This document shows, piece after piece, positions 1-64,000 of a stretch of DNA of 64,000 nucleotides (position 1 is the first letter of the stretch; each line of letters starts with the position of its first letter). The DNA is from Anaerobaca lacustris (GTDB lineage: Bacteria; Planctomycetota; Phycisphaerae; Sedimentisphaerales; Anaerobacaceae), in the NCBI RefSeq assembly GCF_030012215.1, contig NZ_JASCXX010000007.1, positions 1 through 64,000 of the forward strand. The letters are read 5' to 3'. The notes beneath the pieces were generated by a model. The model saw only the letters and a list, made by a program, of their open reading frames with translations. It was not told the DNA's origin and did no database searches. Made by a program: the position numbers and the translations under genes.

Positions 1-88
1 CTTCTGGGCGAATTATAGGACATCGGGGCGGCATAGAGCAACAGACGCCGGCTGGAAGCCCACGGGGATGCCGGGGATGGGCCGGTGG

Positions 89-123
89 AAAATGAAAAGG
101 GGGCGACCTGTATCCGTCGCCCC
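89..123 (-). terminator. rho-independent terminator
   Basis: Read on the minus strand, GGGGCGAC and GTCGCCCC (116-123 and 100-107) pair around an 8-nt loop. They are followed by a T-rich run (TTTTCATTTT, complement of 89-98). It lies about 130 nt past the end of the first minus-strand gene and probably ends the secreted-protein cluster. Confidence 0.6.
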
Positions 124-255
124 GTCTCCGTGCCCGGGACTGCCCGAGATCCGATCCGGCCGCGGTCGCGCCGGCGCAGGCCGCGAGCCATGATGTCATC
201 CGGGCGGACACGAGCGACCGGACCCCATGGGCCGGCCGCTCGCCCTCGGCGAAAC

Positions 256-669
256 TCACATACCCAGACGCGCCTTCATCAAGGCCATCTGCATCGAGTT
301 CGTGGGGCCCAGCAGAGATTGGGGACCCAGCAGAGATGAAAGACCAAACAGCGACTGCGTGCCCAGCAGCGACTGCGTGCCGAAACCAAGACCACCGATC
401 CCAAAAAGACTCGATGCCCCCAACAGGCCTCCCAGGGGGCGCGTGCCGCTCGACACATTGATGTTGGCCACCGTGTGGCCCCCATCGCCGACCTGATTCA
501 GATCGATCGTCACACTCTGCGTCGATTGCCCATTTTGATTGCCCTGCAGCAGGTCGAGCAGATTGACCGAGCCAATGTCCATTCCCTGGTTCTGAAGGAG
601 ACCTCCGAACGCGCCGGAAGCCGCCAACAGAATGAGAATGATCGAACAAGAAACACCTTTTCTAACCAT
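256..669 (-). CDS. small secreted protein, QG-Q motif family, copy 1
   Basis: I do not recognise the family in any database sense. The 137-residue product begins with a signal peptide (MVRKGVSCSIILILLAASGAFG) and is Leu, Gly, Gln and Ser rich. Residues near 40-60 carry LLQGNQ followed by QSVTIDLNQ, matching LAQGEQ...QNLVVDNQQ and LLQGDQ...QNLVVDNSQ in the neighbouring genes, so it is a paralogue. The C-terminal half is a short tandem repeat of the type LLGTQSLFG, also visible as an imperfect direct repeat in the DNA around 307-381. The start at 669 was chosen because AAAGGAGT lies six bases upstream; an ATG further out would put residues before the signal peptide. Export and cell-surface or matrix assembly is an inference; a curlin-like fibre protein is one possibility. 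Confidence 0.7.
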   Translation of the reverse strand: MVRKGVSCSIILILLAASGAFGGLLQNQGMDIGSVNLLDLLQGNQNGQSTQSVTIDLNQVGDGGHTVANINVSSGTRPLGGLLGASSLFGIGGLGFGTQSLLGTQSLFGLSSLLGPQSLLGPTNSMQMALMKARLGM

Positions 670-745
670 TCCTGGACTCCTTTCAACATGGGTGCTGTTC
701 ACTCCGTTTCGGGTTGCCGATCACGTGTCGGCATTCCCAACACAC
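670..745 (-). promoter_or_regulatory. conserved 5' leader with hairpin, copy 1
   Basis: The leader contains GCCGA-N7-TCGGC (716-732), with ACGT in the loop, followed by a CAACACAC box. The same hairpin, box and a GTTCACTCC block recur at nearly the same distance (47 versus 46 nt from the ATG) before the gene at 3438. This suggests shared transcriptional or post-transcriptional control. No downstream function can be assigned. Confidence 0.5.
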
Positions 746-1035
746 CCTTTGTGCCTGAACTGCGCTGTCCTGGTGGATGGACCCTCACCTCTTCTCCTTC
801 CCGCTGTCCACGGAGGACGCCCGGAAGCGACCGAGGTTGAAGAAGCCCCCTGATCCAGGTTCGCCGCATCGTGAGAAGAGCCTGATCGCCATAGCTGTCG
901 CGGCACACCCGACCAGAGGGCTTCGCGGCATCCAGGCGGATCGCCTTTGCAGGGCGTCGCAGACCAGACATCAAACGGCAACGCACCCTCGCAGCGGCAC
1001 ATCCGACAGGACCCACGTACCATCCTGCCAGTCGA

Positions 1036-1620
1036 TTACTGCATGGCCCCGGATCCCTGGATCTGCTCGCCGACGACTGTCATGCCCGTCATGATGCTGC
1101 CGGCCGAGCCGGGCTGGCCCGACAGGTCCGACGTCTGCATGCCCATCACGGTCGTCGCCTCATCCAGCGTACCGATGGCGTTCGCCCCACTCTGGCCCCC
1201 GTTGAGCACGATCGTGTGCAGCGCGCTGGCCGCACCGGCGCCGTTGGCCCGGCCCAGTTCCTGCATGGCCGTCATGTCCAGGCTGCTGCCCTGGAATTTC
1301 GGACTGATGCAATCCCCGATGTTCTGCCACTGGCCGCCGAGAACACCGAGGTTCTGCGTGGCGGCAACCAGCCCGCACTCACCCATCGCGCCCAGGGCCT
1401 GGCCGATCGAACCGAAGAAACCCTGTCCGGCAGCGCCGACGATACTCTGCTGATTGTCGACGACGAGGTTCTGAAGCGATTCGCCCACCTGCTCGCCCTG
1501 AGCCAACTGGATCAGATTGATGCCCTGAATGCCGGTGAGCTGTTCCTGCTCGGCGCCGGCGAAAGCGCCACTCGCAACGAGGCCGATCACGATCATGGAA
1601 GATGCAATTGCTTTGAACAT
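1036..1620 (-). CDS. small secreted protein, QG-Q motif family, copy 2
   Basis: This is a 194-residue exported protein with an N-terminal signal peptide ending near GAFAG. It has LAQGEQ...SLQNLVVDNQQ at about residues 38-60 and a C-terminal block (ALHTIVLNGGQS, ATTVMGMQTSDL). Both blocks match the paralogue at 2851-3438 closely, including ALHTVVVNAGQS and ATVMGMQTSTL. The body is rich in Gly, Ala, Gln and Asn with no enzyme motif. GAAGGAGTCTGAATA precedes the ATG, giving a good ribosome binding site. It sits alone between long leaders rather than tightly spaced, so each cluster member may have its own promoter. The function is unknown; the composition suggests a structural extracellular protein. 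Confidence 0.7.
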   Translation of the reverse strand: MFKAIASSMIVIGLVASGAFAGAEQEQLTGIQGINLIQLAQGEQVGESLQNLVVDNQQSIVGAAGQGFFGSIGQALGAMGECGLVAATQNLGVLGGQWQNIGDCISPKFQGSSLDMTAMQELGRANGAGAASALHTIVLNGGQSGANAIGTLDEATTVMGMQTSDLSGQPGSAGSIMTGMTVVGEQIQGSGAMQ

Positions 1621-1690
1621 TATTCAGACTCCTTCTGCTATGTGTTGTCCAATCCTTTGAACGTCGCCGAATTCCGTTCGACGACTGCGC
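1621..1690 (-). promoter_or_regulatory. conserved 5' leader, copy 2 (divergent)
   Basis: It shares the GTGTTGT-CCAATCC block and the GAAGGAGTCTGAA ribosome-binding segment with the leader before 3438. The hairpin position holds a different stem, CGTCG (1662-1666) with CGACG (1679-1683). The similarity is partial. Confidence 0.4.
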
Positions 1691-2110
1691 TGCGCGTTGA
1701 AAGACACTCCTTCACTTGCCGAGGTACGACCTCCCTTCTCTTCCCCTCCTCGTTTGTCATGGCAAACATCCACACCGTCTCGCAAGGACAAAGCCCTCTG
1801 ATGCAGGCACGCCGTGTCCCGAAGGAGCCTGAACCAACGCGGTCTGCTGCGGTACGCCTGATCAGAGGGCTCGTAGGTCATTCCGTGGACAAGAACGAGG
1901 TTGTCACTTTGCCAACCCAGAAGCCAGGAGGCTACACATCAGTGTCCTCTCCAGACCCGTCCGATGCACCCTCTATCAAGAGCGATTGCCAATTCCCTTG
2001 CGATTCATGGCCCGGGACACAGGCGACGGCGGGCCCTCCGGCAGCCAAGTCGGCAACATGTTCCGTCCCGACCCGGCTGCCGAACGAAGCCCGACTGGAC
2101 TCCCATGAGA

Positions 2111-2677
2111 CTAATACTGGCCGGCGCTGATGTCGGCGCCGCCAGCGACCTGCATGCCGCCGCCAGGACCGCCACCGACGGCATCATACAGGCTCACGCC
2201 AATTCCTTGCACGTTGGCGCTGCCGCCCCACGGCGTGAACGTCAACTGCGTCTGCACGCCCACAAACGTCTGGAGACCGAGGGCCGAACCCTGTCCACCG
2301 ATCTTGGTGACATCCTGCGCGAGCCAGGCATTGAGATCCTGGCCCTGCAACCCGCTGGCCGGAACCTGCGTTTGCCATCCGCCCCCATACGCAACCTGAT
2401 CGACGTCGAAAAAGCCGACCATCCCGACGGCACCGGCGCTCTGCATCAGCGCCCCGGTCGTGCCCTGGAACGCGGTCGTATGGGTGGGACGATGCGTCCC
2501 CAATTGCGAGATATCCGTGGTCAGTGCGTTGATGTTTCCGGCCGCTCCGTCTCCCACAACGGTCACGCCGTTTTTTCCGAGCAGCCCTGTGGCCTGGTGT
2601 TGAACCAGTCCGACGGCCGTCGCACCAGACGCAACGAGCAGCAGTAACGCAGCCGATACTGCGAATCCCTTGTACAT
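2111..2677 (-). CDS. small secreted protein, divergent family member
   Basis: This 188-residue protein has a clear signal peptide (residues 1-22, SAALLLLVASGATAVG). It is Gly, Ala, Val and Gln rich, with no recognisable catalytic motif and no Cys. It is less like copies 1, 2 and 4 but has a similar size and composition, and a segment (DLNAWLAQDVTKIGGQGSALGLQT) resembling the QSLDVAATQLLGKAGGQG region of the copy at 2851. AAAAGGAGT precedes the ATG by seven bases. Its leader lacks the GCCGA hairpin, although a GTGTTGTG segment remains. Its place in the cluster suggests a minor or accessory subunit of the same assembly, but that is only inference. Confidence 0.65.
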   Translation of the reverse strand: MYKGFAVSAALLLLVASGATAVGLVQHQATGLLGKNGVTVVGDGAAGNINALTTDISQLGTHRPTHTTAFQGTTGALMQSAGAVGMVGFFDVDQVAYGGGWQTQVPASGLQGQDLNAWLAQDVTKIGGQGSALGLQTFVGVQTQLTFTPWGGSANVQGIGVSLYDAVGGGPGGGMQVAGGADISAGQY

Positions 2678-2850
2678 TGTACGAACTCCTTTTCTTCGTT
2701 ACTTCGATTGTCACACTCTGGCACAACACCACAGTGCAATGGGGAGCCCCGGGGCCCATCGCCCTGTCGCGGCCCGAGGGTCGCTTCAGGGCTCCCCGCC
2801 CATTCATCGACAGACGCCTCTGCACCGATGGCGTCAGAACGTCCGTTCGA

Positions 2851-3438
2851 CTACTGGGCTGTCTGCGTCTGAAGCGTGGTCACGGACATCGTGCTGCCCA
2901 CCTCGCCTTGGGCGCCGGGCTCGCCGTACAGGGTCGACGTCTGCATCCCCATGACGGTCGCGCTCTCGGTCATCTGCCCGGAGGCGTTGTTGACGCTCTG
3001 GCCCGCGTTGACGACCACCGTGTGCAGCGCGTCGCCGAATCCCTGGCCGCCGGCCTTGCCCAGAAGCTGCGTGGCCGCAACGTCCAGACTCTGGCCCTGG
3101 ACCTTCTGGCCCACGCCTTCCACGACACCCTGCGTCTGCAGGCTCTCGATCCCGAGATTCTGGAGCACGCCCACGTTGCCGCAGTAACCCCAAGCCGTCG
3201 CGGCCTCACCGACCGACGCGAACAGGTTCTGCGAGGCCTGCGTCCCGCACATGCCCGTCGAGCACTGCGAGTTGTCAACCACCAGGTTCTGCATGGAGCT
3301 GGCCTGCTGATCGCCCTGCAACAGCTCCAACACATTGGCCAAACCGATTCCGGTGCTCTGGATGTGCTGCAGTTGAGCGAATGCGCCCGCGCCCATCACC
3401 AGAACGAACACCATCGAAGCTGCAATCAATTTCGACAT
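2851..3438 (-). CDS. small secreted protein, QG-Q motif family, copy 4
   Basis: This 195-residue exported protein has a signal peptide (residues 1-21, ending GAGAFA). It is the closest paralogue of the protein at 1036-1620: LLQGDQ...QNLVVDNSQ near residue 40, then QSLDVAATQLLG, ALHTVVVNAGQS and ATVMGMQTSTLYGEPG at the C-terminus. Three Cys residues lie in the middle third (CSTGMCG and YCGN), at a position where the paralogue has a Cys pair (ECG, DC). An intramolecular disulphide is therefore possible. The ATG follows GAAGGAGTCTGAAAA. There are no enzyme motifs; an extracellular structural role is inferred from composition. Confidence 0.7.
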   Translation of the reverse strand: MSKLIAASMVFVLVMGAGAFAQLQHIQSTGIGLANVLELLQGDQQASSMQNLVVDNSQCSTGMCGTQASQNLFASVGEAATAWGYCGNVGVLQNLGIESLQTQGVVEGVGQKVQGQSLDVAATQLLGKAGGQGFGDALHTVVVNAGQSVNNASGQMTESATVMGMQTSTLYGEPGAQGEVGSTMSVTTLQTQTAQ

Positions 3439-3515
3439 TTTTCAGACTCCTTCTATTCCGTGTTGTTCACTCCTTTTTGGACCGCCGACAACGTATCGGC
3501 GATCACAACACACGT
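3439..3515 (-). promoter_or_regulatory. conserved 5' leader with hairpin, copy 4
   Basis: GCCGA-N7-TCGGC lies at 3484-3500 with ACGT in the loop and a CAACACAC box just beyond. GTTCACTCC lies between hairpin and ATG. The layout is the same as in the leader at 670-745, although the flanking sequences differ. Confidence 0.5.
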
Positions 3516-3645
3516 GTGCTGCCAACCTGCTTCGCCCACTCCCTGGGCCTGTCACCTCCTTTCCCCCCCCGGGACCTCTTGACCCTGACTTCCTGTCCAC
3601 ACTGCTTCTACACAGACAACCATTCGCCACACCGTGGTCGATCGG

Positions 3646-4842
3646 CTACAGAGGGAACGCCATTCTGTAGAGATTCTGACTGACATCCACGCCGGCGGCG
3701 TTGGGGCCCGCCGACTCGTCTGAAGGCATGTACTCCTGGTCTCTCGCCGCCTCAGCGGGCGCCGGCGCACCGGCCGAAGCCGCCGTCGGCATCGCCGCCG
3801 CCTGCTGCGGGGCCGTCCCATTGGCGCCCGAGACGGCTGCCGCCGTTTGCGGTCGGACGCGAATCCGATCGTACAGCGACGACGGGATCTGTCGGCGATC
3901 GAGCATCTCCGGACAGTAACGGTACGCCGTGGCGCTCATCACCGCCTTGCCCTTGCCTTCGGTGACGCCCTTCGTCTGGCCGCCCAGCAACGACAACGAG
4001 TAATTCGCCTGGCTGTAGCCGCCGCCGCCGCTGAGGCTCGTCGTCGCCCCGACCGTCACGCCCTTCATGCCGCCCGAGATCAACAGAAGGTCGACGTCCC
4101 ACGGCAGCGTCTCCGCCACCGCCGCGTTGTACACCTGGTCCCAGTTGCGGTTGGCGTTGCCTTCGAGGCTGAGCCGGCCCACGTAGGCGTAGCCCTCTTC
4201 TTCGAGACGCAGCGGATCGACGTAGCTGTCGATGAACACCAACAGCGGCTTGCCCGCCGGCCGCCGATCGCGAATCACCGAATTGGCGATCTCGAAGCCC
4301 CGTCCGTGATGGTAGCGGTCGGGCCCACCGAACAACGTCGTGACGCCGTTGAGCACCCCGCCGAGAACCTCCAGCGGGCCGTTGTACGACAGCGACCGGA
4401 GGATGCCGCGCACCTCATACATGTCCTCTTCGCTCGTCGGGTCGAACACGCGCTCGTAGACGCGGTCGTGCGAGGTCGGCCCGTTCGGGAAATAGGCCTT
4501 GATGGTCCCCCACCCTCCGTGATTCCACATCGGCAGATACGGCGGGTACGTCGTCAGCGGAGCAACCCGCGTCTTGTACTTCGAAATGGACGTCGGGGCA
4601 TAGAACAGCACCGCGCTGGAGTCGCTCCCCTCGGAATACGCCGAGCCTCCGCCGGCCCACGCGACCGAGTCGGAATTGGACGACGAAACGGCGTTGCCGC
4701 CCCCGATGGCCTGCGTGTTCTGGACCTGCGACGGATTGCTCTGGACCGTCGTGCTCATCTGGTAGCCGCTCGACTCCGCGACGGGTCCGGCGGCAAGAAT
4801 GAGCGCAACAACAATCGATACGACACTGACTCTTTTCATCAT
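3646..4842 (-). CDS. exported protein of unknown function, Ser/Gly/Asn-rich N-terminus
   Basis: This is a 398-residue protein that I cannot assign to a named family. A signal peptide (about residues 1-25) is followed by a low-complexity Ser, Asn, Gln and Gly segment (about 27-75). A folded region (about 80-330) has PLLVFIDSYVDP and WDVDLLLISGG strands. The C-terminal tail (about 335-398) is Ala and Pro rich and probably disordered. The region around 255-305 (GVTVGATTSLSGGGGYSQANYSLSLLGG) is Gly/Ser-rich and could be beta-structured. Either of two adjacent ATG codons could start it; AAGGAG lies just upstream. It is the largest and first-transcribed gene of the secreted cluster, so a cell-surface anchor or assembly factor is possible. 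This is inference only. Confidence 0.65.
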   Translation of the reverse strand: MMKRVSVVSIVVALILAAGPVAESSGYQMSTTVQSNPSQVQNTQAIGGGNAVSSSNSDSVAWAGGGSAYSEGSDSSAVLFYAPTSISKYKTRVAPLTTYPPYLPMWNHGGWGTIKAYFPNGPTSHDRVYERVFDPTSEEDMYEVRGILRSLSYNGPLEVLGGVLNGVTTLFGGPDRYHHGRGFEIANSVIRDRRPAGKPLLVFIDSYVDPLRLEEEGYAYVGRLSLEGNANRNWDQVYNAAVAETLPWDVDLLLISGGMKGVTVGATTSLSGGGGYSQANYSLSLLGGQTKGVTEGKGKAVMSATAYRYCPEMLDRRQIPSSLYDRIRVRPQTAAAVSGANGTAPQQAAAMPTAASAGAPAPAEAARDQEYMPSDESAGPNAAGVDVSQNLYRMAFPL

Positions 4843-5993
4843 CGTTCTCCTTAACCATCACCCTTCTGTCCGTATTCGGCGCAAACCGGCGGGACACCCT
4901 CTGGAGATTCGAGAGCCAGAGGCTCCGGATTCACCAGAACTCCTGCTTGCGCAACATGGAACCATCACCCTGGCGCGAGGGATTCCCCTCGCGCAGTCAC
5001 TTGCGAAACACCCTCCAAGCATTTCTGCGAGTGCCTCCGACCGGCGCTCCGTCCGCCGCGCGTCCGCGCATCAAGAGCCGCCGGGTTGCCCCGAGAGCAT
5101 CAGCCTCGTGAGCAGATCGTTCGTGAAACACCCTCCAAGCGTTTCTGCCTTTGTCATCTCCTCCACCCGGCACGCCGCAACGGCCGGGACGTACCACGTT
5201 TCAAACGTTCACACCATGACCGGCGTGGATGGATTCGTGCAACCGATGGGTGGGACGGGTTCCGGCTCATCCCCAAACCGCAGGACGATCCGGCCGCTTT
5301 GATGTGAGCGGGGATAACAGTCCCTGTCCTTAGCACACGCACAGCATCCATGCTTCGTACCCTGTCAAACCCCGCACCGTTTGAACACAATACGAATGAG
5401 CTTACTGTTTTTGCCCAGTCTATGCTTATGGGACGTTTTGTCAAGAACAAAATCCCCCTTCCACGCTTTTTTCCAACCGAATCGACGCCGCCGTCACTCG
5501 TCACGCGTGACTCGTCGCCCGTCCCCCGCGGACCCGCCGGGACGGGGGAGCGTAGAGGCGTGGGAGCGTGAATGCGTCAAACGTGAACCGTCGCGCGTCG
5601 TTCGTCTCTCGTCGCTCGCTTCAACCTCCGGCCTGCCGCCCGCATCCCTTTGGCATGCTGAGCCCCGGTCCTGTGCGGCGGCAAATCCGAAATCCCAAAG
5701 GCGAGATCCGAAACAAACCCCAAGGGCCGAAACCCAAATGAGAGAAACCCGCATCGGCGGATCGCGCCTTCAACGGCCCGTTTTGGACATTGAATCTTCG
5801 GCCGTTCGTGCTTGTTTCGAGCTTCGAAGTTCGAATTTCGTGCTCCGGATTCTGCCCCCTCTCCCTCCGTCAATGCGCCCACGCCGGCAAAAAGCCCGCC
5901 CTGACCTGGACATCGTAGCCGCAAGAACACACCGCGTGCCCTCGACAATAACCGGCAACTGGAGATGTGACCCCGGATTACCCCCCGCGAAGG
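4843..5993. other. intergenic region without a credible gene
   Basis: About 1.1 kb separates the secreted cluster from the nucleotide operon. It holds two near-identical 24-bp direct repeats (5004-5027 and 5124-5147, exactly 120 bp apart). Around 5480-5860 there is low-complexity debris (repeated CTCGTC and CGAAATCC-like words, TTCGAAGTTCGAATTTCG) of a kind common between genes in Phycisphaerae. No open frame here has a ribosome binding site together with sensible composition. Confidence 0.5.
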
Positions 5994-6623
5994 TCAGGCA
6001 CGCGGCGGAACACCAAGGATTGGCGACAGAGCGGGTATGACCTTATCGAGAAGTGCACTCTCGAAGCTGGGGCTGCCTTCGGTAATATTCAGCTCAGGGG
6101 CATTGAGGATGATCTTTTCGCTCTGATCGTATGCCTCAAAGAACTCGTTGTACTTCGAATTGACCTGGTCGAGGTAGTCGTAGGTCATCGGAGCCTCAAG
6201 ATCGCGAGCCCGTTTTCTGATCCGCTCCCAGAGAAACTCGGTCGGGCTCTTCAAACAGATCAGTACATCGGGAGTGGGGATGCGCTGCCTGAGGAAATCA
6301 TAGGTTAGGGTGAAGAGCCTTTGCTCATCGGGGTCCGTTAGAGTCAGGTCGGCAAAGAGGCGGTCTTTGTCGAAAATGAAATCGGCGAAGACAAGTTGGT
6401 CGAACACCCCATCTTGCTGGGCGCGCCGAAGTTGGTGGTAGTGAATGAGGATGAAGTTCATCTCCGTCTGGAAGGCATTACGTTCGGGATCAAGGTAGAA
6501 CTCCGCGATGAATGGATGCCTGCTTGTCTCTTCAAGTAGCGGAGTACCGGCATATCGCATCGAAAGCAGTCTTGCCAAGGTCGTCTTGCCCGTGCCAATA
6601 CACCCTTCCATCGATGCGTACAT
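5994..6623 (-). CDS. deoxynucleoside kinase family protein
   Basis: This 209-residue P-loop kinase transfers a phosphate from ATP to a deoxynucleoside. The P-loop GCIGTGKTT is at residues 7-15, after a short beta strand. EETSRHPF at about 31-38 supplies the conserved Glu region. FADFIFDKDRLFA holds the position of the dNK DRS-type motif, and RIRKRAR forms the lid. Length is normal for the bacterial dAK/dGK group; the substrate base cannot be read from sequence. The start at 6623 follows GAGGTGG at seven bases and lies one base past the stop of the preceding gene, so it is the last gene of the operon. Next to a PurZ-like enzyme, its likely job is making a purine deoxynucleotide substrate; that is inference. 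Confidence 0.85.
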   Translation of the reverse strand: MYASMEGCIGTGKTTLARLLSMRYAGTPLLEETSRHPFIAEFYLDPERNAFQTEMNFILIHYHQLRRAQQDGVFDQLVFADFIFDKDRLFADLTLTDPDEQRLFTLTYDFLRQRIPTPDVLICLKSPTEFLWERIRKRARDLEAPMTYDYLDQVNSKYNEFFEAYDQSEKIILNAPELNITEGSPSFESALLDKVIPALSPILGVPPRA

Positions 6624-6624
6624 G

Positions 6625-7602
6625 CTATTCCACCTCTTCCGACAGTTGCGTATCAGTCTCAATAGGACTCTCAGGAGAAAGCGGAGCTAGATCTGTTTCA
6701 GGAGTAGCAATGGCGGGCGCGGGCTGCATCTGTCCTTCAAGATCATGGATTACGTTCCGAGTCCAGCAGAAGTGCGCATAGATCCCAGTCCAGGTTGCCA
6801 CTATGATCGCAAGAAAGGCTAACACAACCACAATTCCGGATATCCAGCCAACCCTTCGCAAGTCTCGTGTTTCCTCTGCCACCTTGTTTTCCATTTCGTG
6901 GGTGACCTTGTCCAGAGCCGTTCCGACCCGAGTTACCTCCTCTCTGAGTTCAGCAACTGAACTGGTATGCGTGTCCTGTTTTATCCAGTACTTGTGAATT
7001 GGTCTTTCAGGAAGAGGAAAATCTACAATACATTTCCGGCCTTCGACTCCACCGATAGAGCCCTCTTTTCGAAGCGAGTCTGGCGACCAATTCCTTCGAT
7101 TCTGTTCCCAGAAGCTATCCGCTCCGAAAGAAGTCGTCTTCATGAAGCATATCGTAATGATCTCCTCCTGAACCTCTATCGGCTTGTCTTGGTTTGTGAA
7201 GTTGAAAATAGGATAGTAGATATGACCCGAGTATCCTGGGTCAATGAGTGTGCTTCTTCCGGCCAGAAAACCTCGATAGACCTGCTTAACCTTAAGGTCG
7301 TGCTGAGCGATGAGATAGTATGGCAGATTCAGTTTCTCGAATATCTTGATGTAGATGAGCCCGTTCTTCGGGACTACGATTTGGTTTCGCCCATTAGGTT
7401 CGCGGCGCTCGTCTTCCAGCCAGTACTCGTCCCCAACGCGGAGGGTATACGAAGCTGCGTGGAGCAGACTACGCTCAAATGGGGCAATCAGTCCGACCAT
7501 ATCCACGTAGTATTCGATCCGGTCTGACAGAAGAAGTCCGCGCTCTCCATCGGGGTCCGGATCTCGCCATAGAGCATCCTGCCTGAAGGTATTCTTCGCC
7601 AT
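6625..7602 (-). CDS. membrane-anchored dCTP-deaminase/dUTPase-fold protein
   Basis: The 325-residue protein has three parts. Residues about 20-210 resemble the dCTP deaminase fold, with GRSTLIDPGYSGHIYYPIFN at 115-134 matching the Dcd signature IDPGW-SG. Residues about 214-250 are a predicted coiled coil. A single transmembrane helix (about 252-272) is followed by an acidic, Pro-rich tail. In E. coli Dcd the catalytic Glu138 lies ten residues after the signature Asp; here that position is Pro131, so deaminase activity is doubtful. The domain may instead bind a nucleotide. The start at 7602 was chosen because GAGGG sits six bases upstream; an ATG six bases earlier overlaps that site. Soluble Dcd enzymes lack a membrane anchor, so this architecture is unusual. 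Confidence 0.75.
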   Translation of the reverse strand: MAKNTFRQDALWRDPDPDGERGLLLSDRIEYYVDMVGLIAPFERSLLHAASYTLRVGDEYWLEDERREPNGRNQIVVPKNGLIYIKIFEKLNLPYYLIAQHDLKVKQVYRGFLAGRSTLIDPGYSGHIYYPIFNFTNQDKPIEVQEEIITICFMKTTSFGADSFWEQNRRNWSPDSLRKEGSIGGVEGRKCIVDFPLPERPIHKYWIKQDTHTSSVAELREEVTRVGTALDKVTHEMENKVAEETRDLRRVGWISGIVVVLAFLAIIVATWTGIYAHFCWTRNVIHDLEGQMQPAPAIATPETDLAPLSPESPIETDTQLSEEVE

Positions 7603-7625
7603 CCTCATCCCTCTTCTACCCAATA

Positions 7626-8705
7626 TCAGATGGAGACACGTGGATTCCTGCATCCCACAACGGTGGTTTTGGCAATCGCTCGGCGATCGATCAGCTCCTC
7701 GTTGGCCGGGCCAGTCCCGACAAGAGGAACAGGAGTGTCTAACTGAGTTTCCAGTTCTTCAATGAATACCTTTGTGTCAGCAGACAACCCTTCAAGAGCG
7801 ACCTTACTTCTATTTCTGTAGTCAAAATAGTCTGTTCCGAGGACTGCGATTTGCGTCGGGCGATTGACAGCACGGGCCTTCTGAACAAGTTTCAGATCGA
7901 AACGACCAATACGGCGCAAACGCTTTGTCACGCTCGTGAATTCCTGTATAGGCTCTGGGTAGCCACTCGTCTGTTGGAGTTCTTCCCACGTAATTTCGCT
8001 TGCGAGTGGGCCCGAATTGCCGCCTACGCGGATCGGGAAGGTGCGAATCGCCATGATGATATCCGTGACGGTCCGAGGGCTCAGGCCGACCTCGCTCAGG
8101 AAGGCACTCGCCGTTGTGTCCCTGCTCGTGACATACGGATAGTCGGGCGAATGATAGAGAGATAATCCAAAGCCCTGAGTACCTTCGATGATGATTGCTT
8201 TGCTCTGGTCGACACCGTCGTTCAATTCCTCTGAAACGTCGGTAACAAATTCCTTCAACTCAGGCGTGTCTTCGACACGTTTGAATTCGGGGTCTCTGAG
8301 CACTCGTTTGGCGACACCCCTTCCCATGCCCGAAAGCGTCGAGCCCAGTCTTTCTCGCAGCGCCAGCCCTTCTTCCTCCAGCGATTCTGTCTCAGTGATG
8401 ACGCCTGTCTTGTAGTCGATGCCAAGGCGTCCCCGTTCAAGGCCCCATGCCTCGATTTCGTCGAGAAGGACTTTGGGATTCACGATCGCGCCGGGCGCGA
8501 TGAGAAGACGCGTCTTGGGGTTGATCACGCCGACAGGTAACTGGCGAAACACAAATCGTCTGCCCTGATAGTCGACCGTATGCCCAGAATTGGGGCCGCC
8601 GCATCTGACAACAAAATCGGCGTTATCACGTACCGCCAGATAGGACGTGATCTTGCCTTTTCCCTCTCCGCCATACTGACCGCCCACGACTACGGTAACG
8701 CTCAT
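7626..8705 (-). CDS. adenylosuccinate synthetase homologue, short archaeal/PurZ-like type
   Basis: The 359-residue protein belongs to the adenylosuccinate synthetase superfamily, which uses GTP to join Asp to a purine nucleotide. It is shorter than bacterial PurA (about 430) and resembles the archaeal and phage PurZ group in motifs: GGQYGGEGKGK (8-18), NSGHT with His42, EGTQGFGLS, YPYVTSRDTTAS and TSVTKRLRRIGRFD. Bacterial PurA reads GDEGKGK, with Asp13 as catalytic base; here residue 13 is Gly. Loss of this Asp is reported for PurZ, which aminates dGMP to the diaminopurine precursor. GAGGAG precedes the ATG, nine bases after the previous stop. It is probably not the housekeeping purA, given its operon context; the substrate is unproven. 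Confidence 0.85.
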   Translation of the reverse strand: MSVTVVVGGQYGGEGKGKITSYLAVRDNADFVVRCGGPNSGHTVDYQGRRFVFRQLPVGVINPKTRLLIAPGAIVNPKVLLDEIEAWGLERGRLGIDYKTGVITETESLEEEGLALRERLGSTLSGMGRGVAKRVLRDPEFKRVEDTPELKEFVTDVSEELNDGVDQSKAIIIEGTQGFGLSLYHSPDYPYVTSRDTTASAFLSEVGLSPRTVTDIIMAIRTFPIRVGGNSGPLASEITWEELQQTSGYPEPIQEFTSVTKRLRRIGRFDLKLVQKARAVNRPTQIAVLGTDYFDYRNRSKVALEGLSADTKVFIEELETQLDTPVPLVGTGPANEELIDRRAIAKTTVVGCRNPRVSI

Positions 8706-8714
8706 CGAATCTCC

Positions 8715-10262
8715 TCAACGGTAAGCCTGAGGGATGATCAGGTAGCCTTCCTGCTCGTTCCCCAGACCTTCGTAACTGCCCGCAAGATAAAAATAGGCCA
8801 CCAACGCAGACGTCACGGCATCCAGTTCGTCGTGATTGATTTTGCCATTGTTGAAGTCGCCATCGATTCCGAAGTCCAGGAGACCCTGCTTCAATTCCTG
8901 TATGTCCACCTTCTTTCGGATTATACCAATAATGTCCTGGGCTGCACCAGGATAGCTTTCGATTACCTCGAAACCCAACTGCTTGAATTCCTCAGCGAGG
9001 CGTATGCCCCGTCGAGTCAAGCCTCTCATGCTGGGCAACAGGCACGGATAGACGTAGATACCGCGTCGGCGAAGCGTGCGTTCGCATCCCCGCATGATAC
9101 CCAGTTCTGCAATGGCCTTTGCCTCCGGGCCAGGCCCAGCTCTCTTCCCACCGGGGATCGATAAAGGGGAATCTATCGAGACGATCCTGGGTGCCGCTTT
9201 GACCGTTTCCGCGATCAGCTCCTCATCCGTGTTGATCAGCCTCGCTTCGGCGTGGTTTCCCTGCAACACGGCCCACCCGCTCGCCCTCTTTTCCGAGCCG
9301 GTCAAGTCGATCCCGACAACGGGCGGCGCTTCCTTGGCACCACCCAGCTTGCGCAGCAAAGGGGCGATCGTCCTTTGCTTCTTCCTCGGGATCACCATCA
9401 GGTAGGTCTTCTTGCCCGCGCGCAGCTCGACCTGTGTATCGCCGACTCGACGAACACCCGTTGGTCTGCTCTTAGGGGGCCGCTCAATCTCCTGGATGGG
9501 CCTCCGGGCATGCTCGGCTGCGGGCAGAACGCGTTTCTGCATCAGGTCATAGCCGATATCCATGAGCGTCTGCAGGTTCCTGACGTCTTCCCGATTGTAG
9601 TCGACGAGCATTCGGAGACCTTCGATATTGCCGTGTACGTACCTGTTCCAGAAAACGGTCGCATCAAAGCCGTCAAGCCCTGCCATCTCATCGGGCCTTC
9701 GGATGCCAAGGTCGCGTTCGACGACCTTCAGACCGCCGGCAAAGCCAAGCCTTCGAAGGAAGAACCGCAGATCGATATGCGCAGGCCACGCGATACAAGG
9801 GAATCTCTTTCGCAGGAACGGAACGTCAAAGAGGCTCCCATTGAACGTGATCATGAGTTGGTAGCTGGCAAAGTCCTTGGGGAAATCGTCGAGGTTGTGC
9901 CCGGCGATGTAAGCCTTGTATTCCCGCCCATCAAAGAGCCCGACGAGGGTAATCTCATCGTAGTAAGGCGAGAGGCCCGTCGTCTCGATATCGACAAAGG
10001 CCACACGATCTTTGAACTCAGGATACAGACGCCAGAACTCCGACTTGGGTAGCAAGCTGGCGAAGAAGGCCGCATCTTTCTTCTCCAGTCGCTCCGAACA
10101 AGCGGCAAGCCATGTCTTGATCTTGCCTATTTTGCCGGGCGAAAGGTCGAGAGCGGCTTCATTGGCCTCGAACTCCTCCCAAGAGTGAACGCCCTTCCTC
10201 CATATCTCTTCTTCGCTCTTTAGGCCGACACCTGGAACTTGTATGAAGCTGTTCGTCAGCAT
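8715..10262 (-). CDS. YprB-like RNase H-fold exonuclease fused to DUF429 domain
   Basis: The 515-residue protein carries two nuclease-like halves. Residues about 5-32 resemble the helix-hairpin segment of YprB (VPGVGLKSEEEIW). Residues about 86-240 are a DEDD exonuclease with FVDIETTGLS (Asp91, Glu93), FNGSLFDVPFL (Asp146), HIDLR and YNREDV (Asp226). From about residue 315 a DUF429 domain begins with VVGIDLTGS and continues with IDSPLSIPGG and a late DELDAVTSALVA, fitting a second RNase H-like fold. The start at 10262 lies one base beyond the upstream stop and six bases after GAGGG; an ATG five codons earlier would overlap that gene. It is the first large gene of the nucleotide operon, suggesting it acts on nucleic acid tied to that metabolism. 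Confidence 0.8.
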   Translation of the reverse strand: MLTNSFIQVPGVGLKSEEEIWRKGVHSWEEFEANEAALDLSPGKIGKIKTWLAACSERLEKKDAAFFASLLPKSEFWRLYPEFKDRVAFVDIETTGLSPYYDEITLVGLFDGREYKAYIAGHNLDDFPKDFASYQLMITFNGSLFDVPFLRKRFPCIAWPAHIDLRFFLRRLGFAGGLKVVERDLGIRRPDEMAGLDGFDATVFWNRYVHGNIEGLRMLVDYNREDVRNLQTLMDIGYDLMQKRVLPAAEHARRPIQEIERPPKSRPTGVRRVGDTQVELRAGKKTYLMVIPRKKQRTIAPLLRKLGGAKEAPPVVGIDLTGSEKRASGWAVLQGNHAEARLINTDEELIAETVKAAPRIVSIDSPLSIPGGKRAGPGPEAKAIAELGIMRGCERTLRRRGIYVYPCLLPSMRGLTRRGIRLAEEFKQLGFEVIESYPGAAQDIIGIIRKKVDIQELKQGLLDFGIDGDFNNGKINHDELDAVTSALVAYFYLAGSYEGLGNEQEGYLIIPQAYR

Positions 10263-10263
10263 C

Positions 10264-10521
10264 TTATCCCTCGGCATCTCTTCCGCGTGATTGTGAGTTT
10301 GGCTGCTCTTCCACCAGTTGGTGAAGTTTCAGCAGGTAGTCCGTCACCGTCATCCCCAATTCGCCGGCCACGCGCTTAAGACCCTTATGATCTATCTCAG
10401 ACACGCGCATAGTGACCATCTTGTTCTTGCGTAGGGCCTTCTTCAGTCGCTTGGCTCGCATGTGCCTCGTCCGTTGTGCAAATCGATCCGAAACCTTCTG
10501 CGTTGCCTTTCGCTTTGCCAT
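10264..10521 (-). CDS. small ribbon-helix-helix-like protein
   Basis: This is an 85-residue basic protein. An N-terminal Lys/Arg-rich stretch (residues 1-34) precedes MVTMRVSEIDHKGLKRVA and LGMTVTDYLLKLHQLV. That pattern, one strand then two helices, fits the ribbon-helix-helix fold of small repressors and antitoxins. Its stop abuts the next gene (one base between) and its ATG is one base past the stop of the 51-codon ORF, so translation is probably coupled. An inverted repeat in the operon promoter region (10700-10721) would suit autorepression by a dimeric RHH protein. Function is inferred from fold only. Confidence 0.65.
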   Translation of the reverse strand: MAKRKATQKVSDRFAQRTRHMRAKRLKKALRKNKMVTMRVSEIDHKGLKRVAGELGMTVTDYLLKLHQLVEEQPNSQSRGRDAEG

Positions 10522-10522
10522 G

Positions 10523-10678
10523 TTACGTGGCTTCTTTCAGGATGCGGTAGTCGTTGCCTAGAACCAAGGCCCCCATCTCGGCACCCTGCGCTTCCATACC
10601 CTGCCTTGGGTTGCCTGTTCTTCCCCCGGAGAGCCTCACATGGGCCACCGCTTTTTTCGTCTGCTGTCTGGTTCTCAC
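10523..10678 (-). CDS. short basic ORF heading the nucleotide operon
   Basis: This 51-codon frame starts with GTG five bases after AAAGGAG and ends one base before the ATG of the RHH-like gene. The product is basic at first (RTRQQTKKAVAHVRLSGGR) and ends GNDYRILKEAT. I do not recognise it. The strong ribosome binding site and exact abutment argue for a real peptide or a translational leader. Low complexity and lack of known relatives keep confidence moderate. Confidence 0.45.
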   Translation of the reverse strand: MRTRQQTKKAVAHVRLSGGRTGNPRQGMEAQGAEMGALVLGNDYRILKEAT

Positions 10679-10699
10679 ACGGTCTCCTTTCGGCTCATG

Positions 10700-10721
10700 T
10701 GTATAGATAGTAATATATACA
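10700..10721 (-). promoter_or_regulatory. inverted repeat in operon promoter region
   Basis: TGTATA-N10-TATACA forms a perfect 6-bp inverted repeat with one helical turn between arm starts. It lies about 20 bp upstream of the first start codon, in the only AT-rich stretch of the region. It probably overlaps a -10 element and may be an operator for the RHH-like protein. Confidence 0.45.
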
Positions 10722-10845
10722 TTCACGGGCGATGCGTCAACGAATCTCTCGAAAATGTGCTGACAAACTGCCCGGTTTGATGGTGCCGTGTCTGGGGGAA
10801 TTCGGGGGACGGAATTCGCGGGAGGAATTCGCGGGACAGCTCAGA

Positions 10846-10942
10846 ATGGCGGTCCGTTAAGGCAATCCTCGTCGCTTTGATCCGCGTTCTTGGGTCAGGA
10901 ACGGGGATTTCATGCGTGGTACATCCCTTAACGGACCGCCAT
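10846..10942. repeat. 97-bp element with 17-bp perfect terminal inverted repeats
   Basis: Arms 10846-10862 and 10926-10942 are exact reverse complements (ATGGCGGTCCGTTAAGG and its complement). They enclose 63 bp that contains a second, small inverted repeat. Just to the left, three imperfect GGAATTCG-GGG units occur in tandem. It could be a small non-autonomous element or a long RNA hairpin. No coding potential is visible. Confidence 0.55.
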
Positions 10943-11122
10943 GCGGGACAGCTTACTCATTTCGGGGGGCCTGGCGGCTTCGGGTTCGTCGTGGCATCGG
11001 GGTCCGTGCTTGCTGGCTCGGCGGAAGCTCGCCTACGTGCGAAGGGGGCAAGGGGCTGTTGCAGGGCCCCTGTGCGCGGCGGCTCCGAGCGACCCGCGAC
11101 GAGATACGAGATACGAAAGGGG

Positions 11123-11200
11123 TGCGAGCATCTGCTTGAGGCGGACAAAGGCGCGGACGACGAAGAGACTGGCCTGCACGGCTCGTTCGGAGTTCAATAC
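11123..11200 (-). pseudogene. fragment of an ORF6N-domain gene
   Basis: The minus strand reads GVLNSERAVQASLFVVRAF and then VRLKQMLA, which matches the helical segment following the ORF6N domain of phage-related proteins (typically GVLNSERAI-VN-IMRAFVRLR). Nothing else of the gene remains. Two similar direct repeats of the TCTCGTATCTCG type flank it, so it may be a deletion remnant. Confidence 0.45.
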
Positions 11201-11274
11201 GCCGGCCGCCCCGAGCGACCAGCGACGGCTCGCGAGATACGAGATTCGAGCGACGAGATGCACGCAGACGGCTT

Positions 11275-11295
11275 GGTGGGCGGTGCCCACCCTAC
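11275..11295. repeat. REP-like palindrome, GTAGGGTGGGC type
   Basis: GGTGGGC and GCCCACC flank a short centre and end in CTAC, so on the minus strand it begins GTAGGGTGGGC. It is one of the family clustered around the transposase at 13108-13680. Confidence 0.5.
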
Positions 11296-11414
11296 GGGAT
11301 ATCCCCCCGCAACTCCGCTCGGGGCAGGGTGTTGCGAGCGCATGAGAACGGCGGCGCAGGTCGCCAAGGGCCTGCGCCGCCGGAGCGAATCGTGATGCGC
11401 GTCGGTCGGGGTGC

Positions 11415-12770
11415 TTATTGGATTTCGACGACGGAGTTGAGTTCGCCGTAGGGGTTCAGCTCGGTGCGTTCGTTGTAGGGGTCCTGCTGCCACTGGCCGT
11501 CGACGACGAGGCGGTAGCGGTAGGTGCCGTTGGGCAGCTTGAGCTTGGCCTGCCAGACGCCGCTGTCGCCGACGCGTTCCATGCAGGTGGCGTCGGGTTG
11601 CCAGTTGTTGAAGTCGCCGGCGATCTGCACGTTCGAGGCGCGTGGATAGAGCGTGACGAAGACGACGGCGTCGCGGATCTGGCTGACGCCGTAGTAGTCC
11701 GACAGCTTCGTGTCCATCGTCGGCGACGATTGGGTGAAGGACTCGACGGATGTCTCAAAGGTCGCTCCGGCCGATTCGGGAAGCGAGATGGGCTCTTCTT
11801 CGAGCTCCAGCGTCTCGGCCACGGGGGAGGACGCCGACTCGACCGCCGCCGGCGCCGGGGCTGGGGCCGCCTGCACCTCAGGTTGGACCTGCGGTTGCGG
11901 CTCCGGCTGCGTCGTCCGAAGCAGCTCCGTCGCGCTCGCCCCGATCGATTCGAGCTGGTCCGCCAGCGTGTCCACCAGACGCTTGCTCTTGGTCACCGAA
12001 CCCTCTTCGGCCCCGATCAGCTCCTGCGCCAGCGACCGGAAGTCCTGCTGCCCCTTGCTCGCCGGATCGTACTCGTTGATCGGCTGCCCAAAACTCGACG
12101 CCTCTTTGATGCGGGTATTGAAGTTAATAACTGTCTTGAACATCCGGTCTGAGAAATGGGAGCGCAGCTCGGCGAGGATCTCACGAGCCATCTTGGTGCG
12201 GATGTCGTACATGCTGGCGAGGACGCGGACGGAGACCTTCTGCTGGCATCGCTTGCAGAGGATGCTAAGCGTCTCCAATTGCTTGCTGAGCCCGTGCAGC
12301 GCGAAATAGCCGGTCTCGACCGGCACAAGGACGTCGGTGGCCGCCCGCAGCGCGGTGAACGTCAGCAGGCTCACGGCCGGCGGACAGTCGATCACCGCAA
12401 AATCGTACTCGGTGCTCACCCCGTCAAGCACCTTCTTCAGGCAGCACTCCCGCTCAGGAATCCCGGCCATCTGCTGCTCGAACGCCGACAGGTCGATACT
12501 CGCCGGCGCCAGCTCCAGCCGCTCGCCGATCTGCCAGAGAATCTCGGTCAATCGCATCGGCTCGTTCCGGCTCTCGCTGATCAGCACGTCGTAAATGCTC
12601 TGCTCGATCTGCTCCTCCGGCACCGCCAGCCCCACCGCACAGTGCGACTGCGGGTCCATATCCACCAGCAGCACCTTCTTGTCCAGCGACGCCAAAGCAC
12701 TGGCCAGGTTGATCGACACCGTCGTCTTGCCGCAACCGCCCTTCTGATTGACCACCGCAATCGTTCTCAT
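11415..12770 (-). CDS. ParA/Soj-like ATPase with C-terminal glycogen-binding domain
   Basis: The 451-residue protein begins with a ParA-family P-loop ATPase: deviant Walker A KGGCGKTT (10-17), LLVDMDPQ near residue 35-42, and FAVIDCPPA near 125-133. This domain ends around 260. A Pro, Ala and Glu-rich linker (about 285-345) leads to an Ig-like carbohydrate-binding module of the AMPK/CBM48 type (about 365-451), seen as VQIAGDFNNWQPD, GVWQAKLKLPNGTYRYRLVVDG and DPYNERTELNPYG. ParA proteins usually move DNA or protein cargo along the nucleoid. The added module suggests cargo positioning of glycogen or of a complex that recognises alpha-glucan; this is inference. No parB lies beside it. The ribosome binding site is weak. 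Confidence 0.85.
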   Translation of the reverse strand: MRTIAVVNQKGGCGKTTVSINLASALASLDKKVLLVDMDPQSHCAVGLAVPEEQIEQSIYDVLISESRNEPMRLTEILWQIGERLELAPASIDLSAFEQQMAGIPERECCLKKVLDGVSTEYDFAVIDCPPAVSLLTFTALRAATDVLVPVETGYFALHGLSKQLETLSILCKRCQQKVSVRVLASMYDIRTKMAREILAELRSHFSDRMFKTVINFNTRIKEASSFGQPINEYDPASKGQQDFRSLAQELIGAEEGSVTKSKRLVDTLADQLESIGASATELLRTTQPEPQPQVQPEVQAAPAPAPAAVESASSPVAETLELEEEPISLPESAGATFETSVESFTQSSPTMDTKLSDYYGVSQIRDAVVFVTLYPRASNVQIAGDFNNWQPDATCMERVGDSGVWQAKLKLPNGTYRYRLVVDGQWQQDPYNERTELNPYGELNSVVEIQ

Positions 12771-12918
12771 CTCTGTCTCCGTCTCTCACCTTCGATATTG
12801 CCGTCCATGACCCGAGGGTTGCCGGCGACACGCCTTCAAAAACCCGCTTAATAGCATTGATGGGCCGGATACTAACGCATATTCTTTCATCGGCAAGCAT
12901 TTCCTCAAAACTTTACCC

Positions 12919-12941
12919 TTTTATGGGACCGGCCCATAAAA
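12919..12941. other. palindrome TTTTATGGG-N5-CCCATAAAA
   Basis: The 9-bp arms are perfect and a run of A follows on the plus strand (T run on the other side). It lies between the end of the transposase gene and the start of the ParA-like gene, both on the minus strand. It could be a terminator for the former or an operator for the latter. Confidence 0.4.
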
Positions 12942-13079
12942 AGACCCGCCAACTTCACAATCCACCCCCTTTATCGGCACTGATAACCCCCCTATTCACC
13001 CCTCCCAACCCCCGCACCACACTGAGAAAGAGCGTATTATCGGACGCCGCGTACGAAATGACGGGGCCACGTCTCGTAG

Positions 13080-13099
13080 GGGCGACGCATGCGTCGCCC
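13080..13099. repeat. REP-like palindrome
   Basis: GGGCGA-CG-CATG-CG-TCGCCC, preceded by GTAG. It is a perfect 20-bp palindrome immediately past the transposase stop codon. Confidence 0.6.
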
Positions 13100-13107
13100 A
13101 GATCGTG

Positions 13108-13680
13108 TCAATAAGTGAAGGACTGCTGTTTCTCGCTCTGTCCGTAGCAACGGCCCTGCGGGTTCTCATGATCCAGCATCCAATTGGCCGGATTGTCGGC
13201 AGTATACCGCCGGATGTGGTTCAACTGCCGCTCGTTGCGAATCACATGCTCGTAGTAGTTCCGCTGCCACAACGCCGCCCCCGGCGTGCCGCCAATCGCG
13301 TTGACCCGCCGGCAAACCGCCGACTTGTACGCCCCCACAATCGACCCCACCGACCGCCGCCCCGGCCCTTTCGGCGTGGCTGGTAGGGGCGAGGCATGCC
13401 TCGCCCTCCCATCGCAAATCACAACGATCCCATGCACGTGATTCGGCATCACCACGAACGCATCCAGCGCCACATCCTCGAAATGCTCCGGGATCGCCCG
13501 CCAGCATGCTTCCGCAATCTGCCCGAACCGGCTCAGCCGCACTTCTGTGCCCTCAACCCGGCCCAACGGCCCCTGCCGATCCGCCGTGCAGATCGTCACG
13601 AAATACGCCCCCGCCTGCGCATAATCATACGCGAACCAGCGAATCGACCGCCGGTGGTGCTTCCTCGCATCATACACCAT
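13108..13680 (-). CDS. REP-associated tyrosine transposase (RAYT, Y1_Tnp)
   Basis: The 190-residue protein is a single-strand transposase of the IS200-like TnpA_REP group. The HUH motif appears as VVMPNHVHGIV (about residues 80-90). YFVTICTADRQ near 27-37 is the typical N-terminal strand. The catalytic Tyr is expected in LWQRNYYEHVIRNERQLN, at about residue 145. The start at 13680 follows GGGGAG. A family palindrome (13387-13406) lies inside the reading frame, right after the HUH motif, and encodes GRARHASPL, so the protein has a short insertion relative to relatives. Three more copies lie upstream and one downstream. RAYTs are known to work with REP palindromes. Whether the insertion impairs the enzyme is unknown. 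Confidence 0.85.
   Translation of the reverse strand: MVYDARKHHRRSIRWFAYDYAQAGAYFVTICTADRQGPLGRVEGTEVRLSRFGQIAEACWRAIPEHFEDVALDAFVVMPNHVHGIVVICDGRARHASPLPATPKGPGRRSVGSIVGAYKSAVCRRVNAIGGTPGAALWQRNYYEHVIRNERQLNHIRRYTADNPANWMLDHENPQGRCYGQSEKQQSFTY
13387..13406. repeat. REP-like palindrome inside the transposase gene
   Basis: GGGCGA-GG-CATG-CC-TCGCCC, preceded by GTAG. The frame of the surrounding gene is kept. Confidence 0.65.
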
Positions 13681-13699
13681 GTCGCTCCCCTCCCGTCCC

Positions 13700-13966
13700 G
13701 GGCGAGGCATGCCTCGCCCCTACCAATCACCCATCCAACACCCCCACCCACTCCCGGCCCGCCGCCCCAGGCCGTACACCATCCTATCACCCCCGCCACA
13801 CCCCATTCAACCCAATATCCGTCCGCAACCCCCGGCCCCCGGTACGGACGAATCATCATTCGTCCCTGCGCTATCCCCTGCCGTTCCGGGCGAGGCATGC
13901 CTCGCCCCTACCCATCACCTGTCCAACACCCCCGCATGCCCCGTAGGGGCGACGCATGCGTCGCCC
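13700..13966. repeat. array of three REP-like palindromes
   Basis: Copies lie at 13700-13719, 13888-13907 and 13947-13966. All have the GGGCGA-NN-CATG-NN-TCGCCC core, with GG/CC or CG/CG in the variable step and CTAC or GTAG at one end. The sequence between is C-rich and non-coding. The array fills the gap between the transposase and the helicase. Confidence 0.6.
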
Positions 13967-14029
13967 TGCCCCGGCTTGGTATAGGTTCTGGAGAAAATGA
14001 TGGAGCGCCGTGCTTGCTGTGCCCGTTCA

Positions 14030-16012
14030 TCAGATCACCGGAAAGCCAATTGCTCTCAGGTAGTCGAATGTTGGGTCATAGTATGTGGCATTTCGTGTGG
14101 GGTCTTCGGGATCACCCTCGGGGACTACGATCGCCATCCCCTGGCGCGCTCGCGTCAACAACACCCGATAGGCATTCTTTAGGTATGTCTGCCGTTCCGG
14201 CTTCCTGATCCGCTTCCACCGATCGCCACAGAATGACCAATGCTCCCAACCATTCCTCGTATGCCTGAAGTCCCCATCCCATGTCACACACGCCCAGTCG
14301 AGCTCCAAGCCTTGGACATGAAACTCGGTCGCCGCATCTTCCAAGTAGTATGACGATCGCACATCCTCTTTGCCATCGAGAAACCAATGGATCGGGTCCA
14401 ATGGAGTTCGCACATCGATGGCGTGAGGCTTCAATCGTTGTGCCTGCGAGGAGACTACAATCCCGTAGCGCTCGGACCCGCGCGCTTTGTGCCTAAGCCA
14501 TTTTCTTGCTTTGTGCAGGTCGCGGGTAAGGACGATAGGATAACGGTCTGCAATCTGCCCCAGCGTGAGACGTGCTTGGTCTGGCTCTATATCGAGCAGT
14601 TGCTTGACCATCAAAGACACATGCTCGGCGCGAAATGATCGCATGGAAACGGCCAGATGCAATTCGTCTCTGAGCACAACGCCGGGACGGGATGCGATAC
14701 GTTGGAGGGCTTGTCCCCCGCCGTACTCACTGTCGGTCAGGCGCGAGGAAATATAGATGCGCCAGTGCGGAAAGGCGCGGGCCAGCGAGTCGATCCACTC
14801 ACTGATCCCGGCTTCACCGGTGTTGATCTCCTGCCCACCGCCCACCAGGCACACAATGACAGCCCAATCCGGATGTCGATCCAGACACGATATGAGGAAT
14901 TCCGGTTCCGATTGAGAGAAGTCTGGCACGTGTTTCCTGCGGCGCATGAAATCCGCTGTCCGTTCGCGATTCCAGGCGCGTTGCGCTTCATCGAAGAGAG
15001 CAACATGTTCTATTGGCGGCCTTTCCAAGTCGACGAGACACTCGTCGCGAAAATGGTGGACGTTTTGGATGAACGCCTTCACCTGACTGCGCGCCTCACC
15101 TTTCTTCATTCGGCGCCCCCGCTCTGCCTCCCGACGAACTTGGTCGCGTGCCAGTGCCTCACGCAGAATCGCTACCAACGGGCCATTGCCGGAGAGGAAC
15201 ACGCTGTAAAGAGCATTGTCACTATCAATATGCTTGGTCGCGATGTTGAGGCCAACGAGCGTCTTGCCGGCGCCCGGAACCCCCGTCACGAAGCAGACGG
15301 CCTTGTGGGAACCCGCTCGCGCCGATTCAATGATCTCGGAGATGGCGTCAGAGGTCTGGCTGAGATTGATAGCACTGGCGTCGCTCCGCGAAATCTCCTG
15401 AACAGCGTGTCCACTGTATAACGCGGTCGCAGCCTCAATGATCGTCGGAGTCGGACAGTAGTGCCCTTGTTCCCACTGGTCGACAGGAATCGCAGGGCCG
15501 CTGCTGAATTCCAGCACCTCTCTGATGACATCGCCTAATGCGCTGGTGTTGCTAAGGATGGGCAGAAACAGGCCGTCATTGTGTGGAGTCAACGCAACAC
15601 AAGGAGTGATATCGGCAGCTCTGCTCGCTACGAGGACAGGCGCGACCGGAGGATGATGACTTGACTCGTGGAAGTTCTTGAGGTCCAGGGCATAATCCCA
15701 GACCTGATCGATGGCAGACGCTGTGAATTGCTCTTCGCCGATCTTGAATTCGAAAACAAAAATCACGTGATCGATGAGAACCACAACATCGATTCGGCGT
15801 CCCAATCGCGGGATTGAGTATTCAAAGTAGACTTTGCCACGATGCGGATATGCCCCGAGCACCTGTTTCAGAATCCTGATCTCTTCAAGCCATGCATCGC
15901 GTTGTGACGGCTCCAGGTCGTGGACGTGGTTCGTAGCGAGGGTACCGAGAATCGTGGCCGCCTCTTTGTCGAGGAATGTGGCGATGGTATCGGAGTAGTA
16001 TTCGCGTCTCAT
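14030..16012 (-). CDS. PD-(D/E)XK-type nuclease fused to DUF2075 helicase domain
   Basis: The 660-residue protein has an N-terminal restriction-like nuclease segment: [20 protein letters not shown] near residue 70-90 fits the Asp...Glu-X-Lys core. A DUF2075 superfamily-1 helicase-like ATPase follows, with Walker [11 protein letters not shown] near 245, Walker [11 protein letters not shown] near 340, and helicase motif VLLTRARQG near the C-terminus. Such fusions are found in defence islands and repair loci. It stands alone here between palindrome-rich spacers, with no methyltransferase nearby. The start at 16012 (MRREYYSD) is the best position for the domain, although no strong ribosome binding site is seen. 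A frame extending 38 codons further has no better support. Confidence 0.75.
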
Positions 16013-16214
16013 ATATCGAGAAGATCCGCACTTCACATAGGGCTGCCTGCTCAAGCCGATCAACCGGGGATCCCTGTCAGTAGTATCGGCAGAAAGCCAG
16101 CATAGGGCCAGGAAAAACCGGCGCATGAAAACGACCCGTCACAGGGCGATGTCCGCCAGAGGCGGATCGCCCCCACATGATGGGGCGGGTGGCCCGATCT
16201 GCATCGCGGCGTAG

Positions 16215-16234
16215 GGGCGAGGCATGCCTCGCCC
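16215..16234. repeat. REP-like palindrome
   Basis: GTAG followed by GGGCGA-GG-CATG-CC-TCGCCC, in the spacer upstream of the helicase gene. Confidence 0.55.
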
Positions 16235-16287
16235 CACCATGGGACGGGATTCGGCGGCCAGCGGGGCGGCGGCGGGGCCGGCGCATT

Positions 16288-16367
16288 CACGCTTCTACCC
16301 ATCTACGCGTTTACGGACCGGCGGGGGCCGGGGGGTCGTCGGGGAAGTTGAGGCGGGCGAAGGGGCC
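16288..16367. repeat. 80-bp direct repeat, left copy (endonuclease 3' end remnant)
   Basis: It matches 17206-17285 over 80 bp with few mismatches. That second copy holds the last codons of the AP2/HNH endonuclease gene (reading GPFARLNFPDE and APAPAGP). The left copy is therefore a cut-off 3' end of a related gene, lying just past the nucleotidyltransferase. Confidence 0.65.
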
Positions 16368-16373
16368 TGTGCG

Positions 16374-16820
16374 TCAGCGCTGCCGACGGCGGCGCAGTTG
16401 GCGGAGGAACTTGAGGTCGTCCTGGTCTTTGGGTCGGCCAGCCGCCTGTTTCATGGCGATCAGGTCGTCGAGGGAAGCAAACCAGGCGAAGGTGCCGCCG
16501 AACTTGGCTTTGACGCGATGGGCCCAGACGCGCTCGAAGCTCATCCCCTTGACGAAAGGGTGGATGTCCGTCTCGACAATGTACTGGCGAATAAGAACTT
16601 TGTTGGTGAGAAGCTCATCGACAGTGACGTCGGAGACATCGTAGCCAAACGCCTTCAAAGCGGCATGGGTGCGCTCGGCGTTGGCGCGCTTGGGCTCGAT
16701 AAAGACGTCGATGTCCAGCGTCGCGCGCGAATAGCCGTGGACGGGAAAGGCGGTAGCCCCAATGATGACGAACCGCACCTTATGTCCTTTTAGTGACTTG
16801 AGTAGTCCTTCGACGTTCAT
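16374..16820 (-). CDS. nucleotidyltransferase-fold protein, toxin-like
   Basis: The 148-residue protein has the minimal nucleotidyltransferase core. FVIIGATAFPVHGYSRATLDIDVFIEP (about residues 17-43) carries the Gly-Ala-turn and the Asp-X-Asp metal pair. This size and layout occur in AbiEii/MNT-like partners of toxin-antitoxin pairs. SLDDLIAMKQAAGRPKDQDDL near the C-terminus is the usual closing motif of the group. Its ATG lies inside the end of the small upstream gene (overlap about 40 bp), so the two are translationally linked. The module sits between two direct copies of an endonuclease 3' end, suggesting it arrived or was trapped by rearrangement. Confidence 0.75.
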   Translation of the reverse strand: MNVEGLLKSLKGHKVRFVIIGATAFPVHGYSRATLDIDVFIEPKRANAERTHAALKAFGYDVSDVTVDELLTNKVLIRQYIVETDIHPFVKGMSFERVWAHRVKAKFGGTFAWFASLDDLIAMKQAAGRPKDQDDLKFLRQLRRRRQR

Positions 16821-16962
16821 GTCGTCTCAGCAGCAGGGCCATTTCGCGGCTCTTGCGGAGCATCAGTTCGAACCGCTCGCGCGTGGTTAGCGATGTCAGA
16901 TAGTCCAGTTCGAATTCGGCTTCGGCGCGTTCATCGTCCTGGCGCAGCTTCAAGATCGGCAT
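16780..16962 (-). CDS. small partner of the nucleotidyltransferase
   Basis: This 60-residue charged, helical protein (residues 1-15 strand-like MPILKLRQDDERAEAEFE, then Arg-rich helices) overlaps the start of the following nucleotidyltransferase. Small helical genes immediately upstream of such nucleotidyltransferases are common, and many are antitoxin-like. GATGAG lies near the ATG. I infer a toxin-antitoxin-like pair; no known antitoxin motif was identified. Confidence 0.6.
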   Translation of the reverse strand: MPILKLRQDDERAEAEFELDYLTSLTTRERFELMLRKSREMALLLRRHERRRTTQVTKRT

Positions 16963-17108
16963 ATCATCTCATCCTGTGGGCCCGATCCGGCCGGGCCGCG
17001 TTCCGGCTTATCACCCTCATCATAGCAGCTCAGATGGCCGCCGACAAGGCGAAGTGCGTAGGGACGAGGTTTGGCGTGCGGCGATGCGGGGCCCGGGCCG
17101 ATGCCGGG

Positions 17109-17136
17109 GTAGGGGCGAATGATGATTCGCCCCTAC
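17109..17136. repeat. REP-like palindrome, GATG centre
   Basis: GTAGGGGCGAAT and ATTCGCCCCTAC flank GATG. Arms are perfect, with both GTAG and CTAC ends present. Confidence 0.6.
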
Positions 17137-17205
17137 GATGGATCGGGATCGGAAGGGCCGCTCGGCCTGCGGGGGCACATTCGCCCGTTTGCGCATTTAC
17201 GCTTG

Positions 17206-17285
17206 CACGCTTCTACCCATCTACGCATTTACGGTCCGGCGGGCGCCGGGGCCTCGTCGGGGAAGTTGAGGCGGGCGAAGGGGCC
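17206..17285. repeat. 80-bp direct repeat, right copy
   Basis: This is the counterpart of 16288-16367. It spans the last codons of the AP2/HNH endonuclease gene and a short sequence past its stop. Confidence 0.65.
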
Positions 17286-17933
17286 GAAGAGTTCGCGGGC
17301 TTTGCGGTCGTAGGCTTTGGCGGCTTCGATTTCGTCGTCGAAATAGCCGAGGTAGTAGCGTTTGCCCTTGCAGGTGATCTCGGCGACCCACTTGTTGCGT
17401 CGCGTCTCCCAACGGACGCCCTTATACTGCGACCGTCCGCCGCGAGGCCGGGTGTTGCAGAGGTTCTGCTGGCGGGTGCAGACGCGCATGTTCCGTCGGC
17501 AGTTGTGCAGGCCGGAGCCGTCGATGTGATCGACGACCATATCGTCCGGCGGCTGCATGATCTCGCGGTGCATCAGGATGGCCTTGCCCTTATGGTTTCG
17601 GACGGCGTAGACCTTGCCGCCGGACATTTGGGCGGTCCATTTGTACTGGCTGAGCCAATCGTAGTCGGCGGCGTCGACGACCGCGAACAGGCCCTTGGTC
17701 AGCGGGATATAGCGGACCTCATCGTCGGCTGGGTCGGGCACGGTGGTCCAGACGGGCTTGCGGCGTTTGCGGCGGTAGTTCGGGCAGGGATCGGCGACCG
17801 TCACCTCGCGCAGGTGGCCGGGGCACTCGGAACAATTGCCGCAGATCAGGCTGGGAAAGCAACTGCCCAGCGGGGGGATCATACAGTGGTTGGCGACGCG
17901 GTGGGCGTAGGCACAGGTGTGGCAGCTTCGCAT
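17229..17933 (-). CDS. HNH endonuclease with AP2 DNA-binding domain
   Basis: The 234-residue protein begins with a Cys-rich segment (seven Cys within residues 4-50, including CHTC and CGNCSEC), probably binding zinc. A central HNH region (about 95-160) includes LMHREIMQPPDDMVVDHIDG and NCRRNMRVCTRQQN. The AP2 domain (about 165-225) reads SQYKGVRWETRRNKWVAEI, YLGYFDDEIEAAKAYD and FARLNFP. HNH-AP2 proteins are typically free-standing homing endonucleases that spread their own gene. The usual type lacks the Cys-rich head. A second, cut-off copy of its 3' end lies about 0.9 kb downstream. Confidence 0.85.
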   Translation of the reverse strand: MRSCHTCAYAHRVANHCMIPPLGSCFPSLICGNCSECPGHLREVTVADPCPNYRRKRRKPVWTTVPDPADDEVRYIPLTKGLFAVVDAADYDWLSQYKWTAQMSGGKVYAVRNHKGKAILMHREIMQPPDDMVVDHIDGSGLHNCRRNMRVCTRQQNLCNTRPRGGRSQYKGVRWETRRNKWVAEITCKGKRYYLGYFDDEIEAAKAYDRKARELFGPFARLNFPDEAPAPAGP

Positions 17934-18228
17934 GGTGGGCTCCTTCGCGTTTCTCGTCTGCGGCCGGGGGCGCCGGCGCGCGGACCGGGGGTCGGTTCCA
18001 GGCGGCCGCCCGGGCCGCCCACGGTACCACCTTGCCCTGCTGGGCGAGAAACGCCTCGCTGCTGCGAAGCATGTTCAATTTACCATATCTCTGACGAAAC
18101 GTCAACAGGAAAATCGCAAACAGTGTGAAGTTTTGAGCGTTAAGTGTGAAGTGTGAAGTGGGCGGGCCGCCGGGCCGTGCGGGGGGTCGGCCCGGCGATG
18201 CCGCACGTGCGATGATGCGAACGGATGC

Positions 18229-18672
18229 TCAGCCTTTGATCTGGACCTTGACGGCCTTGCTCCTGGCGGCCTTGGGCAGCGTGATGTTGAGCACGCCGTC
18301 CTTGCAGGTCGCCTCGACCTTGGCCGTGTCCACCTCGGCGGGCAGCGTCACGTCGCGCCGGAAGGAGCCATAACTGCTCTCGGAGTAGTAGTAGCCCTTG
18401 TCCTTTTCCTCCTTGGTCTCCTTCTTTTCGCCGGAGATGGTCAGCGTGTTGTTGTAGACGCTGATGTCGACGTCGTCGGCCTTGCAGCCGGGCACCTCGG
18501 CACGGACCAGGATCGCGTCGTCCTTCTCGGCCACGTCGATCGCCGGCCAGGCCTTGTGGCTGCCGAACGGCCGGTCCAGGCCACGGAAGAAGCCGTCGAA
18601 CAGGTCGTCCATCTCGTTGTGCAGTCTTGCCAGTTCGCCTCGGTTCCTTCGGTTCAACGATAGCAGTGCCAT
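18229..18672 (-). CDS. small heat shock protein Hsp20
   Basis: The 147-residue ATP-independent holdase has the alpha-crystallin domain at about residues 42-147: WPAIDVAEKDDAILVRAEVPG, NTLTISGEKKE, GSFRRDVTLPAEVD and GVLNITLPKA. The N-terminal arm contains LHNEMDDLFDGFFRGLDRPFG, usual for the bacterial class. The start at 18672 was chosen because AGGAGGT is six bases upstream. An ATG two codons earlier touches that site. It probably holds unfolded proteins during stress. I looked for a CIRCE operator and found only a half-site-like GAGTGCCAA far upstream, so regulation is open. Confidence 0.9.
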   Translation of the reverse strand: MALLSLNRRNRGELARLHNEMDDLFDGFFRGLDRPFGSHKAWPAIDVAEKDDAILVRAEVPGCKADDVDISVYNNTLTISGEKKETKEEKDKGYYYSESSYGSFRRDVTLPAEVDTAKVEATCKDGVLNITLPKAARSKAVKVQIKG

Positions 18673-19092
18673 AGTCATACCTCCTTTCGAATCTCCTGAC
18701 CACGACTTGTGTCGTTGTTCCACATTCCCATGTATTCCTTGTCCACTATAGTTATGTGCAAACTCCGTGCCAGACCGCCCCGGCGGCGGCAGAGGCCCGA
18801 TTTCAGGCCTTCTGAAGGGCTTTTGGCGAGGGCGGGCCGGGCGGAGACTGTCAATTTGGCACTCGGTCGGCGTCGGAGCCACTTCGGGCGGATGCGTAGA
18901 TGGGTGTCAGCCTCGCAGGATGTGCCCGCGGCATGGGTCTGCTGCGCAGCTCCTCACCCGTTTGTCATGCTGAGCGCAGTCGAAGCATCTGGCCAGAGAT
19001 TGGGTGCATCCAATTCGCAGCCAGATTCCTCCGCTCCGCTCCGGTCGGAATGGCAGCAAAGTCCGTAAGGTGCGCACCGCACACCACTTCGC
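18673..19092. other. intergenic spacer with dispersed-repeat fragments
   Basis: It contains a TTGTCATGCTGAGCGCAGTCG word around 18960-18990, a dispersed repeat widely seen in bacterial intergenic DNA, and AT-poor filler. It probably holds the Hsp20 promoter near 18740, but no convincing -35/-10 pair was found. Confidence 0.4.
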
Positions 19093-20124
19093 TCATCGCC
19101 AGCGGAGGGCGTGGAGTTCTCGTTCGGTGCGGATGAATCGGACGGTGCCGTCGTTGAGCAGGACGCAGCCGCCTTTGGGGTCGTGGTGGTCGAACGCAAA
19201 CAACTCCGGCCCGCCGTGCTGGTTCCAGCCCGGCCGCGATTCAAAGAGGAAGACCATGTCTTTGGGGGAGTCCCCTCGGCAGTTGGGGTTCATTGCGTAG
19301 TCGGAGATCCAGATGTCTACAGGCTGACTTGACGCACCAGCCTCGCGCACTCGCCGATAATCATACACGTCAGGGCACGCATGTATACCTGGGCAGGTGA
19401 AGACGCCGGCTAGATAGGTGTCGGGATACATGCGTACCATGTCATCGCTACCTATCTCCGCGTTGATATAGTTCTTGCGAGCATTTTCCACAATCGCATC
19501 ACACCAGTGATTCGGATCCAAATGCGGACGAACAGGCGGTGAGCCTCCGCTGAGACTCAGATGGATCAGCCAACATATATGCCTCGCACACTCCCACCTT
19601 GCTCGCAGAGGTCTGAGTTCCGGGGGATCAAGACTCGCCAAGCTCATGTCATGCAGTGAATCATATCCGAAGTGACGCCCCCCGGCCCTTATCGTCGAAC
19701 TTCGATGTACGGAGTATACAGAGAACGATACCCTGGCGCCCCATGGTCGATAGGCAACGATCTTGGTCGGAACAGTCCTCTCAGCGATCAACGCCAACAA
19801 CGACCACCGCCAGCCCAGGTAAGTGCCTTGGCTAACCTGCTGCGCAAAAGTCCCGATTTGCTCTTGATCTGTCACCGTCCACGTGTCGTAAGATCGTATG
19901 TATTCCCTCTCTCTTTCGTTCAAGACTCCTTTCTGCATAGATGAATCTCGAAAGAAGTAGTTGAGGGCTCCATCGGCATACCGAACTTCAATCCGCGTAC
20001 ACGCGCTGAGGTCAGGGGGTTCGGCACGCCGGCCGAGGTACAGCGCCAGGATCGCTGTGCAGAGGGCCAGGACAACGGCGGCGCAGAGCCATCTTGTTCG
20101 CCTGGTTTCAACGTGCTTCCTCAT
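19093..20124 (-). CDS. membrane-anchored exported protein with planctomycete pseudopilin-type C-terminal tail
   Basis: The 343-residue protein has one N-terminal transmembrane helix (about residues 12-30) and an extracytoplasmic remainder. The C-terminal part, from MVFLFESRPGWNQHGGPELFAFDHHDPKGGCVLLNDGTVRFI, resembles the tail of DUF1559/SBP-type planctomycete pseudopilin-like proteins. The N-terminal pilin cleavage motif is absent. Several Cys pairs (CARHIC, CPGIHACPD) may form disulphides. The start at 20124 follows GGAGG. The next upstream gene on the same strand is a lipoprotein; the two may form a unit, split by a palindromic element at 20143-20194. The function is unknown. Confidence 0.7.
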   Translation of the reverse strand: MRKHVETRRTRWLCAAVVLALCTAILALYLGRRAEPPDLSACTRIEVRYADGALNYFFRDSSMQKGVLNEREREYIRSYDTWTVTDQEQIGTFAQQVSQGTYLGWRWSLLALIAERTVPTKIVAYRPWGARVSFSVYSVHRSSTIRAGGRHFGYDSLHDMSLASLDPPELRPLRARWECARHICWLIHLSLSGGSPPVRPHLDPNHWCDAIVENARKNYINAEIGSDDMVRMYPDTYLAGVFTCPGIHACPDVYDYRRVREAGASSQPVDIWISDYAMNPNCRGDSPKDMVFLFESRPGWNQHGGPELFAFDHHDPKGGCVLLNDGTVRFIRTERELHALRWR

Positions 20125-20142
20125 GATCTTCCTCCGCAGGCT

Positions 20143-20194
20143 GTAGGGTGTGTCCCGCGCTCCATATGGCGTTGGTGTGCGGGGCACACCCTAC
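20143..20194. repeat. paired palindrome (REPIN-like), GTAGGGTGTG...CACACCCTAC
   Basis: Outer arms GTAGGGTGTG and CACACCCTAC are perfect inverse repeats. Inside, CCCGCGC and GTGCGGGG pair imperfectly. It lies between the lipoprotein stop and the downstream start codon. Confidence 0.55.
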
Positions 20195-20201
20195 CATTTA
20201 C

Positions 20202-20939
20202 TTAACGGTTGTCTCCAATGTCGCCGCTCGGCCGCTGTCTGCTCCAGTAGGGGACGGGGATCTCAAGGCTCTCGGATTCGTTGCCTGCCCGGTCGTACAG
20301 TCTGGCAAGGACGCGCACCTCGTTCGCTTTGGGAACGGATACATAGATAGGTGGCAAGGGCATATCGGGTGACTCCGTTTCCCGCTTGTCCACGAATCGA
20401 CAAATGACCTCGTCCAGTGCCCAGAGCATGTAGTCTCGCCACGCCGCCTCGTCTTTTTGCTGGCCTTGCGTTCGCCGTTGCACTGGATACAGCAAAGATT
20501 CGACGATCGGCCCGACCAATGAAGCGGCATGGATCGGATAGTCCTCTTCGAGCGTCGTTGTGGTGCCGTCGGGCGCTGAGTGCACCTCTGTTATGCGCAG
20601 ACCGCGCAGATCCTGGTCCTCATCGAACGTCCAAAGGATCAGGCCGACTTCTTCGGTTGGCTCAAGAAGTACGAGCTGGGCATCGATGAGGAAGGGCCGA
20701 GAGTCGAGGATGCCGTTCTCCAATCGGGATAGAGCCAGCTCTCTGCGATGTCGCCGCTCCCCGGTCAGGTTCAGGTCGGCCACCCCTCTCTTGAGGAATC
20801 CAATGCTTCGGTCCATTTCCCAGGCTTGGAGGTCGTCGTCCTGTCTCCTGTCGCATCCGCTTAGACTCGCCCCGATCCACACGGCAAGCCCCAGTGACGT
20901 CAACAGCCATCGCTGGGTTCTTCCTCTTTGCCACACCAC
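20202..20939 (-). CDS. putative lipoprotein of unknown function
   Basis: This 245-residue protein has a GTG start seven bases after GGAGG. The signal peptide contains a lipobox-like LSGC at about residues 26-29, so it is probably attached to a membrane by lipidated Cys. The mature part is acidic, then mixed: MDRSIGFLKRGVADLNL, VGLILWTFDEDQDLRGLRITEV, and a closing VRVLARLYDRAGNESESLEIPV strand that looks like an Ig-like fold. No enzymatic motif is visible. It probably forms a two-gene unit with the exported protein at 19093-20124. Confidence 0.7.
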   Translation of the reverse strand: MVWQRGRTQRWLLTSLGLAVWIGASLSGCDRRQDDDLQAWEMDRSIGFLKRGVADLNLTGERRHRRELALSRLENGILDSRPFLIDAQLVLLEPTEEVGLILWTFDEDQDLRGLRITEVHSAPDGTTTTLEEDYPIHAASLVGPIVESLLYPVQRRTQGQQKDEAAWRDYMLWALDEVICRFVDKRETESPDMPLPPIYVSVPKANEVRVLARLYDRAGNESESLEIPVPYWSRQRPSGDIGDNR

Positions 20940-21061
20940 AGTATGCCCTCCAGAAGTCCTTGTCCTCTCGGCGCGTCAAGTAGTCCGTTTGCCGGACGCA
21001 ATGTCTGCGTGCACCACCTCGTGGCACCACGATGCCGCCATCATACCAGATCGCCGATTCC

Positions 21062-21083
21062 GGGACAGATGCTCTGTCCCTAC
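21062..21083. repeat. REP-like palindrome, GGGACAGA type
   Basis: GGGACAGA and TCTGTCCC flank TGC-like bases and end in CTAC, just past the 3' end of the aminotransferase gene on the minus strand. It is a further variant of the GTAGGG palindrome family. Confidence 0.5.
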
Positions 21084-21088
21084 CCGGC

Positions 21089-22432
21089 TTATGCGAGTTT
21101 GTCGCGGTTGTCGTAGATCTTTCGGATGGCGTTGGCGATGTCGTCCATGTCGGCTTTTTCGGTCAGGAGCATGTTCTGGCCGAGCCAGACGGCCTCCTGG
21201 CAGAGCTGGTCGTTGCCGGGGAAGTGCAGCTCCTTGCGGTACTGATCGAGTCGGGCCTTGGGGAAGCTGCGCGTGAAGTTCTTGGAAGTCAGCGCCGCCT
21301 CGATCAGTTCGTCGCGGTACTGCGGGCCGTACCCGCCGGAGCAGGGGATGCCCTCGGCGCTCAGCGCCGCCATGAACCTGGCTCTCGGGGCGTTGTTGAA
21401 GTACTCCTTTTTGTAGCGGAACGGGTACAGATGGTACGCCGCCCGGGTCGTCCCTTCGTACAGCTTGCAGGGGATGATGCCGGGGATGTCCTTGATCTTG
21501 CCGGTCAGGTACTGGCCGTTGGCCCAGCGGCGCTGCGTGTCGGCTTCGAGCCGCTGCATCTGGTTGAGCAGGATGGCCGCCTGGTATTCGGTCATCCGGC
21601 GGTTGGTGCCGACGATGGGATAGCCGGTGGCGCCCTTGACGCTGCCGTAGGGCCGCCCGCAATTGTGGTACGAGTGAATCCGGTCCATCAGCTCCTCATC
21701 GTTGCCGACCACCGCGCCGCCTTCGCCGCAGGGCAGGTGCTTGGAGTTCTGGAAGCTGAAGCACCCGAGGTCGCCGAGCGTGCCGCAGCACTTGCCGCGA
21801 TACTGGGCGAGCCACGCCTGGCAGGCGTCCTCGATCACGACGAGCTTGTGCTTTTTGGCGATGGCGTTGATCCGGTCCATGTCGGCGGGGATGCCGAGGA
21901 TGTGGACGGGCATGATCGCGCGGGTCCGCTCGGTGATGCGCTCCTCGATCTTGTCCGGGTTGATCTGGAACGTCTCCGGATCGGTGTCGGCGAAGACCGG
22001 CAGGGCCGACGAGCCGATCACCACGTTGTAGGTCGCGATGAACGTGTACGGCGAGACGATCACCTCGTCGCCGACGCCCACGTCGAGCGCGTGCATCGCG
22101 GTCAGCAGGGCGTTGGTCCCGTTGACGGTGCAGGTGCATCGCTTGGCGCCGAGCAGCCTGGCGTACTTGCCCTCGAACTCGGTGACGGTCTGGCCCTGGC
22201 CGCGGAACCAGTTTCCGCTGCGGAGGATGGTGAGGATGCGTTCCTCGGCCGCCGGGTCCCAGATGGGCCAGGCGGGCCATCGCTTGGCCCGGACGGGCGT
22301 GCCGCCCTGGACGGCCAGCTTGGCCGCGCCGCCGAGGCCGGCGAACGCCGGAATGCTCCCGGAGGCCGCCGCAATCGCACCGACCGAAGCCGCTCCCATG
22401 AATTGCCGTCGAGTGATTCGCTGTGCGTTCAT
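21089..22432 (-). CDS. Tat-exported DegT/DnrJ/EryC1-family aminotransferase
   Basis: The 447-residue PLP enzyme has a twin-arginine signal (ITRRQFMGAAS, residues 6-16) and an Ala-rich h-region. The DegT fold follows: TVNGTNALLTAM (about 102-113), GDEVIVSPYTFIAT, VVIEDACQAW (Asp202), and FSFQNSKHLPCGEGG with the PLP Lys at residue 231. Family members normally aminate nucleotide-linked sugars in the cytoplasm. Exported versions are a recurrent planctomycete feature, and their substrate is not known. The start follows AAAGGGG at good spacing. The gene lies downstream of an exported propeller protein on the same strand, suggesting a two-gene unit. Confidence 0.85.
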   Translation of the reverse strand: MNAQRITRRQFMGAASVGAIAAASGSIPAFAGLGGAAKLAVQGGTPVRAKRWPAWPIWDPAAEERILTILRSGNWFRGQGQTVTEFEGKYARLLGAKRCTCTVNGTNALLTAMHALDVGVGDEVIVSPYTFIATYNVVIGSSALPVFADTDPETFQINPDKIEERITERTRAIMPVHILGIPADMDRINAIAKKHKLVVIEDACQAWLAQYRGKCCGTLGDLGCFSFQNSKHLPCGEGGAVVGNDEELMDRIHSYHNCGRPYGSVKGATGYPIVGTNRRMTEYQAAILLNQMQRLEADTQRRWANGQYLTGKIKDIPGIIPCKLYEGTTRAAYHLYPFRYKKEYFNNAPRARFMAALSAEGIPCSGGYGPQYRDELIEAALTSKNFTRSFPKARLDQYRKELHFPGNDQLCQEAVWLGQNMLLTEKADMDDIANAIRKIYDNRDKLA

Positions 22433-22496
22433 ATCCGACCCCTTTCAAGTGAGTGTCGCGTACCAGGTTTCAAGTGCGAAGTTTCAAGTTTGAAGA

Positions 22497-23861
22497 CTAC
22501 CTGCCCCGCAAGGGGCTCGGGATACTGATTAGATCGGTCTTCGGCGGATTGTCGTCGTTGACTCTGGACAAGGTGTACACCGTGCCGTCGGTGCCGATGG
22601 CGATGGCATTGACGTAGTAGGGCCGCCGGCCGTCGGCGAAGAAGATCGGCCCGTGATCGGTGTACTTGCGGGCGGGGATGTCGTAGGTGATCAGGTGGAG
22701 GTTCTCGATCCCCTTGGACTCGCCCATCGCGGTCGTCGCCTTTCCGGCGAGGCGTTTGCCGTCCACATAGACCGGCCCGCCGGTGAGGTAGTGCAGGGTC
22801 TTGCCGTCCGGTCCGAGCGCGAAGCCGAGATAGCCGTAGCTGAACTGGTCGAACATCCCGCTTCGCTTCGATGGCAGCGAGGTGATGCGATCGACGATCT
22901 GGACCTCGGGCTCGCGCGGGTCGAAGCGGAACAGATAGCCGGAGTTGCCGTGCACACCGTAGACGGCTCGCTCCGGCTCATACCAGACCGTCTGCCGCCA
23001 GTTGTAGCCCATGTGGCCGGCCGACGTCGGGTCGTAGAGGCCGAGGTAGTCCTTTCGCATGTCGTCGCCGACGACAAGCTCGATGGCATCGCGGTCGTAG
23101 CGATAGCGGAAGATGTCACCATCGCCGACGGTGTAGTAGACGCTGCCGTCGTGCGGATCGACCACGAACGAACGGCAGAGCGTGCGGTAGTCGTCACCGG
23201 TGCCGTTCTCGCCCAGTCGGGAGACCGGACCGAGGTCCTTCAGCTCCTTCTTGGCCACATCGTAGCGAAGGAAGTGGCCGGCCGGCCAGGTCAGGCCGTA
23301 GAGCCGCCCGCGCTTCGTGTCCATTGTCATGGTGAGGATCCCCTCGCCGCGCGGCGCGGTGGCCAGGTCTTCGAATTTCTTCGTCTTCATGTCGTAAGCG
23401 AGAAAGTGGCCGCCGGGGTACGGCTTCCAGCCCTGCGGCGGGATGCCGATCTTCTCCATGCCGTCGATGATGCTGTAGTAGCCGACGTGCGTGGCGAAGT
23501 AGAGCTTGCCGTCCATCTCGCTGAAGGGCACGTGCGATTTGCCCTGGACGATGGTCCTGGTGTCCTTCTCGCCGCAGGCCTCGGTGATGTCGCCCACGTG
23601 CTCGATGGTGTCGGTGGCCGGGTCGTAGCAGTACATCTGCGCGCCGACCTCGTAGGATTCGGAGCTGAGCACGTAGTAGATGCGCCCGTCGCTGCCGGTG
23701 CCCATGCCGTTGTAGGTGTCGTGGGCGAGGGCGAACCCGGAATCGTGGATTCGGGCGATCAGCTTGCCCTGCGCCGACGCTGCCGCGCTGAAGAGAATCA
23801 GAAGGAAGATGGACAGAACCGGGACCCTGCTGAGACTGCTGCGATGGATGCGATTGCGCAT
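22497..23861 (-). CDS. exported beta-propeller protein
   Basis: The 454-residue protein has a signal peptide (about 1-30, ending ASAQG) and then repeated propeller blades. Examples are MGTGSDGRIYYVLS, DGKLYFATHVGYYSI, RGRLYGLTWPAGHFLRYD, DGSVYYTVGDGDIFRY and VNAIAIGTDGTVYTLSRV. No catalytic motif can be assigned; such propellers bind ligands or act as lactonase or lyase relatives. The ATG follows GGAGAGG. Together with the exported aminotransferase just downstream it may form a sugar-related periplasmic unit. Confidence 0.7.
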   Translation of the reverse strand: MRNRIHRSSLSRVPVLSIFLLILFSAAASAQGKLIARIHDSGFALAHDTYNGMGTGSDGRIYYVLSSESYEVGAQMYCYDPATDTIEHVGDITEACGEKDTRTIVQGKSHVPFSEMDGKLYFATHVGYYSIIDGMEKIGIPPQGWKPYPGGHFLAYDMKTKKFEDLATAPRGEGILTMTMDTKRGRLYGLTWPAGHFLRYDVAKKELKDLGPVSRLGENGTGDDYRTLCRSFVVDPHDGSVYYTVGDGDIFRYRYDRDAIELVVGDDMRKDYLGLYDPTSAGHMGYNWRQTVWYEPERAVYGVHGNSGYLFRFDPREPEVQIVDRITSLPSKRSGMFDQFSYGYLGFALGPDGKTLHYLTGGPVYVDGKRLAGKATTAMGESKGIENLHLITYDIPARKYTDHGPIFFADGRRPYYVNAIAIGTDGTVYTLSRVNDDNPPKTDLISIPSPLRGR

Positions 23862-23891
23862 TGGACCTCTCCTATCTGCACGAAACCTTCA

Positions 23892-23910
23892 AAGGGAACG
23901 GCGTTCCCTT
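23892..23910. other. perfect palindrome AAGGGAACG-G-CGTTCCCTT
   Basis: The 9-bp arms meet around one base. A second palindrome (GCCCCCC and GGGGGGC) lies at about 23930-23945. Both lie between the holB stop and the propeller gene start. They could be an operator, or hairpins ending holB transcription; no T run follows. Confidence 0.4.
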
Positions 23911-23998
23911 CCCATGGCGTCAGACGCGCCCCCCTGGGGGGGCATGCGGTCCATTGTATGGCGATCGCCGTCGGATTTCCAGCCTGCAGGGTGCGTTT

Positions 23999-25108
23999 CT
24001 ATGTGCCGGCCGGGGCCAGACGCAGCAGCAGCCGCTCGAAGATGAGCTTCTCGTTGACGTTGGCGTCGATCCAGCGGAGGGCCTCGTAGCCCTCGTCAAT
24101 GCACTGGGCGGCCTGCTCGGGGTCGAGCCGGCCGGCCAGGCGAGCGACGTCCTCGCTCTGATCGAAGTGGATCGGGGCAGGGTTCGAGACGGTATTGGCC
24201 ATCATCGCATCGTGAAACGCCGATACAACGATCTGAATGACGGTCTTCTGGGCGCGGCGGCTGAGGTCGCTCTTGCTGACCGTTTTGTCCAGGTCGGCCC
24301 AGGCGGTGGCGATCTGCTTGGCGGCGGCGATCAACTGCTCGGCCAGTTCCAATACGTCGGCCCGCCGAAAGCCCGCCACGCCGGCGACGATCGTCTTCTT
24401 CACATCGAACAGGGCCAGCCCTTCGCGCTCCAGTCGGCCCCATTGGCACGCCAGTCCCAGACTACCCTGCGCCAGCCTTGCGAAGAACCGGGCGCGCTGC
24501 CGGTCGAGCCCCGTCTCGGCCAGCCGGGCGACGATCCGGTCCTCCGTGATGGGGCCGAAGCGGATGATCTGGCAGCGCGATTTGGTCGTCGGCAGCAATT
24601 GTTCGAGGCGGGTGCACAGCAGGATGATCGTGCAGTAGTGCGGCGGCTCTTCCAGCACCTTCAGCAGGGCGTTCTGCGAGGAGGCGTTGAGCTTCTCGGC
24701 CTCGCTGACGACGAAGACCCTGCGCTCGGAGGCCGTCGGGCGGATCGTGACCTTCTCCAGCAGGAACTCGCGGACGACGTCGATCGGGAACTCGACCGGG
24801 GCCTTGCGGCCCTTGCCGTCCTTGGTGAACTCCAGAAGCTCCTTGTAGACGTGCGAGTAGTCCGGGTGCGCGCCGCCTTCAAACAGAGCGCAGGATTCGC
24901 ACGAACCGCAACTGTCGGCAAAGCCGTCACCATCGCCGGCAACGGGATTCCGGCAGAGCACGAGCCGGGCCCATTCGCAGGCCGTGGTGTACTTGCCGAC
25001 CCCTTCGAGCCCGGCGAAGATGTACGCATGCGCGGCGCGATCAGCCGCACGCCCGCGCTGCAAAATCTCAATCGCCCTGTCCTGACAGAAAACGTCTTTC
25101 AACGCCAT
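23999..25108 (-). CDS. holB: DNA polymerase III delta-prime subunit
   Basis: The 369-residue protein is the clamp-loader delta-prime. Its AAA+ module has GLEGVGKYTTA at the P-loop (about 33-43), the zinc-binding Cys set (LC, then SCGSCESC), VVSEAEKLNASSQNALLKVLEEPP (Walker B region and sensor) and the SRC arginine-finger motif in TTKSRCQIIRF. The protein opens the sliding clamp as part of the clamp-loader complex with DnaX and HolA. It lies 48 bp after the thymidylate kinase gene; tmk-holB adjacency is common. The N-terminal AAA+ module is followed by a helical collar domain, and length is typical for the family. Confidence 0.93.
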   Translation of the reverse strand: MALKDVFCQDRAIEILQRGRAADRAAHAYIFAGLEGVGKYTTACEWARLVLCRNPVAGDGDGFADSCGSCESCALFEGGAHPDYSHVYKELLEFTKDGKGRKAPVEFPIDVVREFLLEKVTIRPTASERRVFVVSEAEKLNASSQNALLKVLEEPPHYCTIILLCTRLEQLLPTTKSRCQIIRFGPITEDRIVARLAETGLDRQRARFFARLAQGSLGLACQWGRLEREGLALFDVKKTIVAGVAGFRRADVLELAEQLIAAAKQIATAWADLDKTVSKSDLSRRAQKTVIQIVVSAFHDAMMANTVSNPAPIHFDQSEDVARLAGRLDPEQAAQCIDEGYEALRWIDANVNEKLIFERLLLRLAPAGT

Positions 25109-25156
25109 AGAAGATCACACCCCGTCTATCCATCCGATCGAAGATCGGCATATGTC

Positions 25157-25816
25157 CTATCGGTCCTGTCGGTCCCATGCCTTCTGCGAAGGCGAAGACC
25201 CCAACCGCCCCACCGCCGCAACGACCTGCTCATGGACTGCATCGACGTCCAGGCTCGAATCGACCACCACGAAATCCGGTCGGCCCTCGGCCAGCTTGAG
25301 GAAACCCTCGCGGACCTTTCGATGATAGCTGTCACCCTTCTGCTCCATGCGATCCAACGCGCGATTGAGCCGTCCGGCGGCCGTCGCCAGGTCCACATCG
25401 AGAACGATGGTCAGGTCGGGCCAGACCCGGTCGAGCGCATCGTTGGCGATGGCGATCACCTTCTCGATGCCGAACTGTCCGGCGTGGCCCTGGTAGGCGC
25501 ACGTGCTCGACAGCCAGCGGTCCAGGAGCACGCACCGGCCCCGCTGCAAGGCCGGGGCGATCTCCTCGGCCCAGAGCTGCGCCCGCGCCGCCATGTAGAG
25601 CAGCACCTCGGTCGGCGTCGTCATCGCATCGTGCGCCGGGCTCAGCAAAATCTCGCGGATCTTCTCTCCGATGGCCGTCGTGCCCGGATCGCGAAAGCTC
25701 GCGGTCGAAACGCCCTGCTCGCCAAGCCACTGCGCGAGCAGGCGCATCTGCGTGCTCTTGCCGCACCCATCCGGCCCATCCAGTACAACAAACCTGCCAC
25801 CCAACGTTCCCGTCAA
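25157..25816 (-). CDS. tmk: thymidylate kinase
   Basis: The 219-residue enzyme phosphorylates dTMP to dTDP. The P-loop is GPDGCGKSTQ, the DR motif is LLDRWLSSTCAYQGHAG, and the lid follows around RALDRMEQKGDSYHRK. The start was set at TTG 25816 because AGGAGG lies seven bases upstream; an ATG thirty bases earlier falls inside the end of a decayed nucleotidyltransferase. The common REPGGT motif reads RDPGTT here, a small variation in the substrate-binding loop. Some family members show similar changes, so I expect a working enzyme. It forms an operon with holB. Confidence 0.9.
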   Translation of the reverse strand: MTGTLGGRFVVLDGPDGCGKSTQMRLLAQWLGEQGVSTASFRDPGTTAIGEKIREILLSPAHDAMTTPTEVLLYMAARAQLWAEEIAPALQRGRCVLLDRWLSSTCAYQGHAGQFGIEKVIAIANDALDRVWPDLTIVLDVDLATAAGRLNRALDRMEQKGDSYHRKVREGFLKLAEGRPDFVVVDSSLDVDAVHEQVVAAVGRLGSSPSQKAWDRQDR

Positions 25817-25832
25817 ACCGCCACCTCCTACA

Positions 25833-26130
25833 CTAACCAACGTCATCGGCTGTAGCCCCGGCCTCGTCTAATAGGTGAGCCAATGGCTCCCCCACCCCAA
25901 GTTCTACGGCCCACTTCTTAAGGTAGGCCAAGTCCAGATTGCCCCACTGCGCAATGGCTATTCCCAGAGCATCCGAATACTGTACGTCCGAGTCTCGTCC
26001 TTTCATCCATTCGAGCTTGCTGAGGACGGCCGTGAATACTGCTGCTCGTGGAACCGGTCGTCATGTAAGGTATTGCGGCCTCACCAAGAAGCCGCGTCAG
26101 ACACAGAAGGAATTCTTGCTGCGTGCTCAT
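25833..26130 (-). pseudogene. nucleotidyltransferase gene with internal deletion and frameshift
   Basis: The first part reads normally for a small nucleotidyltransferase: QEFLLCLTRLLGEAAIPYMTTGSTSSSIHGRP. After a junction near 26020-26035 the typical C-terminus resumes in another frame: VLSKLEWMKGRDSDVQYSDA, LGIAIAQWGNLDLAYLKKWAVELG, ending DEAGATADDVG at 25835. The catalytic Asp-X-Asp region and following helices are missing. A single deletion of a few hundred bases explains both parts. The 5' end overlaps the intact partner gene by an ATGA. Comparison with intact relatives would fix the extent. Confidence 0.8.
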
Positions 26131-26384
26131 GATGCAGTCGATCCCTCCCCGTAGGCTTTCCGGAACAGCTCGTCGCCAATCATCAAACGGATGACTTCCC
26201 GTTCGACGACTCGGTCGTCCCAGAGGGGGTTGCGGTGCCGTACACCCGCTTCAACCAATCGGCGCAAGTTGTTGCTCAGCTCGAACGTCATGGCGGCCCT
26301 GCCGGCAGAACCCATCCGACGCAGAATTCGAAACTGTACGGCAAGGGCCTCAGCCGTGGTGTCGTCGCGCATCCGGTCTCTCAT
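26127..26384 (-). CDS. partner protein of the decayed nucleotidyltransferase
   Basis: This 85-residue, mostly helical protein begins MRDRMRDDTTAEALAVQFRI and ends DELFRKAYGEGSTAS. Genes of this kind precede the nucleotidyltransferase family found just downstream; the two overlap by ATGA here. Since the nucleotidyltransferase is broken, this gene may be a leftover that is still translated. The start at 26384 gives a clean head; a second ATG four codons in is possible. The pair interrupts the line of replication genes between dnaE and tmk. Confidence 0.65.
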   Translation of the reverse strand: MRDRMRDDTTAEALAVQFRILRRMGSAGRAAMTFELSNNLRRLVEAGVRHRNPLWDDRVVEREVIRLMIGDELFRKAYGEGSTAS

Positions 26385-26397
26385 CGTTCGCGCCCGC

Positions 26398-26772
26398 CTA
26401 CAGTCCGGAGCGGTCGGCGGCAGCCGGCTGGAAATAGAGCAGGAGCCGTGCCTCAGACAGCTTGACGCCGAAGACCTTCTCGAATTCGACCGCCTGACCG
26501 GCCGACCCAATGGAGAAATCGTATATGTCGCCACGTTTCATCGACCGCGTCTCGACGATCTTGCCGCTGGTCTTCTCCACCAGGTAGGCGGTTCCCTCCG
26601 TCGGCGCTTCCCAGTTGATCATCATGCCGCCGCCGACGAGATACTCCTCACCCGGCACCCCATCGGCCAGCATCGGCCGACTCGCGCTGCACCCGCCCAG
26701 GAGCAGGGCCGGGAACAGTGAGAATCCAACAACGAGTAACCAATCTGATCTCGATTTGTCATCTCGCATCAT
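26398..26772 (-). CDS. small putative lipoprotein
   Basis: This 124-residue protein has a signal peptide ending in LLLGGCSAS, a lipobox with Cys at about residue 28. The mature part (YLVGGGMMINWEAPTEGTAYLVEKTSGKIVETRSMKRGDIYDF) is a beta-rich domain similar in style to planctomycete envelope lipoproteins. The family is not known to me. It lies 31 bp past the dnaE stop on the same strand, so it may share the dnaE transcript. Lipidation is a strong prediction; function is unknown. Confidence 0.7.
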   Translation of the reverse strand: MMRDDKSRSDWLLVVGFSLFPALLLGGCSASRPMLADGVPGEEYLVGGGMMINWEAPTEGTAYLVEKTSGKIVETRSMKRGDIYDFSIGSAGQAVEFEKVFGVKLSEARLLLYFQPAAADRSGL

Positions 26773-26803
26773 TCATATCCCTTCCATTTCGCCATATTCG
26801 CTG

Positions 26804-29800
26804 CTATTTCGCCAGGGCGAAGTTGGCTTCGCCGACGAGCTGTTTCATCTGCCGGCAGAATTCCACGTCAGGGTTGACGCACAGCATCCGGTCGGCGGTG
26901 GCGTAGACCTTGCCCTTGCCGGTCCGGACCACGACGGACAGCGGCCGGTCGCCTCTGTGGCGCTGGCAGATGCTGCGGATGTGCACGATCTTCTCCTGCG
27001 TCACCTCGCGGGCGTCGAGCCGGATCCGAACGCCCTTGGCGAGCTTCTCGCGCGCCTGTTCCAGGGGGATCAACTCGGACGCGATGACGTTGGGTTTCTC
27101 CCGGCGATAATCGGTCTTGCCTCGGATGAAGACCACCGCATCCTCGACGACAAGCGATCCGAACTGATTGAGCGTGTCGGGAAAGAGAACCACTTCGGCG
27201 GTGCCCTGAAGGTCTTCGAGGACGAAGACCGCCATCTTGGCGCCGGCGTTTCGCCCGTTCTTGGTGATGTTGTATCGAATCCTCGTGACCATGCCGCCGA
27301 TGACAACCTGCTTTTCGCCGGAGCTTTGAGCGAGCTGGGCGGTGTTGATGCTCGAATAGTCGGCGATCTCCTCGGCGTGATGGCTCAATGGATTGCTCGT
27401 GACATAGAAGCCGAGCACCTGCTTCTCGAACGCGAGCATCTGCGGCTCGGGCCACGGCGCCACGTCGGGCAGGCGCTTGTGGTCCTCGGCGTAATCGATC
27501 TGGCCGCCCATCTGGCCGAAGAAGTTCATCTGGCCCTTGACCTTGTCGCTTTGCAGGCTGGCGCCCGTCTCCATGGCCTTTTCGAGCCCGACCGTCATCT
27601 GGTGCCGGTTGCCGCCGAGTCGGTCGAACGCGCCGGCCTTGATCAGCGCTTCGAGCACCTGCTTGTTGACGGCCCGCAGATCGACGTTCTCGCAGAAATG
27701 GAACAGGCTCTGGAACCGGCCGACCTTCTTGCGGGCCTCGATGATCTGCTCGACCGCCTTGCCGCCGACCCCTTTGACGGCCGCCAAACCGAACCGGATC
27801 ACGCCCTTGCTCTTGTTGTCGCCGTCCTTGTAGAGCGGGGTGAAATCGACGCCGCTCTCGTTGATGTCGGGCGCCAGCACCTCGATGCCCATCGCCTGGC
27901 ACTCGGCGATGTACTCGACGATCTTGTCGGTGCTGTCCATTTCGTAGGTCAGCAGCGCCGCCATGAACTCGACCGGCCAGTGCGCCTTCAGGTACGCGGT
28001 CTGATACGCCACGAAGGCGTACCGCGTCGAGTGGCTCTTGTTAAAGCCGTAGCCGGCGAACCGCTCGATCAGCTCGAAGATCTGGATCGCCTGGTCCTTG
28101 CTCAGGCCCTTGCCGATGCAGCCTTCGATGAATCGCTCTTTCTCCTTGGCGATGATGGCGAGCTTCTTCTTGCCGATCGCCTTGATCAGCGTGTACGCCT
28201 CGCGGAGCGGGATGTCACCGAGCCGGTTGCAGATCCGCATGACCTGCTCCTGGTAGGTCATGATGCCGTAGGTCTCTTCCAGAACCTCCGTCATGATCGG
28301 ATGCGGCAGGGTCCACTTGGCGCCGTGCTTGCGATCGATGTAGTCCGGGATCAGGATCATCGGGCCGGGGCGATACAGCGCGTTGGCCGCGATGAGGTCC
28401 TCGATCCGGTCGGGCTTCATCTTCATCAGCAGGTCCTGCATGCCGCCCGATTCGAACTGGAAGACGCCCTTGGTCTTGCCGGCCGCGAAGACCGCGAAGG
28501 TCTTCGGGTCCTTGATGTCGATCTTCTCCAGGTCGATCTCCACGCCGTGGAGGTCCCGGATCAGATCGCGGCCGCGGGCCAGAACGCTCAGCGTCTTGAG
28601 GCCCAGAAAGTCCATCTTCAGCAGGCCGACCTTCTCGACGGTGGGCCCTTCGAACTGCGTGATGACGTCGTCCGAGCCGCTCGCTTTGTAGAGAGGCAGG
28701 AAGCTCGTCAGCGGCTCATCGGCGATCACCACGCCGCAGGCATGCACCGAGGCGTGCCGCGTCAGGCCCTCCAGCTTCCGGCCGATGTCGATCACCTTGT
28801 GGGTCCGCTCGTCCTGGTCGTAGGCCTGCTTCAGCTCCGGCTCGATCTCGAGCGCCTTGTCGAGCGTCATCTTCAGATCGTTGGGCACGAGCTTGGCCAG
28901 ACGGTCGGCCTCGGCCAGCGGCACGTCGAGCACCCGGCAGACGTCGCGGATGACCGCCTTGGCCTTCATCGTCCCGAACGTGATGATCTGCGCGATCTGC
29001 CCGTACTTCTGCCGGACGTATTCGAGCACGCGGGCGCGCCCGTCCTGGCAGATGTCGATGTCGATATCGGGCATCTCGTTTCGCGCCGGGTCCATGAACC
29101 GCTCGAACAGCAGGTCGTACCTGATCGGGTCCACGTCGCAGATGCCCAGACAGTAGCCGACGATCGTGCCGACGGCGCTGCCACGAGCCCCGACGGGGAT
29201 GTTGTTCTCTCGGGCAAAGTTGCAGAAGTCCCAGACGATAAGGAAGTAGCTGGAGAACCCCTTGCCCTCGATGACGGCCAGCTCGCGGTCGATTCGCTCC
29301 TGGATCTCCGGCGTGATCGTTCCGTAGAGCCGCTGGGCCCCCTGCATGACCAGTCGCGTCAGGTAGTCTTCCGGCGTGCTCTTGTCGGCGGGCGTGTAGA
29401 CCGGCGCGTGCCGGGCGCTCAGATCGATCTCGACGTTGCATCGTTCGGCGATGGCCAGCGTGTTGTCGCAAGCCTCCGGGACATCGCGGAACATCCGGCG
29501 CATCTCGTCAGGGCTTTTGAGATACACGTCCGGCGGATAGACCAGGCGGCTCGCGTCGGTGATCAGCTTGCCCGTGCTGATGCAGCACAGCGCGTTGTGG
29601 GCCTCGTAGTCCTCGGCGTCGAGGAAGTGCACGTCGTTCGTCACGACCAGACCGATGCCCATCTCGCCGGCCAGGTCGATCATAGGCTGGCGCACGTCGG
29701 GCATCGTATCGTCGGGACTCTCATGATGCTGGATTTCGAGGAAGAAACGGTCCGGACCGAAGATCTTCAGGAAGCTCTCGGCCGCCTTGCGCGCCGCCTT

Positions 29801-30268
29801 GCGGTCGCCGCGCGCCAGCGCCGTCGGCACCTCGCCGGCCACGCAGGCGGTGGTGCAGATGATCCCCTCGCTGTGCTCGGCCAGCACCTCCTTGTCGATT
29901 CGCGGGCGGTAGTAGAACCCCTCGAGGAAGCCGATGCTGCTGAGCTTCATGAGGTTGCGATAGCCGGTGAGATTCTCGGCCAGCAGAAGCAGGTGGAAGG
30001 CGTTCTCCTTGACCCCGCCGCCGCCGGTCTTGTCGAACCGGCTGCCCGGGGCGATGTACGCCTCGATCCCGATGATCGGCTTGATCTCCGCGGCGCGGGC
30101 CTTCGTGTAGAACTCGATCACGCCGAACATGTTCCCGTGGTCGGTCAACGCCACGGAGTCCATGCCCAGCTTCTTGCACCGATCGAAGAGCCGCCCAAAC
30201 GGGATGGCCCCGTCGAGAAGCGAGTATTGACTGTGCAGATGTAAGTGCGCAAATCCCTTTTCAGGCAT
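26804..30268 (-). CDS. dnaE: DNA polymerase III alpha subunit
   Basis: The 1154-residue replicative polymerase subunit is full length. The N-terminal PHP domain begins FAHLHLHSQYSLLDGA (residues 6-21) and holds ALTDHGNMFGVIEFY and CCISTGKLI. The polymerase palm carries PDIDIDICQDGR (about 398-409), the metal-binding Asp pair, and later GVFQFES and ANALYRPGPM in the fingers. A helix-hairpin-helix region (about 830-870) and an OB fold near VVIGGMVTRIRYNITKNG (about 990-1060) follow. No proofreading exonuclease is fused, as for DnaE1. AGGA lies ten bases before the ATG. It heads a replication stretch of dnaE, tmk and holB, all on one strand. Confidence 0.96.
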   Translation of the reverse strand: MPEKGFAHLHLHSQYSLLDGAIPFGRLFDRCKKLGMDSVALTDHGNMFGVIEFYTKARAAEIKPIIGIEAYIAPGSRFDKTGGGGVKENAFHLLLLAENLTGYRNLMKLSSIGFLEGFYYRPRIDKEVLAEHSEGIICTTACVAGEVPTALARGDRKAARKAAESFLKIFGPDRFFLEIQHHESPDDTMPDVRQPMIDLAGEMGIGLVVTNDVHFLDAEDYEAHNALCCISTGKLITDASRLVYPPDVYLKSPDEMRRMFRDVPEACDNTLAIAERCNVEIDLSARHAPVYTPADKSTPEDYLTRLVMQGAQRLYGTITPEIQERIDRELAVIEGKGFSSYFLIVWDFCNFARENNIPVGARGSAVGTIVGYCLGICDVDPIRYDLLFERFMDPARNEMPDIDIDICQDGRARVLEYVRQKYGQIAQIITFGTMKAKAVIRDVCRVLDVPLAEADRLAKLVPNDLKMTLDKALEIEPELKQAYDQDERTHKVIDIGRKLEGLTRHASVHACGVVIADEPLTSFLPLYKASGSDDVITQFEGPTVEKVGLLKMDFLGLKTLSVLARGRDLIRDLHGVEIDLEKIDIKDPKTFAVFAAGKTKGVFQFESGGMQDLLMKMKPDRIEDLIAANALYRPGPMILIPDYIDRKHGAKWTLPHPIMTEVLEETYGIMTYQEQVMRICNRLGDIPLREAYTLIKAIGKKKLAIIAKEKERFIEGCIGKGLSKDQAIQIFELIERFAGYGFNKSHSTRYAFVAYQTAYLKAHWPVEFMAALLTYEMDSTDKIVEYIAECQAMGIEVLAPDINESGVDFTPLYKDGDNKSKGVIRFGLAAVKGVGGKAVEQIIEARKKVGRFQSLFHFCENVDLRAVNKQVLEALIKAGAFDRLGGNRHQMTVGLEKAMETGASLQSDKVKGQMNFFGQMGGQIDYAEDHKRLPDVAPWPEPQMLAFEKQVLGFYVTSNPLSHHAEEIADYSSINTAQLAQSSGEKQVVIGGMVTRIRYNITKNGRNAGAKMAVFVLEDLQGTAEVVLFPDTLNQFGSLVVEDAVVFIRGKTDYRREKPNVIASELIPLEQAREKLAKGVRIRLDAREVTQEKIVHIRSICQRHRGDRPLSVVVRTGKGKVYATADRMLCVNPDVEFCRQMKQLVGEANFALAK

Positions 30269-30364
30269 GATTTACAAATCCTGTAGAAGAGTCGAATCCG
30301 TTGCCGCCATGATAGACCCGCCCCCGCTTGTTGTCAAGCCGCCGGCCGCCGGTCTCGCGTGAGT

Positions 30365-32116
30365 CTATTCGAATTGGACGTCGAGGGCGATGAATTCGAC
30401 GTTGCTGTTGCCGTTGTAGTGGTTGATCTGGGCCTCGAAGGCGACGTTGAAGAATTCCTTTTCGAGCATCCGCTTTTCGAGGGGGCCCATGCGGAAGCCG
30501 ACGCAGCGGGCGGCGCCGGTGTTGTCGGCGATGGTGAACTGGAGGTGGTCGCCCTTGGCGCCGACGCGTCGCGGGGCCGAGGCGAGCCGCACGCCCCTGA
30601 CCGCAAAGACCGGCTTCGGATTGCCCTGCCCGAACGGCCCCAGCATGCCGAGTTGCTCGACCGCCTCACGGGTGAACTGCCTCAGCGGGGCCATGGCGTC
30701 GATGTGGAGCCTGGCGACGACGTCGGCCTCGTGCAGGTTGTCGGCGGCGTAGGCCTCGAAGTCGGCGGCGAAATCCTCGATCCGCTCCGGCTGGATCGTC
30801 AGGCCCGCCGCCATCGTGTGGCCGCCGAACGTCGTCAGGTGGTCCGAGCACGCCTTGATCGCGCTGAGCAGGCAGAAGCCGGGGATCGAACGGGCCGAGC
30901 CCTGGGCCGAGCCGCTCTCGCCGGGCGAGGCGTTGATCATGATCGTGGGCCGAAAATACTTATCGACGATCCGCGAGGCGACGATGCCGAGCACGCCGGT
31001 GTGCCAGCCCTCGGCCGCCAGAACGATGCTGCGCCGATCGGGGTGGTTCAACCCCCTGGTCGTCACCATCTCGCAGGCCTGCTTGACGATCTTTCGCTCG
31101 CATTGCTGCCGCTGGACGTTTTGGTCTTTGAGGTACTCGGCGATCTGCACGGCCCGCAGCTCGCTCGTGCTGGTCATCAACTCGACGGCCAGGCGGGCGT
31201 GGCCCATTCGGCCGGCCGCGTTGAGCATCGGCGCCAGCCGGAACCCAATGGCATAGCTGTCCAGGCCCTGCCCCGTCAGCCCGGCCGTGGCGATCAGGGC
31301 GCGGAGGCCGCACAGCTTGCTCTCCGGCAGCGACCGCAGGCCGAAACTGGTCAGGATGCGGTTCTCGCCGCGAAGGTCCACCACGTCGGCGACGGTGCCC
31401 ATGGCCGCCAAGCTCGTGGCGTTGAGCATGAACTCGCGCAGTTTCGGTTCGAGTCGCGGCCCCCGGCTGAACTCCTCCGCCAGCGCCCAGGCGAGCTTGT
31501 AAGCGACCATCGCCCCGGCCGAGTCCTGGTTGGGATACGACGCCTCCAGCACCGGATGAACGATGGCGGCCGCCTCGGGCAGTGTCGCCTCGGGGGCGTG
31601 GTGGTCGGTGACGATCAGGTCCATGCCCAGTTCGCCGGCCAGGGCGGCGGCCGCGAGGGCGGTGATGCCGCAATCGACCGTCACCAGCAGATTCGTGCCG
31701 GACTCGGCCAGCGAGCGCACCGCGTCGATATTGAGGCCGTAGCCTTCGTCGATTCGGTGCGGGATGTAAAAGTCGACCGTCGCACCCAGCAGCGTCAGCA
31801 GCTCCCACAGGATCGAGACGCCTGTAATGCCGTCGACGTCGTAGTCGCCATAGAGGGTGATCTTCTCTTTGGCCTCGATGGCCTGCCGAATCCGGCGGAC
31901 CGCCGGCTCGATGCCGGGCATCCGGTCCGGGCGGATCAGCTCGGTCAGCTTGGGACGCAGGAAGACGCTGCCGTCGGCGGCCTCGGTGATCCCCCGATTG
32001 ACGAGGACCTGGGCCACCAGGGGCGAGACCCTCAGCGATTGGGCCAGCGGCGCGACCCGGTCGTCGGCCGGCCGGACCACCCATTCATTCTTCTGCGTCC
32101 TTGCCGATAGCAGCAT
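30365..32116 (-). CDS. recJ: single-stranded-DNA-specific exonuclease RecJ
   Basis: The 583-residue 5'-to-3' single-strand exonuclease acts in recombination and repair. The DHH domain shows DYDVDGITG (metal-binding Asp motif), VTVDCGIT and VTDHHAPEATLP. The DHHA1 region carries TTFGGHTMAAGLTI. A C-terminal OB-like segment closes the protein. The start at 32116 (MLLSARTQKNEW) is preceded by GGGGA. An upstream ATG 50 codons away would add a sequence with no RecJ likeness. It lies 96 bp upstream of dnaE in transcription order. Confidence 0.94.
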   Translation of the reverse strand: MLLSARTQKNEWVVRPADDRVAPLAQSLRVSPLVAQVLVNRGITEAADGSVFLRPKLTELIRPDRMPGIEPAVRRIRQAIEAKEKITLYGDYDVDGITGVSILWELLTLLGATVDFYIPHRIDEGYGLNIDAVRSLAESGTNLLVTVDCGITALAAAALAGELGMDLIVTDHHAPEATLPEAAAIVHPVLEASYPNQDSAGAMVAYKLAWALAEEFSRGPRLEPKLREFMLNATSLAAMGTVADVVDLRGENRILTSFGLRSLPESKLCGLRALIATAGLTGQGLDSYAIGFRLAPMLNAAGRMGHARLAVELMTSTSELRAVQIAEYLKDQNVQRQQCERKIVKQACEMVTTRGLNHPDRRSIVLAAEGWHTGVLGIVASRIVDKYFRPTIMINASPGESGSAQGSARSIPGFCLLSAIKACSDHLTTFGGHTMAAGLTIQPERIEDFAADFEAYAADNLHEADVVARLHIDAMAPLRQFTREAVEQLGMLGPFGQGNPKPVFAVRGVRLASAPRRVGAKGDHLQFTIADNTGAARCVGFRMGPLEKRMLEKEFFNVAFEAQINHYNGNSNVEFIALDVQFE

Positions 32117-32289
32117 CTGGTCCCCATGTCCGAGCTTTGCAGCGGAAAACAACTTCGCGACGCCCCTTATACCAAAGCCGCCCCCTGGCGGCAAGCACTC
32201 TCGGCCTGCGGCATAGCGATTGACCGCTCCGGCCGATCCTGCTATCCTGCCTTCGGTCGGGAACAAATCGTCTGTGGCAGGAGAAACCC

Positions 32290-32574
32290 ATGCTGGTCGG
32301 AACGATGACCGCTCAGATGTACATGCACGGGATCGGCTCGCTCAAGGAGAAGCGCAGCATCGTCAAGAGCGTGATCGGCCGGCTCAAGAGCCGCTACAAC
32401 GTCTCGGTCTCCGAGATCGAACACCAGGACAACAAGACCATCGCCGTCATCGGCATCGCCGTCGTCGGCAACGATTCGCAGTTCATCGGCCAGCAGCTCG
32501 ACGCGGTTCTGAACTTCATGCGAAACGACGCCCGCTTCTACCTCGGCCAAGTCGACCGCGAAATCTTCTCGTGA
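32290..32574 (+). CDS. DUF503 family protein (YlxP-like)
   Basis: This is a 94-residue ferredoxin-like-fold protein. It begins MLVGTMTAQMYMHGIGSLKEKRSIVKSVIGRL, the typical DUF503 pattern with the Ser-Leu-Lys-Glu-Lys-Arg turn, and continues RYNVSVSEIEHQDN. Family members often lie beside infB or rbfA; this one is alone, divergent from recJ. AGGAG is seven bases before the ATG. Roles linked to ribosome assembly are suggested for the family, with no clear proof. Confidence 0.85.
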   Translation: MLVGTMTAQMYMHGIGSLKEKRSIVKSVIGRLKSRYNVSVSEIEHQDNKTIAVIGIAVVGNDSQFIGQQLDAVLNFMRNDARFYLGQVDREIFS

Positions 32575-32620
32575 GACGCACGTCGAGGCTTTGCTGACAT
32601 AGGACACTCGGATTTCTACG

Positions 32621-34480
32621 CTACAGCAATCTGGTCTGTTTCTGTAGGAACAGCGGTTTCACGTCAGCGCCGCTGATCAGCTGACGGATTGCTGCACAGT
32701 CCTTGAGAAAGCCTGGAGGGTTCACATTCATGTATCGCCAACAACTGAAGTGCGGTGTTGGTTTTTCGGTTACTTGCGTCTGGGCACGCTCTATGCTTTC
32801 CAGAGCCTCTTTCGATCTGCCAATGGCCCAAAATGCGATTCCAAGACACTGGTAGTAATTCGGTGTATCATTAGAGGGAGCTTCCTTGTGAACCTCTATC
32901 ACTCGCGAGAACATATCACTCGGAATCTCACCGTTCGCCCCCCATTCAGCCATCGCGTAGTTGAACGCATCGTGTACAGTTAGGAGTTCTGGGGCCGGGC
33001 GAACTGCGCCAAAAAGGCGTAGTGCCTCGCTGAATCGGCCAAGCCCGATGAGTGCTAGGCACTTCTGGTTGCGAATCGTTTCTCCAGCGAACACCGTACC
33101 GCTTTGGTCTTCTCCATAGCGCGACAGTAGGGCCAAAGCACCATTCAGCCCAGCTTCTGACCAAAGGAGCGCGTTTGAGATGGCAAACCACTGGTAATCA
33201 GCTAGTGCTTTGCAGGCAGGCGCTTCAACAAGCTCGTCAAGCCGATCAGGAAGCACCTGCCGGATGATCTCTATGCCTTTTCTAAGATCATCCTCGCTCA
33301 ATTCTGAGACTTGAAATGCCTGCCAGACTTCATCCCAAATACTCGACCGCTCAAGGTTGTCTGTACGCAAGCGTGCCTCCGCTTGTGCCAATAGCGCCTG
33401 TGGCGAGCGAAAGTCCAGCTCAATCGATCGATTGAGCAACATTTCCGACTGTTCATGCAGCCCACGTTGCTTGAGATCCATTGCAAGCAAGTACAGGACT
33501 TCGCCATCGCGCCCATGATATTTGAGAATGTCCTCGGGCTTCAATCTCTGGCTCTCACTGGAATCGAAACGCCAACTGAATGCAGGGACCGTGGACTGCA
33601 ACGCTCGGACCACCACCGCTCTGTCTTGTACATTCCTCTCGGTAATCGCATCCAACAATAGTCTGTACTCTCTCGCCAAACGACTCTTCGGACGTTCTGC
33701 AATGAATAGGGACTGTCTGAGCAGAGAGAGACTATCGTAACGATGGATAACGCACCCCAAGTTGTCATACTCGAGTTCTTGGCGGAATCTGTCTTGAAGC
33801 CCGGCCAATATTTCCTGCTCATCATCGAGATCGGGCACGTTCGACATTATGAAATGAAGAGATATGCGATCAGTATCCGCATTCCCCGTTGCTCTGGACC
33901 ATCGCTTGTTTTCAGCGCGAATCGCCGCGACGATTGGCTTCAGCCCGGTCAAGTTCTGTTCGTTCGGAAAAAAGAACAACACAACCGAATCCGGAAGCTG
34001 CCTAGTGCAAATGCCTCCGATATCTGTATGACCTGTTCTAGAGTCGATCAACACATAGTCTGGACGAAATGAAGCCTCCCATTGAATCTTCAAATCCTCC
34101 ATCATGAGAAAGCCTTTGCGCTCTCTGTACAACGTCGCCCAGTCAATCCTGCTCAGTCTATGTCCGTACTGATGGTCGCTCATACCCGAGGGCATTACCC
34201 AAAGTCTGCCATCTTCTCGCCCAACACCGTGAGCTTCATACACGTAATTACGTACGTCCGGTGCGACCCCAGACTCGAGAAAATTCGAGGTATACTCAAC
34301 GATCCCCGGCTGCTTCTCGCTCGGTCTGAGCATGCCAAACGTATCTAACCCGGGTGCCTCCAAATCAAAATCAACCAAGAGAACCCGCCTTCCCGTTCTG
34401 GCGAGCTCCACGCCAACATTTGCCAGTGCAAGGGTTCTGCCCACCCCCCCCTTGAATGAGTAAAATGTCACTGTATACAT
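32621..34480 (-). CDS. KGGVGR-type ParA-like ATPase with TPR-rich C-terminus
   Basis: The 619-residue protein has a ParA/MinD-like ATPase domain: FKGGVGRTLALAN (8-20) as deviant Walker A with Arg for Lys, VLLVDFDLEAPGLDT (34-48), and DYVLIDSRTGHTDIGG near residue 140. The C-terminal half (about 310-600) has repeated helix pairs of tetratricopeptide type, such as GEVLYLLAMDLKQRGLHEQSEMLLNRS and NYYQCLGIAFWAIGRSKEALESIERAQ. KGGVGRT proteins of this length occur in defence and conflict loci. It begins three bases after the MqsA-like antitoxin stop, so it is part of the same transcript. The bases here are more AT-rich than the surroundings, hinting at transfer. Confidence 0.8.
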   Translation of the reverse strand: MYTVTFYSFKGGVGRTLALANVGVELARTGRRVLLVDFDLEAPGLDTFGMLRPSEKQPGIVEYTSNFLESGVAPDVRNYVYEAHGVGREDGRLWVMPSGMSDHQYGHRLSRIDWATLYRERKGFLMMEDLKIQWEASFRPDYVLIDSRTGHTDIGGICTRQLPDSVVLFFFPNEQNLTGLKPIVAAIRAENKRWSRATGNADTDRISLHFIMSNVPDLDDEQEILAGLQDRFRQELEYDNLGCVIHRYDSLSLLRQSLFIAERPKSRLAREYRLLLDAITERNVQDRAVVVRALQSTVPAFSWRFDSSESQRLKPEDILKYHGRDGEVLYLLAMDLKQRGLHEQSEMLLNRSIELDFRSPQALLAQAEARLRTDNLERSSIWDEVWQAFQVSELSEDDLRKGIEIIRQVLPDRLDELVEAPACKALADYQWFAISNALLWSEAGLNGALALLSRYGEDQSGTVFAGETIRNQKCLALIGLGRFSEALRLFGAVRPAPELLTVHDAFNYAMAEWGANGEIPSDMFSRVIEVHKEAPSNDTPNYYQCLGIAFWAIGRSKEALESIERAQTQVTEKPTPHFSCWRYMNVNPPGFLKDCAAIRQLISGADVKPLFLQKQTRLL

Positions 34481-34483
34481 GCG

Positions 34484-35050
34484 CTAATTCTCCGTGGTAA
34501 GACAGGGTCTCAGCTGAAACTCCTCTTGTCTCGCCAGCACTTCCTCTGTCACCACTAGTTCTCGGAATGTCACCTCTTCTGGTGCCTTCTCCGAATTCAT
34601 GACAAGAATGCCCGTCCGCTCGCGCAATCTGCGCATGTTCTCCTCGAATCCCAAGAGGTACAGGAAGTTGTCGTAGGCTCGATTCTGGACCGTTAGTCCC
34701 CTTTCCCAGCGTGACAGTGTTGCCTCTCCGAGTGATGTCACTTCAGCGAACTCCCTTTGCTTGAGGCGATACATCTCACGCAAGCCACGAATCTGTGTAG
34801 GGCTCATAACCCCAAGGTGCCTGCAGACAGCCTCATGGCAAGCCTCCTCCTGGGCTTGGTCAATCAGCTTGAGTCCGCAGTTGGGACACGCAACGCAGGT
34901 CACGTTTGCCTTCAACATCACTTCTGTTTCCCCACTCCCGTAAGGAAACTCATATTCCTCCTCTTTCCGTCCGGTTCCTTTGTGACCACAACTCGGACAG
35001 ATGTCCCCAGTAGTTGGCTTCTCTCGCCTGGGCCTTGAACCGCTCTGCAT
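34484..35050 (-). CDS. MqsA-like antitoxin (YgiT zinc finger plus XRE HTH)
   Basis: The 188-residue protein has an N-terminal zinc finger with Cys pairs CPSC and CPNC at about 18-21 and 56-59. A helix-turn-helix of the XRE type follows at about 85-130 (LREMYRLKQREFAEVTSLGEATLSRWERG). That order defines MqsA/YgiT antitoxins. The C-terminal 50 residues extend past the usual antitoxin. The start at 35050 (MQSGSRPRR) follows GAGGT; an ATG 18 codons earlier overlaps the toxin gene. It lies seven bases after the MqsR-like gene. It probably represses its promoter through the palindromes at 35472-35523, as known for MqsA. Confidence 0.85.
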   Translation of the reverse strand: MQSGSRPRREKPTTGDICPSCGHKGTGRKEEEYEFPYGSGETEVMLKANVTCVACPNCGLKLIDQAQEEACHEAVCRHLGVMSPTQIRGLREMYRLKQREFAEVTSLGEATLSRWERGLTVQNRAYDNFLYLLGFEENMRRLRERTGILVMNSEKAPEEVTFRELVVTEEVLARQEEFQLRPCLTTEN

Positions 35051-35057
35051 ATCTACC

Positions 35058-35411
35058 TCACTTTCTCTCCGAGAGATGGAAGCTTCGCCCGATAACAGCA
35101 CCACCCGTCCCCATCTGTAACTTCACGTAGAGCTCGCCCTGCTCAAGCTGAACCTTCAGCACATACCCAATCTCCCCGCGAGGCTTCTTCAGCATGATTT
35201 CTTCAATTTGCGCGTTGCTATCCCTCAGGCACTCCGCCACGAATTCCCATGCGCCATTCGCTGTAAAATACGTGTCTGAGCGAGGATCCTTGACTTTGCC
35301 AAACCACCATCTCGAAGGCTGCTCCGGCCCACAACTGACGAAGCGCGGACCCGTTTCAATCGCCTGGGCCAAACGATACCTAATGTCATCCAGTCTCGCC
35401 TCGCCTGCCAA
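35058..35411 (-). CDS. MqsR-like toxin
   Basis: The 117-residue protein resembles MqsR mRNA interferases. It has the early LDDIRYRLAQAIE helix and the closing strand pair YVLKVQLEQGELYVKLQ followed by GRSFHLSERK, matching the GQVYLKI and VSFKEK strands of E. coli MqsR. It is longer than MqsR (98) by an internal insert. The start is a TTG at 35411, the first possible codon after a stop; an eight-G run lies just before it, so a frameshift error cannot be excluded. The promoter is about 60 bp upstream. Cleavage specificity cannot be read from sequence. Toxin-first order matches mqsRA. Confidence 0.7.
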   Translation of the reverse strand: MAGEARLDDIRYRLAQAIETGPRFVSCGPEQPSRWWFGKVKDPRSDTYFTANGAWEFVAECLRDSNAQIEEIMLKKPRGEIGYVLKVQLEQGELYVKLQMGTGGAVIGRSFHLSERK

Positions 35412-35471
35412 AGCGCCCCCCCCGCCCTACCAATCTGCCAGTTGTATGCACCGTAATAGAGCCATGTACTA

Positions 35472-35523
35472 ATCATATGATCGACATGTTCGTTTGTCAA
35501 CTTGAATAATTCCATCATATGAT
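35472..35523 (-). promoter_or_regulatory. consensus sigma-70 promoter with two palindromic operators
   Basis: On the minus strand TTGACA (35495-35500) is followed by exactly 17 bp and TATGAT (35472-35477). The palindrome ATCATATGAT occurs twice, at 35514-35523 and 35472-35481, with start points 42 bp apart (four helical turns). The second copy covers the -10 element. This suits binding by an MqsA-like repressor. The toxin start is about 60 bp downstream. Confidence 0.8.
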
Positions 35524-35815
35524 TATTTTTCTCCGCAAACCTCGCTCTCAGCTTTGCGTGCGGAAACCGGACGGCCGCCCTGTTGGAGCGATTCGAGAAA
35601 CTGGCGGCCGTCGAGGACGAAACCCACGACATCCGCGCAGGCCACCCAAGCCAGAATCGGTGGTTTCTGACCGACCACAACGCGGTTGAAAGGCTTCGAT
35701 CCGCGGGGTTCTCTGGAGTTGGTCTTGCCTCCTGCCGAAGACTTCTGTATAGACATTATGGTGATGTTGTCATTACAATCGCGCTATGCCAGGAACGCAA
35801 CAGGATGGACAGACT

Positions 35816-36073
35816 ATGAGCACGACGACTATTCAGGTTCGGATTGACGAGGAGACGAAGAAGCAGGCGCAGACCGTGCTGGGGGCATTGCACATTTCTG
35901 TGTCCGAGGCGGTGAAGCTGTTTCTCCGGCAGGTCGTCCTGCAAAGGGGCATCCCTTTTGAGGTCAAGATCCCCAACGAGTTGACCGCCAAGACGCTCAG
36001 GGAGTCAGAACAGGGCATCGACCTGCACGCCGCATCCAGTGTCGACGAACTCTTCGAGGAACTGGAATCTTGA
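35816..36073 (+). CDS. RelB/DinJ-family antitoxin, orphan
   Basis: The 85-residue protein has the ribbon-helix-helix N-terminus MSTTTIQVRIDEETKKQAQTVLGALHISVSEAVKLFL (first 37 residues), typical of RelB/DinJ, and an acidic C-terminal tail that usually wraps the toxin. AGGA lies upstream of the ATG. No RelE or YafQ frame follows before the next gene on the other strand, so the toxin is lost or elsewhere. It is divergent from the MqsR module, with about 300 bp of spacer. Confidence 0.8.
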   Translation: MSTTTIQVRIDEETKKQAQTVLGALHISVSEAVKLFLRQVVLQRGIPFEVKIPNELTAKTLRESEQGIDLHAASSVDELFEELES

Positions 36074-36234
36074 ACATCCTCTGGACGGGATCGCACTCCG
36101 AATTGTTTCGGTAGACACTGCGCCTCCTTCTACGAACGATCGTCGGGGAGGACGTGGATTCCTTGGCGGCGGGCGATTTCGATGATGGGGGTTGCGGCGT
36201 CTTCGATCCACTGGCGTTGTCCGCCGGGATCGGG

Positions 36235-37287
36235 TCAGTGGATCTTGTCGACGATGTATTGGGCGCTGAGGAAGACGTCGATGGCGATGACGGCGTAGAG
36301 GATGAGCCCTCTCAGTCGCGGCAGGCGGAGCTTCTGTCGGGTCATCGTGAAGATGACCGCCATGGCGATCGCCGCGATCAGGTACATCTTGGCGGCCTCG
36401 ACGAACAAGCGCGCGTAACCATCCCCCAGGCTGAAGGCGGTCTGGAAGTACTGAGCGGCCAGCAGCAGCGTCGTGATAGCCAGAACACCCAGGACCGTCG
36501 CACCGGCCAGGATCCACTTGCCGTCGGAGTAGCTCGCTTCGATCAGGCCCTGGAGCCCGACGCCCGCCAGGACCGACAGGCACACCAGAGGGATGCTCAG
36601 CCACAGGATCGGGCTGATCCCCAGCCACGCAACCTGGTCGGGCGCGAGGAACGACCGGCAGAACGCCAGGGCGAAGCCGCAGACCAGGATCAGCAGGATG
36701 CCGTAGCGGCGGGACCGGAACATCATCGCCAGACCGAAGACCAGGGCCGCGACGGGGACGTGATACAGGCTGGGCAAGGCCGTCGTGCGCGTGGCCATTA
36801 CCAGCGGTGCAACGAAGCCAAACAGATCGGCCGGCTTCGGCGCCGCCTGGATGGGGGCGGCGAACAGCCGATAGTCGGGGCCGGCGCTGACGCGAAAGAA
36901 CAGCACCACCGCAAGAAACGGCAGCAATGACAGCAGCAATGCCACCGCGCCGCCCCGCTTGCGGCCCAGATAGGCGGCCGGCATGAACAGCCAGGGGATG
37001 CCCGCCGCCAGTAGGACAGCGGTCTCGTGGAACCGGGCCAGAGACAGTACGAACGGCCCGAAGCCATAGACCAGCCCGGCCAGGAACGAGCCGGCAAAGC
37101 CGACCACCCAGCGCCGACTCAGGACGAAGCAGCCGAGCGCCGCCACGAAGACGCTGGCAGGCAGCAGCCACTGCCCTGGCGTGAACCCGTCGAAATAGGG
37201 GCGATACAGGTGGACCGCGAAGACGATGTAGACGACGCCTGCCACGATCAGCCCGATCAGGTTTTGCGTGCGTCGCGACACGGTCAT
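36235..37287 (-). CDS. polytopic membrane protein of unknown function
   Basis: The 350-residue protein has about ten hydrophobic helices spread over its length, beginning at residue 8 (NLIGLIVAGVVYIVFAVHLY). Loops are short and basic. The repeated pattern (VLSRRWVVGFAGSFLAG, FLAPDQVAWLGISPILWLSIPL) resembles planctomycete relatives of oligosaccharyl or mannosyltransferase-type membrane proteins, but no Asp-Asp motif is present, so I leave the function open. GGAGG is seven bases before the ATG. A following gene on this strand is not seen. Confidence 0.7.
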   Translation of the reverse strand: MTVSRRTQNLIGLIVAGVVYIVFAVHLYRPYFDGFTPGQWLLPASVFVAALGCFVLSRRWVVGFAGSFLAGLVYGFGPFVLSLARFHETAVLLAAGIPWLFMPAAYLGRKRGGAVALLLSLLPFLAVVLFFRVSAGPDYRLFAAPIQAAPKPADLFGFVAPLVMATRTTALPSLYHVPVAALVFGLAMMFRSRRYGILLILVCGFALAFCRSFLAPDQVAWLGISPILWLSIPLVCLSVLAGVGLQGLIEASYSDGKWILAGATVLGVLAITTLLLAAQYFQTAFSLGDGYARLFVEAAKMYLIAAIAMAVIFTMTRQKLRLPRLRGLILYAVIAIDVFLSAQYIVDKIH

Positions 37288-37401
37288 CGGTGGGCCTCCG
37301 CCGGTTCGCCTGCCGTCGCCAGAACAGGTTGCCTCGCCCCCGAGAAATCGTTGCCTGCATCGAGAATAGGAGTCGCTCGTTTCTTCAAGACACGGCGCTT
37401 A

Positions 37402-38472
37402 TCAGTTCTTCAGGACGACCTTGCCGCTGCCGGCGGTGACGGTCCCGATCCGGTTGACCTTTTCTCCCCATCGCTGGAGGTTCCGGCCGATCGAGTCGGC
37501 GAAGTCGGCCGCGACGATCAGCACGTAGCCGATCCCCATGTTGAAGACGCGGAACATCTCGTCCTCTTCGACCGGGCCGGCCTTCTGGAGGAACGGGAAG
37601 ATCTTCGGCCGCGGCCAGCTCGACTTCTTGAGCACCGCATTGCAGTCCTTCGGCAGGATGCGCGGGATGTTGCCGACGAGGCCCCCGCCGGTGATATGGG
37701 CCATCGCATGCACGACGCGCTTGACCTTGTATTTCGTCAGCAGCTTGACGATCGGCTGCACGTAGATCCGCGTCGGCGTCAGCAGGGTCTCGCCGACCGT
37801 AGTCCCGTCGAGTTCGTCGAGCACGTCGTTCATCTTGAGGCGGGCCTGCTTGAAGCAGATGTTGCGGGCCAGCGTGTATCCGTTGCTGTGCAGGCCGCTG
37901 GAGCGCAGGCCGAGGATGACGTCGCCGGGGCGGACCTTCTTGCCCGTGATCGTCTTGTCCCTCTCGACGACGCCCACCGCGAAGCCGGCCAGGTCGAAAT
38001 CGCCCTTGCGATAGGTGTCGGGCATCTCGGCGGTCTCGCCGCCGATCAGGGCGCAGTCGGCCATCCGACAGCCGGCGGCGATCCCTTTGACCAGCTCGGC
38101 CACCAGCGCCGGCTCGAGCTTGTGAAGGGCCACGTAGTCGAGGAAGAACAGCGGCTCGGCGCCGATCACGAGCATGTCGTTGACGCTCATGGCCACCAGG
38201 TCGATGCCGACGGTGTCGAATTTTCTGGCCTTGGCTGCCAGTTGGACCTTGCTGCCGACGCCGTCGGTGCAGGCGACGAGCACGGGGTTCTTGTAGTTCT
38301 TCTTGAAGAGCTTCTCGTCGTAGTCGAGTCGAAACAGCCCGGCGAATCCGCCCGGCAGGGCGATCACGCGCGGTCCGAACGTGCTGGCCAGGCTGGACTG
38401 GATCCGCTCGACCATCTCGTCGTTGGCGTCGATATTGACGCCCGCCTGCTCGTAGCTGACGTACTTACTCAT
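37402..38472 (-). CDS. purM: phosphoribosylformylglycinamidine cyclo-ligase
   Basis: The 356-residue enzyme makes AIR in purine synthesis, using ATP. Signatures: YVSYEQAGVNIDA at the start, VLVACTDGVGSKVQLA (about 67-82), GIDLVAMSVNDMLVIGAEPLFFLDYVA, CALIGGETAEMPD and ITGGGLVGNIPRILP. Length is usual. Its ATG overlaps the end of purF by eight bases, so the two are translated together in the order purF-purM. Confidence 0.95.
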   Translation of the reverse strand: MSKYVSYEQAGVNIDANDEMVERIQSSLASTFGPRVIALPGGFAGLFRLDYDEKLFKKNYKNPVLVACTDGVGSKVQLAAKARKFDTVGIDLVAMSVNDMLVIGAEPLFFLDYVALHKLEPALVAELVKGIAAGCRMADCALIGGETAEMPDTYRKGDFDLAGFAVGVVERDKTITGKKVRPGDVILGLRSSGLHSNGYTLARNICFKQARLKMNDVLDELDGTTVGETLLTPTRIYVQPIVKLLTKYKVKRVVHAMAHITGGGLVGNIPRILPKDCNAVLKKSSWPRPKIFPFLQKAGPVEEDEMFRVFNMGIGYVLIVAADFADSIGRNLQRWGEKVNRIGTVTAGSGKVVLKN

Positions 38473-39949
38473 GCGCGGCCGAAAAATCCTCGAACATGGT
38501 CATCTGGTAATGTTCCATCGTGAACTTGTTCAGGGCGATGTCGATGGGAATCCGGTACTTGCCGCTCCAGCAGGCGGTGCAGTAGTGGTCGGCCGGCAGG
38601 GCCGCACACGAGAGCAGACCCTCCAGGGACAGATAGCCCACGCTGTCAACCTCGAGGAAGTCCTTGATCTCGTCCAGGTCCCGGTTGTTCGCCAGAAGCT
38701 CTTCTTTGGTGGGGAAATCGATGCCGTAGTAGCAGGGATAGCGGATGGGCGGGCAACTGACCCGCATGTGGATCTCGGTCGCCCCCGCCTCGCGCAGGGT
38801 GCGGATCTTGCCGCGCGTTGTCGTGCCGCGCACGATCGAATCGTCCACGACCACGATGCGCTTGCCGGCGACAACCTCCTTGATGACCGCGAGCTTGAGC
38901 CGGACCGCCATCTCGCGCAATCTTTGGTCGGGTGCAATGAATGTTCGACCCACGTAGTGGCTGCGGACGAAACCCATATCGAACGGGATACCGCTCTGCT
39001 CGGCGTATCCGATCGCCGCCGAGGTCCCGGAATCGGGCACCGGAATCACCACATCGGCCTCGACCGGATACTCCCGGGCCAACTGCCGGCCGAGCTTCTT
39101 GCGCAGCACGTGGACGTTCTCGCCGAAGACGAGGGAGTTCTGCTTGGAGAAATAGACGTGCTCGAAGATGCAGTGCGCCGGCGTGATGTCGCCGCGCCGG
39201 ACGAAGAACCGGCTGTGGAGACCTTTGGCATCGAGGCGGACGATCTCGCCCGGTTCGACTTCGCGAACGTACTCGGCGCCGATCGCATCGAAGGCGCAGC
39301 TCTCGCTGGCGACGACATAGGCGCCCTGCTCGGTCCGTCCGATGCAGAGGGGTTTGATGCCGTAGGGATCGCGCGCGGCGGCGATGTGGTCGGCGAACAT
39401 GAACAGGAGCGAATAGGCGCCCTGGAGGTGGTTCAGAACGTGGCCGAGCGGGTCCGGCTTGGTCTGGTGCGTCGGCTTGGCCAGCAGATGGACGATGATC
39501 TCCGTGTCGCTGGTGCACTTGAAGATGCTGCCGTACGCCTCGTATTCGTCGCGCAGCAGTCCGGCGTTGATCAGGTTGCCGTTGTGCGCCACCGCCACCT
39601 GGCCCCGCGAGTACTCCGCCAGCATGGGCTGGCTGTTCTCGACGTTGGACGAGCCGGCGGTCGAATACCGCACGTGGCCGATCGCCATCGAATTCGCCAG
39701 TTTCTCCAGGATTCCCGAACCGGTGCGAAAGACCCGCGAGACGTTGCCCATGCCCTTGTAGCACTGGATGAACTCGCCGTCGCTGCTGGCGATGCCGGCC
39801 GCCTCCTGGCCCCGATGCTGGAGGCTGTGCAGGCCGAAATACGTCTTCTGGACCGCATCGGCATCGCCGAAGATGCCGAACAACCCGCACTCTTCCTTTT
39901 TCTCAGGAAAGACCTCGTTCCCATCACACTCAGATAATGGCTCAGACAT
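38465..39949 (-). CDS. purF: amidophosphoribosyltransferase
   Basis: The 494-residue enzyme performs the first step of purine synthesis, moving the glutamine amide to PRPP. The N-terminal glutaminase is a class-II type with CGLFGIFG (about residue 21), which is exposed after loss of a propeptide; HSLQHRGQEAAG and VAHNGNLIN follow. The phosphoribosyltransferase half has VVVDDSIVRGTT, the PRPP loop, near residue 355. An ATG three codons upstream is an alternative start. With purM it forms a short operon; other pur genes are not in the window. The glutaminase Cys and PRPP loop are intact. Confidence 0.95.
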   Translation of the reverse strand: MSEPLSECDGNEVFPEKKEECGLFGIFGDADAVQKTYFGLHSLQHRGQEAAGIASSDGEFIQCYKGMGNVSRVFRTGSGILEKLANSMAIGHVRYSTAGSSNVENSQPMLAEYSRGQVAVAHNGNLINAGLLRDEYEAYGSIFKCTSDTEIIVHLLAKPTHQTKPDPLGHVLNHLQGAYSLLFMFADHIAAARDPYGIKPLCIGRTEQGAYVVASESCAFDAIGAEYVREVEPGEIVRLDAKGLHSRFFVRRGDITPAHCIFEHVYFSKQNSLVFGENVHVLRKKLGRQLAREYPVEADVVIPVPDSGTSAAIGYAEQSGIPFDMGFVRSHYVGRTFIAPDQRLREMAVRLKLAVIKEVVAGKRIVVVDDSIVRGTTTRGKIRTLREAGATEIHMRVSCPPIRYPCYYGIDFPTKEELLANNRDLDEIKDFLEVDSVGYLSLEGLLSCAALPADHYCTACWSGKYRIPIDIALNKFTMEHYQMTMFEDFSAAHE

Positions 39950-40049
39950 GACCCTCATGCCTCTTGAGAAGAGGTTGACAATTTCAGTTTGAGAGAAACG
40001 TTCGTATCACCCGCCAAAAGGGATAGTCTACCACCTCGCCGTGCCCGCG

Positions 40050-40706
40050 TCAACGGCCATCTTGAGAAACCGAACCTGCCAGGACCTCGTTCAACAGGGG
40101 CATGAACCTTCGGATGGCGTTGCCGCGATGGCTGATGGCGTTCTTCTCGTCGTCGGGCAGTTGGGCCACCGTCCTGCCGAGGGTCCCGACGAAGAAAACC
40201 GGGTCGTAGCCGAAACCGTTGTCGCCGACCGGCTCATCGACGATGAGCCCTTCGACCGTGCCCTGCGTCTCGACGAGCACCCGCTCGGGACTGGCCAGAC
40301 AGAGGTGGCAGACGAATCGCGCCGTCCGCTTCTCGGGCGGGACCCCTTCCAGCAGCCTCAGGAGCTTGGCGATATTCCGCCGGTCGATTTCCTTGCGGTC
40401 GGCCCCCGGCCCGGCGTCGCCCGAGAACCGCGCCGACTGGACGCCCGGCGCACCGCCCAGCGCATCGACCACCAGACCCGAATCGTCGGCCAGCGTCCAG
40501 AGCCCCGTCGCACGGGCGTACTCGGTCGCCTTCTTGCGGGCGTTCTCCGCAAACGTCGCACCGTCCTCCTCGACCTCGCCGACGCCGGGAAAATCCGCCA
40601 GCGTCTTCCACCCGACGGAATCGCCCAGCATCGCCCGCAACTCCCGAACCTTCCCCGCATTCGTCGTCGCCACCAGAATCGTCCGTCTGCTTGCTTCTGC
40701 ACCCAT
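40050..40706 (-). CDS. rdgB: XTP/dITP diphosphatase (RdgB/HAM1 family)
   Basis: The 218-residue house-cleaning enzyme hydrolyses dITP, XTP and other non-canonical purine triphosphates. TTNAGKVREL near residue 13 is the HAM1 N-terminal motif. DDSGLVVDALGGAPGVQSARFSGD (about 76-99) carries the metal-binding Asp and substrate loop, and GNAIRRF plus NAISHRG close the pocket. Two earlier ATGs exist; the one at 40706 has a GGAG at a slightly long distance. It lies upstream of purF on the same strand, fitting a purine theme. Confidence 0.92.
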   Translation of the reverse strand: MGAEASRRTILVATTNAGKVRELRAMLGDSVGWKTLADFPGVGEVEEDGATFAENARKKATEYARATGLWTLADDSGLVVDALGGAPGVQSARFSGDAGPGADRKEIDRRNIAKLLRLLEGVPPEKRTARFVCHLCLASPERVLVETQGTVEGLIVDEPVGDNGFGYDPVFFVGTLGRTVAQLPDDEKNAISHRGNAIRRFMPLLNEVLAGSVSQDGR

Positions 40707-40855
40707 AAGAACCAGCTCCGCCTCATTCGGCCGACGCAAATACCGCCAACGACAAGGCAGGTCATCCTATCGAGCTCGACCACGCATGCAACTGGAAAAC
40801 CGCCTCATTGGCATCACGGCCCATCGTGGGGCGTACAGCAGGGTGGTGCATCTCG

Positions 40856-41086
40856 TCAGTCGATACCTGTCCCCATCGGCCGGCGAAGCGCGATCGCTCT
40901 GTTCAACAGCGATGCGGCAAGGAGTTCCAGTTCATCGGGCGCCCCTTCTATGCTGAGACTCTTGGTCGCAGGATGGTTCTGGGTCACAAAGACCTCGCTC
41001 GCATCTCGAAGTTGATCGAGTTCGTCCGCGCAGAGATCGATCAAATGTGGTCCTTCGCTGGATTTGTACTTGATTTCAATTCTCAT
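40856..41086 (-). CDS. small protein of unknown function
   Basis: The 76-residue acidic protein begins MRIEIKYKSSEGPHLIDLCADELDQL and ends LLNRAIALRRPMGTGID. The start at 41086 follows GGGAG at six bases. I do not recognise it; a short alpha-beta fold with two helices is likely. It lies about 130 bp past the end of the DNA methyltransferase on the same strand. Function linkage to the methyltransferase is not shown. Confidence 0.6.
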   Translation of the reverse strand: MRIEIKYKSSEGPHLIDLCADELDQLRDASEVFVTQNHPATKSLSIEGAPDELELLAASLLNRAIALRRPMGTGID

Positions 41087-41220
41087 CGGATTCTCCCTAT
41101 CGCACAAGGTTGGATTCGGGGTGACAGCTCCATTGCGTCTCATCGCCCGGTCTCCACTGCATGGTGAACGCCCTTCGTGGCTCGCTCATACGAGGCATGA
41201 CACACACAGCGGCACTCCTC

Positions 41221-42189
41221 TCACTTCACACCAAGACTTATTCTGGAACCGAACTGGAGAGTTCGGGGATCGACTCTCTTATCGAATTCTACGGGGTCTC
41301 TGAAGACATAGGGAAGGCAAGCGACCTTCTCGTTGAAATCCACATCAGGTTGGTTCTGCTCGACGAATTCGAAGGTAGCCCCTTCGAACAACAGCTTGTC
41401 GTCGATCCCCAGTTTTTCACGGATCACCGTGAGGAATTCGGGATTCACTTCGTAGCCGATGGAGTGGCGTTGGAGGTTTCGGGCGGCCAGGGACGTTGTG
41501 CCGCTGCCGAGGAAGGGATCGAGGACCGTATCGCTGACGAACGTGAACATGCGAATCAGGCGGCGCGGTATCTCCTCGGGGAACATGGCCAAGTGGCCGT
41601 TTTGTCTCTCGCCGGGGATGTTCCAGTGCCCGGCGAAGAAGGTGTTCCATTCCTCGGTTGTCATGCGCGACTTGTCTTTGATCGCCTGGCTGACCTTCGG
41701 CGCGGTCCCATGCTTCTTGAAGATCAGGATGAACTCATAATCCAGCTTCAGAATGCCGTTTCTCGGATAGGGGAATGACCCCATGATCGTGGCGCCGCCG
41801 GTGGTGTTACACGTGGTGACCTTCTGCCAGATGACGGCCCCCATGTAGTCGAAGCCGATGGTCTCACAGAACTTGATGATCTCTGTGCGAATCGGAATGA
41901 CCTTATACCGACCATAATACACGGACCGGGCGAACTGATCGCCTACGTTCACGCACAACCGACAGCCCTTGGCCAGGACCCTGTGGCACTCGGACCAGAC
42001 GAGGTTCAGGTTGTTGATATAGGTCTCGTAGCTGTCGTCGAACCCGATCTGCCGGCCGTTGCCGTAGTCTTTGAGCTGCCAATAGGGCGGCGAGGTGACG
42101 ACGAGGTGCACCGATTCGTCGGCCACGTCGGCCATGGACCGCGAGTCCCCGGTAATGATCCTGTGGTGCGTTTTCACAAGGGCGATCAT
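41221..42189 (-). CDS. DNA methyltransferase, N4/N6 amino type (beta order)
   Basis: The 322-residue protein has motif IV TSPPYW (about 31-37) before motif I FLGSGTTSLAA near residue 235, the beta-class order. TSPPYW favours N4-cytosine methylation but N6-adenine cannot be excluded. GYEVNPEFL follows, as expected for the cofactor loop. The middle has an insert with FVSDTVLDPFLGSG and GERQNGHLAMFPEEIPRRLIRMF, usual for the class. No restriction endonuclease is visible on either side, so it looks like an orphan. The ribosome binding site is poor, and a GTG a few codons in is an alternative start. Confidence 0.88.
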   Translation of the reverse strand: MIALVKTHHRIITGDSRSMADVADESVHLVVTSPPYWQLKDYGNGRQIGFDDSYETYINNLNLVWSECHRVLAKGCRLCVNVGDQFARSVYYGRYKVIPIRTEIIKFCETIGFDYMGAVIWQKVTTCNTTGGATIMGSFPYPRNGILKLDYEFILIFKKHGTAPKVSQAIKDKSRMTTEEWNTFFAGHWNIPGERQNGHLAMFPEEIPRRLIRMFTFVSDTVLDPFLGSGTTSLAARNLQRHSIGYEVNPEFLTVIREKLGIDDKLLFEGATFEFVEQNQPDVDFNEKVACLPYVFRDPVEFDKRVDPRTLQFGSRISLGVK

Positions 42190-42388
42190 CCAACAAAGTC
42201 AAGATGGGAATTGCTCTGCTTATAGCGGGTCTTGGCGCGGATTTCAACCCTTGCCCGCCGGGCCGGCGTCGGAACGCGAAAGACGGGCATCGCACCGGCG
42301 TCAAAACGAGCATTTTGCCTACGCACTGCCGCCGGGCCGGCCGGCTATCGGATCAGTACGATCAACCTTTGTTTCGCGAGGATCAACA

Positions 42389-42835
42389 ATGGCAACGCAA
42401 GTGGATACCAAGATCGCCGAGGCGCAGATTCATCACCTCATGGACGACTGGGCGCGGGCGGCCCGCGACAAGGACATCGACGGGATCATGGCCTGCTATA
42501 CGCCCGATATCGTTTCATTCGATATGATCCCGCCGCTGCAATACGTGGGGGCCGAGGCGTACCGCAAGGACTGGCAGATGGGGTTCGAGATGTGCCAGGA
42601 GGCGGGCGACTTCGAGACGCGCGACGAGACGCTCGCGGTGGGCGCCGATGTGGCCTTCTGCCACCGGCTCAACCGGATGAGCGGGACCGATGAGGAGGGC
42701 AACGCGTTCGACTGCTGGGTGCGCTGGACGCAATGCTTCAAGAAGGTCCACGGCAAGTGGCTGATCGCCCACGAGCACATCTCCGTCCCGCTCGACATGC
42801 AGACCAACCAGGCCCTGACCGACCTGAAGCCGTAA
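42389..42835 (+). CDS. SnoaL-like / DUF4440-type protein
   Basis: The 148-residue cone-barrel protein has the NTF2 fold: IHHLMDDWARAARDKDIDGIMACYTPDIVSFDMIPPL in the first helices, then RLNRMSGTDEEGNAFDCWVRWTQCFKKVHGKWLIAHEHISVPLDM. Members include ketosteroid-isomerase-like enzymes and many of unknown role. GAGGAT precedes the ATG at good distance. It is divergent from the methyltransferase gene, with about 200 bp between. Confidence 0.85.
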   Translation: MATQVDTKIAEAQIHHLMDDWARAARDKDIDGIMACYTPDIVSFDMIPPLQYVGAEAYRKDWQMGFEMCQEAGDFETRDETLAVGADVAFCHRLNRMSGTDEEGNAFDCWVRWTQCFKKVHGKWLIAHEHISVPLDMQTNQALTDLKP

Positions 42836-43106
42836 CGCCGACGCTGCACCAGTCCAATCGAGACCGGCGGAAATCGGTCGTCGGTCCTGCGCAGGAGGTT
42901 CAATCGCGAATCCTCCTGGCGCGCGGAGCCAGTATGGGAATTGCCCCTGCTCGCGACCGTTGGTTCCCCACATTTCACCCCTCTCCCCGGCCCGGCTCCG
43001 GTTGAGGGTTACCTTCGGTCGGCAGACGCTCGCTGTCTTGACCCCGTAGGCCGGGCTCGGCCTGGCCTTCCCTTGCTGGTTGTCCCTACCATTTGCCGTA
43101 GGAAGC

Positions 43107-43535
43107 TCAGCCGACTTCGAGCAATTCCAACTCGAAATTGAGATTTGTATCGGCCAACGGATGGTTCGCGTCCAATGTGATGCTCGACTCCGAAACACCG
43201 GCAACGGTTACGGTCGTGGATTGACCGTCCGCATGGTTCACGGTCAGGCGCTGACCGACTTGCGGGTTGATGTCATCGGGGAGTTGGTCGCGTGGCACCT
43301 CCTGCAGCAATTCCTCCCGGCGGGGACCAAACGCCTTGTCCGGCGGGATCTGAATCGTCTTCGACTCGCCGGCCTCCATTCCTTTGACCGCCTCTTCAAT
43401 CCCCGGCAGCACCTGGTCCTGCCCGACCGTGAATTCGATGGGTTCCTGTTCCCTCGAGTCGATCAACAGAGCCCCATCATCCAGTTTACATGTGTAATGG
43501 ACTTTCACCTTCGAACCCATGTCTGCCTGCGTCAT
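43107..43535 (-). CDS. FKBP-type peptidyl-prolyl isomerase, SlyD-like
   Basis: The 142-residue cytoplasmic folding helper has the FKBP core with VKVHYTCKLDDGALLIDSRE (about 9-28), EFTVGQDQVLPGIEEAVKGMEAGE (35-58) and IPPDKAFGPRREEL. An inserted flap from about 70 to 125, with LTVNHADGQSTTVTVAGV, marks the SlyD type. A His-rich metal tail is absent. The start at 43535 follows AAAGGA. Longer starts lack the fold. It probably assists prolyl isomerisation of new proteins. Confidence 0.9.
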   Translation of the reverse strand: MTQADMGSKVKVHYTCKLDDGALLIDSREQEPIEFTVGQDQVLPGIEEAVKGMEAGESKTIQIPPDKAFGPRREELLQEVPRDQLPDDINPQVGQRLTVNHADGQSTTVTVAGVSESSITLDANHPLADTNLNFELELLEVG

Positions 43536-43912
43536 CGTGCGTCCTTTCGTAACAAACATCCTGTTTTGTGACGTACTTGCCAAACGACCCCCGCCGCATA
43601 TCATCTGTGATCGTCCGGTCTCAGACGGCTCAACAACATACTGCACGCCTTGTCATACTACCCTATGGCATCGGAGTTCACCCTGCAACCCATCGGGCAC
43701 GGATTCAGTCAGTTTCTGGGCGAAAACCGCGAACGACACGGCCGCTGCGATACCCATGCCCGTCCAGGTCGGGTCGATTCGGCAGGCCAGGGGCGTAGAG
43801 GCTTGGATGACGGGTTGCGTTGGTGGGCCGATGGCAGTACGATGTGGGCGGCAATCGGCCTGTTGGAGGCACGAAAGAATGCAAACCGATGGAAGACTAA
43901 GGAGTGGTTGAG

Positions 43913-45037
43913 ATGGCGAAGAAGTCTTTACACAGCATATGCCGCTGGACGTTCAATCCGGGCAAGGGTGGGTTCGTGCCGGGGGATATGCGGCCGGAAT
44001 GGGGGGCGGGCTTCGGCACGCCCGAGATGATCGAGCTGGTGGCCAAGCGGATCCGGCCTCGCATGCCCAAGAACGTTCTCCTGGGCATCGAGATGCACTA
44101 CGACGCCGAGGTCGACGACAAGAACGCCGCTGCTGTGGCCGATGCACTGGTGAGCAACAAGCTGTACCTGGCGATGATCACGCCCGGCGCGCATTCGCAT
44201 TTCGCCTACGGCGGCATCGCCTCGCTGGACCCCAAAGAGCGCAAGGCCGCCGAGGACCTGGGCACGCGGACGGTGGACCTGGCCTATGGGACGCTCAAGA
44301 AGGCGTGGCATCCGGAGATCGCCCCGGGCTTCGTCATCTGGAACGGCTCCTTTGGATACGACATCGCCACCGTCGGGATCAGGCAGATGTACCAGAACCT
44401 CAAGGAGAGCGTCGCGGGCCTGTGCAAGTACGAGGCCAAGAAAGGCGGCCAGCTCTATATCGGCTTCGAGCCCAAGCCCAACGAGGGACACCCCGCCATG
44501 CTCATCCCGACGGTCGCCAGCGCGCTATTGTTCTGGTACAAGGTCGAGAAGGAGTTCGGCGTCAACATCGCCAGGAAGGGCGTCAACAAGGAGTTCGGCC
44601 ACTCCGAGATGATCGGCCTCGATCACGTCGCCGACACGGTCGAGGAGCTGGACAACGGCATGTGCGTCCACATGCACCTCAACAGCCAGGGCTACAACGA
44701 CGGGATCATCCTGGGCGGCCCGGGCAAGTACGACATCGACCACGGCGCCCGCATCAATGGGATGAACGTCGCGATCGCCGGACTGATCCAGGCGGCCGGC
44801 TACGAGCGGTGGAAGGGTCACGACATGCAGACCCGCGCCTACGACAACGCCGAGCAGGGCATCGACCGCGTGATCCGCAGCGTGCTGAGCTGGGAGGCCT
44901 GCGAGCAGGCGGCCCGCAAGCTCAACACCAAGGCGCTGCTCAAGGCCCTGGCCCAGCGGGAGACCGCCCAGGCCGAGGATATGATGCGCGCCGCCGTCGT
45001 CATGGCGCAGAACGCCTTCGACGAGATGTACAAGTAG
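43913..45037 (+). CDS. xylose-isomerase-like sugar isomerase
   Basis: The 374-residue TIM-barrel protein resembles XylA: YIGFEPKPNEGHPAMLIPTV (about 185-204) holds the metal-binding Glu and the Lys-Pro-Asn-Glu motif, and GHSEMIGLDHVADTVEELDNGMCVHMHLNSQGYNDG holds the second metal site. DHGARINGMNVA follows near the end. It may isomerise an aldose such as xylose, rhamnose or a related sugar; the exact substrate is uncertain. AAGGAG is eight bases before the ATG at 43913; a GTG three codons earlier is a weaker option. It heads the right-hand carbohydrate region. Confidence 0.85.
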   Translation: MAKKSLHSICRWTFNPGKGGFVPGDMRPEWGAGFGTPEMIELVAKRIRPRMPKNVLLGIEMHYDAEVDDKNAAAVADALVSNKLYLAMITPGAHSHFAYGGIASLDPKERKAAEDLGTRTVDLAYGTLKKAWHPEIAPGFVIWNGSFGYDIATVGIRQMYQNLKESVAGLCKYEAKKGGQLYIGFEPKPNEGHPAMLIPTVASALLFWYKVEKEFGVNIARKGVNKEFGHSEMIGLDHVADTVEELDNGMCVHMHLNSQGYNDGIILGGPGKYDIDHGARINGMNVAIAGLIQAAGYERWKGHDMQTRAYDNAEQGIDRVIRSVLSWEACEQAARKLNTKALLKALAQRETAQAEDMMRAAVVMAQNAFDEMYK

Positions 45038-45039
45038 AC

Positions 45040-45115
45040 GTAGGGCAAGCGTCCCATTCGACGTTGCTCAGGGCAGGCCCCGCTTGCCTGTGTCGTGCGG
45101 GGACGCACGACCTAC
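45040..45115. repeat. double palindrome between isomerase and sulfatase
   Basis: GGCAAGCG...CGCTTGCC (45044-45088) and GTCGTGCG-N4-CGCACGAC (45092-45111) lie side by side, bounded by GTAG at the left and CTAC at the right. It begins two bases past the isomerase stop. It may also act as a transcription terminator. Confidence 0.5.
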
Positions 45116-45128
45116 GATGAGGTAGACG

Positions 45129-46751
45129 ATGGCACCATCGGCCTGTACTCGTCGCGAATTTCTGAAGGCGGCCGGTCTCGGTGCGGCTGCGGTGTCCCTG
45201 GGTGGATGCTTGCACGCGTCGGAACCGGCCGTCCGACAGGCCCGGCCGGCCCGACCCAACATCGTGCTGATTATGGCCGATGACATGGGCTATTCCGACA
45301 TCGGCTGCTACGGCGGCGAGGTGCGTACCCCGAATCTGGATCGCCTGGCGGCCGGGGGCGTACGCTTCTCACAGTTCTACAACGGCGCCCGCTGCTGTCC
45401 GACGCGGGCGTCGCTGCTGACGGGGCTCTACGCCCACCAGGCGGGCGTCGGCGCGATGGTTTCGCCTTCGGACCGTCCCGGCTACCGGGGCCGGCTCAAC
45501 GAGCAGTGCGTGACAATCGCCGAGGTGCTGCGCAGCGCCGGCTACCACACGTGCATGAGCGGCAAGTGGCACGTGACCCATTACGACTACGCCAACCCCG
45601 AGCCGACCCTGCACCGCGCAAGCTGGCCGCGCCAGCGCGGCTTCGACCGGTTCTTCGGAACGCTCGCCGGAGCCGGCAGCTTCTATACGCCGGCGAGCCT
45701 GATGCGGGACAACGAATTCATCGAGCCCGACGAAGGGTTCTACTACACCGATGCGATCAACGACCAGGCGGTGCGCTATATCGAAGAGGCGGACGACACG
45801 CCGCTGTTTCTCTACGTCGCGCACGTCGCGCCGCACTGGCCGCTGCACGCACTGCCCGAGGATGTCGCTCGCTACGAGGGCGTCTACGACGTGGGCTGGG
45901 ACAAGGTGCGCGCCGCGCGTCATGCGCGGATGATCGAGGCGGGACTGGTCCGCGCCGACTGGCCTCTGTCGCCGCGCGATCCGCGCGTGCCGGCCTGGGA
46001 AAAGGCCGAGCACAAAACCTGGGAGGCGCATCGGATGGCGGTCTACGCCGCCCAGATAGATAGTATGGACCAGGGGATCGGCCGCATCGTCGAGTCACTG
46101 CGGCGGACGGGCCGGCTCGACAACACGCTGATTTTGTTCCTTTCCGACAACGGCGGCTGCGACGAGATCATCCAGGGCACCGAGACGCGACACGGCCGCT
46201 TCGCCCGCGGCGGCACCCGGCCCGACGTCCTGCCCGGCGAGCCCGACACCTATGCCGCCTATGGCTTCGGCTGGGCCAACGCGAGCAACACGCCCTTCCA
46301 GCGTTACAAGAAATGGGGCCACGAAGGCGGGATCGCCACGCCCTTGGTCGCACACTGGCCGGCGGTCATCCGCAACGGCGGGACGATCACCCATCAGGTG
46401 GGCCACATCATCGACGTGATGGCGACCTGCGTCGACGTGGCCGGGGCCGAGTATCCGACCGAGCGAAACGGTCACGAGATCACGCCGCTCGAAGGCAAGT
46501 CGCTGGCCCCCATCCTGCGGGGACGCACCCGTCCGGACCACGAAGCCCTCTATTGGGAGCACATGGGCAACCGCGCGATGCGCCAGGGCAAGTGGAAGCT
46601 CGTCGCCGAACGCAACGGCCTCTGGGAACTCTACGACCTGGAGGCCGACCGCACCGAGACGCGCGACCTGGCCGAGAAACACGCCGAGAGGGTCAACGCC
46701 ATGAAGGCGATGTACGCGAACTGGGCCCGGCGGTGCCACGTCGAACTGTGA
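45129..46751 (+). CDS. Tat-exported sulfatase
   Basis: The 540-residue sulfatase is exported: a twin-arginine signal (CTRREFLKAAG, residues 6-16) is followed by a lipobox-like SLGGC. Metal-binding Asp51/Asp52 lie in NIVLIMADDMGYSD. The formylglycine signature CCPTRASLLTG (89-99) has Cys89 as the modified residue. SGKWHVTHY and LSDNGGCDE supply the other active-site parts. It removes sulfate from a polysaccharide or glycolipid; the substrate is open. Maturation needs a formylglycine-generating enzyme or an anaerobic sulfatase-maturing enzyme, neither of which is in the window. Confidence 0.93.
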   Translation: MAPSACTRREFLKAAGLGAAAVSLGGCLHASEPAVRQARPARPNIVLIMADDMGYSDIGCYGGEVRTPNLDRLAAGGVRFSQFYNGARCCPTRASLLTGLYAHQAGVGAMVSPSDRPGYRGRLNEQCVTIAEVLRSAGYHTCMSGKWHVTHYDYANPEPTLHRASWPRQRGFDRFFGTLAGAGSFYTPASLMRDNEFIEPDEGFYYTDAINDQAVRYIEEADDTPLFLYVAHVAPHWPLHALPEDVARYEGVYDVGWDKVRAARHARMIEAGLVRADWPLSPRDPRVPAWEKAEHKTWEAHRMAVYAAQIDSMDQGIGRIVESLRRTGRLDNTLILFLSDNGGCDEIIQGTETRHGRFARGGTRPDVLPGEPDTYAAYGFGWANASNTPFQRYKKWGHEGGIATPLVAHWPAVIRNGGTITHQVGHIIDVMATCVDVAGAEYPTERNGHEITPLEGKSLAPILRGRTRPDHEALYWEHMGNRAMRQGKWKLVAERNGLWELYDLEADRTETRDLAEKHAERVNAMKAMYANWARRCHVEL

Positions 46752-46760
46752 GGGCGCCGG

Positions 46761-47873
46761 TCAGAGGATCAGCATGGCGTCGCCGTAGGAGTAGAAGCGG
46801 TAGCGCTGTGCGACGGCGTGGCGATAGGCGGCCAGCGTCGCGTCGAGCCCGGCCAACGCTGCGACCAGCGCCAGCAGCGTGCTGCGAGGCAGGTGGAAGT
46901 TGGTGATCATGGCATCGACGATCTTGAACTCGTAGCCCGGCGTGATGAACAGGTCGGTTGTCCCCTGGCCTGGGGCGATACCCGATTCCGATGCGACGGT
47001 TTCGAGGAGGCGCGTGGCGGTGGTGCCGACGGCGACGATGCGTCCGCCGGCGCGTTTGGCTTCGTTGATGGTCAAGGCGTTCGGGGTATCGATCTCGTAC
47101 CACTCGTGATGGATCTCGTGGTCTTCGAGATTCTCGACGCTCACCGGTTTGAAGGTTCCGGTCCCGACGTGGAGCGTCACCCAGGCCAGTCGCACGCCCT
47201 GGTCCTGCAACTGGGCCAGCAGGGGCTCCGTGAAGTGCAGCCCGGCCGTGGGCGCGGCCACCGCGCCGGGCCGGCGGGCGTAGACCGTCTGATAGCGCTG
47301 CCGGTCTTCGGTCGCCTGCTCGATATCGCCGTCGCGGCGAATGTAGGGCGGCAACGGCGGAAACCCCACCTCGTTGAGGATCTCTTCCGCGCTTCGGTCG
47401 GAGTCGATCCTGAGGATGCAGACCCCATCGGGCCGCTTCTCGATCAGTTCGGCCTCGTAGGGTGTGCACTGCACACCGCCTTCTTCCTCCGGCGAGAGAT
47501 GGTGGGCGATGCCCACCCTACGGGAACGGTCCAGAATGCGGATGCGTTCGCCGGGGCGGACCTTGCGAGCACCTTTGAGCATGACTTCCCACGCGCCCGC
47601 CTGCTCGGCAAGGAACAGACCTTCCATCGACGCCCCGGTCTTTCGTTCGGCGAAGAAGCGGGCGGGCAGGACTTTGGTGTCGTTCAGGACGAGGCAATCC
47701 CCGGCGCGCAGGAACTGGCCGATCTCGGCGAAGCGGCGGTCCAGCAAGGTGGGGGCGATGCATGCGTCGCCCTTGCGGTCCAGGACGAGCAGCCGGGATT
47801 CGCTTCGTGACGGCGCCGGGCTCTGGGCGATCAGTTCCGGCGGAAGCTCATAATCGAACAGCGATGTCTTCAT
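46761..47873 (-). CDS. queA: tRNA S-adenosylmethionine ribosyltransferase-isomerase
   Basis: The 370-residue enzyme makes epoxyqueuosine in tRNA from preQ1. Typical segments: FDYELPPELIAQSPAPSRSESRLLVLDR (N-terminus), LVLNDTKVLPARF, AAPTAGLHFTEPLL, VTLHVGTGTFKPV and TDLFITPGYEF. Two palindromic elements lie in the frame: one codes KGDACIAPTLL near residue 35, the other codes RVGIAHHLSPEEEGGVQCTP near residue 120. Both add residues that relatives lack, explaining the slightly long protein, and neither breaks the frame. It lies tail-to-tail with the sulfatase. I expect it is working, but that is not shown. Confidence 0.93.
   Translation of the reverse strand: MKTSLFDYELPPELIAQSPAPSRSESRLLVLDRKGDACIAPTLLDRRFAEIGQFLRAGDCLVLNDTKVLPARFFAERKTGASMEGLFLAEQAGAWEVMLKGARKVRPGERIRILDRSRRVGIAHHLSPEEEGGVQCTPYEAELIEKRPDGVCILRIDSDRSAEEILNEVGFPPLPPYIRRDGDIEQATEDRQRYQTVYARRPGAVAAPTAGLHFTEPLLAQLQDQGVRLAWVTLHVGTGTFKPVSVENLEDHEIHHEWYEIDTPNALTINEAKRAGGRIVAVGTTATRLLETVASESGIAPGQGTTDLFITPGYEFKIVDAMITNFHLPRSTLLALVAALAGLDATLAAYRHAVAQRYRFYSYGDAMLIL
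47457..47521. repeat. paired palindromic element inside queA
   Basis: GTAGGGTGTGCACTGCACACC and GGTGGGCGATGCCCACCCTAC face each other, so the outer ends are GTAGGGTG and CACCCTAC. The whole 65-bp unit sits in the queA frame without a stop. Confidence 0.6.
47753..47772. repeat. REP-like palindrome inside queA
   Basis: GGGCGA-TG-CATG-CG-TCGCCC. One arm base differs, so it is an imperfect copy. It is read in frame as GDACIAP. Confidence 0.6.
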
Positions 47874-48070
47874 CGACGTATGTTATCAGACGTGGCTGCA
47901 AGCGCACGAGTTTTTTTCCGCCCCTTGCCGGGCGAATTGGCGGGTTCTGAGCATGTCTTGTGATTAGCAGGCAAAGTGGCCCGCCCGGCTGGGCGATATG
48001 ACTGCGTCAGGGCGAGCACCACGAGGTGCTTCCGGGAACGGCAACCACGAGAATCGCAAAGGTCACGACT

Positions 48071-48268
48071 GTGTATTCACAAGGACGCTTCGAGCAGGTT
48101 TCCACATCGATCGCCGTGCTGGGCCGCAGCGAGCTCAAGAGCCGGATCAAGAACTTCCGTGGGCGATTCAAACTCGACTTCACCGACGACTATCTCGACG
48201 CGATCGACACGGATCGGCTCCGTCACATCCTCCTGGCCGCCCTGATCACCGCCAAGAGCCACCACTGA
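48071..48268 (+). CDS. small conserved-looking protein
   Basis: The 65-residue frame starts at a GTG (VYSQGRFEQVSTSIAVLGRSELKSRIKNFRGRFKLDFTDDYLDAI...). AAGGT lies seven bases upstream. The composition, with charged helical turns, looks like a real protein, and I have seen similar short proteins near planctomycete loci, but I can name no function. Another possible start 15 codons upstream lacks a site. Its neighbours on either side are unrelated. Confidence 0.5.
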   Translation: MYSQGRFEQVSTSIAVLGRSELKSRIKNFRGRFKLDFTDDYLDAIDTDRLRHILLAALITAKSHH

Positions 48269-48424
48269 CAGACCGGTACGGCGCAGTTCGCACTCCATCC
48301 TCCACACCGGCCGCGAGCGTAGCTGACCCAGGCGTCTGTCTACCCTCTGGAAGTTCATCGCCATTCTGATATGCTCTGGCCAAACGGGTACGCGCGTTGT
48401 GGTCGTGTAATTCGGGAGGCTGGT

Positions 48425-50695
48425 ATGACAGATCGTTCGCGATGGCTCTTGTTCATGTTTCTGGGATGGTCGCTGCTGTCCACTGCTGCTGCTGCCGAGC
48501 GGGTTTCGTGGGAGCCGGTGGGTCTGTCGGGCGGGGGCGGCATGTTTGCGCCGGCGATTTCCCCGGTTGACCCCAACCTGATGATGCTCAACTGCGATAT
48601 GAGCGCCGCCTACATCTCCGAGGACGGTGGCCAGCACTGGCGGATGATCCACCACGCGCAACTCCGCAGCGATACGCGTTGCCGGCCGGCGTTTCATCCG
48701 CACGATGCCGACGTGATCTATGCCTCGTCGGGCGGCCGGCTGCGCATCAGCCGGGACCGGGGCCGGACCTTTGCGCCTATCGGCGACCTGACCGACTCGC
48801 TGTATGGCGAGATTGCGATCGATCCGTCGGAGCCGCTCGTCATGCTCGTCGGCACGCGCAATGGCCGATGCCGGATCTCGCGCGACGCCGGGCTGACGTG
48901 GGCTGCGTGCGCCGGGCCGGAAGGACAGGTGCTCGGCTTCCATTTCGACCGCACGAGTGGGGGTCGCATCCTGTTTGCCGCGACGGACAAGGGGATCTGG
49001 CGATCCGACGACCGCGGCGCCACCTGGGCGGAAAAGACCAACGGCCTGCCCTCGACGAGCATCCAGGGATTTGCCGGCGGGTCGAACGAGGCCGGCGGCC
49101 GCATCGTTCTGTATTGCACCGTCCCCAGCAGGGACGAAGGCGGCGCCTTCATCGGCGGCGTCTTCCGCTCGATTGACCGGGGCGAGACCTGGCAGTCGGC
49201 CATGGGCGACGGCATCAACGCCGGGACGAAGCAGGTCGATCAATGGGCCTACGGTCCCATCGCCCAGTATCGGCAGGTCCTGACTACCGACGCCGACCCG
49301 CGCACCATATACGCATTGAACACGAGCACCGGGTTCCATCCGCCTCACCACGAGACGGTGTACCGCAGCGACGACGCCGGACGCACCTGGCGGGCGACCT
49401 ACTTTCAGGACCCGCGATTCGAGCGATACAACGTCGCTCCCAACTACGTCACCGTCTCGGCGGGCCAGTCGCTCAAGGGAGGCGACACGCCGTTCGGGGC
49501 AGCCATCTGCAACAGCGACCCGAATCGCCTGATCCTGGTTTGGAGCCAGTCCTACATCACACACGACGGCGGCAATTCGTGGTTCAACGGCGACACCTAC
49601 GTCGCGTCCGGCCACGAGGCCAAACCCGGCTGCGCCTGGGCCTGCACGGGCCTGGTCGTCACCACGACGTGGCATTACTATATCGATCCGTTCGAGGCGA
49701 ACCGTCACTATATCGCCTACACGGACATCGGCATGGCCCGCTCGCTCGACGCGGGCAGGACCTGGATCTGGTGGGACAGGAACACCTGGGCCCCGTGGCG
49801 GAACACCTGCTACGAAATCGCATTCGACCCCCAGATTCCGGGCAAGATGTGGGGGGCGTTCTCCGACGTACACGACATCCCCAACGACAACATCATCTCC
49901 GAGCGGCACGGCCACAAGCGGCCCGGCGGCGTGTGTGTCTCACGCGACTTCGGCGCCTCGTGGCAGGCGGAGGCGCAGGGCATTGGGCCCAGGCCGGTGA
50001 CGTCGATCGTGCTCGATCCGAAGAGTCCCAAGGGCCGGCGCACGCTGTACACCGGCGTGTTCGACGAGGGCGTCTACAAATCCACCGACGACGGCAGGAC
50101 GTGGACGCTCAAAAAGAACGGGCTGGGCGACCCGAAGAACATGCGCGTCAGCCGCGTGCTGCTTCACGCCGACGGCACGCTCTTCGCGATGGTCTGCGCC
50201 AAGCGGCCCGCCCAGGGTCAACCCCTGATGAGCGAAGGCGTGGGGCTGTACCGATCCAGCGACGGCGCTGAAACCTGGGAGAAAGTCAACGCCTCTGCGT
50301 TGTTCCTGTATCCAAAAGACTTCTGCGTTCATCCGGTCGACAGCAGCATGATTCTCGTCGGCACTTGTGACGCGAATTGGGACGACCGGTCGGGTGGCCT
50401 GTACCGCACCGACGATGGCGGAGGCTCGTGGCGGCGGATCGGCCGCCAGGGCCGGCAGACCTTCGGCGGATACTTCCACCCCCGGCGCGATGGATGGGTC
50501 TACATGACGCTCACCGAAGGCGCGCCCGGCGCCGGCTTGTGGCTCTCGCGAGACGATGGGCAGACGTGGCAGGCGTTCGACGAGTTGCCTTTCTCAAACG
50601 TGCAGCGCCTGACGTTCGATCCATCCAACGACGGTGTGATGTACGTCACCACCTTCGGCGGCAGCGTCTGGCGCGGGCCGGTCGCCCCGCAGTAG
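48425..50695 (+). CDS. exported Asp-box (BNR/sialidase-like) propeller protein
   Basis: The 756-residue secreted protein has a signal peptide (residues 1-24). At least six Asp-box repeats of the SxDxGxTW type follow: SEDGGQHWR, SRDRGRTFA, SRDAGLTWA, SDDRGATWAEK, SIDRGETWQ, SDDAGRTWRA, STDDGRTWTL and SRDDGQTWQA. This gives a propeller or twin-propeller fold, as in xyloglucan-specific glycosidases, sialidases and sortilin-like proteins. The catalytic Asp pair of a glycosidase family cannot be placed with confidence. GGGAGG precedes the ATG. It lies in the carbohydrate region between queA and an esterase. Confidence 0.82.
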   Translation: MTDRSRWLLFMFLGWSLLSTAAAAERVSWEPVGLSGGGGMFAPAISPVDPNLMMLNCDMSAAYISEDGGQHWRMIHHAQLRSDTRCRPAFHPHDADVIYASSGGRLRISRDRGRTFAPIGDLTDSLYGEIAIDPSEPLVMLVGTRNGRCRISRDAGLTWAACAGPEGQVLGFHFDRTSGGRILFAATDKGIWRSDDRGATWAEKTNGLPSTSIQGFAGGSNEAGGRIVLYCTVPSRDEGGAFIGGVFRSIDRGETWQSAMGDGINAGTKQVDQWAYGPIAQYRQVLTTDADPRTIYALNTSTGFHPPHHETVYRSDDAGRTWRATYFQDPRFERYNVAPNYVTVSAGQSLKGGDTPFGAAICNSDPNRLILVWSQSYITHDGGNSWFNGDTYVASGHEAKPGCAWACTGLVVTTTWHYYIDPFEANRHYIAYTDIGMARSLDAGRTWIWWDRNTWAPWRNTCYEIAFDPQIPGKMWGAFSDVHDIPNDNIISERHGHKRPGGVCVSRDFGASWQAEAQGIGPRPVTSIVLDPKSPKGRRTLYTGVFDEGVYKSTDDGRTWTLKKNGLGDPKNMRVSRVLLHADGTLFAMVCAKRPAQGQPLMSEGVGLYRSSDGAETWEKVNASALFLYPKDFCVHPVDSSMILVGTCDANWDDRSGGLYRTDDGGGSWRRIGRQGRQTFGGYFHPRRDGWVYMTLTEGAPGAGLWLSRDDGQTWQAFDELPFSNVQRLTFDPSNDGVMYVTTFGGSVWRGPVAPQ

Positions 50696-50707
50696 AGCGA
50701 GCGTCGC

Positions 50708-52732
50708 CTACGGGGCGGCCACCCGGAATCGTTCATCGGGCCATCCGAGATTGTTCACAACCGACTGCGGGAACGCCCACGGCGAGGCATCCACCTGATG
50801 CAGTACCAGCGGCGCGCGTTCGGCGGCCATGGCGACGGCCTGCGGCATATCGAGGTAGCGAAGCACGTTGAGGAAGGTCGGGCCGTCGCGGTGCGTCGAG
50901 GGCAGCTCGGATAGATCCAGTCGCTCGACGGACGGCTCGAAAAGCGAGGCATAGAGCGCGATGCCCGCCATATTCCCCTGGGCCGCCAGCTCAACCGGCA
51001 GACCTTCAATAGCGGCAATATGGTTCAGGGCCTGCACGGCCCGCCGGACGTCCCAGACGCGCATGCCGTCGAGCGTCTGGCCGAGCAGCATGAACCGCCT
51101 GCGAATCTGTACCTGCTTTCGCTCGTCGGCGCTCCAGGCGTCGAGCCCGAGCCCGCGCGGAGCGAAGAACGCGTGGACTTCGTTTGAGGCGGCGGTGATT
51201 TCGATATCCATCGGGACCGTGTTGGGGTCGTCGACCACGTGGAGGTTCACACGGCTGGGGCTCTCTGTATCGGGATGCCGGACGACCAGCAGGCTCAGCC
51301 GAACGTGAGGCTGGCTGGTGAAGTCGAATCGTTCCAGACGCCGGCCGGGCGTCGATTGCGAACCCGCAACAGGACGCACATCCAGCGGTCCGGCTTCGTC
51401 ATGGCGGGGCCAGCCTCGAAACACCTTTTCGCGCAGGGCCGTCATCCACGCACTGCGCTGGGCAGCCCACTCGTCCTGGGATTGCGGCACGGGCAAATCC
51501 TGAGCCATCGGCACGAAGGTCTCGTGGACGGTGGCATTGATCTGATGGAGCGGCAGCTCGGTGAAGACCTTGAGTGCTTCGGGCTCAAAGAGGGGCACGG
51601 CCGGCTCGGTAATGATGGGATTTGCGTCTTTGAGGAACCGATTGAGCCACACGAAGGCGTGCATGCGCAGTTCCTGCGTGTCGCGGTGCGGCCCTTCGGT
51701 GATGTGCAGACCGAGCTTGTCGTCGGCACCGTAGAGCCGATAGATGCGCCGGGCCTTCTCATGCGTACGAACGACGCCGTCGAGCGGGAAGATGTTGTCC
51801 TTGTCCGTGTTGGAGATCAGCAGCGGTCGGGGCGCCACCAAGGCCGCGACCAGCGGATAGTCCCACCGATACGTATTGACGACATACATGCAATCGCAGT
51901 GGCCTTCGACGCAGCCGTCGACGACGTGGTTCCGAAGGTCGGTGATCCCGGCGACGGGCACGGCGGCCTGGATGCGGTCGTCGATAGCGGCGATCCACCA
52001 GCTATAGGCCCCGCCGCCCGAGCGGCCGGTGACGCCGAGGCGCTGCGGGTCCACCTCCGGGCGTTCCTGGAGATAGTCCAGCGCCCGAACGCAGTTCCAG
52101 GCCTCGACGCCGGCGGGGGTATAACCCCGGCTGTTCCACCACCACATGCCGTAGCGATAGGTCCCGTGATGGATGCCCTCGATCTCGCCGAGCTGGAGCG
52201 TGTCGATGATGAGGCAGACATACCCGTGCCGGGCGAACCACGCCGCGTGGTGCTGGTAGTGGGCCTTGCTGCCGTAGGCGACGCCGTCCTTCTTGACCTG
52301 GGCGTGGCCGCAGACGTAGAGGACCGCCGGCGCCGGGCCGTCCAGGGCCTTGGAGATGTAGAGGTTGCCGGTAACGTACAGGCCCGGACGCGACTGAAAG
52401 CGCACGTTCTCGACGGTGAACGTCTCGTGTTCGACCGTGTTGGCGGTCATGGCCTTCAGCGGGGTCTTCTCCGGCAGCGGATCGAGACCGAGCATCTCCA
52501 GCAGTTGCCTGCGATAGACCGGCCGTTTGGCTTCCCACTCCTCCAGTGTTTCGATGTCATTGAGGCAATCCGCCTCGAGTCTGGCGGTCTCGGTACGGAA
52601 GTAATCGGCCAATCTTCGGTCGGCGTCGGATGGTTGGGGCGAATCATGATTCGCCCCTACGGCGCTGCCCGCGATGAGGTTGGCCAGAATGAATGCGATC
52701 AGCAGGGACAAACGATGTGCGTGGTTCTTCAT
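50708..52732 (-). CDS. exported acetyl-xylan-esterase-like alpha/beta hydrolase
   Basis: The 674-residue protein has a signal peptide (about 1-26) and an alpha/beta-hydrolase fold. PAVLYVCGHAQVKKDG is an early strand-loop, and VTGRSGGGAYSWWIAAIDDRI holds the nucleophile Ser elbow (G-x-S-x-G). RPLLISNTDKDNIFPLDG holds the acid Asp, and HRDTQELRMHAFVWLNRFL follows with the His. Related planctomycete proteins act on acetylated polysaccharides. A palindrome copy (52636-52657) lies in the frame just after the signal peptide and codes VGANHDSP. GAGAGG precedes the ATG. The C-terminal third is a second domain of unknown role. Confidence 0.8.
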   Translation of the reverse strand: MKNHAHRLSLLIAFILANLIAGSAVGANHDSPQPSDADRRLADYFRTETARLEADCLNDIETLEEWEAKRPVYRRQLLEMLGLDPLPEKTPLKAMTANTVEHETFTVENVRFQSRPGLYVTGNLYISKALDGPAPAVLYVCGHAQVKKDGVAYGSKAHYQHHAAWFARHGYVCLIIDTLQLGEIEGIHHGTYRYGMWWWNSRGYTPAGVEAWNCVRALDYLQERPEVDPQRLGVTGRSGGGAYSWWIAAIDDRIQAAVPVAGITDLRNHVVDGCVEGHCDCMYVVNTYRWDYPLVAALVAPRPLLISNTDKDNIFPLDGVVRTHEKARRIYRLYGADDKLGLHITEGPHRDTQELRMHAFVWLNRFLKDANPIITEPAVPLFEPEALKVFTELPLHQINATVHETFVPMAQDLPVPQSQDEWAAQRSAWMTALREKVFRGWPRHDEAGPLDVRPVAGSQSTPGRRLERFDFTSQPHVRLSLLVVRHPDTESPSRVNLHVVDDPNTVPMDIEITAASNEVHAFFAPRGLGLDAWSADERKQVQIRRRFMLLGQTLDGMRVWDVRRAVQALNHIAAIEGLPVELAAQGNMAGIALYASLFEPSVERLDLSELPSTHRDGPTFLNVLRYLDMPQAVAMAAERAPLVLHQVDASPWAFPQSVVNNLGWPDERFRVAAP
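52636..52657. repeat. REP-like palindrome inside the esterase gene
   Basis: GGGGCGAAT-CATG-ATTCGCCCC with CTAC at one end. The arms are perfect. It lies at the junction of signal peptide and mature protein. Confidence 0.6.
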
Positions 52733-52772
52733 GGAGCGCCTCTCATCGCAGAGATCGTGTGCGTGGCACACC

Positions 52773-54203
52773 TCAGACGTTTTCGGGGACGACGAACGGT
52801 TCGCGGTACGTCCGGCGGACCAGGGCATTGGCCTCCGAGGCGAATTCGCCTGTGAACGTTTCGGTCTTCGGGTCCAGCGTCAGCCAGGGTCCGAGGATTC
52901 GCGGCGTCTGCTGCACGTCCACACCGTTGACGAGCAGATGCTCCTGCATGCGTTCGAAGCACTCGGCCATGCCGTCGGCGCCGGCGATCCGCTCGACGAT
53001 CTTCTCGCGCGAAGCGGGCGCTCCGAGCCGGTGCGAGATGTTGCCCATGTGGCACAGGGCGCTGGACAGATGGCCGTCGAGCACGTCGGCGTTGAGGTCG
53101 CTGACCTTGCGGCTGCGGACGGCGTCGATGAAGTTGGCGTGGTGGCCGGCGCCGTCGGTGCGGATGAACTGCCTGATCCGCTTGCCGTCGTTGTCGTAAG
53201 CCCAGCCGCCGACGAAGTAGCCCTTCTCACAATGGACCACCGTGCCGGCCGAGGTGCCGTAGTAGTAGTCCATCGCTTTGTTGCCCACCTCTCGCGGCAA
53301 GCCGCGGACCTCGAAGATGATGGGGGCCGGCTTGTAGTCGTAGAAGAGGATCTGCGTGTTGGGCGTCTCGCCATCGTCAATGTAGCCGAAGCGACCGCCG
53401 ACCGAGATCACGCGTCGCGGCAGTTCGTTGGCGCCCAGAACCCAGCGGCAGATGTCGATGAAATGAATCCCGTTGTTGCCGAAGTCGCCGTTGCCGGTCG
53501 GCCAGACCCAGTGCCAGTCGTAGTGCAGGCTCTCGCGCATCAGCGGGTCCATGGGGGCCGGCCCGCACCAGAGGTTGTAGTCCACGCTCTCCGGGATCGG
53601 CTGGGGGCCGTCCACCTTGCCGATGCTGTCGCGACGGACGTAGACGATGCCGCGAACCGACGTGATCGCGCCCAGGTGGCCCTGCTTGATGTAGTCGATC
53701 GCCTCGGCCAGCCCCGTGTCGGAGCGGCGTTGCATGCCGCTCTGGACGATCCGATTGTACTTGCGGGCCGCCTTGACCATCTGGCGGCCTTCCCAGATGT
53801 CGTGCGAGACGGGCTTCTCGACGAACACGTCCTTGCCCGCCTGACAGGCCCAGACGGTGACCAGCGCGTGCCAGTGGTTGGGCGTGGCGGTAATGACCGC
53901 GTCGATGCTCTTGTCGTCGAGCAGCTTTCGCATATCGACGTACGTATCCACCGTCTCCCGGCGGTCGCGGAACTTCTTGGCTTCGCGGTCGAGAATCGCC
54001 CGGTCGGCGTCGCAGATGGCCACGACGCGCACGCCGGGGATCGCGCTGAACCACTTGATGTGATTGCTCCCCTGGCCGCGAAGCCCGATGACGCCGACGC
54101 GGATCGCGTCGTTGGCGCCCCGCGCTCGCGAAAACGGCATCGCCAAAGACAGTCCCGCCGCGAGTGTCCCTTTGAGAACGGCCCTTCGAGTGGTGTGCTC
54201 CAT
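52773..54203 (-). CDS. Tat-exported Gfo/Idh/MocA-family oxidoreductase
   Basis: The 476-residue dehydrogenase-like protein has a twin-arginine signal (TTRRAVLKGTLAAG, residues 4-17). The nucleotide-binding Rossmann fold starts at IRVGVIGLRGQGSNHI, and VVAICDADRAILDREAKKF follows. FVEKPVSHDI carries the conserved Glu-Lys-Pro. It probably oxidises or epimerises a sugar using a tightly bound NAD(P). AAGGGG precedes the start at 54203. Exported members are numerous in Planctomycetes. The gene lies beside the esterase, on the same strand. Confidence 0.9.
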   Translation of the reverse strand: MEHTTRRAVLKGTLAAGLSLAMPFSRARGANDAIRVGVIGLRGQGSNHIKWFSAIPGVRVVAICDADRAILDREAKKFRDRRETVDTYVDMRKLLDDKSIDAVITATPNHWHALVTVWACQAGKDVFVEKPVSHDIWEGRQMVKAARKYNRIVQSGMQRRSDTGLAEAIDYIKQGHLGAITSVRGIVYVRRDSIGKVDGPQPIPESVDYNLWCGPAPMDPLMRESLHYDWHWVWPTGNGDFGNNGIHFIDICRWVLGANELPRRVISVGGRFGYIDDGETPNTQILFYDYKPAPIIFEVRGLPREVGNKAMDYYYGTSAGTVVHCEKGYFVGGWAYDNDGKRIRQFIRTDGAGHHANFIDAVRSRKVSDLNADVLDGHLSSALCHMGNISHRLGAPASREKIVERIAGADGMAECFERMQEHLLVNGVDVQQTPRILGPWLTLDPKTETFTGEFASEANALVRRTYREPFVVPENV

Positions 54204-54401
54204 GACAAGCCCCTTTCTACAATGGCGCAGGGACAATACACCTATCGCCCCTGTCGCCGGACATCGCCGGTATACCATGATTCGCCGCCGGGGTCAACCG
54301 CCTGACGCATTGCGGGTTGTCGGGGTCGGTGGGCCGCTGTAGAATCCTGGCGCCGCGTGTCGCAACGACGGCATGCCATCATGGAAAGGACGAACGCGCC
54401 A

Positions 54402-55745
54402 ATGAAGAAGCTGTTGCGGCTGTACCTTAGGACATCTCTGGTCCTGCGGATCCTGGTGGGGTTTATCGTCGGCTCGCTGATCGGCGTTTTGTTCTGGACC
54501 CTGTCACGCTCGCCCGGCGCAACCGTCCCACAGACCGTCATCGGCTATATCACTCCCTTCGGTCAGGTCTTCGTTCACATGCTCAAGATGATCGTCGTGC
54601 CGATCATCTTCTTCTCGCTGGTGGTCGGCGCTTCGAGCCTGCCGATCCGCAAGTTCGGGCACATCGGGCTCAAGACGCTCGGCTGGTACCTCCTGACGAG
54701 CGTGCTGGCGGCGGTGCTGGGGACGGCCCTGGCGTTGGCGCTGGACCCGGGGGCCGGCGCCGATCTGGACGCCTGGCGGCTCCTGGCAGACGGCAAGACG
54801 ACCGAGGTCCACGAGATTGCCGAAGACATCCCCGAGGAAGGAGCGCTCTCGCAGATTCTACTGAACCTGTTCCGCAATCCGTTCGAGGCGCTGGCGGCAG
54901 GCAACTTCCTTCCCATCATCGTCTTCGCCATCCTGTTCGGCCTGGCGATCCGTGTATCGATCGAAGCGGGCGATGCGCTTCGGGTCAAACGTCTGGAGAC
55001 GCTGGTCGATCTGCTCGAAGCCTGCCGGGACGCGATGTTCGAACTGGTCGATTGGATCCTCGAATACTCGCCCATCGGCGTCCTGGCGCTATCGATTGTC
55101 AACTTCGGCCTCTACGGCCCGTCCATCGTCGGGCCCTATGTCCGCGTAACGTTGGGCGTCGTCTGCGGAATCGCGGCGATGGTCTTTGTGGTCTACCCGA
55201 TGCTGCTGTGGGCGGTGACACGGCGGAATCCGTTCGGCGTCCTGCGACGCATCAAAGAGCCGATGATTATGGCCTTCATCACGCGCAGCAGTGCCGCGAC
55301 GCTGCCCGTCTCGATCAAGACCGCCGAAGAGGAACTGAGAATCCACAACGAGCTGGCGAGCTTCTCGCTGCCGTTGGGTGCGACGATCAACATGGACGGC
55401 GTCTGCGTTCATCTGCCGATGTTCGCGGTCCTGGCGGCCAACCTGTTCGATGTTCCGCTGACGCTCGGGGCGCTGGTGGTGCTGGTGATGACCACGGTCT
55501 TGTCGTCCATCGGCGCCGGGGGCGTGCCGGGCGGCAGTCTCATGCTGCTGTTCATCATCCTCGAAAGCATGGGCCTGAGCGCCGAGCAGGTGGCGGTGAT
55601 CGTGGCGCTGGCGCTGGGGATCAACCCGATTCTCGACATGTTCGAGACGATGAACAACGTCACGGGCGACCTGGTCTGCTCTTATGCGGTCGCGAGCAAC
55701 GAGAACCTGATCCAGTCGGATTCGGCGAAGATCAACGACGCGTGA
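54402..55745 (+). CDS. dicarboxylate/amino acid:cation symporter (DAACS family)
   Basis: The 447-residue membrane transporter has eight transmembrane helices and two re-entrant loops. TRSSAATLPVSIK (about 305-317) is the Ser-rich hairpin motif and GATINMDGVCVH the cation and substrate site (NMDGT in relatives). The final segment is GINPILDMFETMNNVTGD. It imports dicarboxylates or acidic amino acids with Na+ or H+. The start at 54402 gives a normal N-terminus; another ATG seven codons earlier is possible. The 3' end overlaps the convergent hydrolase gene by 14 bp. Confidence 0.92.
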   Translation: MKKLLRLYLRTSLVLRILVGFIVGSLIGVLFWTLSRSPGATVPQTVIGYITPFGQVFVHMLKMIVVPIIFFSLVVGASSLPIRKFGHIGLKTLGWYLLTSVLAAVLGTALALALDPGAGADLDAWRLLADGKTTEVHEIAEDIPEEGALSQILLNLFRNPFEALAAGNFLPIIVFAILFGLAIRVSIEAGDALRVKRLETLVDLLEACRDAMFELVDWILEYSPIGVLALSIVNFGLYGPSIVGPYVRVTLGVVCGIAAMVFVVYPMLLWAVTRRNPFGVLRRIKEPMIMAFITRSSAATLPVSIKTAEEELRIHNELASFSLPLGATINMDGVCVHLPMFAVLAANLFDVPLTLGALVVLVMTTVLSSIGAGGVPGGSLMLLFIILESMGLSAEQVAVIVALALGINPILDMFETMNNVTGDLVCSYAVASNENLIQSDSAKINDA

Positions 55746-56892
55746 CAGCGGATTCGGACGGCGGAAAGACCGCCTCGGCGATCCGGAGCCGCAACGCCCG
55801 GACAGTGCCCTTGTCGTGCGGGTGGGCGCGATTGGTCAGGATGACGACGTACGTATCGACGGCCGGGTCGCACACGATACTGGTGCCGGTGTAGCCGGTG
55901 TGGCAGAAGGCCCGCTCCGATGCGTTCGGGCCTTTGAGCCATGCGTAGTCCGAGTTGACATCGAAGCCGTAGGCGCGGCCGTGGGACTGCGCCGTCGTCA
56001 GCATGCGTACGGCATCGGGACTCAGGATCCGTTTGCCCCGCCAGACGCCGCCGTTCAGGAGCATCCGGCAGAAGATTGACAGATCGGACGCCGTGGCAAA
56101 CAAGCCCGCATTGCCACCGACGCCGGCCATCAGTTGGGCCAGGGGGTCATGGACGATGCCCCGCAACGGTGTGCCGTCAACGATCTGCGTCGCGGCGATC
56201 CGGTCCTGCCAGGATATGGGCGGGTTGAACGTCGTGTGATTCATCCCCAGCGGCGCGAAGAGGTTCTCCCTGCTGAATTCCGCGAGGTCTTGGCCGGAGA
56301 CGATCTCGACGATGCGGGCCAGCACGATGTAGCCCAGGCAGCTATAACGGAACGCCTCGCCCGGCGCGCTGGTCGCCTCCATGCGGCAGATCTTCTCGAT
56401 CACCGCTTCCGGACACGGGCGGCCGTGTTCGTCGGCCAGCGACTTGGCGGTGGTATAGGCCGGCAGGCCCGATGTGTGCGCCAGGAGATGCTTGATTCGC
56501 GCGTCCTCCTTGCCGGCGCTGGCGAAGGCGGGCAGATAGATACCGACGGGGTCGTCCACGCTCAGTTGCCCGCGGTCGGCCAGGATCAGGATCGACGTCG
56601 CGGTGGCGATGGGCTTGGTCAGCGACGCCAGATCGAAGATCGTGTCCCTGTGCATCGGCTCGCGCGCCGGCTCGATCATCGCCGACCCGAATGCCTTGCC
56701 GTACAGCACGCGATCCCGACGGCCCACCAGCACCACCGCGCCGGGAAAACCCCCGGCCGCCATCTCCTCGGCCACAATCCCATCAATACACCCAAGCCAC
56801 GATGGCTCCAGCAGCCTGCAGCCCGGCAACACAAGAGCTGCTGCCACGAATGGCACCGCAAGTGACAGCGCTCTCTTGAATACCGTCATCAT
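55732..56892 (-). CDS. exported serine hydrolase, beta-lactamase class C-like
   Basis: The 386-residue protein has a signal peptide with LVLPGC (lipobox-like) at about residues 20-25. DLASLTKPIATATSI carries the Ser-X-X-Lys active site, FRYSCLGYIVLARIVE the Tyr-containing motif (YSC in place of YSN), and CHTGYTGTSIVCDP the third His-Thr-Gly motif. Such proteins act as esterases, D-aminopeptidases or peptidoglycan hydrolases. The ribosome binding site is weak. It runs toward the symporter gene with a 14-bp overlap of 3' ends, which forces antisense transcription over the junction. Confidence 0.88.
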   Translation of the reverse strand: MMTVFKRALSLAVPFVAAALVLPGCRLLEPSWLGCIDGIVAEEMAAGGFPGAVVLVGRRDRVLYGKAFGSAMIEPAREPMHRDTIFDLASLTKPIATATSILILADRGQLSVDDPVGIYLPAFASAGKEDARIKHLLAHTSGLPAYTTAKSLADEHGRPCPEAVIEKICRMEATSAPGEAFRYSCLGYIVLARIVEIVSGQDLAEFSRENLFAPLGMNHTTFNPPISWQDRIAATQIVDGTPLRGIVHDPLAQLMAGVGGNAGLFATASDLSIFCRMLLNGGVWRGKRILSPDAVRMLTTAQSHGRAYGFDVNSDYAWLKGPNASERAFCHTGYTGTSIVCDPAVDTYVVILTNRAHPHDKGTVRALRLRIAEAVFPPSESAVTRR

Positions 56893-57035
56893 GCACCAAG
56901 GGAGAAGAAAACATGATCGTGCCTGACTACGGGGGATGAGTTTAACATGGGACAATGACTGAGACAATCGATTCTCCCGGTGTCATCAACTGGGATGGAG
57001 ACGTCATCAGGCTACCAGAGCCAGCACTACAGAGG

Positions 57036-57677
57036 TCAGATGTCAATCGTTGAGAACTTGTGCTGAAGTGCTTCTGCGACGGCCTTCCGGAGACCCAAGA
57101 GCTCCAAACGGATCTCCATAGCGCGGTTGCTGACCCCATATTGCCTGGCCATGTGTGGACACAATTTCGTTTGAATGAGCATTGGGTCACAGCCATACAA
57201 CTTGAACAGGCCTTCGTAAAGCTGGGCCGTGTCCTGCAAGACTCTGTTTCTCGGCATCAGTATAGATCGGGCGAAATAGTCCGCGTCAATCTCCATCTGG
57301 GTGTACCTTCTCTGCAATCGCGTTCGAAGCTCAATTGCCGCATCCAGCGTTTCACAGACGGTACATACTTCACCATGAAGAACCACATGCGCAAACTCAT
57401 GGGCAATTGAGAAGCTGGTGCGACCTCGTGGTGTATTCTCATCGAAAAATATGTCAAATCTGCGGCATGTCGGCTTGTAGAGCAGAACTGCTGCGACGTT
57501 GAAGCGCTCTTCGAGTTCCGCTGGAACTATATCATCGACGCGCGGGTGCTGTTGTGCAAGAACATCGATGTCGATGGGGACACAGATGCCGTCGGGGTAT
57601 CCCTCTCCAAGAAGAGCATCGACAATACCTTCTATCTCGCTCCTTTTATACTTCTTCGCGTGGGACGGGTCCACCAC
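57036..57677 (-). CDS. ImmA/IrrE-family metallopeptidase
   Basis: The 213-residue protein has the zincin motif SIAHEFAHVVLH (His-Glu-X-X-His) near residue 88-99 and a downstream Asp/Glu region MEIDADYFARSILMP. Family members cleave a repressor encoded next to them in response to damage or signals. It starts with GTG just after GAGGAG and eight bases past the stop of the XRE gene, so the two form a transcription unit. Likely target is the upstream XRE repressor, which is inference. Confidence 0.9.
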   Translation of the reverse strand: MVDPSHAKKYKRSEIEGIVDALLGEGYPDGICVPIDIDVLAQQHPRVDDIVPAELEERFNVAAVLLYKPTCRRFDIFFDENTPRGRTSFSIAHEFAHVVLHGEVCTVCETLDAAIELRTRLQRRYTQMEIDADYFARSILMPRNRVLQDTAQLYEGLFKLYGCDPMLIQTKLCPHMARQYGVSNRAMEIRLELLGLRKAVAEALQHKFSTIDI

Positions 57678-57685
57678 CTCTCCTC

Positions 57686-58069
57686 TTAGTAGTACTTCTT
57701 GATATGCTCCGCCAATTCTCGCAATCTGTCATCATCCAGTCGTCGATTCGCAACCGCTCGGACGAGAACTGGAATGCCGGGTTGTTCCCTGATCGCCTCC
57801 GCCACATCACCCGCGACCCCATTTCGCGCGGCAAGGTCAAAGAACTCGGTGCGCCTGGGATCATCCTCTGTCAAGCCCAGTGCATCACAGATGTACCGAA
57901 TCGTCTGTGGATCTGCCGGGGGTCTCGTGCGTCCCCGCTCCAAGTTGCTCAGATTCGACGGGTGCCAGTCAATGAGTTCGGCGAACGCGCGCAGGCCAAT
58001 CTTCGCCTCCTCAAGTCTGATCTTCTTGAGCAACCCTCCGAACGTATGTGCTGTCTCAACATTCGCCAT
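57686..58069 (-). CDS. XRE-family transcriptional repressor
   Basis: The 127-residue DNA-binding protein has a helix-turn-helix of the Cro/CI type at about 12-67 (GGLLKKIRLEEAKIGLRAFAELIDWHPSNLSNLERGRTRP). The C-terminal part, up to LAEHIKKYY, is helical and may hold the dimer and protease site. GGGAG precedes the ATG. A perfect inverted repeat lies about 100 bp upstream and is the likely operator. With the metallopeptidase it forms a pair like ImmR-ImmA of ICEBs1, but no integrative element is visible here. Confidence 0.88.
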   Translation of the reverse strand: MANVETAHTFGGLLKKIRLEEAKIGLRAFAELIDWHPSNLSNLERGRTRPPADPQTIRYICDALGLTEDDPRRTEFFDLAARNGVAGDVAEAIREQPGIPVLVRAVANRRLDDDRLRELAEHIKKYY

Positions 58070-58168
58070 GGCTATCTCCCTTTCTCAGATACGTCCCGTA
58101 TACTGTGAAGGGCGTCATTCTGTATTGACGGTTTCCTGGCATCCTTGCCATGGCCTACGCCCAAACCG

Positions 58169-58195
58169 CGGTGTTATGCTACATATATAACACCG
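58169..58195 (-). promoter_or_regulatory. inverted-repeat operator of the XRE/ImmA pair
   Basis: CGGTGTTA-N11-TAACACCG has perfect 8-bp arms. It overlaps TTATAT, with TTGCTT 18 bp upstream as a reasonable -35. It sits about 100 bp before the repressor start codon. Confidence 0.6.
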
Positions 58196-58341
58196 TGCCC
58201 CTTGGAGCAAGCAAAATCTCTCTCCGTTTCGAGAAAAAGTGACAATTCCGCGTTGGCACAGCAACGGGCAGGACACCACCCCAGTCACCACCCAATGGCT
58301 TACAGCAGGATGTCCGTACTTCCCGTGTCTACGTGGAGCAC

Positions 58342-60633
58342 CTACGGCGTGCGTTCGGTGATGCTGACGAGGCCGACGTCGATGTACTGGCCGCCGCCGG
58401 TCTGGTGGCAGTAGACGGCGAGGCGGTTGAGGTTCGGGCGCAATGCGGCTCGGGCCTTTTCGCCGAGCGGGATCTGTATGTATCCGGTGGTGTAGCCCTT
58501 GACGTCGGCGACGAGCGTCCCGTTGATGTAGACCTTGGCGTCCTCATCGTGATGGATCGACAGATGCAACTCGGGCGGAACGCTGCCGCCCAGGTCGAAG
58601 CTGCGGCGCAGCCAGATGTCGGACGAATCCCATTTCGTCCGCACCACAGCGCCCGGCGTGTTCTCGGTGCCGAAGCCGCCCTTGCCGATCTGCCAGCCGG
58701 TGTCGTCAAACTCATCGGCCTGCCAGCCGTCGGCCGGTTCGGCGGTCGTGTAGCGCCAGACCTGCCCGTCGTCCTGCGAGGTGGGGACGACGGTCCTGAT
58801 GATGGGGGGCGGCAGGTAGAGCTTCTCGTTGGCCGCCCGCACCTTGGCGGCATCCATCTTGATCATCGCCCGGTCGTACGTGAGCAGGCCGTTGACCTCG
58901 ATCTCCACGTCGGTCGTCTGCGTGTAGACGGCGGCGGCGAGCCCGCCCGCGATCAACGGTCGCAGGTTGCCGATCAGGACCAGATACGCGTCGGTGAGCG
59001 CCTCACGCGTCTCGTAGCTGCGATAGCCCCAGTTCCTTTCGTCCTGCCAGGTGTGGCCGCGCACGGGCAGGCCCAGGCCGCCGAACTCGCCCAGCACGAT
59101 CGCCCGCGCCTCTTCGACCGGCGGCGCGGATGGACCGGGATAACTGTGGATGTCGTGGACGTCGCCGACGCCGCGGTCGGTCCAGCCGCTGGCGCTGTTC
59201 ACCAGGCGGGTCGGGTCGAGCTTCTTCGTCCACTCGGCAATGCGGGCGGTGTCGTACTGGCCCCACCCCTCGTTGAACGGCACCCACATCACGATCGACG
59301 GGTGATTATAGAACGCTTCGATGACCCGGCTCCATTCCAGCTCGAACTGGTCGGCCGATTCCTTCGTCCGCTGGAAGTCTGGGTCGTTGGGGCCGATGTA
59401 GCGGTCGCCGCTGGGCATGTCCTGCCAGACGAGCAGGCCCAGCTTGTCGCACCAGTAATACCAACGGGCCGGCTCGACCTTGACGTGCTTGCGGGCCATG
59501 TTGAAGCCGAGCTGCCGGGTGACCTCAACGTCATACCGCAGCGCCTCGTCGGTCGGCGCGGCATAGAGCCCGTCGGGCCACCAGCCCTGGTCGAGAAACC
59601 CATACTGGAACAGCGGCTCTCCGTTGAGGAACAGCCGGTTGATGCCCTCCTCGTCCTTCTCCAGCGAGATCTTCCGCATGCCAAAGTAAGACTGCACCTC
59701 GTCGTGGACGACCGGCAGATTGAAGTGACCGAGCGTGATCTTGACGTCGTAGAGGAACGGATCGTCGGGCGACCACAGGCGCGGGTCGGGGATCGGCACC
59801 TCGATGCGGTTGAGGCCCCTGGCCTGGGCGACCACTTCACCGTCGGCGGAGACCTCGACCGTCACATTGTCGCTGCGGGTCAGCTTCGTGCCGATCTCGA
59901 CGATGAGCTTCGAATCGTCGAGGTCCGGCGTAAGCTTGAGACCCTCGATCGCACGCCGATTGACGGGCTCGAGCCAGACGGTCTGCCAGATGCCGGTCAC
60001 TGCGGTGTACCAGATGCCGCGCGGCCTGCGGACCTGCTTGCCACGTGGCTGGGTGCCGGCGTCGGTCGGGTCCCACACCGAAACCACAATCTCCTGCGGA
60101 CCGGCGGGCCTCAGGGCGTGGGTGATGTCGAACGTAAACGGGTTGTATCCACCCCGGTGGTTGCCCACCTTCATGCCGTTGACCCAGACGGTGGTGTCCC
60201 AGTCCACGGCGCCGAAGTTCAGCAGGATGCGGATGCCCTCGCCCCACGCCACGGGCACGTCGAAATTCCGACGGTACCAGAGCCGGTTGTCCGGCCCGAC
60301 GGGCTTCATCACGCCGGAAAGGGCCGACTCGACCGGGAACGGCACGAGAATCCGGCCGTCGAACTCTTTCGGCTGCCCGTCGTCCTTTGAGCGAATCGCA
60401 TAGTCCCAGAGGCCGTTGAGGTTCAGCCAACTCTCGCGGACCATCTGGGGCCGGGGATACTCGGCGTGGACGTTGTCGGGGCTCACGTCCCGGGCCCATT
60501 TCGTCATGAGGGGGCCGTCGGCCGGCTTCCACTCGGCGCCGGCGGAAAGGCAGAAGCATGCGACGAGCAGTGCCGCGAACAGGATGACGTGTTTTCCATG
60601 GTACAGTCGGGTTGTTGCTGGGCTGCCGTTCAT
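58342..60633 (-). CDS. exported glycoside hydrolase family 2 protein
   Basis: The 763-residue enzyme has a signal peptide (about 1-33) and the GH2 layout. The N-terminal sugar-binding domain shows ESWLNLNGLWDYAI and LWYRRNFDVP. A middle Ig domain follows. The TIM barrel contains ARKHVKVEPARWYYWCDKLGLLVWQDMP and WVPFNEGWGQYD with the acid/base Glu; VLGEFGG is the likely nucleophile Glu region. A further beta-sandwich closes the protein (IWLRRSFDLGG). It probably hydrolyses a beta-linked galactose, glucuronic acid or mannose unit. GGAGGT precedes the start at 60633. The XylR-type gene is divergent. Confidence 0.9.
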   Translation of the reverse strand: MNGSPATTRLYHGKHVILFAALLVACFCLSAGAEWKPADGPLMTKWARDVSPDNVHAEYPRPQMVRESWLNLNGLWDYAIRSKDDGQPKEFDGRILVPFPVESALSGVMKPVGPDNRLWYRRNFDVPVAWGEGIRILLNFGAVDWDTTVWVNGMKVGNHRGGYNPFTFDITHALRPAGPQEIVVSVWDPTDAGTQPRGKQVRRPRGIWYTAVTGIWQTVWLEPVNRRAIEGLKLTPDLDDSKLIVEIGTKLTRSDNVTVEVSADGEVVAQARGLNRIEVPIPDPRLWSPDDPFLYDVKITLGHFNLPVVHDEVQSYFGMRKISLEKDEEGINRLFLNGEPLFQYGFLDQGWWPDGLYAAPTDEALRYDVEVTRQLGFNMARKHVKVEPARWYYWCDKLGLLVWQDMPSGDRYIGPNDPDFQRTKESADQFELEWSRVIEAFYNHPSIVMWVPFNEGWGQYDTARIAEWTKKLDPTRLVNSASGWTDRGVGDVHDIHSYPGPSAPPVEEARAIVLGEFGGLGLPVRGHTWQDERNWGYRSYETREALTDAYLVLIGNLRPLIAGGLAAAVYTQTTDVEIEVNGLLTYDRAMIKMDAAKVRAANEKLYLPPPIIRTVVPTSQDDGQVWRYTTAEPADGWQADEFDDTGWQIGKGGFGTENTPGAVVRTKWDSSDIWLRRSFDLGGSVPPELHLSIHHDEDAKVYINGTLVADVKGYTTGYIQIPLGEKARAALRPNLNRLAVYCHQTGGGQYIDVGLVSITERTP

Positions 60634-60853
60634 CGTCTGACCTCCAAAGCAAGGCGGGCCATGCCCACCGGATTCATCGAGTGTGAAACCACCCCATCGT
60701 ACGGACCTTGCGATGCGGTAGTCACCCGTCGGCAAGTCTCAGGGTATGGCAGGCGGCGTCCGTTTTCAACCAAAATGCGAGGCTTCGTCGGCATTGGGCG
60801 CGCCCATCGCCCTGGTTTTGTTGGATCAAAGCCCCTGTGACAGGGTAAGATGG

Positions 60854-60936
60854 CGGGTGGCAGCCTCAAGCCCAAAGGGCTTGCGATGGTTTCCAAGGGA
60901 CAGCCATCCCCAAGCTGCGCTTGAGGCTGCCACCCG
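60854..60936. repeat. 83-bp element with 18-bp perfect terminal inverted repeats
   Basis: CGGGTGGCAGCCTCAAGC (60854-60871) and its exact complement (60919-60936) bound a unit with two smaller internal hairpins (AAGCCC...GGGCTT and GATGG...CCATC). It lies 20 bp before the XylR start codon, in the gap between the divergent GH2 and XylR genes. It resembles a small non-autonomous element. Confidence 0.6.
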
Positions 60937-60956
60937 ACGAAGAGGGCCGACGAGCC

Positions 60957-62141
60957 ATGCACGAACATCGCAGAGTCCTGCTGATGATGGAAACGTCCCG
61001 CTCCTATGGGCGGTCGATTCTCCGAGGGGTGGCCAAGTACGCCCGCGCGCACGGGCCCTGGATCTTCCACCGGCCGGCGCCGTTCTACTGGGGCAACACG
61101 GGCAGACGGCAGTTTCTGGAGCGGTTTCTCCGACTCGACCTCGACGGCGCGATCGTCCGGGAGCAAAGCCGGCGCGAGTGGACCGACCGGCTTCTGTCGG
61201 GCGGGCTGCCCGTCGTGGTGGCTCCCTACAGCGAGCCATTTGCGGGGATCCCAAACATCCTGACGGACGACCGGGCCATCGGGACCCTGGCGGCCGACCA
61301 CCTGTTGCGTCGCGGCTTCAGGCACTTCGCCTACTGCGGGTTCGGCGACGCCTACTTCTGGTCGCGCCGGCGAGGCCGCAGCTTCTGCGACCGAGTCAAA
61401 GAGGCGGGTTTCGAGCCACACTGCTTCGACTTTGACCACTCGAAACCGGCCAGCGAGCGGTCCTGGCAGAGCCAGCAGCGCACCCTCGTGGACTGGCTCA
61501 AATCGCTGCCCCAGCCGGTGGGGCTGATGGCCTGCAACGACGACCAGAGCCAATGCGTCCTGGAGGCCTGCAAGACGGCCGAGCTTCACGTGCCCGAGCA
61601 GGTGGCGATCATCGGACTGGGCAACGACGACCTGGTATGCGACATGGCGACGCCGCGCCTGTCGAGCATCGCGCTCAGTGCCCAGAAGGCCGGCTACGAG
61701 GCCGCCGCCGTGCTGGACAGGCAGATGCAGGGCCAAAGCGTGGCCGCCCCGACGATTGTCGTCCGGCCGAGCCACGTCGTGGCGAGGCAGTCCACGAACG
61801 TCTTCGCCGTGGAGGACCGGTACGTCCTGGCAGCGCTGCGTTTCATCCATCGGCGAGCCGGCAAGGAGGCCCTCCAGGTGGACGACGTGCTCGACGCCGT
61901 TTCCATCTCTCGGCGCAGCCTTTACGACCGTTTCGCCCGGACCCTGGGCCGCTCGCCACACGAGGAGATCCAGCGCGTTCGCGTCGACCGCTTCACCCGG
62001 CTGCTGGTCACCACGGACCTGTCCGTATCGCAGATCGCCTCGGCCCTGGGCTGCGCCGACGCGAAGAACCTGGCGCGCTACTTCAAACGGGCCACCGGCA
62101 TGACGCCGCTGAGCTACCGCAACCTGCACGGACGACGGTAG
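60957..62141 (+). CDS. XylR-type regulator (periplasmic-binding fold plus AraC HTH)
   Basis: The 394-residue regulator combines a LacI-type sugar-binding domain with a C-terminal AraC-type helix-turn-helix. The sugar domain (about 5-280) shows VLLMMETSRSYGRSILRGVAKYA, DRAIGTLAADHLLRRGFRHFAYCG and VAIIGLGNDDLVCDMATPRLSSIAL. The HTH (about 295-390) shows VSISRRSLYDRFARTLGRSPHEEI and VSQIASALGCADAKNLARYFKRATGMTPLSYR. It lacks the LacI DNA-binding head, so it binds through the AraC end, as XylR does. It is divergent from the GH2 gene and is the likely activator of nearby sugar genes. The ribosome binding site is weak and overlaps a repeat element. Confidence 0.9.
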   Translation: MHEHRRVLLMMETSRSYGRSILRGVAKYARAHGPWIFHRPAPFYWGNTGRRQFLERFLRLDLDGAIVREQSRREWTDRLLSGGLPVVVAPYSEPFAGIPNILTDDRAIGTLAADHLLRRGFRHFAYCGFGDAYFWSRRRGRSFCDRVKEAGFEPHCFDFDHSKPASERSWQSQQRTLVDWLKSLPQPVGLMACNDDQSQCVLEACKTAELHVPEQVAIIGLGNDDLVCDMATPRLSSIALSAQKAGYEAAAVLDRQMQGQSVAAPTIVVRPSHVVARQSTNVFAVEDRYVLAALRFIHRRAGKEALQVDDVLDAVSISRRSLYDRFARTLGRSPHEEIQRVRVDRFTRLLVTTDLSVSQIASALGCADAKNLARYFKRATGMTPLSYRNLHGRR

Positions 62142-62435
62142 TTGACGTCGTGTCGTGCACAAAATGAGGATTTTTTGCGCGCCAATGAGGTTGTATCGAC
62201 CCTGGTCCGGGAGCCACAATGGTGTACCGGAAGTGTATGAATCGGAGCATGGCAGATTCGCAAAGCTGCCCCAGGGAAGTGGCGATTGGACGAAGGTTCG
62301 TCGGCGCGTTCTGCGGCTCGGGCTCAGCCGTCAAATGGGACCAGGGTCGCCGGAAATAAGGGTCAGACAGAGGAGTCCCGCTTTCGCCTGTAACCGGGAG
62401 CGGATCCATGTCGAACTTCTCGAAGGAGGACGATC
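62142..62435. other. intergenic leader of the LamG gene
   Basis: It contains a short GGAAATAAGGGTCAGAC word common in dispersed bacterial repeats, and no gene. The LamG gene start follows AAGGAGG. Confidence 0.35.
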
Positions 62436-64000
62436 ATGCGTAGAGAACTCATGCCTGTATTGACCGTCGCCATGGTGCTGGGAGCGTTTGGCCTGGGCGC
62501 GGCGCGTGCGGCCGACCCGAGTCTCGTCGGCTGGTGGAAACTCGACGACGGCGCCGGAACGACGGCCCTCGATTCCAGCGGTCGCAGCATCGATGGAACG
62601 TTGTTCGGCGAGCCGGAATGGCTGGCCAAGGCCGTCTATGGAGGCGGCCTGCTCTTCGACGGAGCGGACGACTACATCTTCATCGACGGCCACTTCCAAC
62701 TGGCCGAGTATGCGATGACGGTCTGGTTCCGAGTGGACGCCGCGGGCCAGCGGGACATCCTGTCGGCCTACGCCGTCGGCGTGCTGCATGGCATTCTGCT
62801 GGAGGTCCAGGCCGCCGGCACACTGCGGTATCTCCACCGGTATCCGCTCGGGACCGGTGGCGGCGTGAACGTCTACACCACCGCCTCGTATGCCGACGGC
62901 GCCTGGTATCATGCCGCGATCGTCAAGTCGGCCGACCAGATCACGTTGTATGTCAACGGTGAGCAGGTCGGCTCCACGGCCGACGCGAGCGTGTTCGATC
63001 CGACCGATTCGTTTGGGCTGGCCGTGGGGGTCCTGGACAACGAGAGAGCGTTGGATCGCCTCTTCCTCGGTGCGATGGACGACATTCGCGTCTACGATCG
63101 CGCGCTGCCGCAAGCCGAGATCCAGAAGGCCATGGCCGGTCTCGGGCCCGACAGCGAGAAGGCCTCGGCGCCCGTGCCCGAAGACAACGCGACGGACGTG
63201 CCGCGCGACGTCATCCTGAGCTGGACGGCCGGCGAATTCGCCGCGACGCACGATGTCTACTTCGCAGCGGTGTTCGACGACGTCAATGCCGCCGGTCGAG
63301 CCAATCCGATGGGCGTGCTGGCGAGCCAGGGCCAGAGCGGTCTGTCGTATGATCTGCCGGATATTCTCGATTTCGAGACGACCTACTACTGGCGCGTCGA
63401 TGAAGTCAACGCCCCGCCGAGCGATGCGATCTTCAAAGGCAACGTCTGGAGCTTCACCACCGAGCCGTTCGCCTACGCCGTGGAGAATGTCGTCGCCACC
63501 AGCAACGGGACCAGCGAGCCGGACGCCGGACCCGAGAACACCGTCAACAGCTCGGGCATCGACGAGAACGACCAGCATTCGACCGCCGCGACCGACATGT
63601 GGCTGGCCAATCCACCCGATGATGAACCACTCTACATCCAGTATGAATTCGATCGCATCTACAAACTCCATGAGATGCACGTCTGGAACTACAACGTCAT
63701 GTTCGAGTTGATCCTCGGTTTCGGCCTCAAGGACGTGACCGTTGAGTATTCTGAGAACGGTGAGGACTGGATCACCCTCGGCGACGTGCCGTTCACCAAG
63801 GCCACCGCCCGGGCGAACTACGTCGCCAACACCGTGGTCGATTTCGGCGGTGTGGCCGCCAGATACGTCCGGCTGACCGTCCACAGCGGGCACGGCATGA
63901 TGGGCCAGTATGGCCTCAGCGAGATCCGCTTCCTGTCCATTCCCGCGCAGGCCCGCGACCCGCAGCCGGCCGACGGCGCGGCGGACGTGGCCGTCGGCAG
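62436..64000 (+). CDS. exported LamG / discoidin-like surface protein, cut off by window end
   Basis: The visible 521 codons start at ATG 62436, seven bases after AAGGAGG, with a signal peptide (about residues 1-27, ending AARAA). Residues about 30-220 are a LamG-type concanavalin-like domain (SLVGWWKLDDGAGTTALDSSG, LLFDGADDYIFI, WYHAAIVKSADQITLYVNGEQVG, DDIRVYDRALPQAEI). A fibronectin-like segment follows (VPRDVILSWTAGEFAATHDVYF and FETTYYWRVDEVNA). The next part resembles an F5/8 discoidin domain (YIQYEFDRIYKLHEMHVWNYN, VEYSENGEDWITLG, ARYVRLTVHSGHG). The last codons begin another linker repeat. No stop is reached, so the gene extends beyond the window. It probably binds polysaccharide outside the cell. 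Confidence 0.85.
   Translation, partial: MRRELMPVLTVAMVLGAFGLGAARAADPSLVGWWKLDDGAGTTALDSSGRSIDGTLFGEPEWLAKAVYGGGLLFDGADDYIFIDGHFQLAEYAMTVWFRVDAAGQRDILSAYAVGVLHGILLEVQAAGTLRYLHRYPLGTGGGVNVYTTASYADGAWYHAAIVKSADQITLYVNGEQVGSTADASVFDPTDSFGLAVGVLDNERALDRLFLGAMDDIRVYDRALPQAEIQKAMAGLGPDSEKASAPVPEDNATDVPRDVILSWTAGEFAATHDVYFAAVFDDVNAAGRANPMGVLASQGQSGLSYDLPDILDFETTYYWRVDEVNAPPSDAIFKGNVWSFTTEPFAYAVENVVATSNGTSEPDAGPENTVNSSGIDENDQHSTAATDMWLANPPDDEPLYIQYEFDRIYKLHEMHVWNYNVMFELILGFGLKDVTVEYSENGEDWITLGDVPFTKATARANYVANTVVDFGGVAARYVRLTVHSGHGMMGQYGLSEIRFLSIPAQARDPQPADGAADVAVG

Follow-up and report, generated by a model that had tools for sequence, protein, structure and literature searches.

In the 64,000-nt stretch of the Anaerobaca lacustris genome analysed here (the window), the minus strand carries an operon encoding a nuclease-DUF429 protein, a PurZ-type synthetase, a membrane protein of the dCTP-deaminase (DCD) fold, and a deoxynucleoside kinase (dNK). 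This cassette is a conserved multi-gene unit that reaches at least 15 phyla, archaea included. Its genomic setting suggests an anti-phage defence system, and we give a probability of about 0.5 to its being a mobile conflict cassette that would act by non-canonical deoxynucleotide signalling. Research on PurZ has concerned its part in Z-DNA synthesis by phages; the relatives collected here show PurZ-type enzymes to be common in cellular organisms, encoded in a mobile cassette of several genes together with partners that resemble receptors or toxins. No published description of this cassette was found in the open-access literature.

The earlier note on this DNA described six minus-strand frames between 5994 and 10721, separated by gaps of 1-23 nt. 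All six frames are present, and the short gaps hold for the four-gene core, with 9 nt between the nuclease and PurZ genes, 17 or 23 nt between the PurZ and DCD genes (for a DCD start at 7608 or 7602, respectively), and 1 nt between the DCD and dNK genes. They do not hold for the annotated frames of the small RHH-like protein and the nuclease, which instead overlap by 14 nt. The nuclease likely starts at M6, the second Met (10262), because the start column is conserved there in 38 of 50 relatives, and this start leaves a gap of 1 nt after the RHH-like frame. Shine-Dalgarno-like motifs (GGAG/GAGG) lie upstream of the PurZ and DCD genes. The RHH-like frame is real, although its RHH identity is weak, and no relatives of it were found in 91 related cassette loci, so it was rejected as a core part. 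The inverted repeat noted in the promoter region also proved real, its arms (10846-10862 and 10926-10942) matching perfectly over 17 nt each.

Features of the cassette and its surroundings (positions in the window)
Feature	Position	Strand	Remarks
Cargo slot	5986..10945		homology to the same-genus genome G002 ends at 5985 and resumes at 10946
Deoxynucleoside kinase gene P0004	5994..6623	-	Pfam dNK, 2.9e-24
Membrane dCTP-deaminase/dUTPase-fold protein P0003	6625..7608	-	start 7608 or 7602; DCD fold; predicted TM helix 253-271
PurZ-type 2-amino-adenylosuccinate-synthetase-like gene P0002	7626..8705	-	Adenylsucc_synt; Gly13; in a clade with phage PurZ/PurZ0
Nuclease gene P0001	8715..10262	-	RNase_H_2 + DUF429; longest frame from 10277
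Small RHH/NikA-like protein	10264..10521	-	possible local regulator, outside the conserved cassette; NikA-like, 3e-4
67-aa leading frame	10523..10726	-	doubtful gene; no family match
Perfect 17-nt inverted repeat ATGGCGGTCCGTTAAGG	10846..10942		63-nt spacer; right edge of the inserted segment

P0002 is a short protein of the PurA/PurZ type (Adenylsucc_synt, E = 2e-53). In PurA, Asp13 is the catalytic base; the PurZ reaction converts dGMP, aspartate and NTP to dSMP. P0002 carries Gly at position 13, and across 84 PurZ-type sequences the residue is Ser in 68, Gly in 16 and Asp in none. Phage PurZ has Ser at this position and archaeal relatives have Ser or Gly, the Gly form being described from sequences of archaea alone (PMC12884076). 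The phage PurZ/PurZ0 enzymes (S-2L, phiVC8, Ghobes, Wayne) and P0002 share the lost Asp13, the short PurA fold and a PIRV(G/A)xxSG-type loop, which in P0002 reads PIRVGGNSG, as in PurZ0. The active site is thus PurZ-like rather than PurA-like, in line with the PurZ-like enzyme named earlier. Clades A, B and X of the tree group with phage PurZ and PurZ0 apart from PurA (support 100/97, with a small PurA sample that leaves out the genome's own PurA). The cassette enzyme differs from the phage enzymes in being cellular and in belonging to a clade of its own (A+X, support 99/91). On the other hand, P0002 stays below the cut-off of the NCBIfam PurZ model, named for the enzyme known from Z-DNA phages (245.8 bits versus 300), and its closest solved protein by pairwise score is an archaeal PurA (5e-73, versus 8e-45 for PurZ0). 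This short PurA from Pyrococcus horikoshii (2d7u/5k7x), similar in length and overall sequence, nevertheless keeps Asp13 and a PTRVGxGPF loop. A housekeeping PurA role for P0002 was rejected because Asp13 is lost and a separate full-length PurA is encoded elsewhere in the genome (contig C10:114563-115813), P0002 thus not being the sole PurA; a normal PurA is also encoded in all 24 other cassette genomes tested. A Rhizobium leguminosarum homologue that is PurA-like (GDEAKG, Asp kept) and lies in a 7-deazapurine cluster was set aside.

P0003 matches DCD families at 2e-5 in Pfam, which is sub-threshold, and at 3e-10 in NCBIfam (TIGR02274). The fold shared with dCTP deaminases and dUTPases is confirmed by the structural model (pLDDT >90 over about residues 11-160; Foldseek E = 1e-11), and a membrane helix is predicted in 55 of 65 relatives also, both in line with the membrane DCD-fold protein described earlier. 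In contrast to those enzymes, P0003 has a C-terminal membrane helix, lacks the RSS phosphate motif, and carries Pro133 in place of the catalytic deaminase Glu (E138 in E. coli), this Pro being invariant (60/60). The pocket is conserved and keeps the Asp of VDPG, so that it may retain hydrolytic activity.

The double nuclease recognized earlier is borne out by P0001, composed of a helix-hairpin-like N-terminus, a DEDDy exonuclease domain (RNase_H_2, E = 8e-32) and a DUF429 RNase-H-fold domain with a sub-threshold score (20.9 bits versus a cut-off of 23). The DEDDy residues D96, E98, D151, D231 and Y227 are invariant in 50 of 50 relatives, and the DUF429 residues D324, D369, D483 and D486 are also invariant. 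For P0004, the dNK identity likewise stands: among solved structures, deoxynucleoside and deoxyguanosine kinases come closest to it, and the P-loop, E31, D81, R134, R138 and R140 are invariant in 26 relatives. Overall, the catalytic motifs of the cassette nuclease and kinase are invariant or nearly so. In most relatives there is also a monophosphate-kinase-like domain, either as a fusion with the nuclease or PurZ or as the product of its own gene; the window's cassette lacks it.

Scanning 84,980 species by motif returned 351 PurZ-type relatives. Within the 70 loci of the A+X clade, the membrane protein gene lies at most 150 nt away on the same strand in 56, and the nuclease gene in 49, eight of the latter with a small gene in between (a kinase where read). 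Both neighbours are found in 43 of the 70 loci and all four genes, in order, in 21, so the homologues of this clade have conserved neighbours rather than being scattered. Several parts are interchangeable: the exonuclease is DEDD or PHP, the fourth gene encodes dNK, adenylate kinase or a NUDIX-like protein, and an AAA+ protein takes the place of the membrane protein beside some PurZ-type genes. Also, kinase-PurZ fusions are paired with DUF7002 and an IrrE-peptidase/macro-domain protein, and a TIR-domain protein adjoins one PurA-like relative. The DUF7002 model, built on genome loci only, matches DarT toxins best; like DarTG, this type combines an ART-like fold with a macro domain encoded next to it, but the fold score is weak and the IrrE-type peptidase and kinase-PurZ are additional. 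Such exchange of parts is the modularity typical of conflict systems. Two candidates were rejected: Halorussus nuclease matches, which are unrelated stand-alone DEDD proteins, and a DCD-dNK pair lacking PurZ in one genome, which abuts a 100-N gap, so that PurZ/nuclease loss cannot be claimed.

In the same-genus genome G002, right-flank homology begins at 10945-10946, and the slot holds a gene for a 1309-aa Dsr1-type SIR2 (sirtuin) protein (Dsr1, E = 5e-104). The right-flank repeat occurs there in three copies. No PurZ gene was detected in any of the 87 same-genus or same-family genomes searched. Among the genes flanking the cassettes, 127 PADLOC defence-model families are matched, compared with 7 for matched controls; these figures count redundant models and not proteins, and the control regions lie near purA instead of being chosen at random. 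Because Dsr1 fills the slot in G002 and defence models are enriched, the cassette is, judging by genomic comparison, horizontally mobile and defence-associated, in keeping with the defence role suggested earlier. Also, a BilD gene adjoins the pair of S. medicae. Within the operon, the strongest PADLOC match is the single-gene candidate PDC-S44, on DUF429 (2.6e-9), and no strong match to any PADLOC-listed defence system was found.

Sequence comparison documents how the cassette is built, the state of its active sites, and its conservation, mobility and place in defence islands; beyond this, we infer a substrate, a signal, a direction of flow, a membrane effect and phage resistance. During infection, the exonuclease-DUF429 protein (DEDDy or PHP), phage nucleases or both would break down DNA, and dNK would salvage the deoxynucleosides, thereby supplying dGMP. 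The synthetase would then join dGMP and aspartate into N6-succino-2-amino-dAMP (dSMP), or dZMP would result after host PurB, and the monophosphate-kinase-like domain, or host kinases in the window's organism, would raise the product to a di- or triphosphate. Finally, the DCD-fold protein, its deaminase residue lost and its pocket conserved, would bind this nucleotide and act on the membrane via its helix and coiled-coil tail. A precedent is Kongming, where dITP produced from dAMP serves as the signal (PMC12948488). Both are alike in outline, in that a purine-nucleotide enzyme and a dNMP kinase supply a nucleotide-binding partner with a non-canonical dNTP, but they share no families as Kongming is described: the cassette has PurZ instead of a deaminase, its own kinases, and a membrane DCD-fold protein in place of HAM1/SIR2, and neither KomA adenosine deaminase, KomB HAM1 nor KomC SIR2 is among the operon's Pfam or PADLOC matches. 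Tentatively, PurZ chemistry on dGMP could define a new immunity class, in which an N6-succino-2-aminopurine or 2-aminoadenine deoxynucleotide is the second messenger read by altered DCD-fold membrane receptors, with PurZ-kinase units also serving ART-fold, AAA+ and TIR-type partners. If the proposed role of the cassette is confirmed, non-canonical dNTP immune signalling would reach beyond dITP, cellular PurZ-type proteins would gain a function, and there would be candidate sources from which phage PurZ arose.

Instead of a signal, the product could be a poison. The cassette would then be a cellular Z-nucleotide production unit, in which a DutZ-like DCD-fold protein hydrolyses dATP/dGTP to give dGMP, and PurZ and kinases make dZTP that poisons phage replication or nucleases. 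This is consistent with the pairing of PurZ0 with a Dut-fold enzyme hydrolysing dATP and dGTP in PurZ0 phages (PMC12884076), with the toxicity of phage Z-cluster expression to E. coli (PMC8342488), and with an HD YfbR/DatZ-like protein present at rhizobial loci only. It is somewhat unlikely, since the DCD-fold protein has neither the RSS motif nor the deaminase Glu and is predicted to be membrane-bound, AAA+ or ART-fold proteins substitute for it elsewhere, and none of the cassettes showed a Z-specific polymerase. Deoxypurine salvage or pool house-cleaning after DNA damage, with exonuclease and dNK recycling and PurZ draining surplus dGMP, would suit a set in which every soluble member is a nucleotide or nucleic-acid enzyme with intact motifs, and also the alternation of the fourth gene; we consider it unlikely given the patchy distribution among relatives, the slot shared with Dsr1 and the nearby defence genes, and it leaves the conserved, membrane-anchored altered dCTP deaminase unexplained. 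Quite improbable is a toxin-antitoxin or element-stabilising module in which a membrane or ART-fold toxin is kept in check by the nucleotide chemistry: the DarT-like DUF7002, the neighbouring macro domain and the loci on conjugative plasmids speak for it, but the metabolic part is large, many copies are chromosomal, and no small antitoxin is common to the cassettes. The window's operon has a nuclease, a membrane protein and dNK where phages have datZ/mazZ/DpoZ, neither datZ nor mazZ being present. A domesticated phage Z-DNA pathway, considered in the earlier note, is very improbable despite the homology of PurZ to phage enzymes, because 50,697 phage genomes contain no match to the nuclease or the membrane protein (viral contigs gave one weak match) and the cellular PurZ-type clades fall outside both phage PurZ and PurZ0.

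Although the best raw score of the synthetase P0002 is with a short archaeal PurA (5e-73), followed by PurZ0 and PurZ, its residues indicate a PurZ-like active site. The position of the PurA catalytic Asp13 is occupied by Gly, and among 84 aligned relatives it holds Ser in 68, Gly in 16 and Asp in none. A 2026 study (PMC12884076) reports that 99% of PurA have Asp13, that phage PurZ have Ser in 147 of 147 cases, and that four PurZ-related sequences from archaea carry either Ser or Gly. In the S-2L PurZ the equivalent Ser adjoins the 2-amino group of dGMP (PMC8342488). Moreover, the loop PIRVGGNSG is of the PurZ0 type (PIRVAGNSG), unlike that of PurA (PTRVGAGPF). A maximum-likelihood tree places the cellular types A (cassette), B (kinase-PurZ fusions, 100/100) and X (AAA+ variants) on one side with phage PurZ and PurZ0 (support 100/97); type A and the AAA+ variants form a 70-row clade (99/91), where the window sequence is sister to one from Nitrospira. 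This agrees with the PurZ-like enzyme proposed in the earlier note; its counter-possibility, that P0002 is the only PurA of the organism, fails, since a separate full-length PurA is present, as in 24 of 24 other cassette genomes tested.

All six frames claimed for the operon are found, and the inverted repeat is perfect. The small protein described as RHH-like does have a frame, but its RHH identity comes down to a weak NikA-like match, and a 67-aa frame is without support. Family scans match RNase_H_2 and, below threshold, DUF429 within one protein (P0001), and adenylosuccinate synthetase, dCTP-deaminase-like and deoxynucleoside kinase (dNK) families elsewhere in the operon. P0001 probably begins at the Met listed in the table, because this is the conserved start.

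Coordinates of features in the window and in other loci
Feature	Location	Strand	Remark
Operon, six frames	window 5994-10726	minus	
Probable P0001 start	window 10262	minus	
Inverted repeat	window 10846-10862/10926-10942		17 nt
Protein like REP-associated (Y1) transposases	window 13108-13710	minus	close to cargo slot
Tandem secreted-protein genes	window 2851-4842	minus	195 and 398 aa; adjoin slot; relatives in same-genus genomes
DCD-TM and dNK pair	G003:C1:59924-61516 (L168)		51% and 72% identical
DUF7002 gene between two convergent kinase-PurZ fusions	L118 6440-10424		Nitrososphaerota MAG
Asp-type PurA-like enzyme with PurB, FolE, QueE, QueC, IMPDH and nitrile-hydratase-like gene	L036 2350-12886		R. 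leguminosarum plasmid; resembles 7-deazapurine nucleoside cluster
Stand-alone DUF429 protein	L125 4432-6594		Dyadobacter plasmid NZ_CP099631.1

A single motif scan, run over 84,980 species genomes, matched 351 PurZ-type relatives, and neighbourhoods were read for 80 loci. In the 70-row clade, where contig ends make neighbour counts lower bounds, a same-strand DCD-fold gene follows PurZ at no more than 150 nt in at least 56 of 70, a nuclease gene precedes it in at least 49 (8 of these 49 pairs with a small gene between, a nucleotide kinase where read), both lie beside it in at least 43, and the order nuclease-PurZ-DCD-dNK is complete in at least 21. The phyla represented number at least 15, ranging from Methanobacteriota to Pseudomonadota; the co-occurrence check suggested earlier finds conserved neighbours.

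In P0001, the DEDDy residues D96, E98, D151, Y227 and D231 are invariant in 50 of 50 relatives; the acidic residues of DUF429 are invariant too. A Lachnospiraceae relative has PHP as the exonuclease domain, and many relatives carry an AAA_18-type kinase domain at the nuclease C-terminus; the P-loop and Arg residues are retained in this domain and in dNK. The fourth gene varies between dNK, adenylate kinase, a NUDIX-like protein and a 'GDFGKYGLLR' family. This last, starting (M)xNRYVGDxGDFGKYGLLR and without a Pfam family, lies beside PurZ or DCD in L045, L046, L061, L093, L107 and L119. Also, the L125 DUF429 protein shares 55% identity with the DUF429 domain in the window and its gene comes straight after one for a diadenylate cyclase, which ties DUF429 to another nucleotide-messenger enzyme.

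The membrane dCTP-deaminase-fold protein claimed earlier (P0003) is modelled with a confident DCD/dUTPase domain (pLDDT >90 for ~11-160) followed by long helices, the closest folds being dUTPase and dCTP deaminase-dUTPase (1e-11), and a membrane helix is predicted in 55 of 65 family sequences, several of the remainder being truncated. In the family, an invariant Pro (60/60) stands in place of the deaminase Glu and other residues in place of the RSS phosphate motif; R102, N104, G113, GTGPLVDPGF and N136 form a new conserved set. Such features are more in keeping with a receptor than with a deaminase. The protein may hydrolyse a triphosphate through a retained Asp; under the main rival explanation, dZTP would be made as a poison and P0003 would be a DutZ-like hydrolase.

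A signalling role is favoured mainly because partners swap around one enzyme, which is the logic of second-messenger defence systems. In six loci, mostly of Planctomycetes-Verrucomicrobia type, an AAA+ protein replaces the membrane protein. A DUF7002 gene, whose structure model best matches DarT toxins with modest scores, follows the type B fusion in nearly all loci; the gene before the fusion encodes an IrrE-peptidase/macro-domain protein in the two loci read, instead of which rhizobial members add an HD protein. A more distant PurA-like protein, with the Asp intact, adjoins a Pua/TIR-domain protein in a genome of the same order. In Kongming, dAMP is converted to dITP, the signal (PMC12948488). 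By analogy, the cassette would convert dGMP to dSMP (or dZMP) and then to a di- or triphosphate, which would be bound by the DCD-fold membrane protein, and would thereby protect against phages. No description of such a cellular PurZ operon was found among 5.39 million open-access papers.

The PurZ gene is absent from 87 of 87 same-genus or same-family genomes searched. In the same-genus genome G002, left-flank homology stops at window 5985, one 1309-aa ORF follows, corresponding to the defence-associated sirtuin Dsr1 (E 5e-104), and homology returns at window 10946; of the two flanking segments, the left occurs once in each genome, and G002 has the right in three copies. In G003, 804 bp separate the flanking genes, with the DCD-TM and dNK pair on the other side of ParA; since this pair adjoins a 100-N assembly gap, no loss of PurZ is deduced. 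Defence enrichment, also raised in the earlier note, is found at the cassette flanks: at 1e-15, the 98 flank proteins of 20 loci hit 127 PADLOC families, and 98 proteins taken elsewhere in these genomes hit 7. Because the models are redundant (one type I methylase matches 19), this ratio inflates the number of genes, but its direction is clear. Finally, the S. medicae pair adjoins a BilD gene, and AbiE, SIR2, AbiJ and UvrD genes lie near rhizobial type B loci.

Follow-up and report, generated by a model that had tools for sequence, protein, structure and literature searches.

A PurZ-like adenylosuccinate synthetase homologue and its conserved operon in Anaerobaca lacustris

Described PurA and PurZ enzymes and the A. 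lacustris homologue

The chemistry of 2-aminoadenine DNA is known from phages, and in E. coli PurA an Asp residue reads the guanine of GTP. Asp13 is conserved in 99% of PurA, Ser13 was found in 147 of 147 phage PurZ sequences, and four archaeal PurZ-related sequences, basal to phage PurZ, have either Ser or Gly at this position (PMC12884076, the latter after Tong et al. 2023). In PurZ of phage S-2L, Ser13 is close to the guanine 2-amino group, and an insertion draws a conserved Val towards the sugar C2', which has been linked to exclusion of the ribose 2'-OH (PMC8342488). The phages with PurZ0 pair purZ0 with dutZ, whose product is a dUTPase-fold dNTP diphosphatase that converts dGTP and dATP to dGMP and dAMP (PMC12884076).

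We studied a purZ-like gene in the first 64,000 nucleotides of contig NZ_JASCXX010000007.1 of Anaerobaca lacustris, the whole stretch being called here the window. The gene encodes a PurZ0-type adenylosuccinate synthetase (AdSS) homologue of 359 aa at 7626..8705, as originally predicted, and lies in the minus strand, with the ATG at 8705, the stop at 7626 and a purine-rich stretch resembling a ribosome-binding site (GAGGAG) just 5' of the ATG. The protein matched Pfam AdSS (PF00709, 2.4e-53), the phage family phrog_1211 (2e-74) and, as its best curated match, the archaeal-type AdSS model (7e-106; 353.9 bits, just below the curated cut-off of 368); these matches and the open frame exclude an ORF arisen by chance. 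The NCBI PurZ model NF038379 also matched (5e-73) with 245.8 bits, below its cut-off of 300. The P-loop region reads GGQYGGEGKGK, with Gly13, encoded by GGA (8667..8669, minus strand), at the site of the PurA catalytic Asp and the phage PurZ Ser; His42, the PurA-type GTP/IMP loops and the Arg loop are retained. The original prediction had described both the substitution and the kept residues, and all of them were found in place.

With the GTP-type PurZ0 enzymes (PDB 7vf6, Gordonia phage Ghobes, Arthrobacter phage Wayne) the window protein shares the lack of Asp13, an IRV-x-GNSG insertion, the guanine Asp and a short archaeal-type fold; a Dut-like gene follows phage purZ0 and a Dut/DCD-like gene also follows the window purZ. 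It differs from them in having Gly13 rather than Ser13, in its separate clade and in its nuclease, kinase and membrane-anchored DCD-type operon partners. PurZ of phiVC8 and S-2L (PDB 6fko/6fm1 and 7odx) also combine the Asp13 loss and a loop insertion with a PurA-like fold, but they use ATP, have Asn or Gln at the guanine position, are 25-28% identical to the window protein in the fold alignment and are accompanied by DatZ and MazZ. Neither of these partners, nor a Z-specific polymerase, was found in the window operon. PurA of the archaeon Pyrococcus horikoshii (PDB 2d7u/5k7x) shares the short chain without bacterial insertions, but it has Asp13, as originally noted for archaeal enzymes, no loop insertion, and a position in the tree from which the window protein is excluded (see below). 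The archaeal PurZ-related sequences (PMC12884076), compared here by description only, share Ser or Gly13 and differ in being archaeal rather than bacterial.

The AlphaFold2 model of the window protein had a mean pLDDT of 83 and an AdSS fold, and the fold search with it returned Pyrococcus PurA as the best hit (TM 0.86, 38% identity), then PurZ0 (31%) and phiVC8 PurZ (28%). That the closest solved sequence is a PurA, and that the archaeal AdSS model is the best curated match, would fit a divergent second PurA which still converts IMP to adenylosuccinate with another residue replacing Asp13. We consider this quite unlikely. One copy of a full-length canonical PurA is present on another contig of the same genome, and the window gene is therefore a paralogue. 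Beside the P-loop, the alignment showed no alternative conserved acidic residue beyond Glu14, which PurA also has, and a plain PurA identity was rejected by the tree, the AU test and the loop insertion. The loops 39-48 and 180-190 of the active site were modelled with low confidence, which limits the AlphaFold2 model as a guide to other acidic residues within reach of N1.

Phylogeny, residue 13 and the loop insertion

In a tree of 46 proteins (IQ-TREE), bacterial and archaeal PurA formed one group (support 99/96). The window protein fell outside it, in a separate group of 13 (94/95), apparently next to PurZ0 and PurZ, composed of itself, all the other proteins of the operon described below (operon I) and five proteins encoded on phage-like contigs, of which several are large (L043, 188 kb; L045, 105 kb; L046, 312 kb). 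Forcing the window protein into PurA was rejected (AU p=0.02), and so was a single bacterial clade of operon-I PurZ (AU p=0.0005), both p values being indicative since the AU tests were picked after the tree was seen. The bacterial and phage copies are interleaved in the tree, and therefore the genes have moved between them. The branching order of the window group, the fusion proteins of the second design (see below), PurZ0 and PurZ rested on weak or open forks, and L004 was a long branch. The original prediction that the enzyme is closer in function to PurZ is borne out, as far as sequences can speak, by three lines of evidence that do not depend on residue 13: the tree and AU test, the loop insertion and the separate PurA. 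In five genomes of the same genus (G001-G005) only partial matches at the level of PurA were found for the window protein, and this absence is as expected for a horizontal gain.

The interleaving with PurZ of the large phage-like contigs (L043-L046), the rejected monophyly of operon I and the absence from the five same-genus genomes could also be explained by phage-derived cargo, i.e., what is left of a Z-DNA phage or mobile element, without a function for the host. This is unlikely, as the order of the partner genes is conserved across phyla, the partners were not recovered together in viral contigs, and all four operon frames are open.

In the 46-sequence alignment, residue 13 was Asp in all the sampled bacterial and archaeal PurA and Ser in nearly all the sampled PurZ/PurZ0-type proteins. 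Gly13 was present in the window protein, in its nearest bacterial relatives from Clostridia (L005), Terriglobia (L006) and Campylobacterales (L007), and in the more distant L008 and L004. The three nearest relatives are 46-52% identical to the window protein and encode Gly13 with codons of their own, so that Gly13 is no sequencing error. Ser13 was found in L034, L038, L130 and L131, members of the same operon family, and parsimony required four Ser/Gly changes within the clade; Gly is therefore a recurrent alternative to Ser. Having already been reported in archaea (PMC12884076), Gly13 was rejected as the key novelty of this enzyme. The prediction was right in that PurZ members have lost Asp13, but it missed that the usual phage replacement is Ser and that both Ser and Gly are known in archaea (PMC12884076). 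As natural variants of one enzyme, the Ser13 and Gly13 forms offer a test of PurA chemistry after loss of the catalytic base.

A second feature is the loop that follows FPIRV, which in the window protein reads FPIRVGGNSGPL, as against FPTRVGAGPF or similar in PurA. The PurZ-type insertion comprises codons 223-240, FPIRVGGNSGPLASEITW (7986..8039, minus strand; delimited by alignment, with its structural role taken from PMC8342488). It is common to the window protein and PurZ0, takes a longer form in phage PurZ and was absent from all the sampled bacterial and archaeal PurA of the 46-sequence alignment. An insertion of the type [FY]PIRV-x-G-x-SG occurred in every sampled Ser13 or Gly13 protein of the operons and of phage PurZ0; in L006, L130 and L131 it was GDQAG-like. 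Insertion and residue 13 are imperfectly linked, because a viral group (L077, L092, L116 and L121) carries Asp13 together with the PurZ-type insertion; these proteins are possibly intermediates between PurA and PurZ, or reversions. The guanine-recognition Asp is kept in the window protein (GTDYFD) and PurZ0, and the corresponding position is Asn or Gln in the ATP-using PurZ of phiVC8, pB23 and S-2L. From the insertion, the lost Asp13 and the kept guanine-recognition Asp, the expected reaction would be dGMP + Asp + GTP -> dSMP, and a dGMP chemistry of the window enzyme is well supported at the level of sequence.

We also considered another modified purine, e.g., a natural product such as a deazapurine nucleoside, as a homologue from Rhizobium leguminosarum (L039) is encoded within a deazaguanine gene cluster. 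This is highly improbable for the window enzyme: the L039 protein groups with PurA and has Asp13 without the insertion, deazapurine genes are missing from the window operon, and a natural-product cluster of this kind was rejected since only this Asp13 homologue fits it. The L039 gene itself (7950-8957, on a plasmid) encodes a short archaeal-type PurA and is accompanied by FolE, QueC/QueD/QueE-like, IMPDH-like, nitrile hydratase and PurB genes, a cluster resembling a deazapurine (toyocamycin-like) pathway.

Operon I and its distribution

The original prediction read the enzyme correctly as PurZ-like but missed the conserved operon around its gene, which is the more interesting feature. All the genes described in this paragraph are in the minus strand. 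Directly upstream of the purZ-like gene, the first operon gene (8715..10277) encodes a 520-aa protein with an HhH-like N-terminus, an RNase_H_2 domain (DEDDh exonuclease) and an RNase H-fold DUF429 domain (Pfam), the latter match being just below the Pfam cut-off; the acidic motifs of both nuclease-like folds were invariant in six copies of the protein. The operon start is overlapped by the end of a gene for an 85-aa NikA/repressor-like protein (10264..10521), a possible regulator with weak matches. Downstream of purZ are genes for a DCD-fold dUTPase-like protein (6625..7653, with the true start probably near 7605) and a deoxynucleoside kinase (PF01712; 5994..6662, probable ATG start near 6623) whose nearest solved relatives are deoxynucleoside and deoxyguanosine kinases. 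The DCD-like protein has a long C-terminal helix with a membrane-type hydrophobic stretch. In all eight of its sequences Pro replaces the deaminase Glu (Glu138 of E. coli Dcd), and a dCTP deaminase was accordingly rejected; the dUTPase-type Asp is kept in most copies, including that of the window, and among solved structures the Thermococcus and Sulfolobus DCD-fold dUTPases are the nearest. Scans of the operon proteins with Pfam and PADLOC found no member of a deaminase, noncanonical-NTP pyrophosphatase or SIR2 family, and membership of the operon in a PADLOC system was rejected, with only weak matches of PDC-S44 to part of the DUF429 region and of VakA to the kinase.

Operon I recurs in metagenome-assembled genomes (MAGs) of Acidobacteriota, Clostridia and Campylobacterales, and a Sinorhizobium plasmid carries part of it. 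The order nuclease, (NMP kinase), purZ, dcd-like, (dNK) was found in the window, L005, L006, L007, L130 and L131, and L034 and L038 keep purZ and the dcd-like gene. The NMP kinase is encoded by an adjacent gene in L006, L130 and L131 and is fused to the nuclease in L007. Relatives of the N-terminal half of the 520-aa protein were common in a sample of 294 genomes of the phylum, and the full nuclease fusion was present in only three of them, the window genome, G211, which also has this PurZ, and G341, where no purZ lies beside it. In G341 the gene (L190, 8523-10640) encodes an RNase_H_2-DUF429-NMP-kinase fusion as in L007. Of 392 genomes of the phylum, 5 had a PurZ-like gene of this kind at E 1e-30, a number that includes the window and one phage-type copy. 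In samples of about 250-350 genomes from other phyla, 1 to 4 passed E 1e-40, at least one case being a canonical PurA. The PurZ-like operon system is rare, and operon I moves horizontally as a unit.

A search of viral contigs gave no relative of the DCD-like protein and, for the nuclease partner, only distant matches to exonuclease domains. The DCD-like profile weakly matched Dut-like proteins encoded just downstream of phage purZ0 (E about 1e-5). The operon-I copies are mostly outside clear defence islands: those of L006 and L130 have gyrA or housekeeping genes as neighbours, and that of L007 adjoins an integrase-like gene, as read from the sequence. In the window, a Schlafen-group-3 helicase protein, which PADLOC lists as candidate defence (PDC-S41, 4.7e-286), is encoded 4 kb upstream of the operon (14030-16126, minus strand).

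A second gene design and the proposed function

In a second design, an N-terminal NMP-kinase-like domain is fused to a PurZ domain with Ser13, and DUF7002 follows. It was found in two genomes of the same phylum (L035 and L036) and on rhizobial and related plasmids (L040-L042, L135, L137 and L138). On the alphaproteobacterial plasmids, a divergent YfbR-like HD protein and a conserved protein of 450 aa, for which no known family was matched, flank the fusion. Defence genes are close to this design: L137 has Gabija beside it (GajA 3e-203, GajB 8e-181), L138 carries SIR2-HerA and AbiE genes, L041 a gene annotated as AbiJ-NTD4, and L036 defence genes of the HmaC-like and helicase kinds. Upstream of the fusion, L035 (8486-10033) and L036 (6222-7715) encode a protein that combines an IrrE-type peptidase domain with a C-terminal region whose match to DarG (macro domain) is weak.

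Because the second design adjoins defence genes, and operon-I copies do so less clearly, a part in phage conflict is suggested mainly by the former, and it is from there that we infer the role of the operon, possibly in defence. We favour, as the probable reading, a cellular PurZ0-type enzyme that converts GTP, Asp and probably dGMP to dSMP in a horizontally spread deoxynucleotide operon, most likely serving phage conflict by means of a modified dNTP that acts as poison, signal or substrate. The enzyme would use GTP as phosphate donor and join Asp to a 2-amino-purine deoxynucleotide, most likely dGMP, to yield N6-succino-2-amino-dAMP (dSMP), from which host PurB would then release 2-amino-dAMP (dZMP). 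Gly13, like the phage Ser, would remove the catalytic Asp needed for IMP and make room for the 2-amino group. The DCD/dUTPase-like protein may be a dNTP diphosphatase supplying dGMP, as DutZ does in PurZ0 phages, the double-nuclease protein may release dNMPs or act on DNA, and the dNK or NMP kinase would phosphorylate (d)NMPs, including the product. In the simplest model, dGTP or DNA-derived dGMP would pass through dSMP and dZMP and, by the operon kinase and host NDK, to dZTP, which could poison phage replication, act as a signal in the manner of Kongming (PMC12948488) or mark DNA.

A signalling defence similar to Kongming would share this PurZ chemistry and differ in the roles of the partners: the PurZ-like enzyme and kinases would make a non-standard dNTP (e.g., dZTP), and the membrane-anchored DCD/dUTPase-like protein would be its sensor and effector. 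Kongming makes dITP by means of a modifying enzyme and dNMP kinases, and KomB senses it (PMC12948488). The same logic could be seen in the operon, where a modifying enzyme and kinases occur together with a nucleotide-binding fold whose C-terminal helix is long and has a hydrophobic stretch, and in the location of the second design in defence islands. We regard it as a possible but doubtful assignment: the DCD-like protein mostly keeps the dUTPase Asp and is nearest to active dUTPases, so it may be an enzyme. KomA, KomB and KomC are absent from the window operon.

Within the favoured reading of a cellular dSMP-forming enzyme, we tentatively propose that mobile bacterial anti-phage operons might make dZMP/dZTP from dGMP and use it in immunity, either as a poison or as a second messenger, phage PurZ being the other side of an arms race; the mixing of bacterial with phage sequences in the tree is consistent with it. 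If true, 2-aminoadenine chemistry would gain a bacterial role, being made by bacteria as well as phages, a cellular PurZ operon could explain the origin of phage PurZ, and the operon would be a testable candidate for a non-standard nucleotide in bacterial immunity. Our search of the literature outside subscription journals and most preprints found nothing on a bacterial PurZ operon or on DUF7002 or DUF429 in defence; neither the conserved operon nor the related design in defence islands seems to have been described in the literature searched.

Other genes of the window were also of note. A DUF6036 nucleotidyltransferase-like gene (16374-16820) adjoins the Schlafen-group-3 helicase gene, four related small proteins that look secreted are encoded in tandem in the minus strand at 256-3438 (256-702, 1036-1620, 2111-2677 and 2851-3438), and an unusual fusion of a ParA-type ATPase with a C-terminal glycogen-binding domain (AMPK1_CBM) is encoded at 11415-12770, also in the minus strand.
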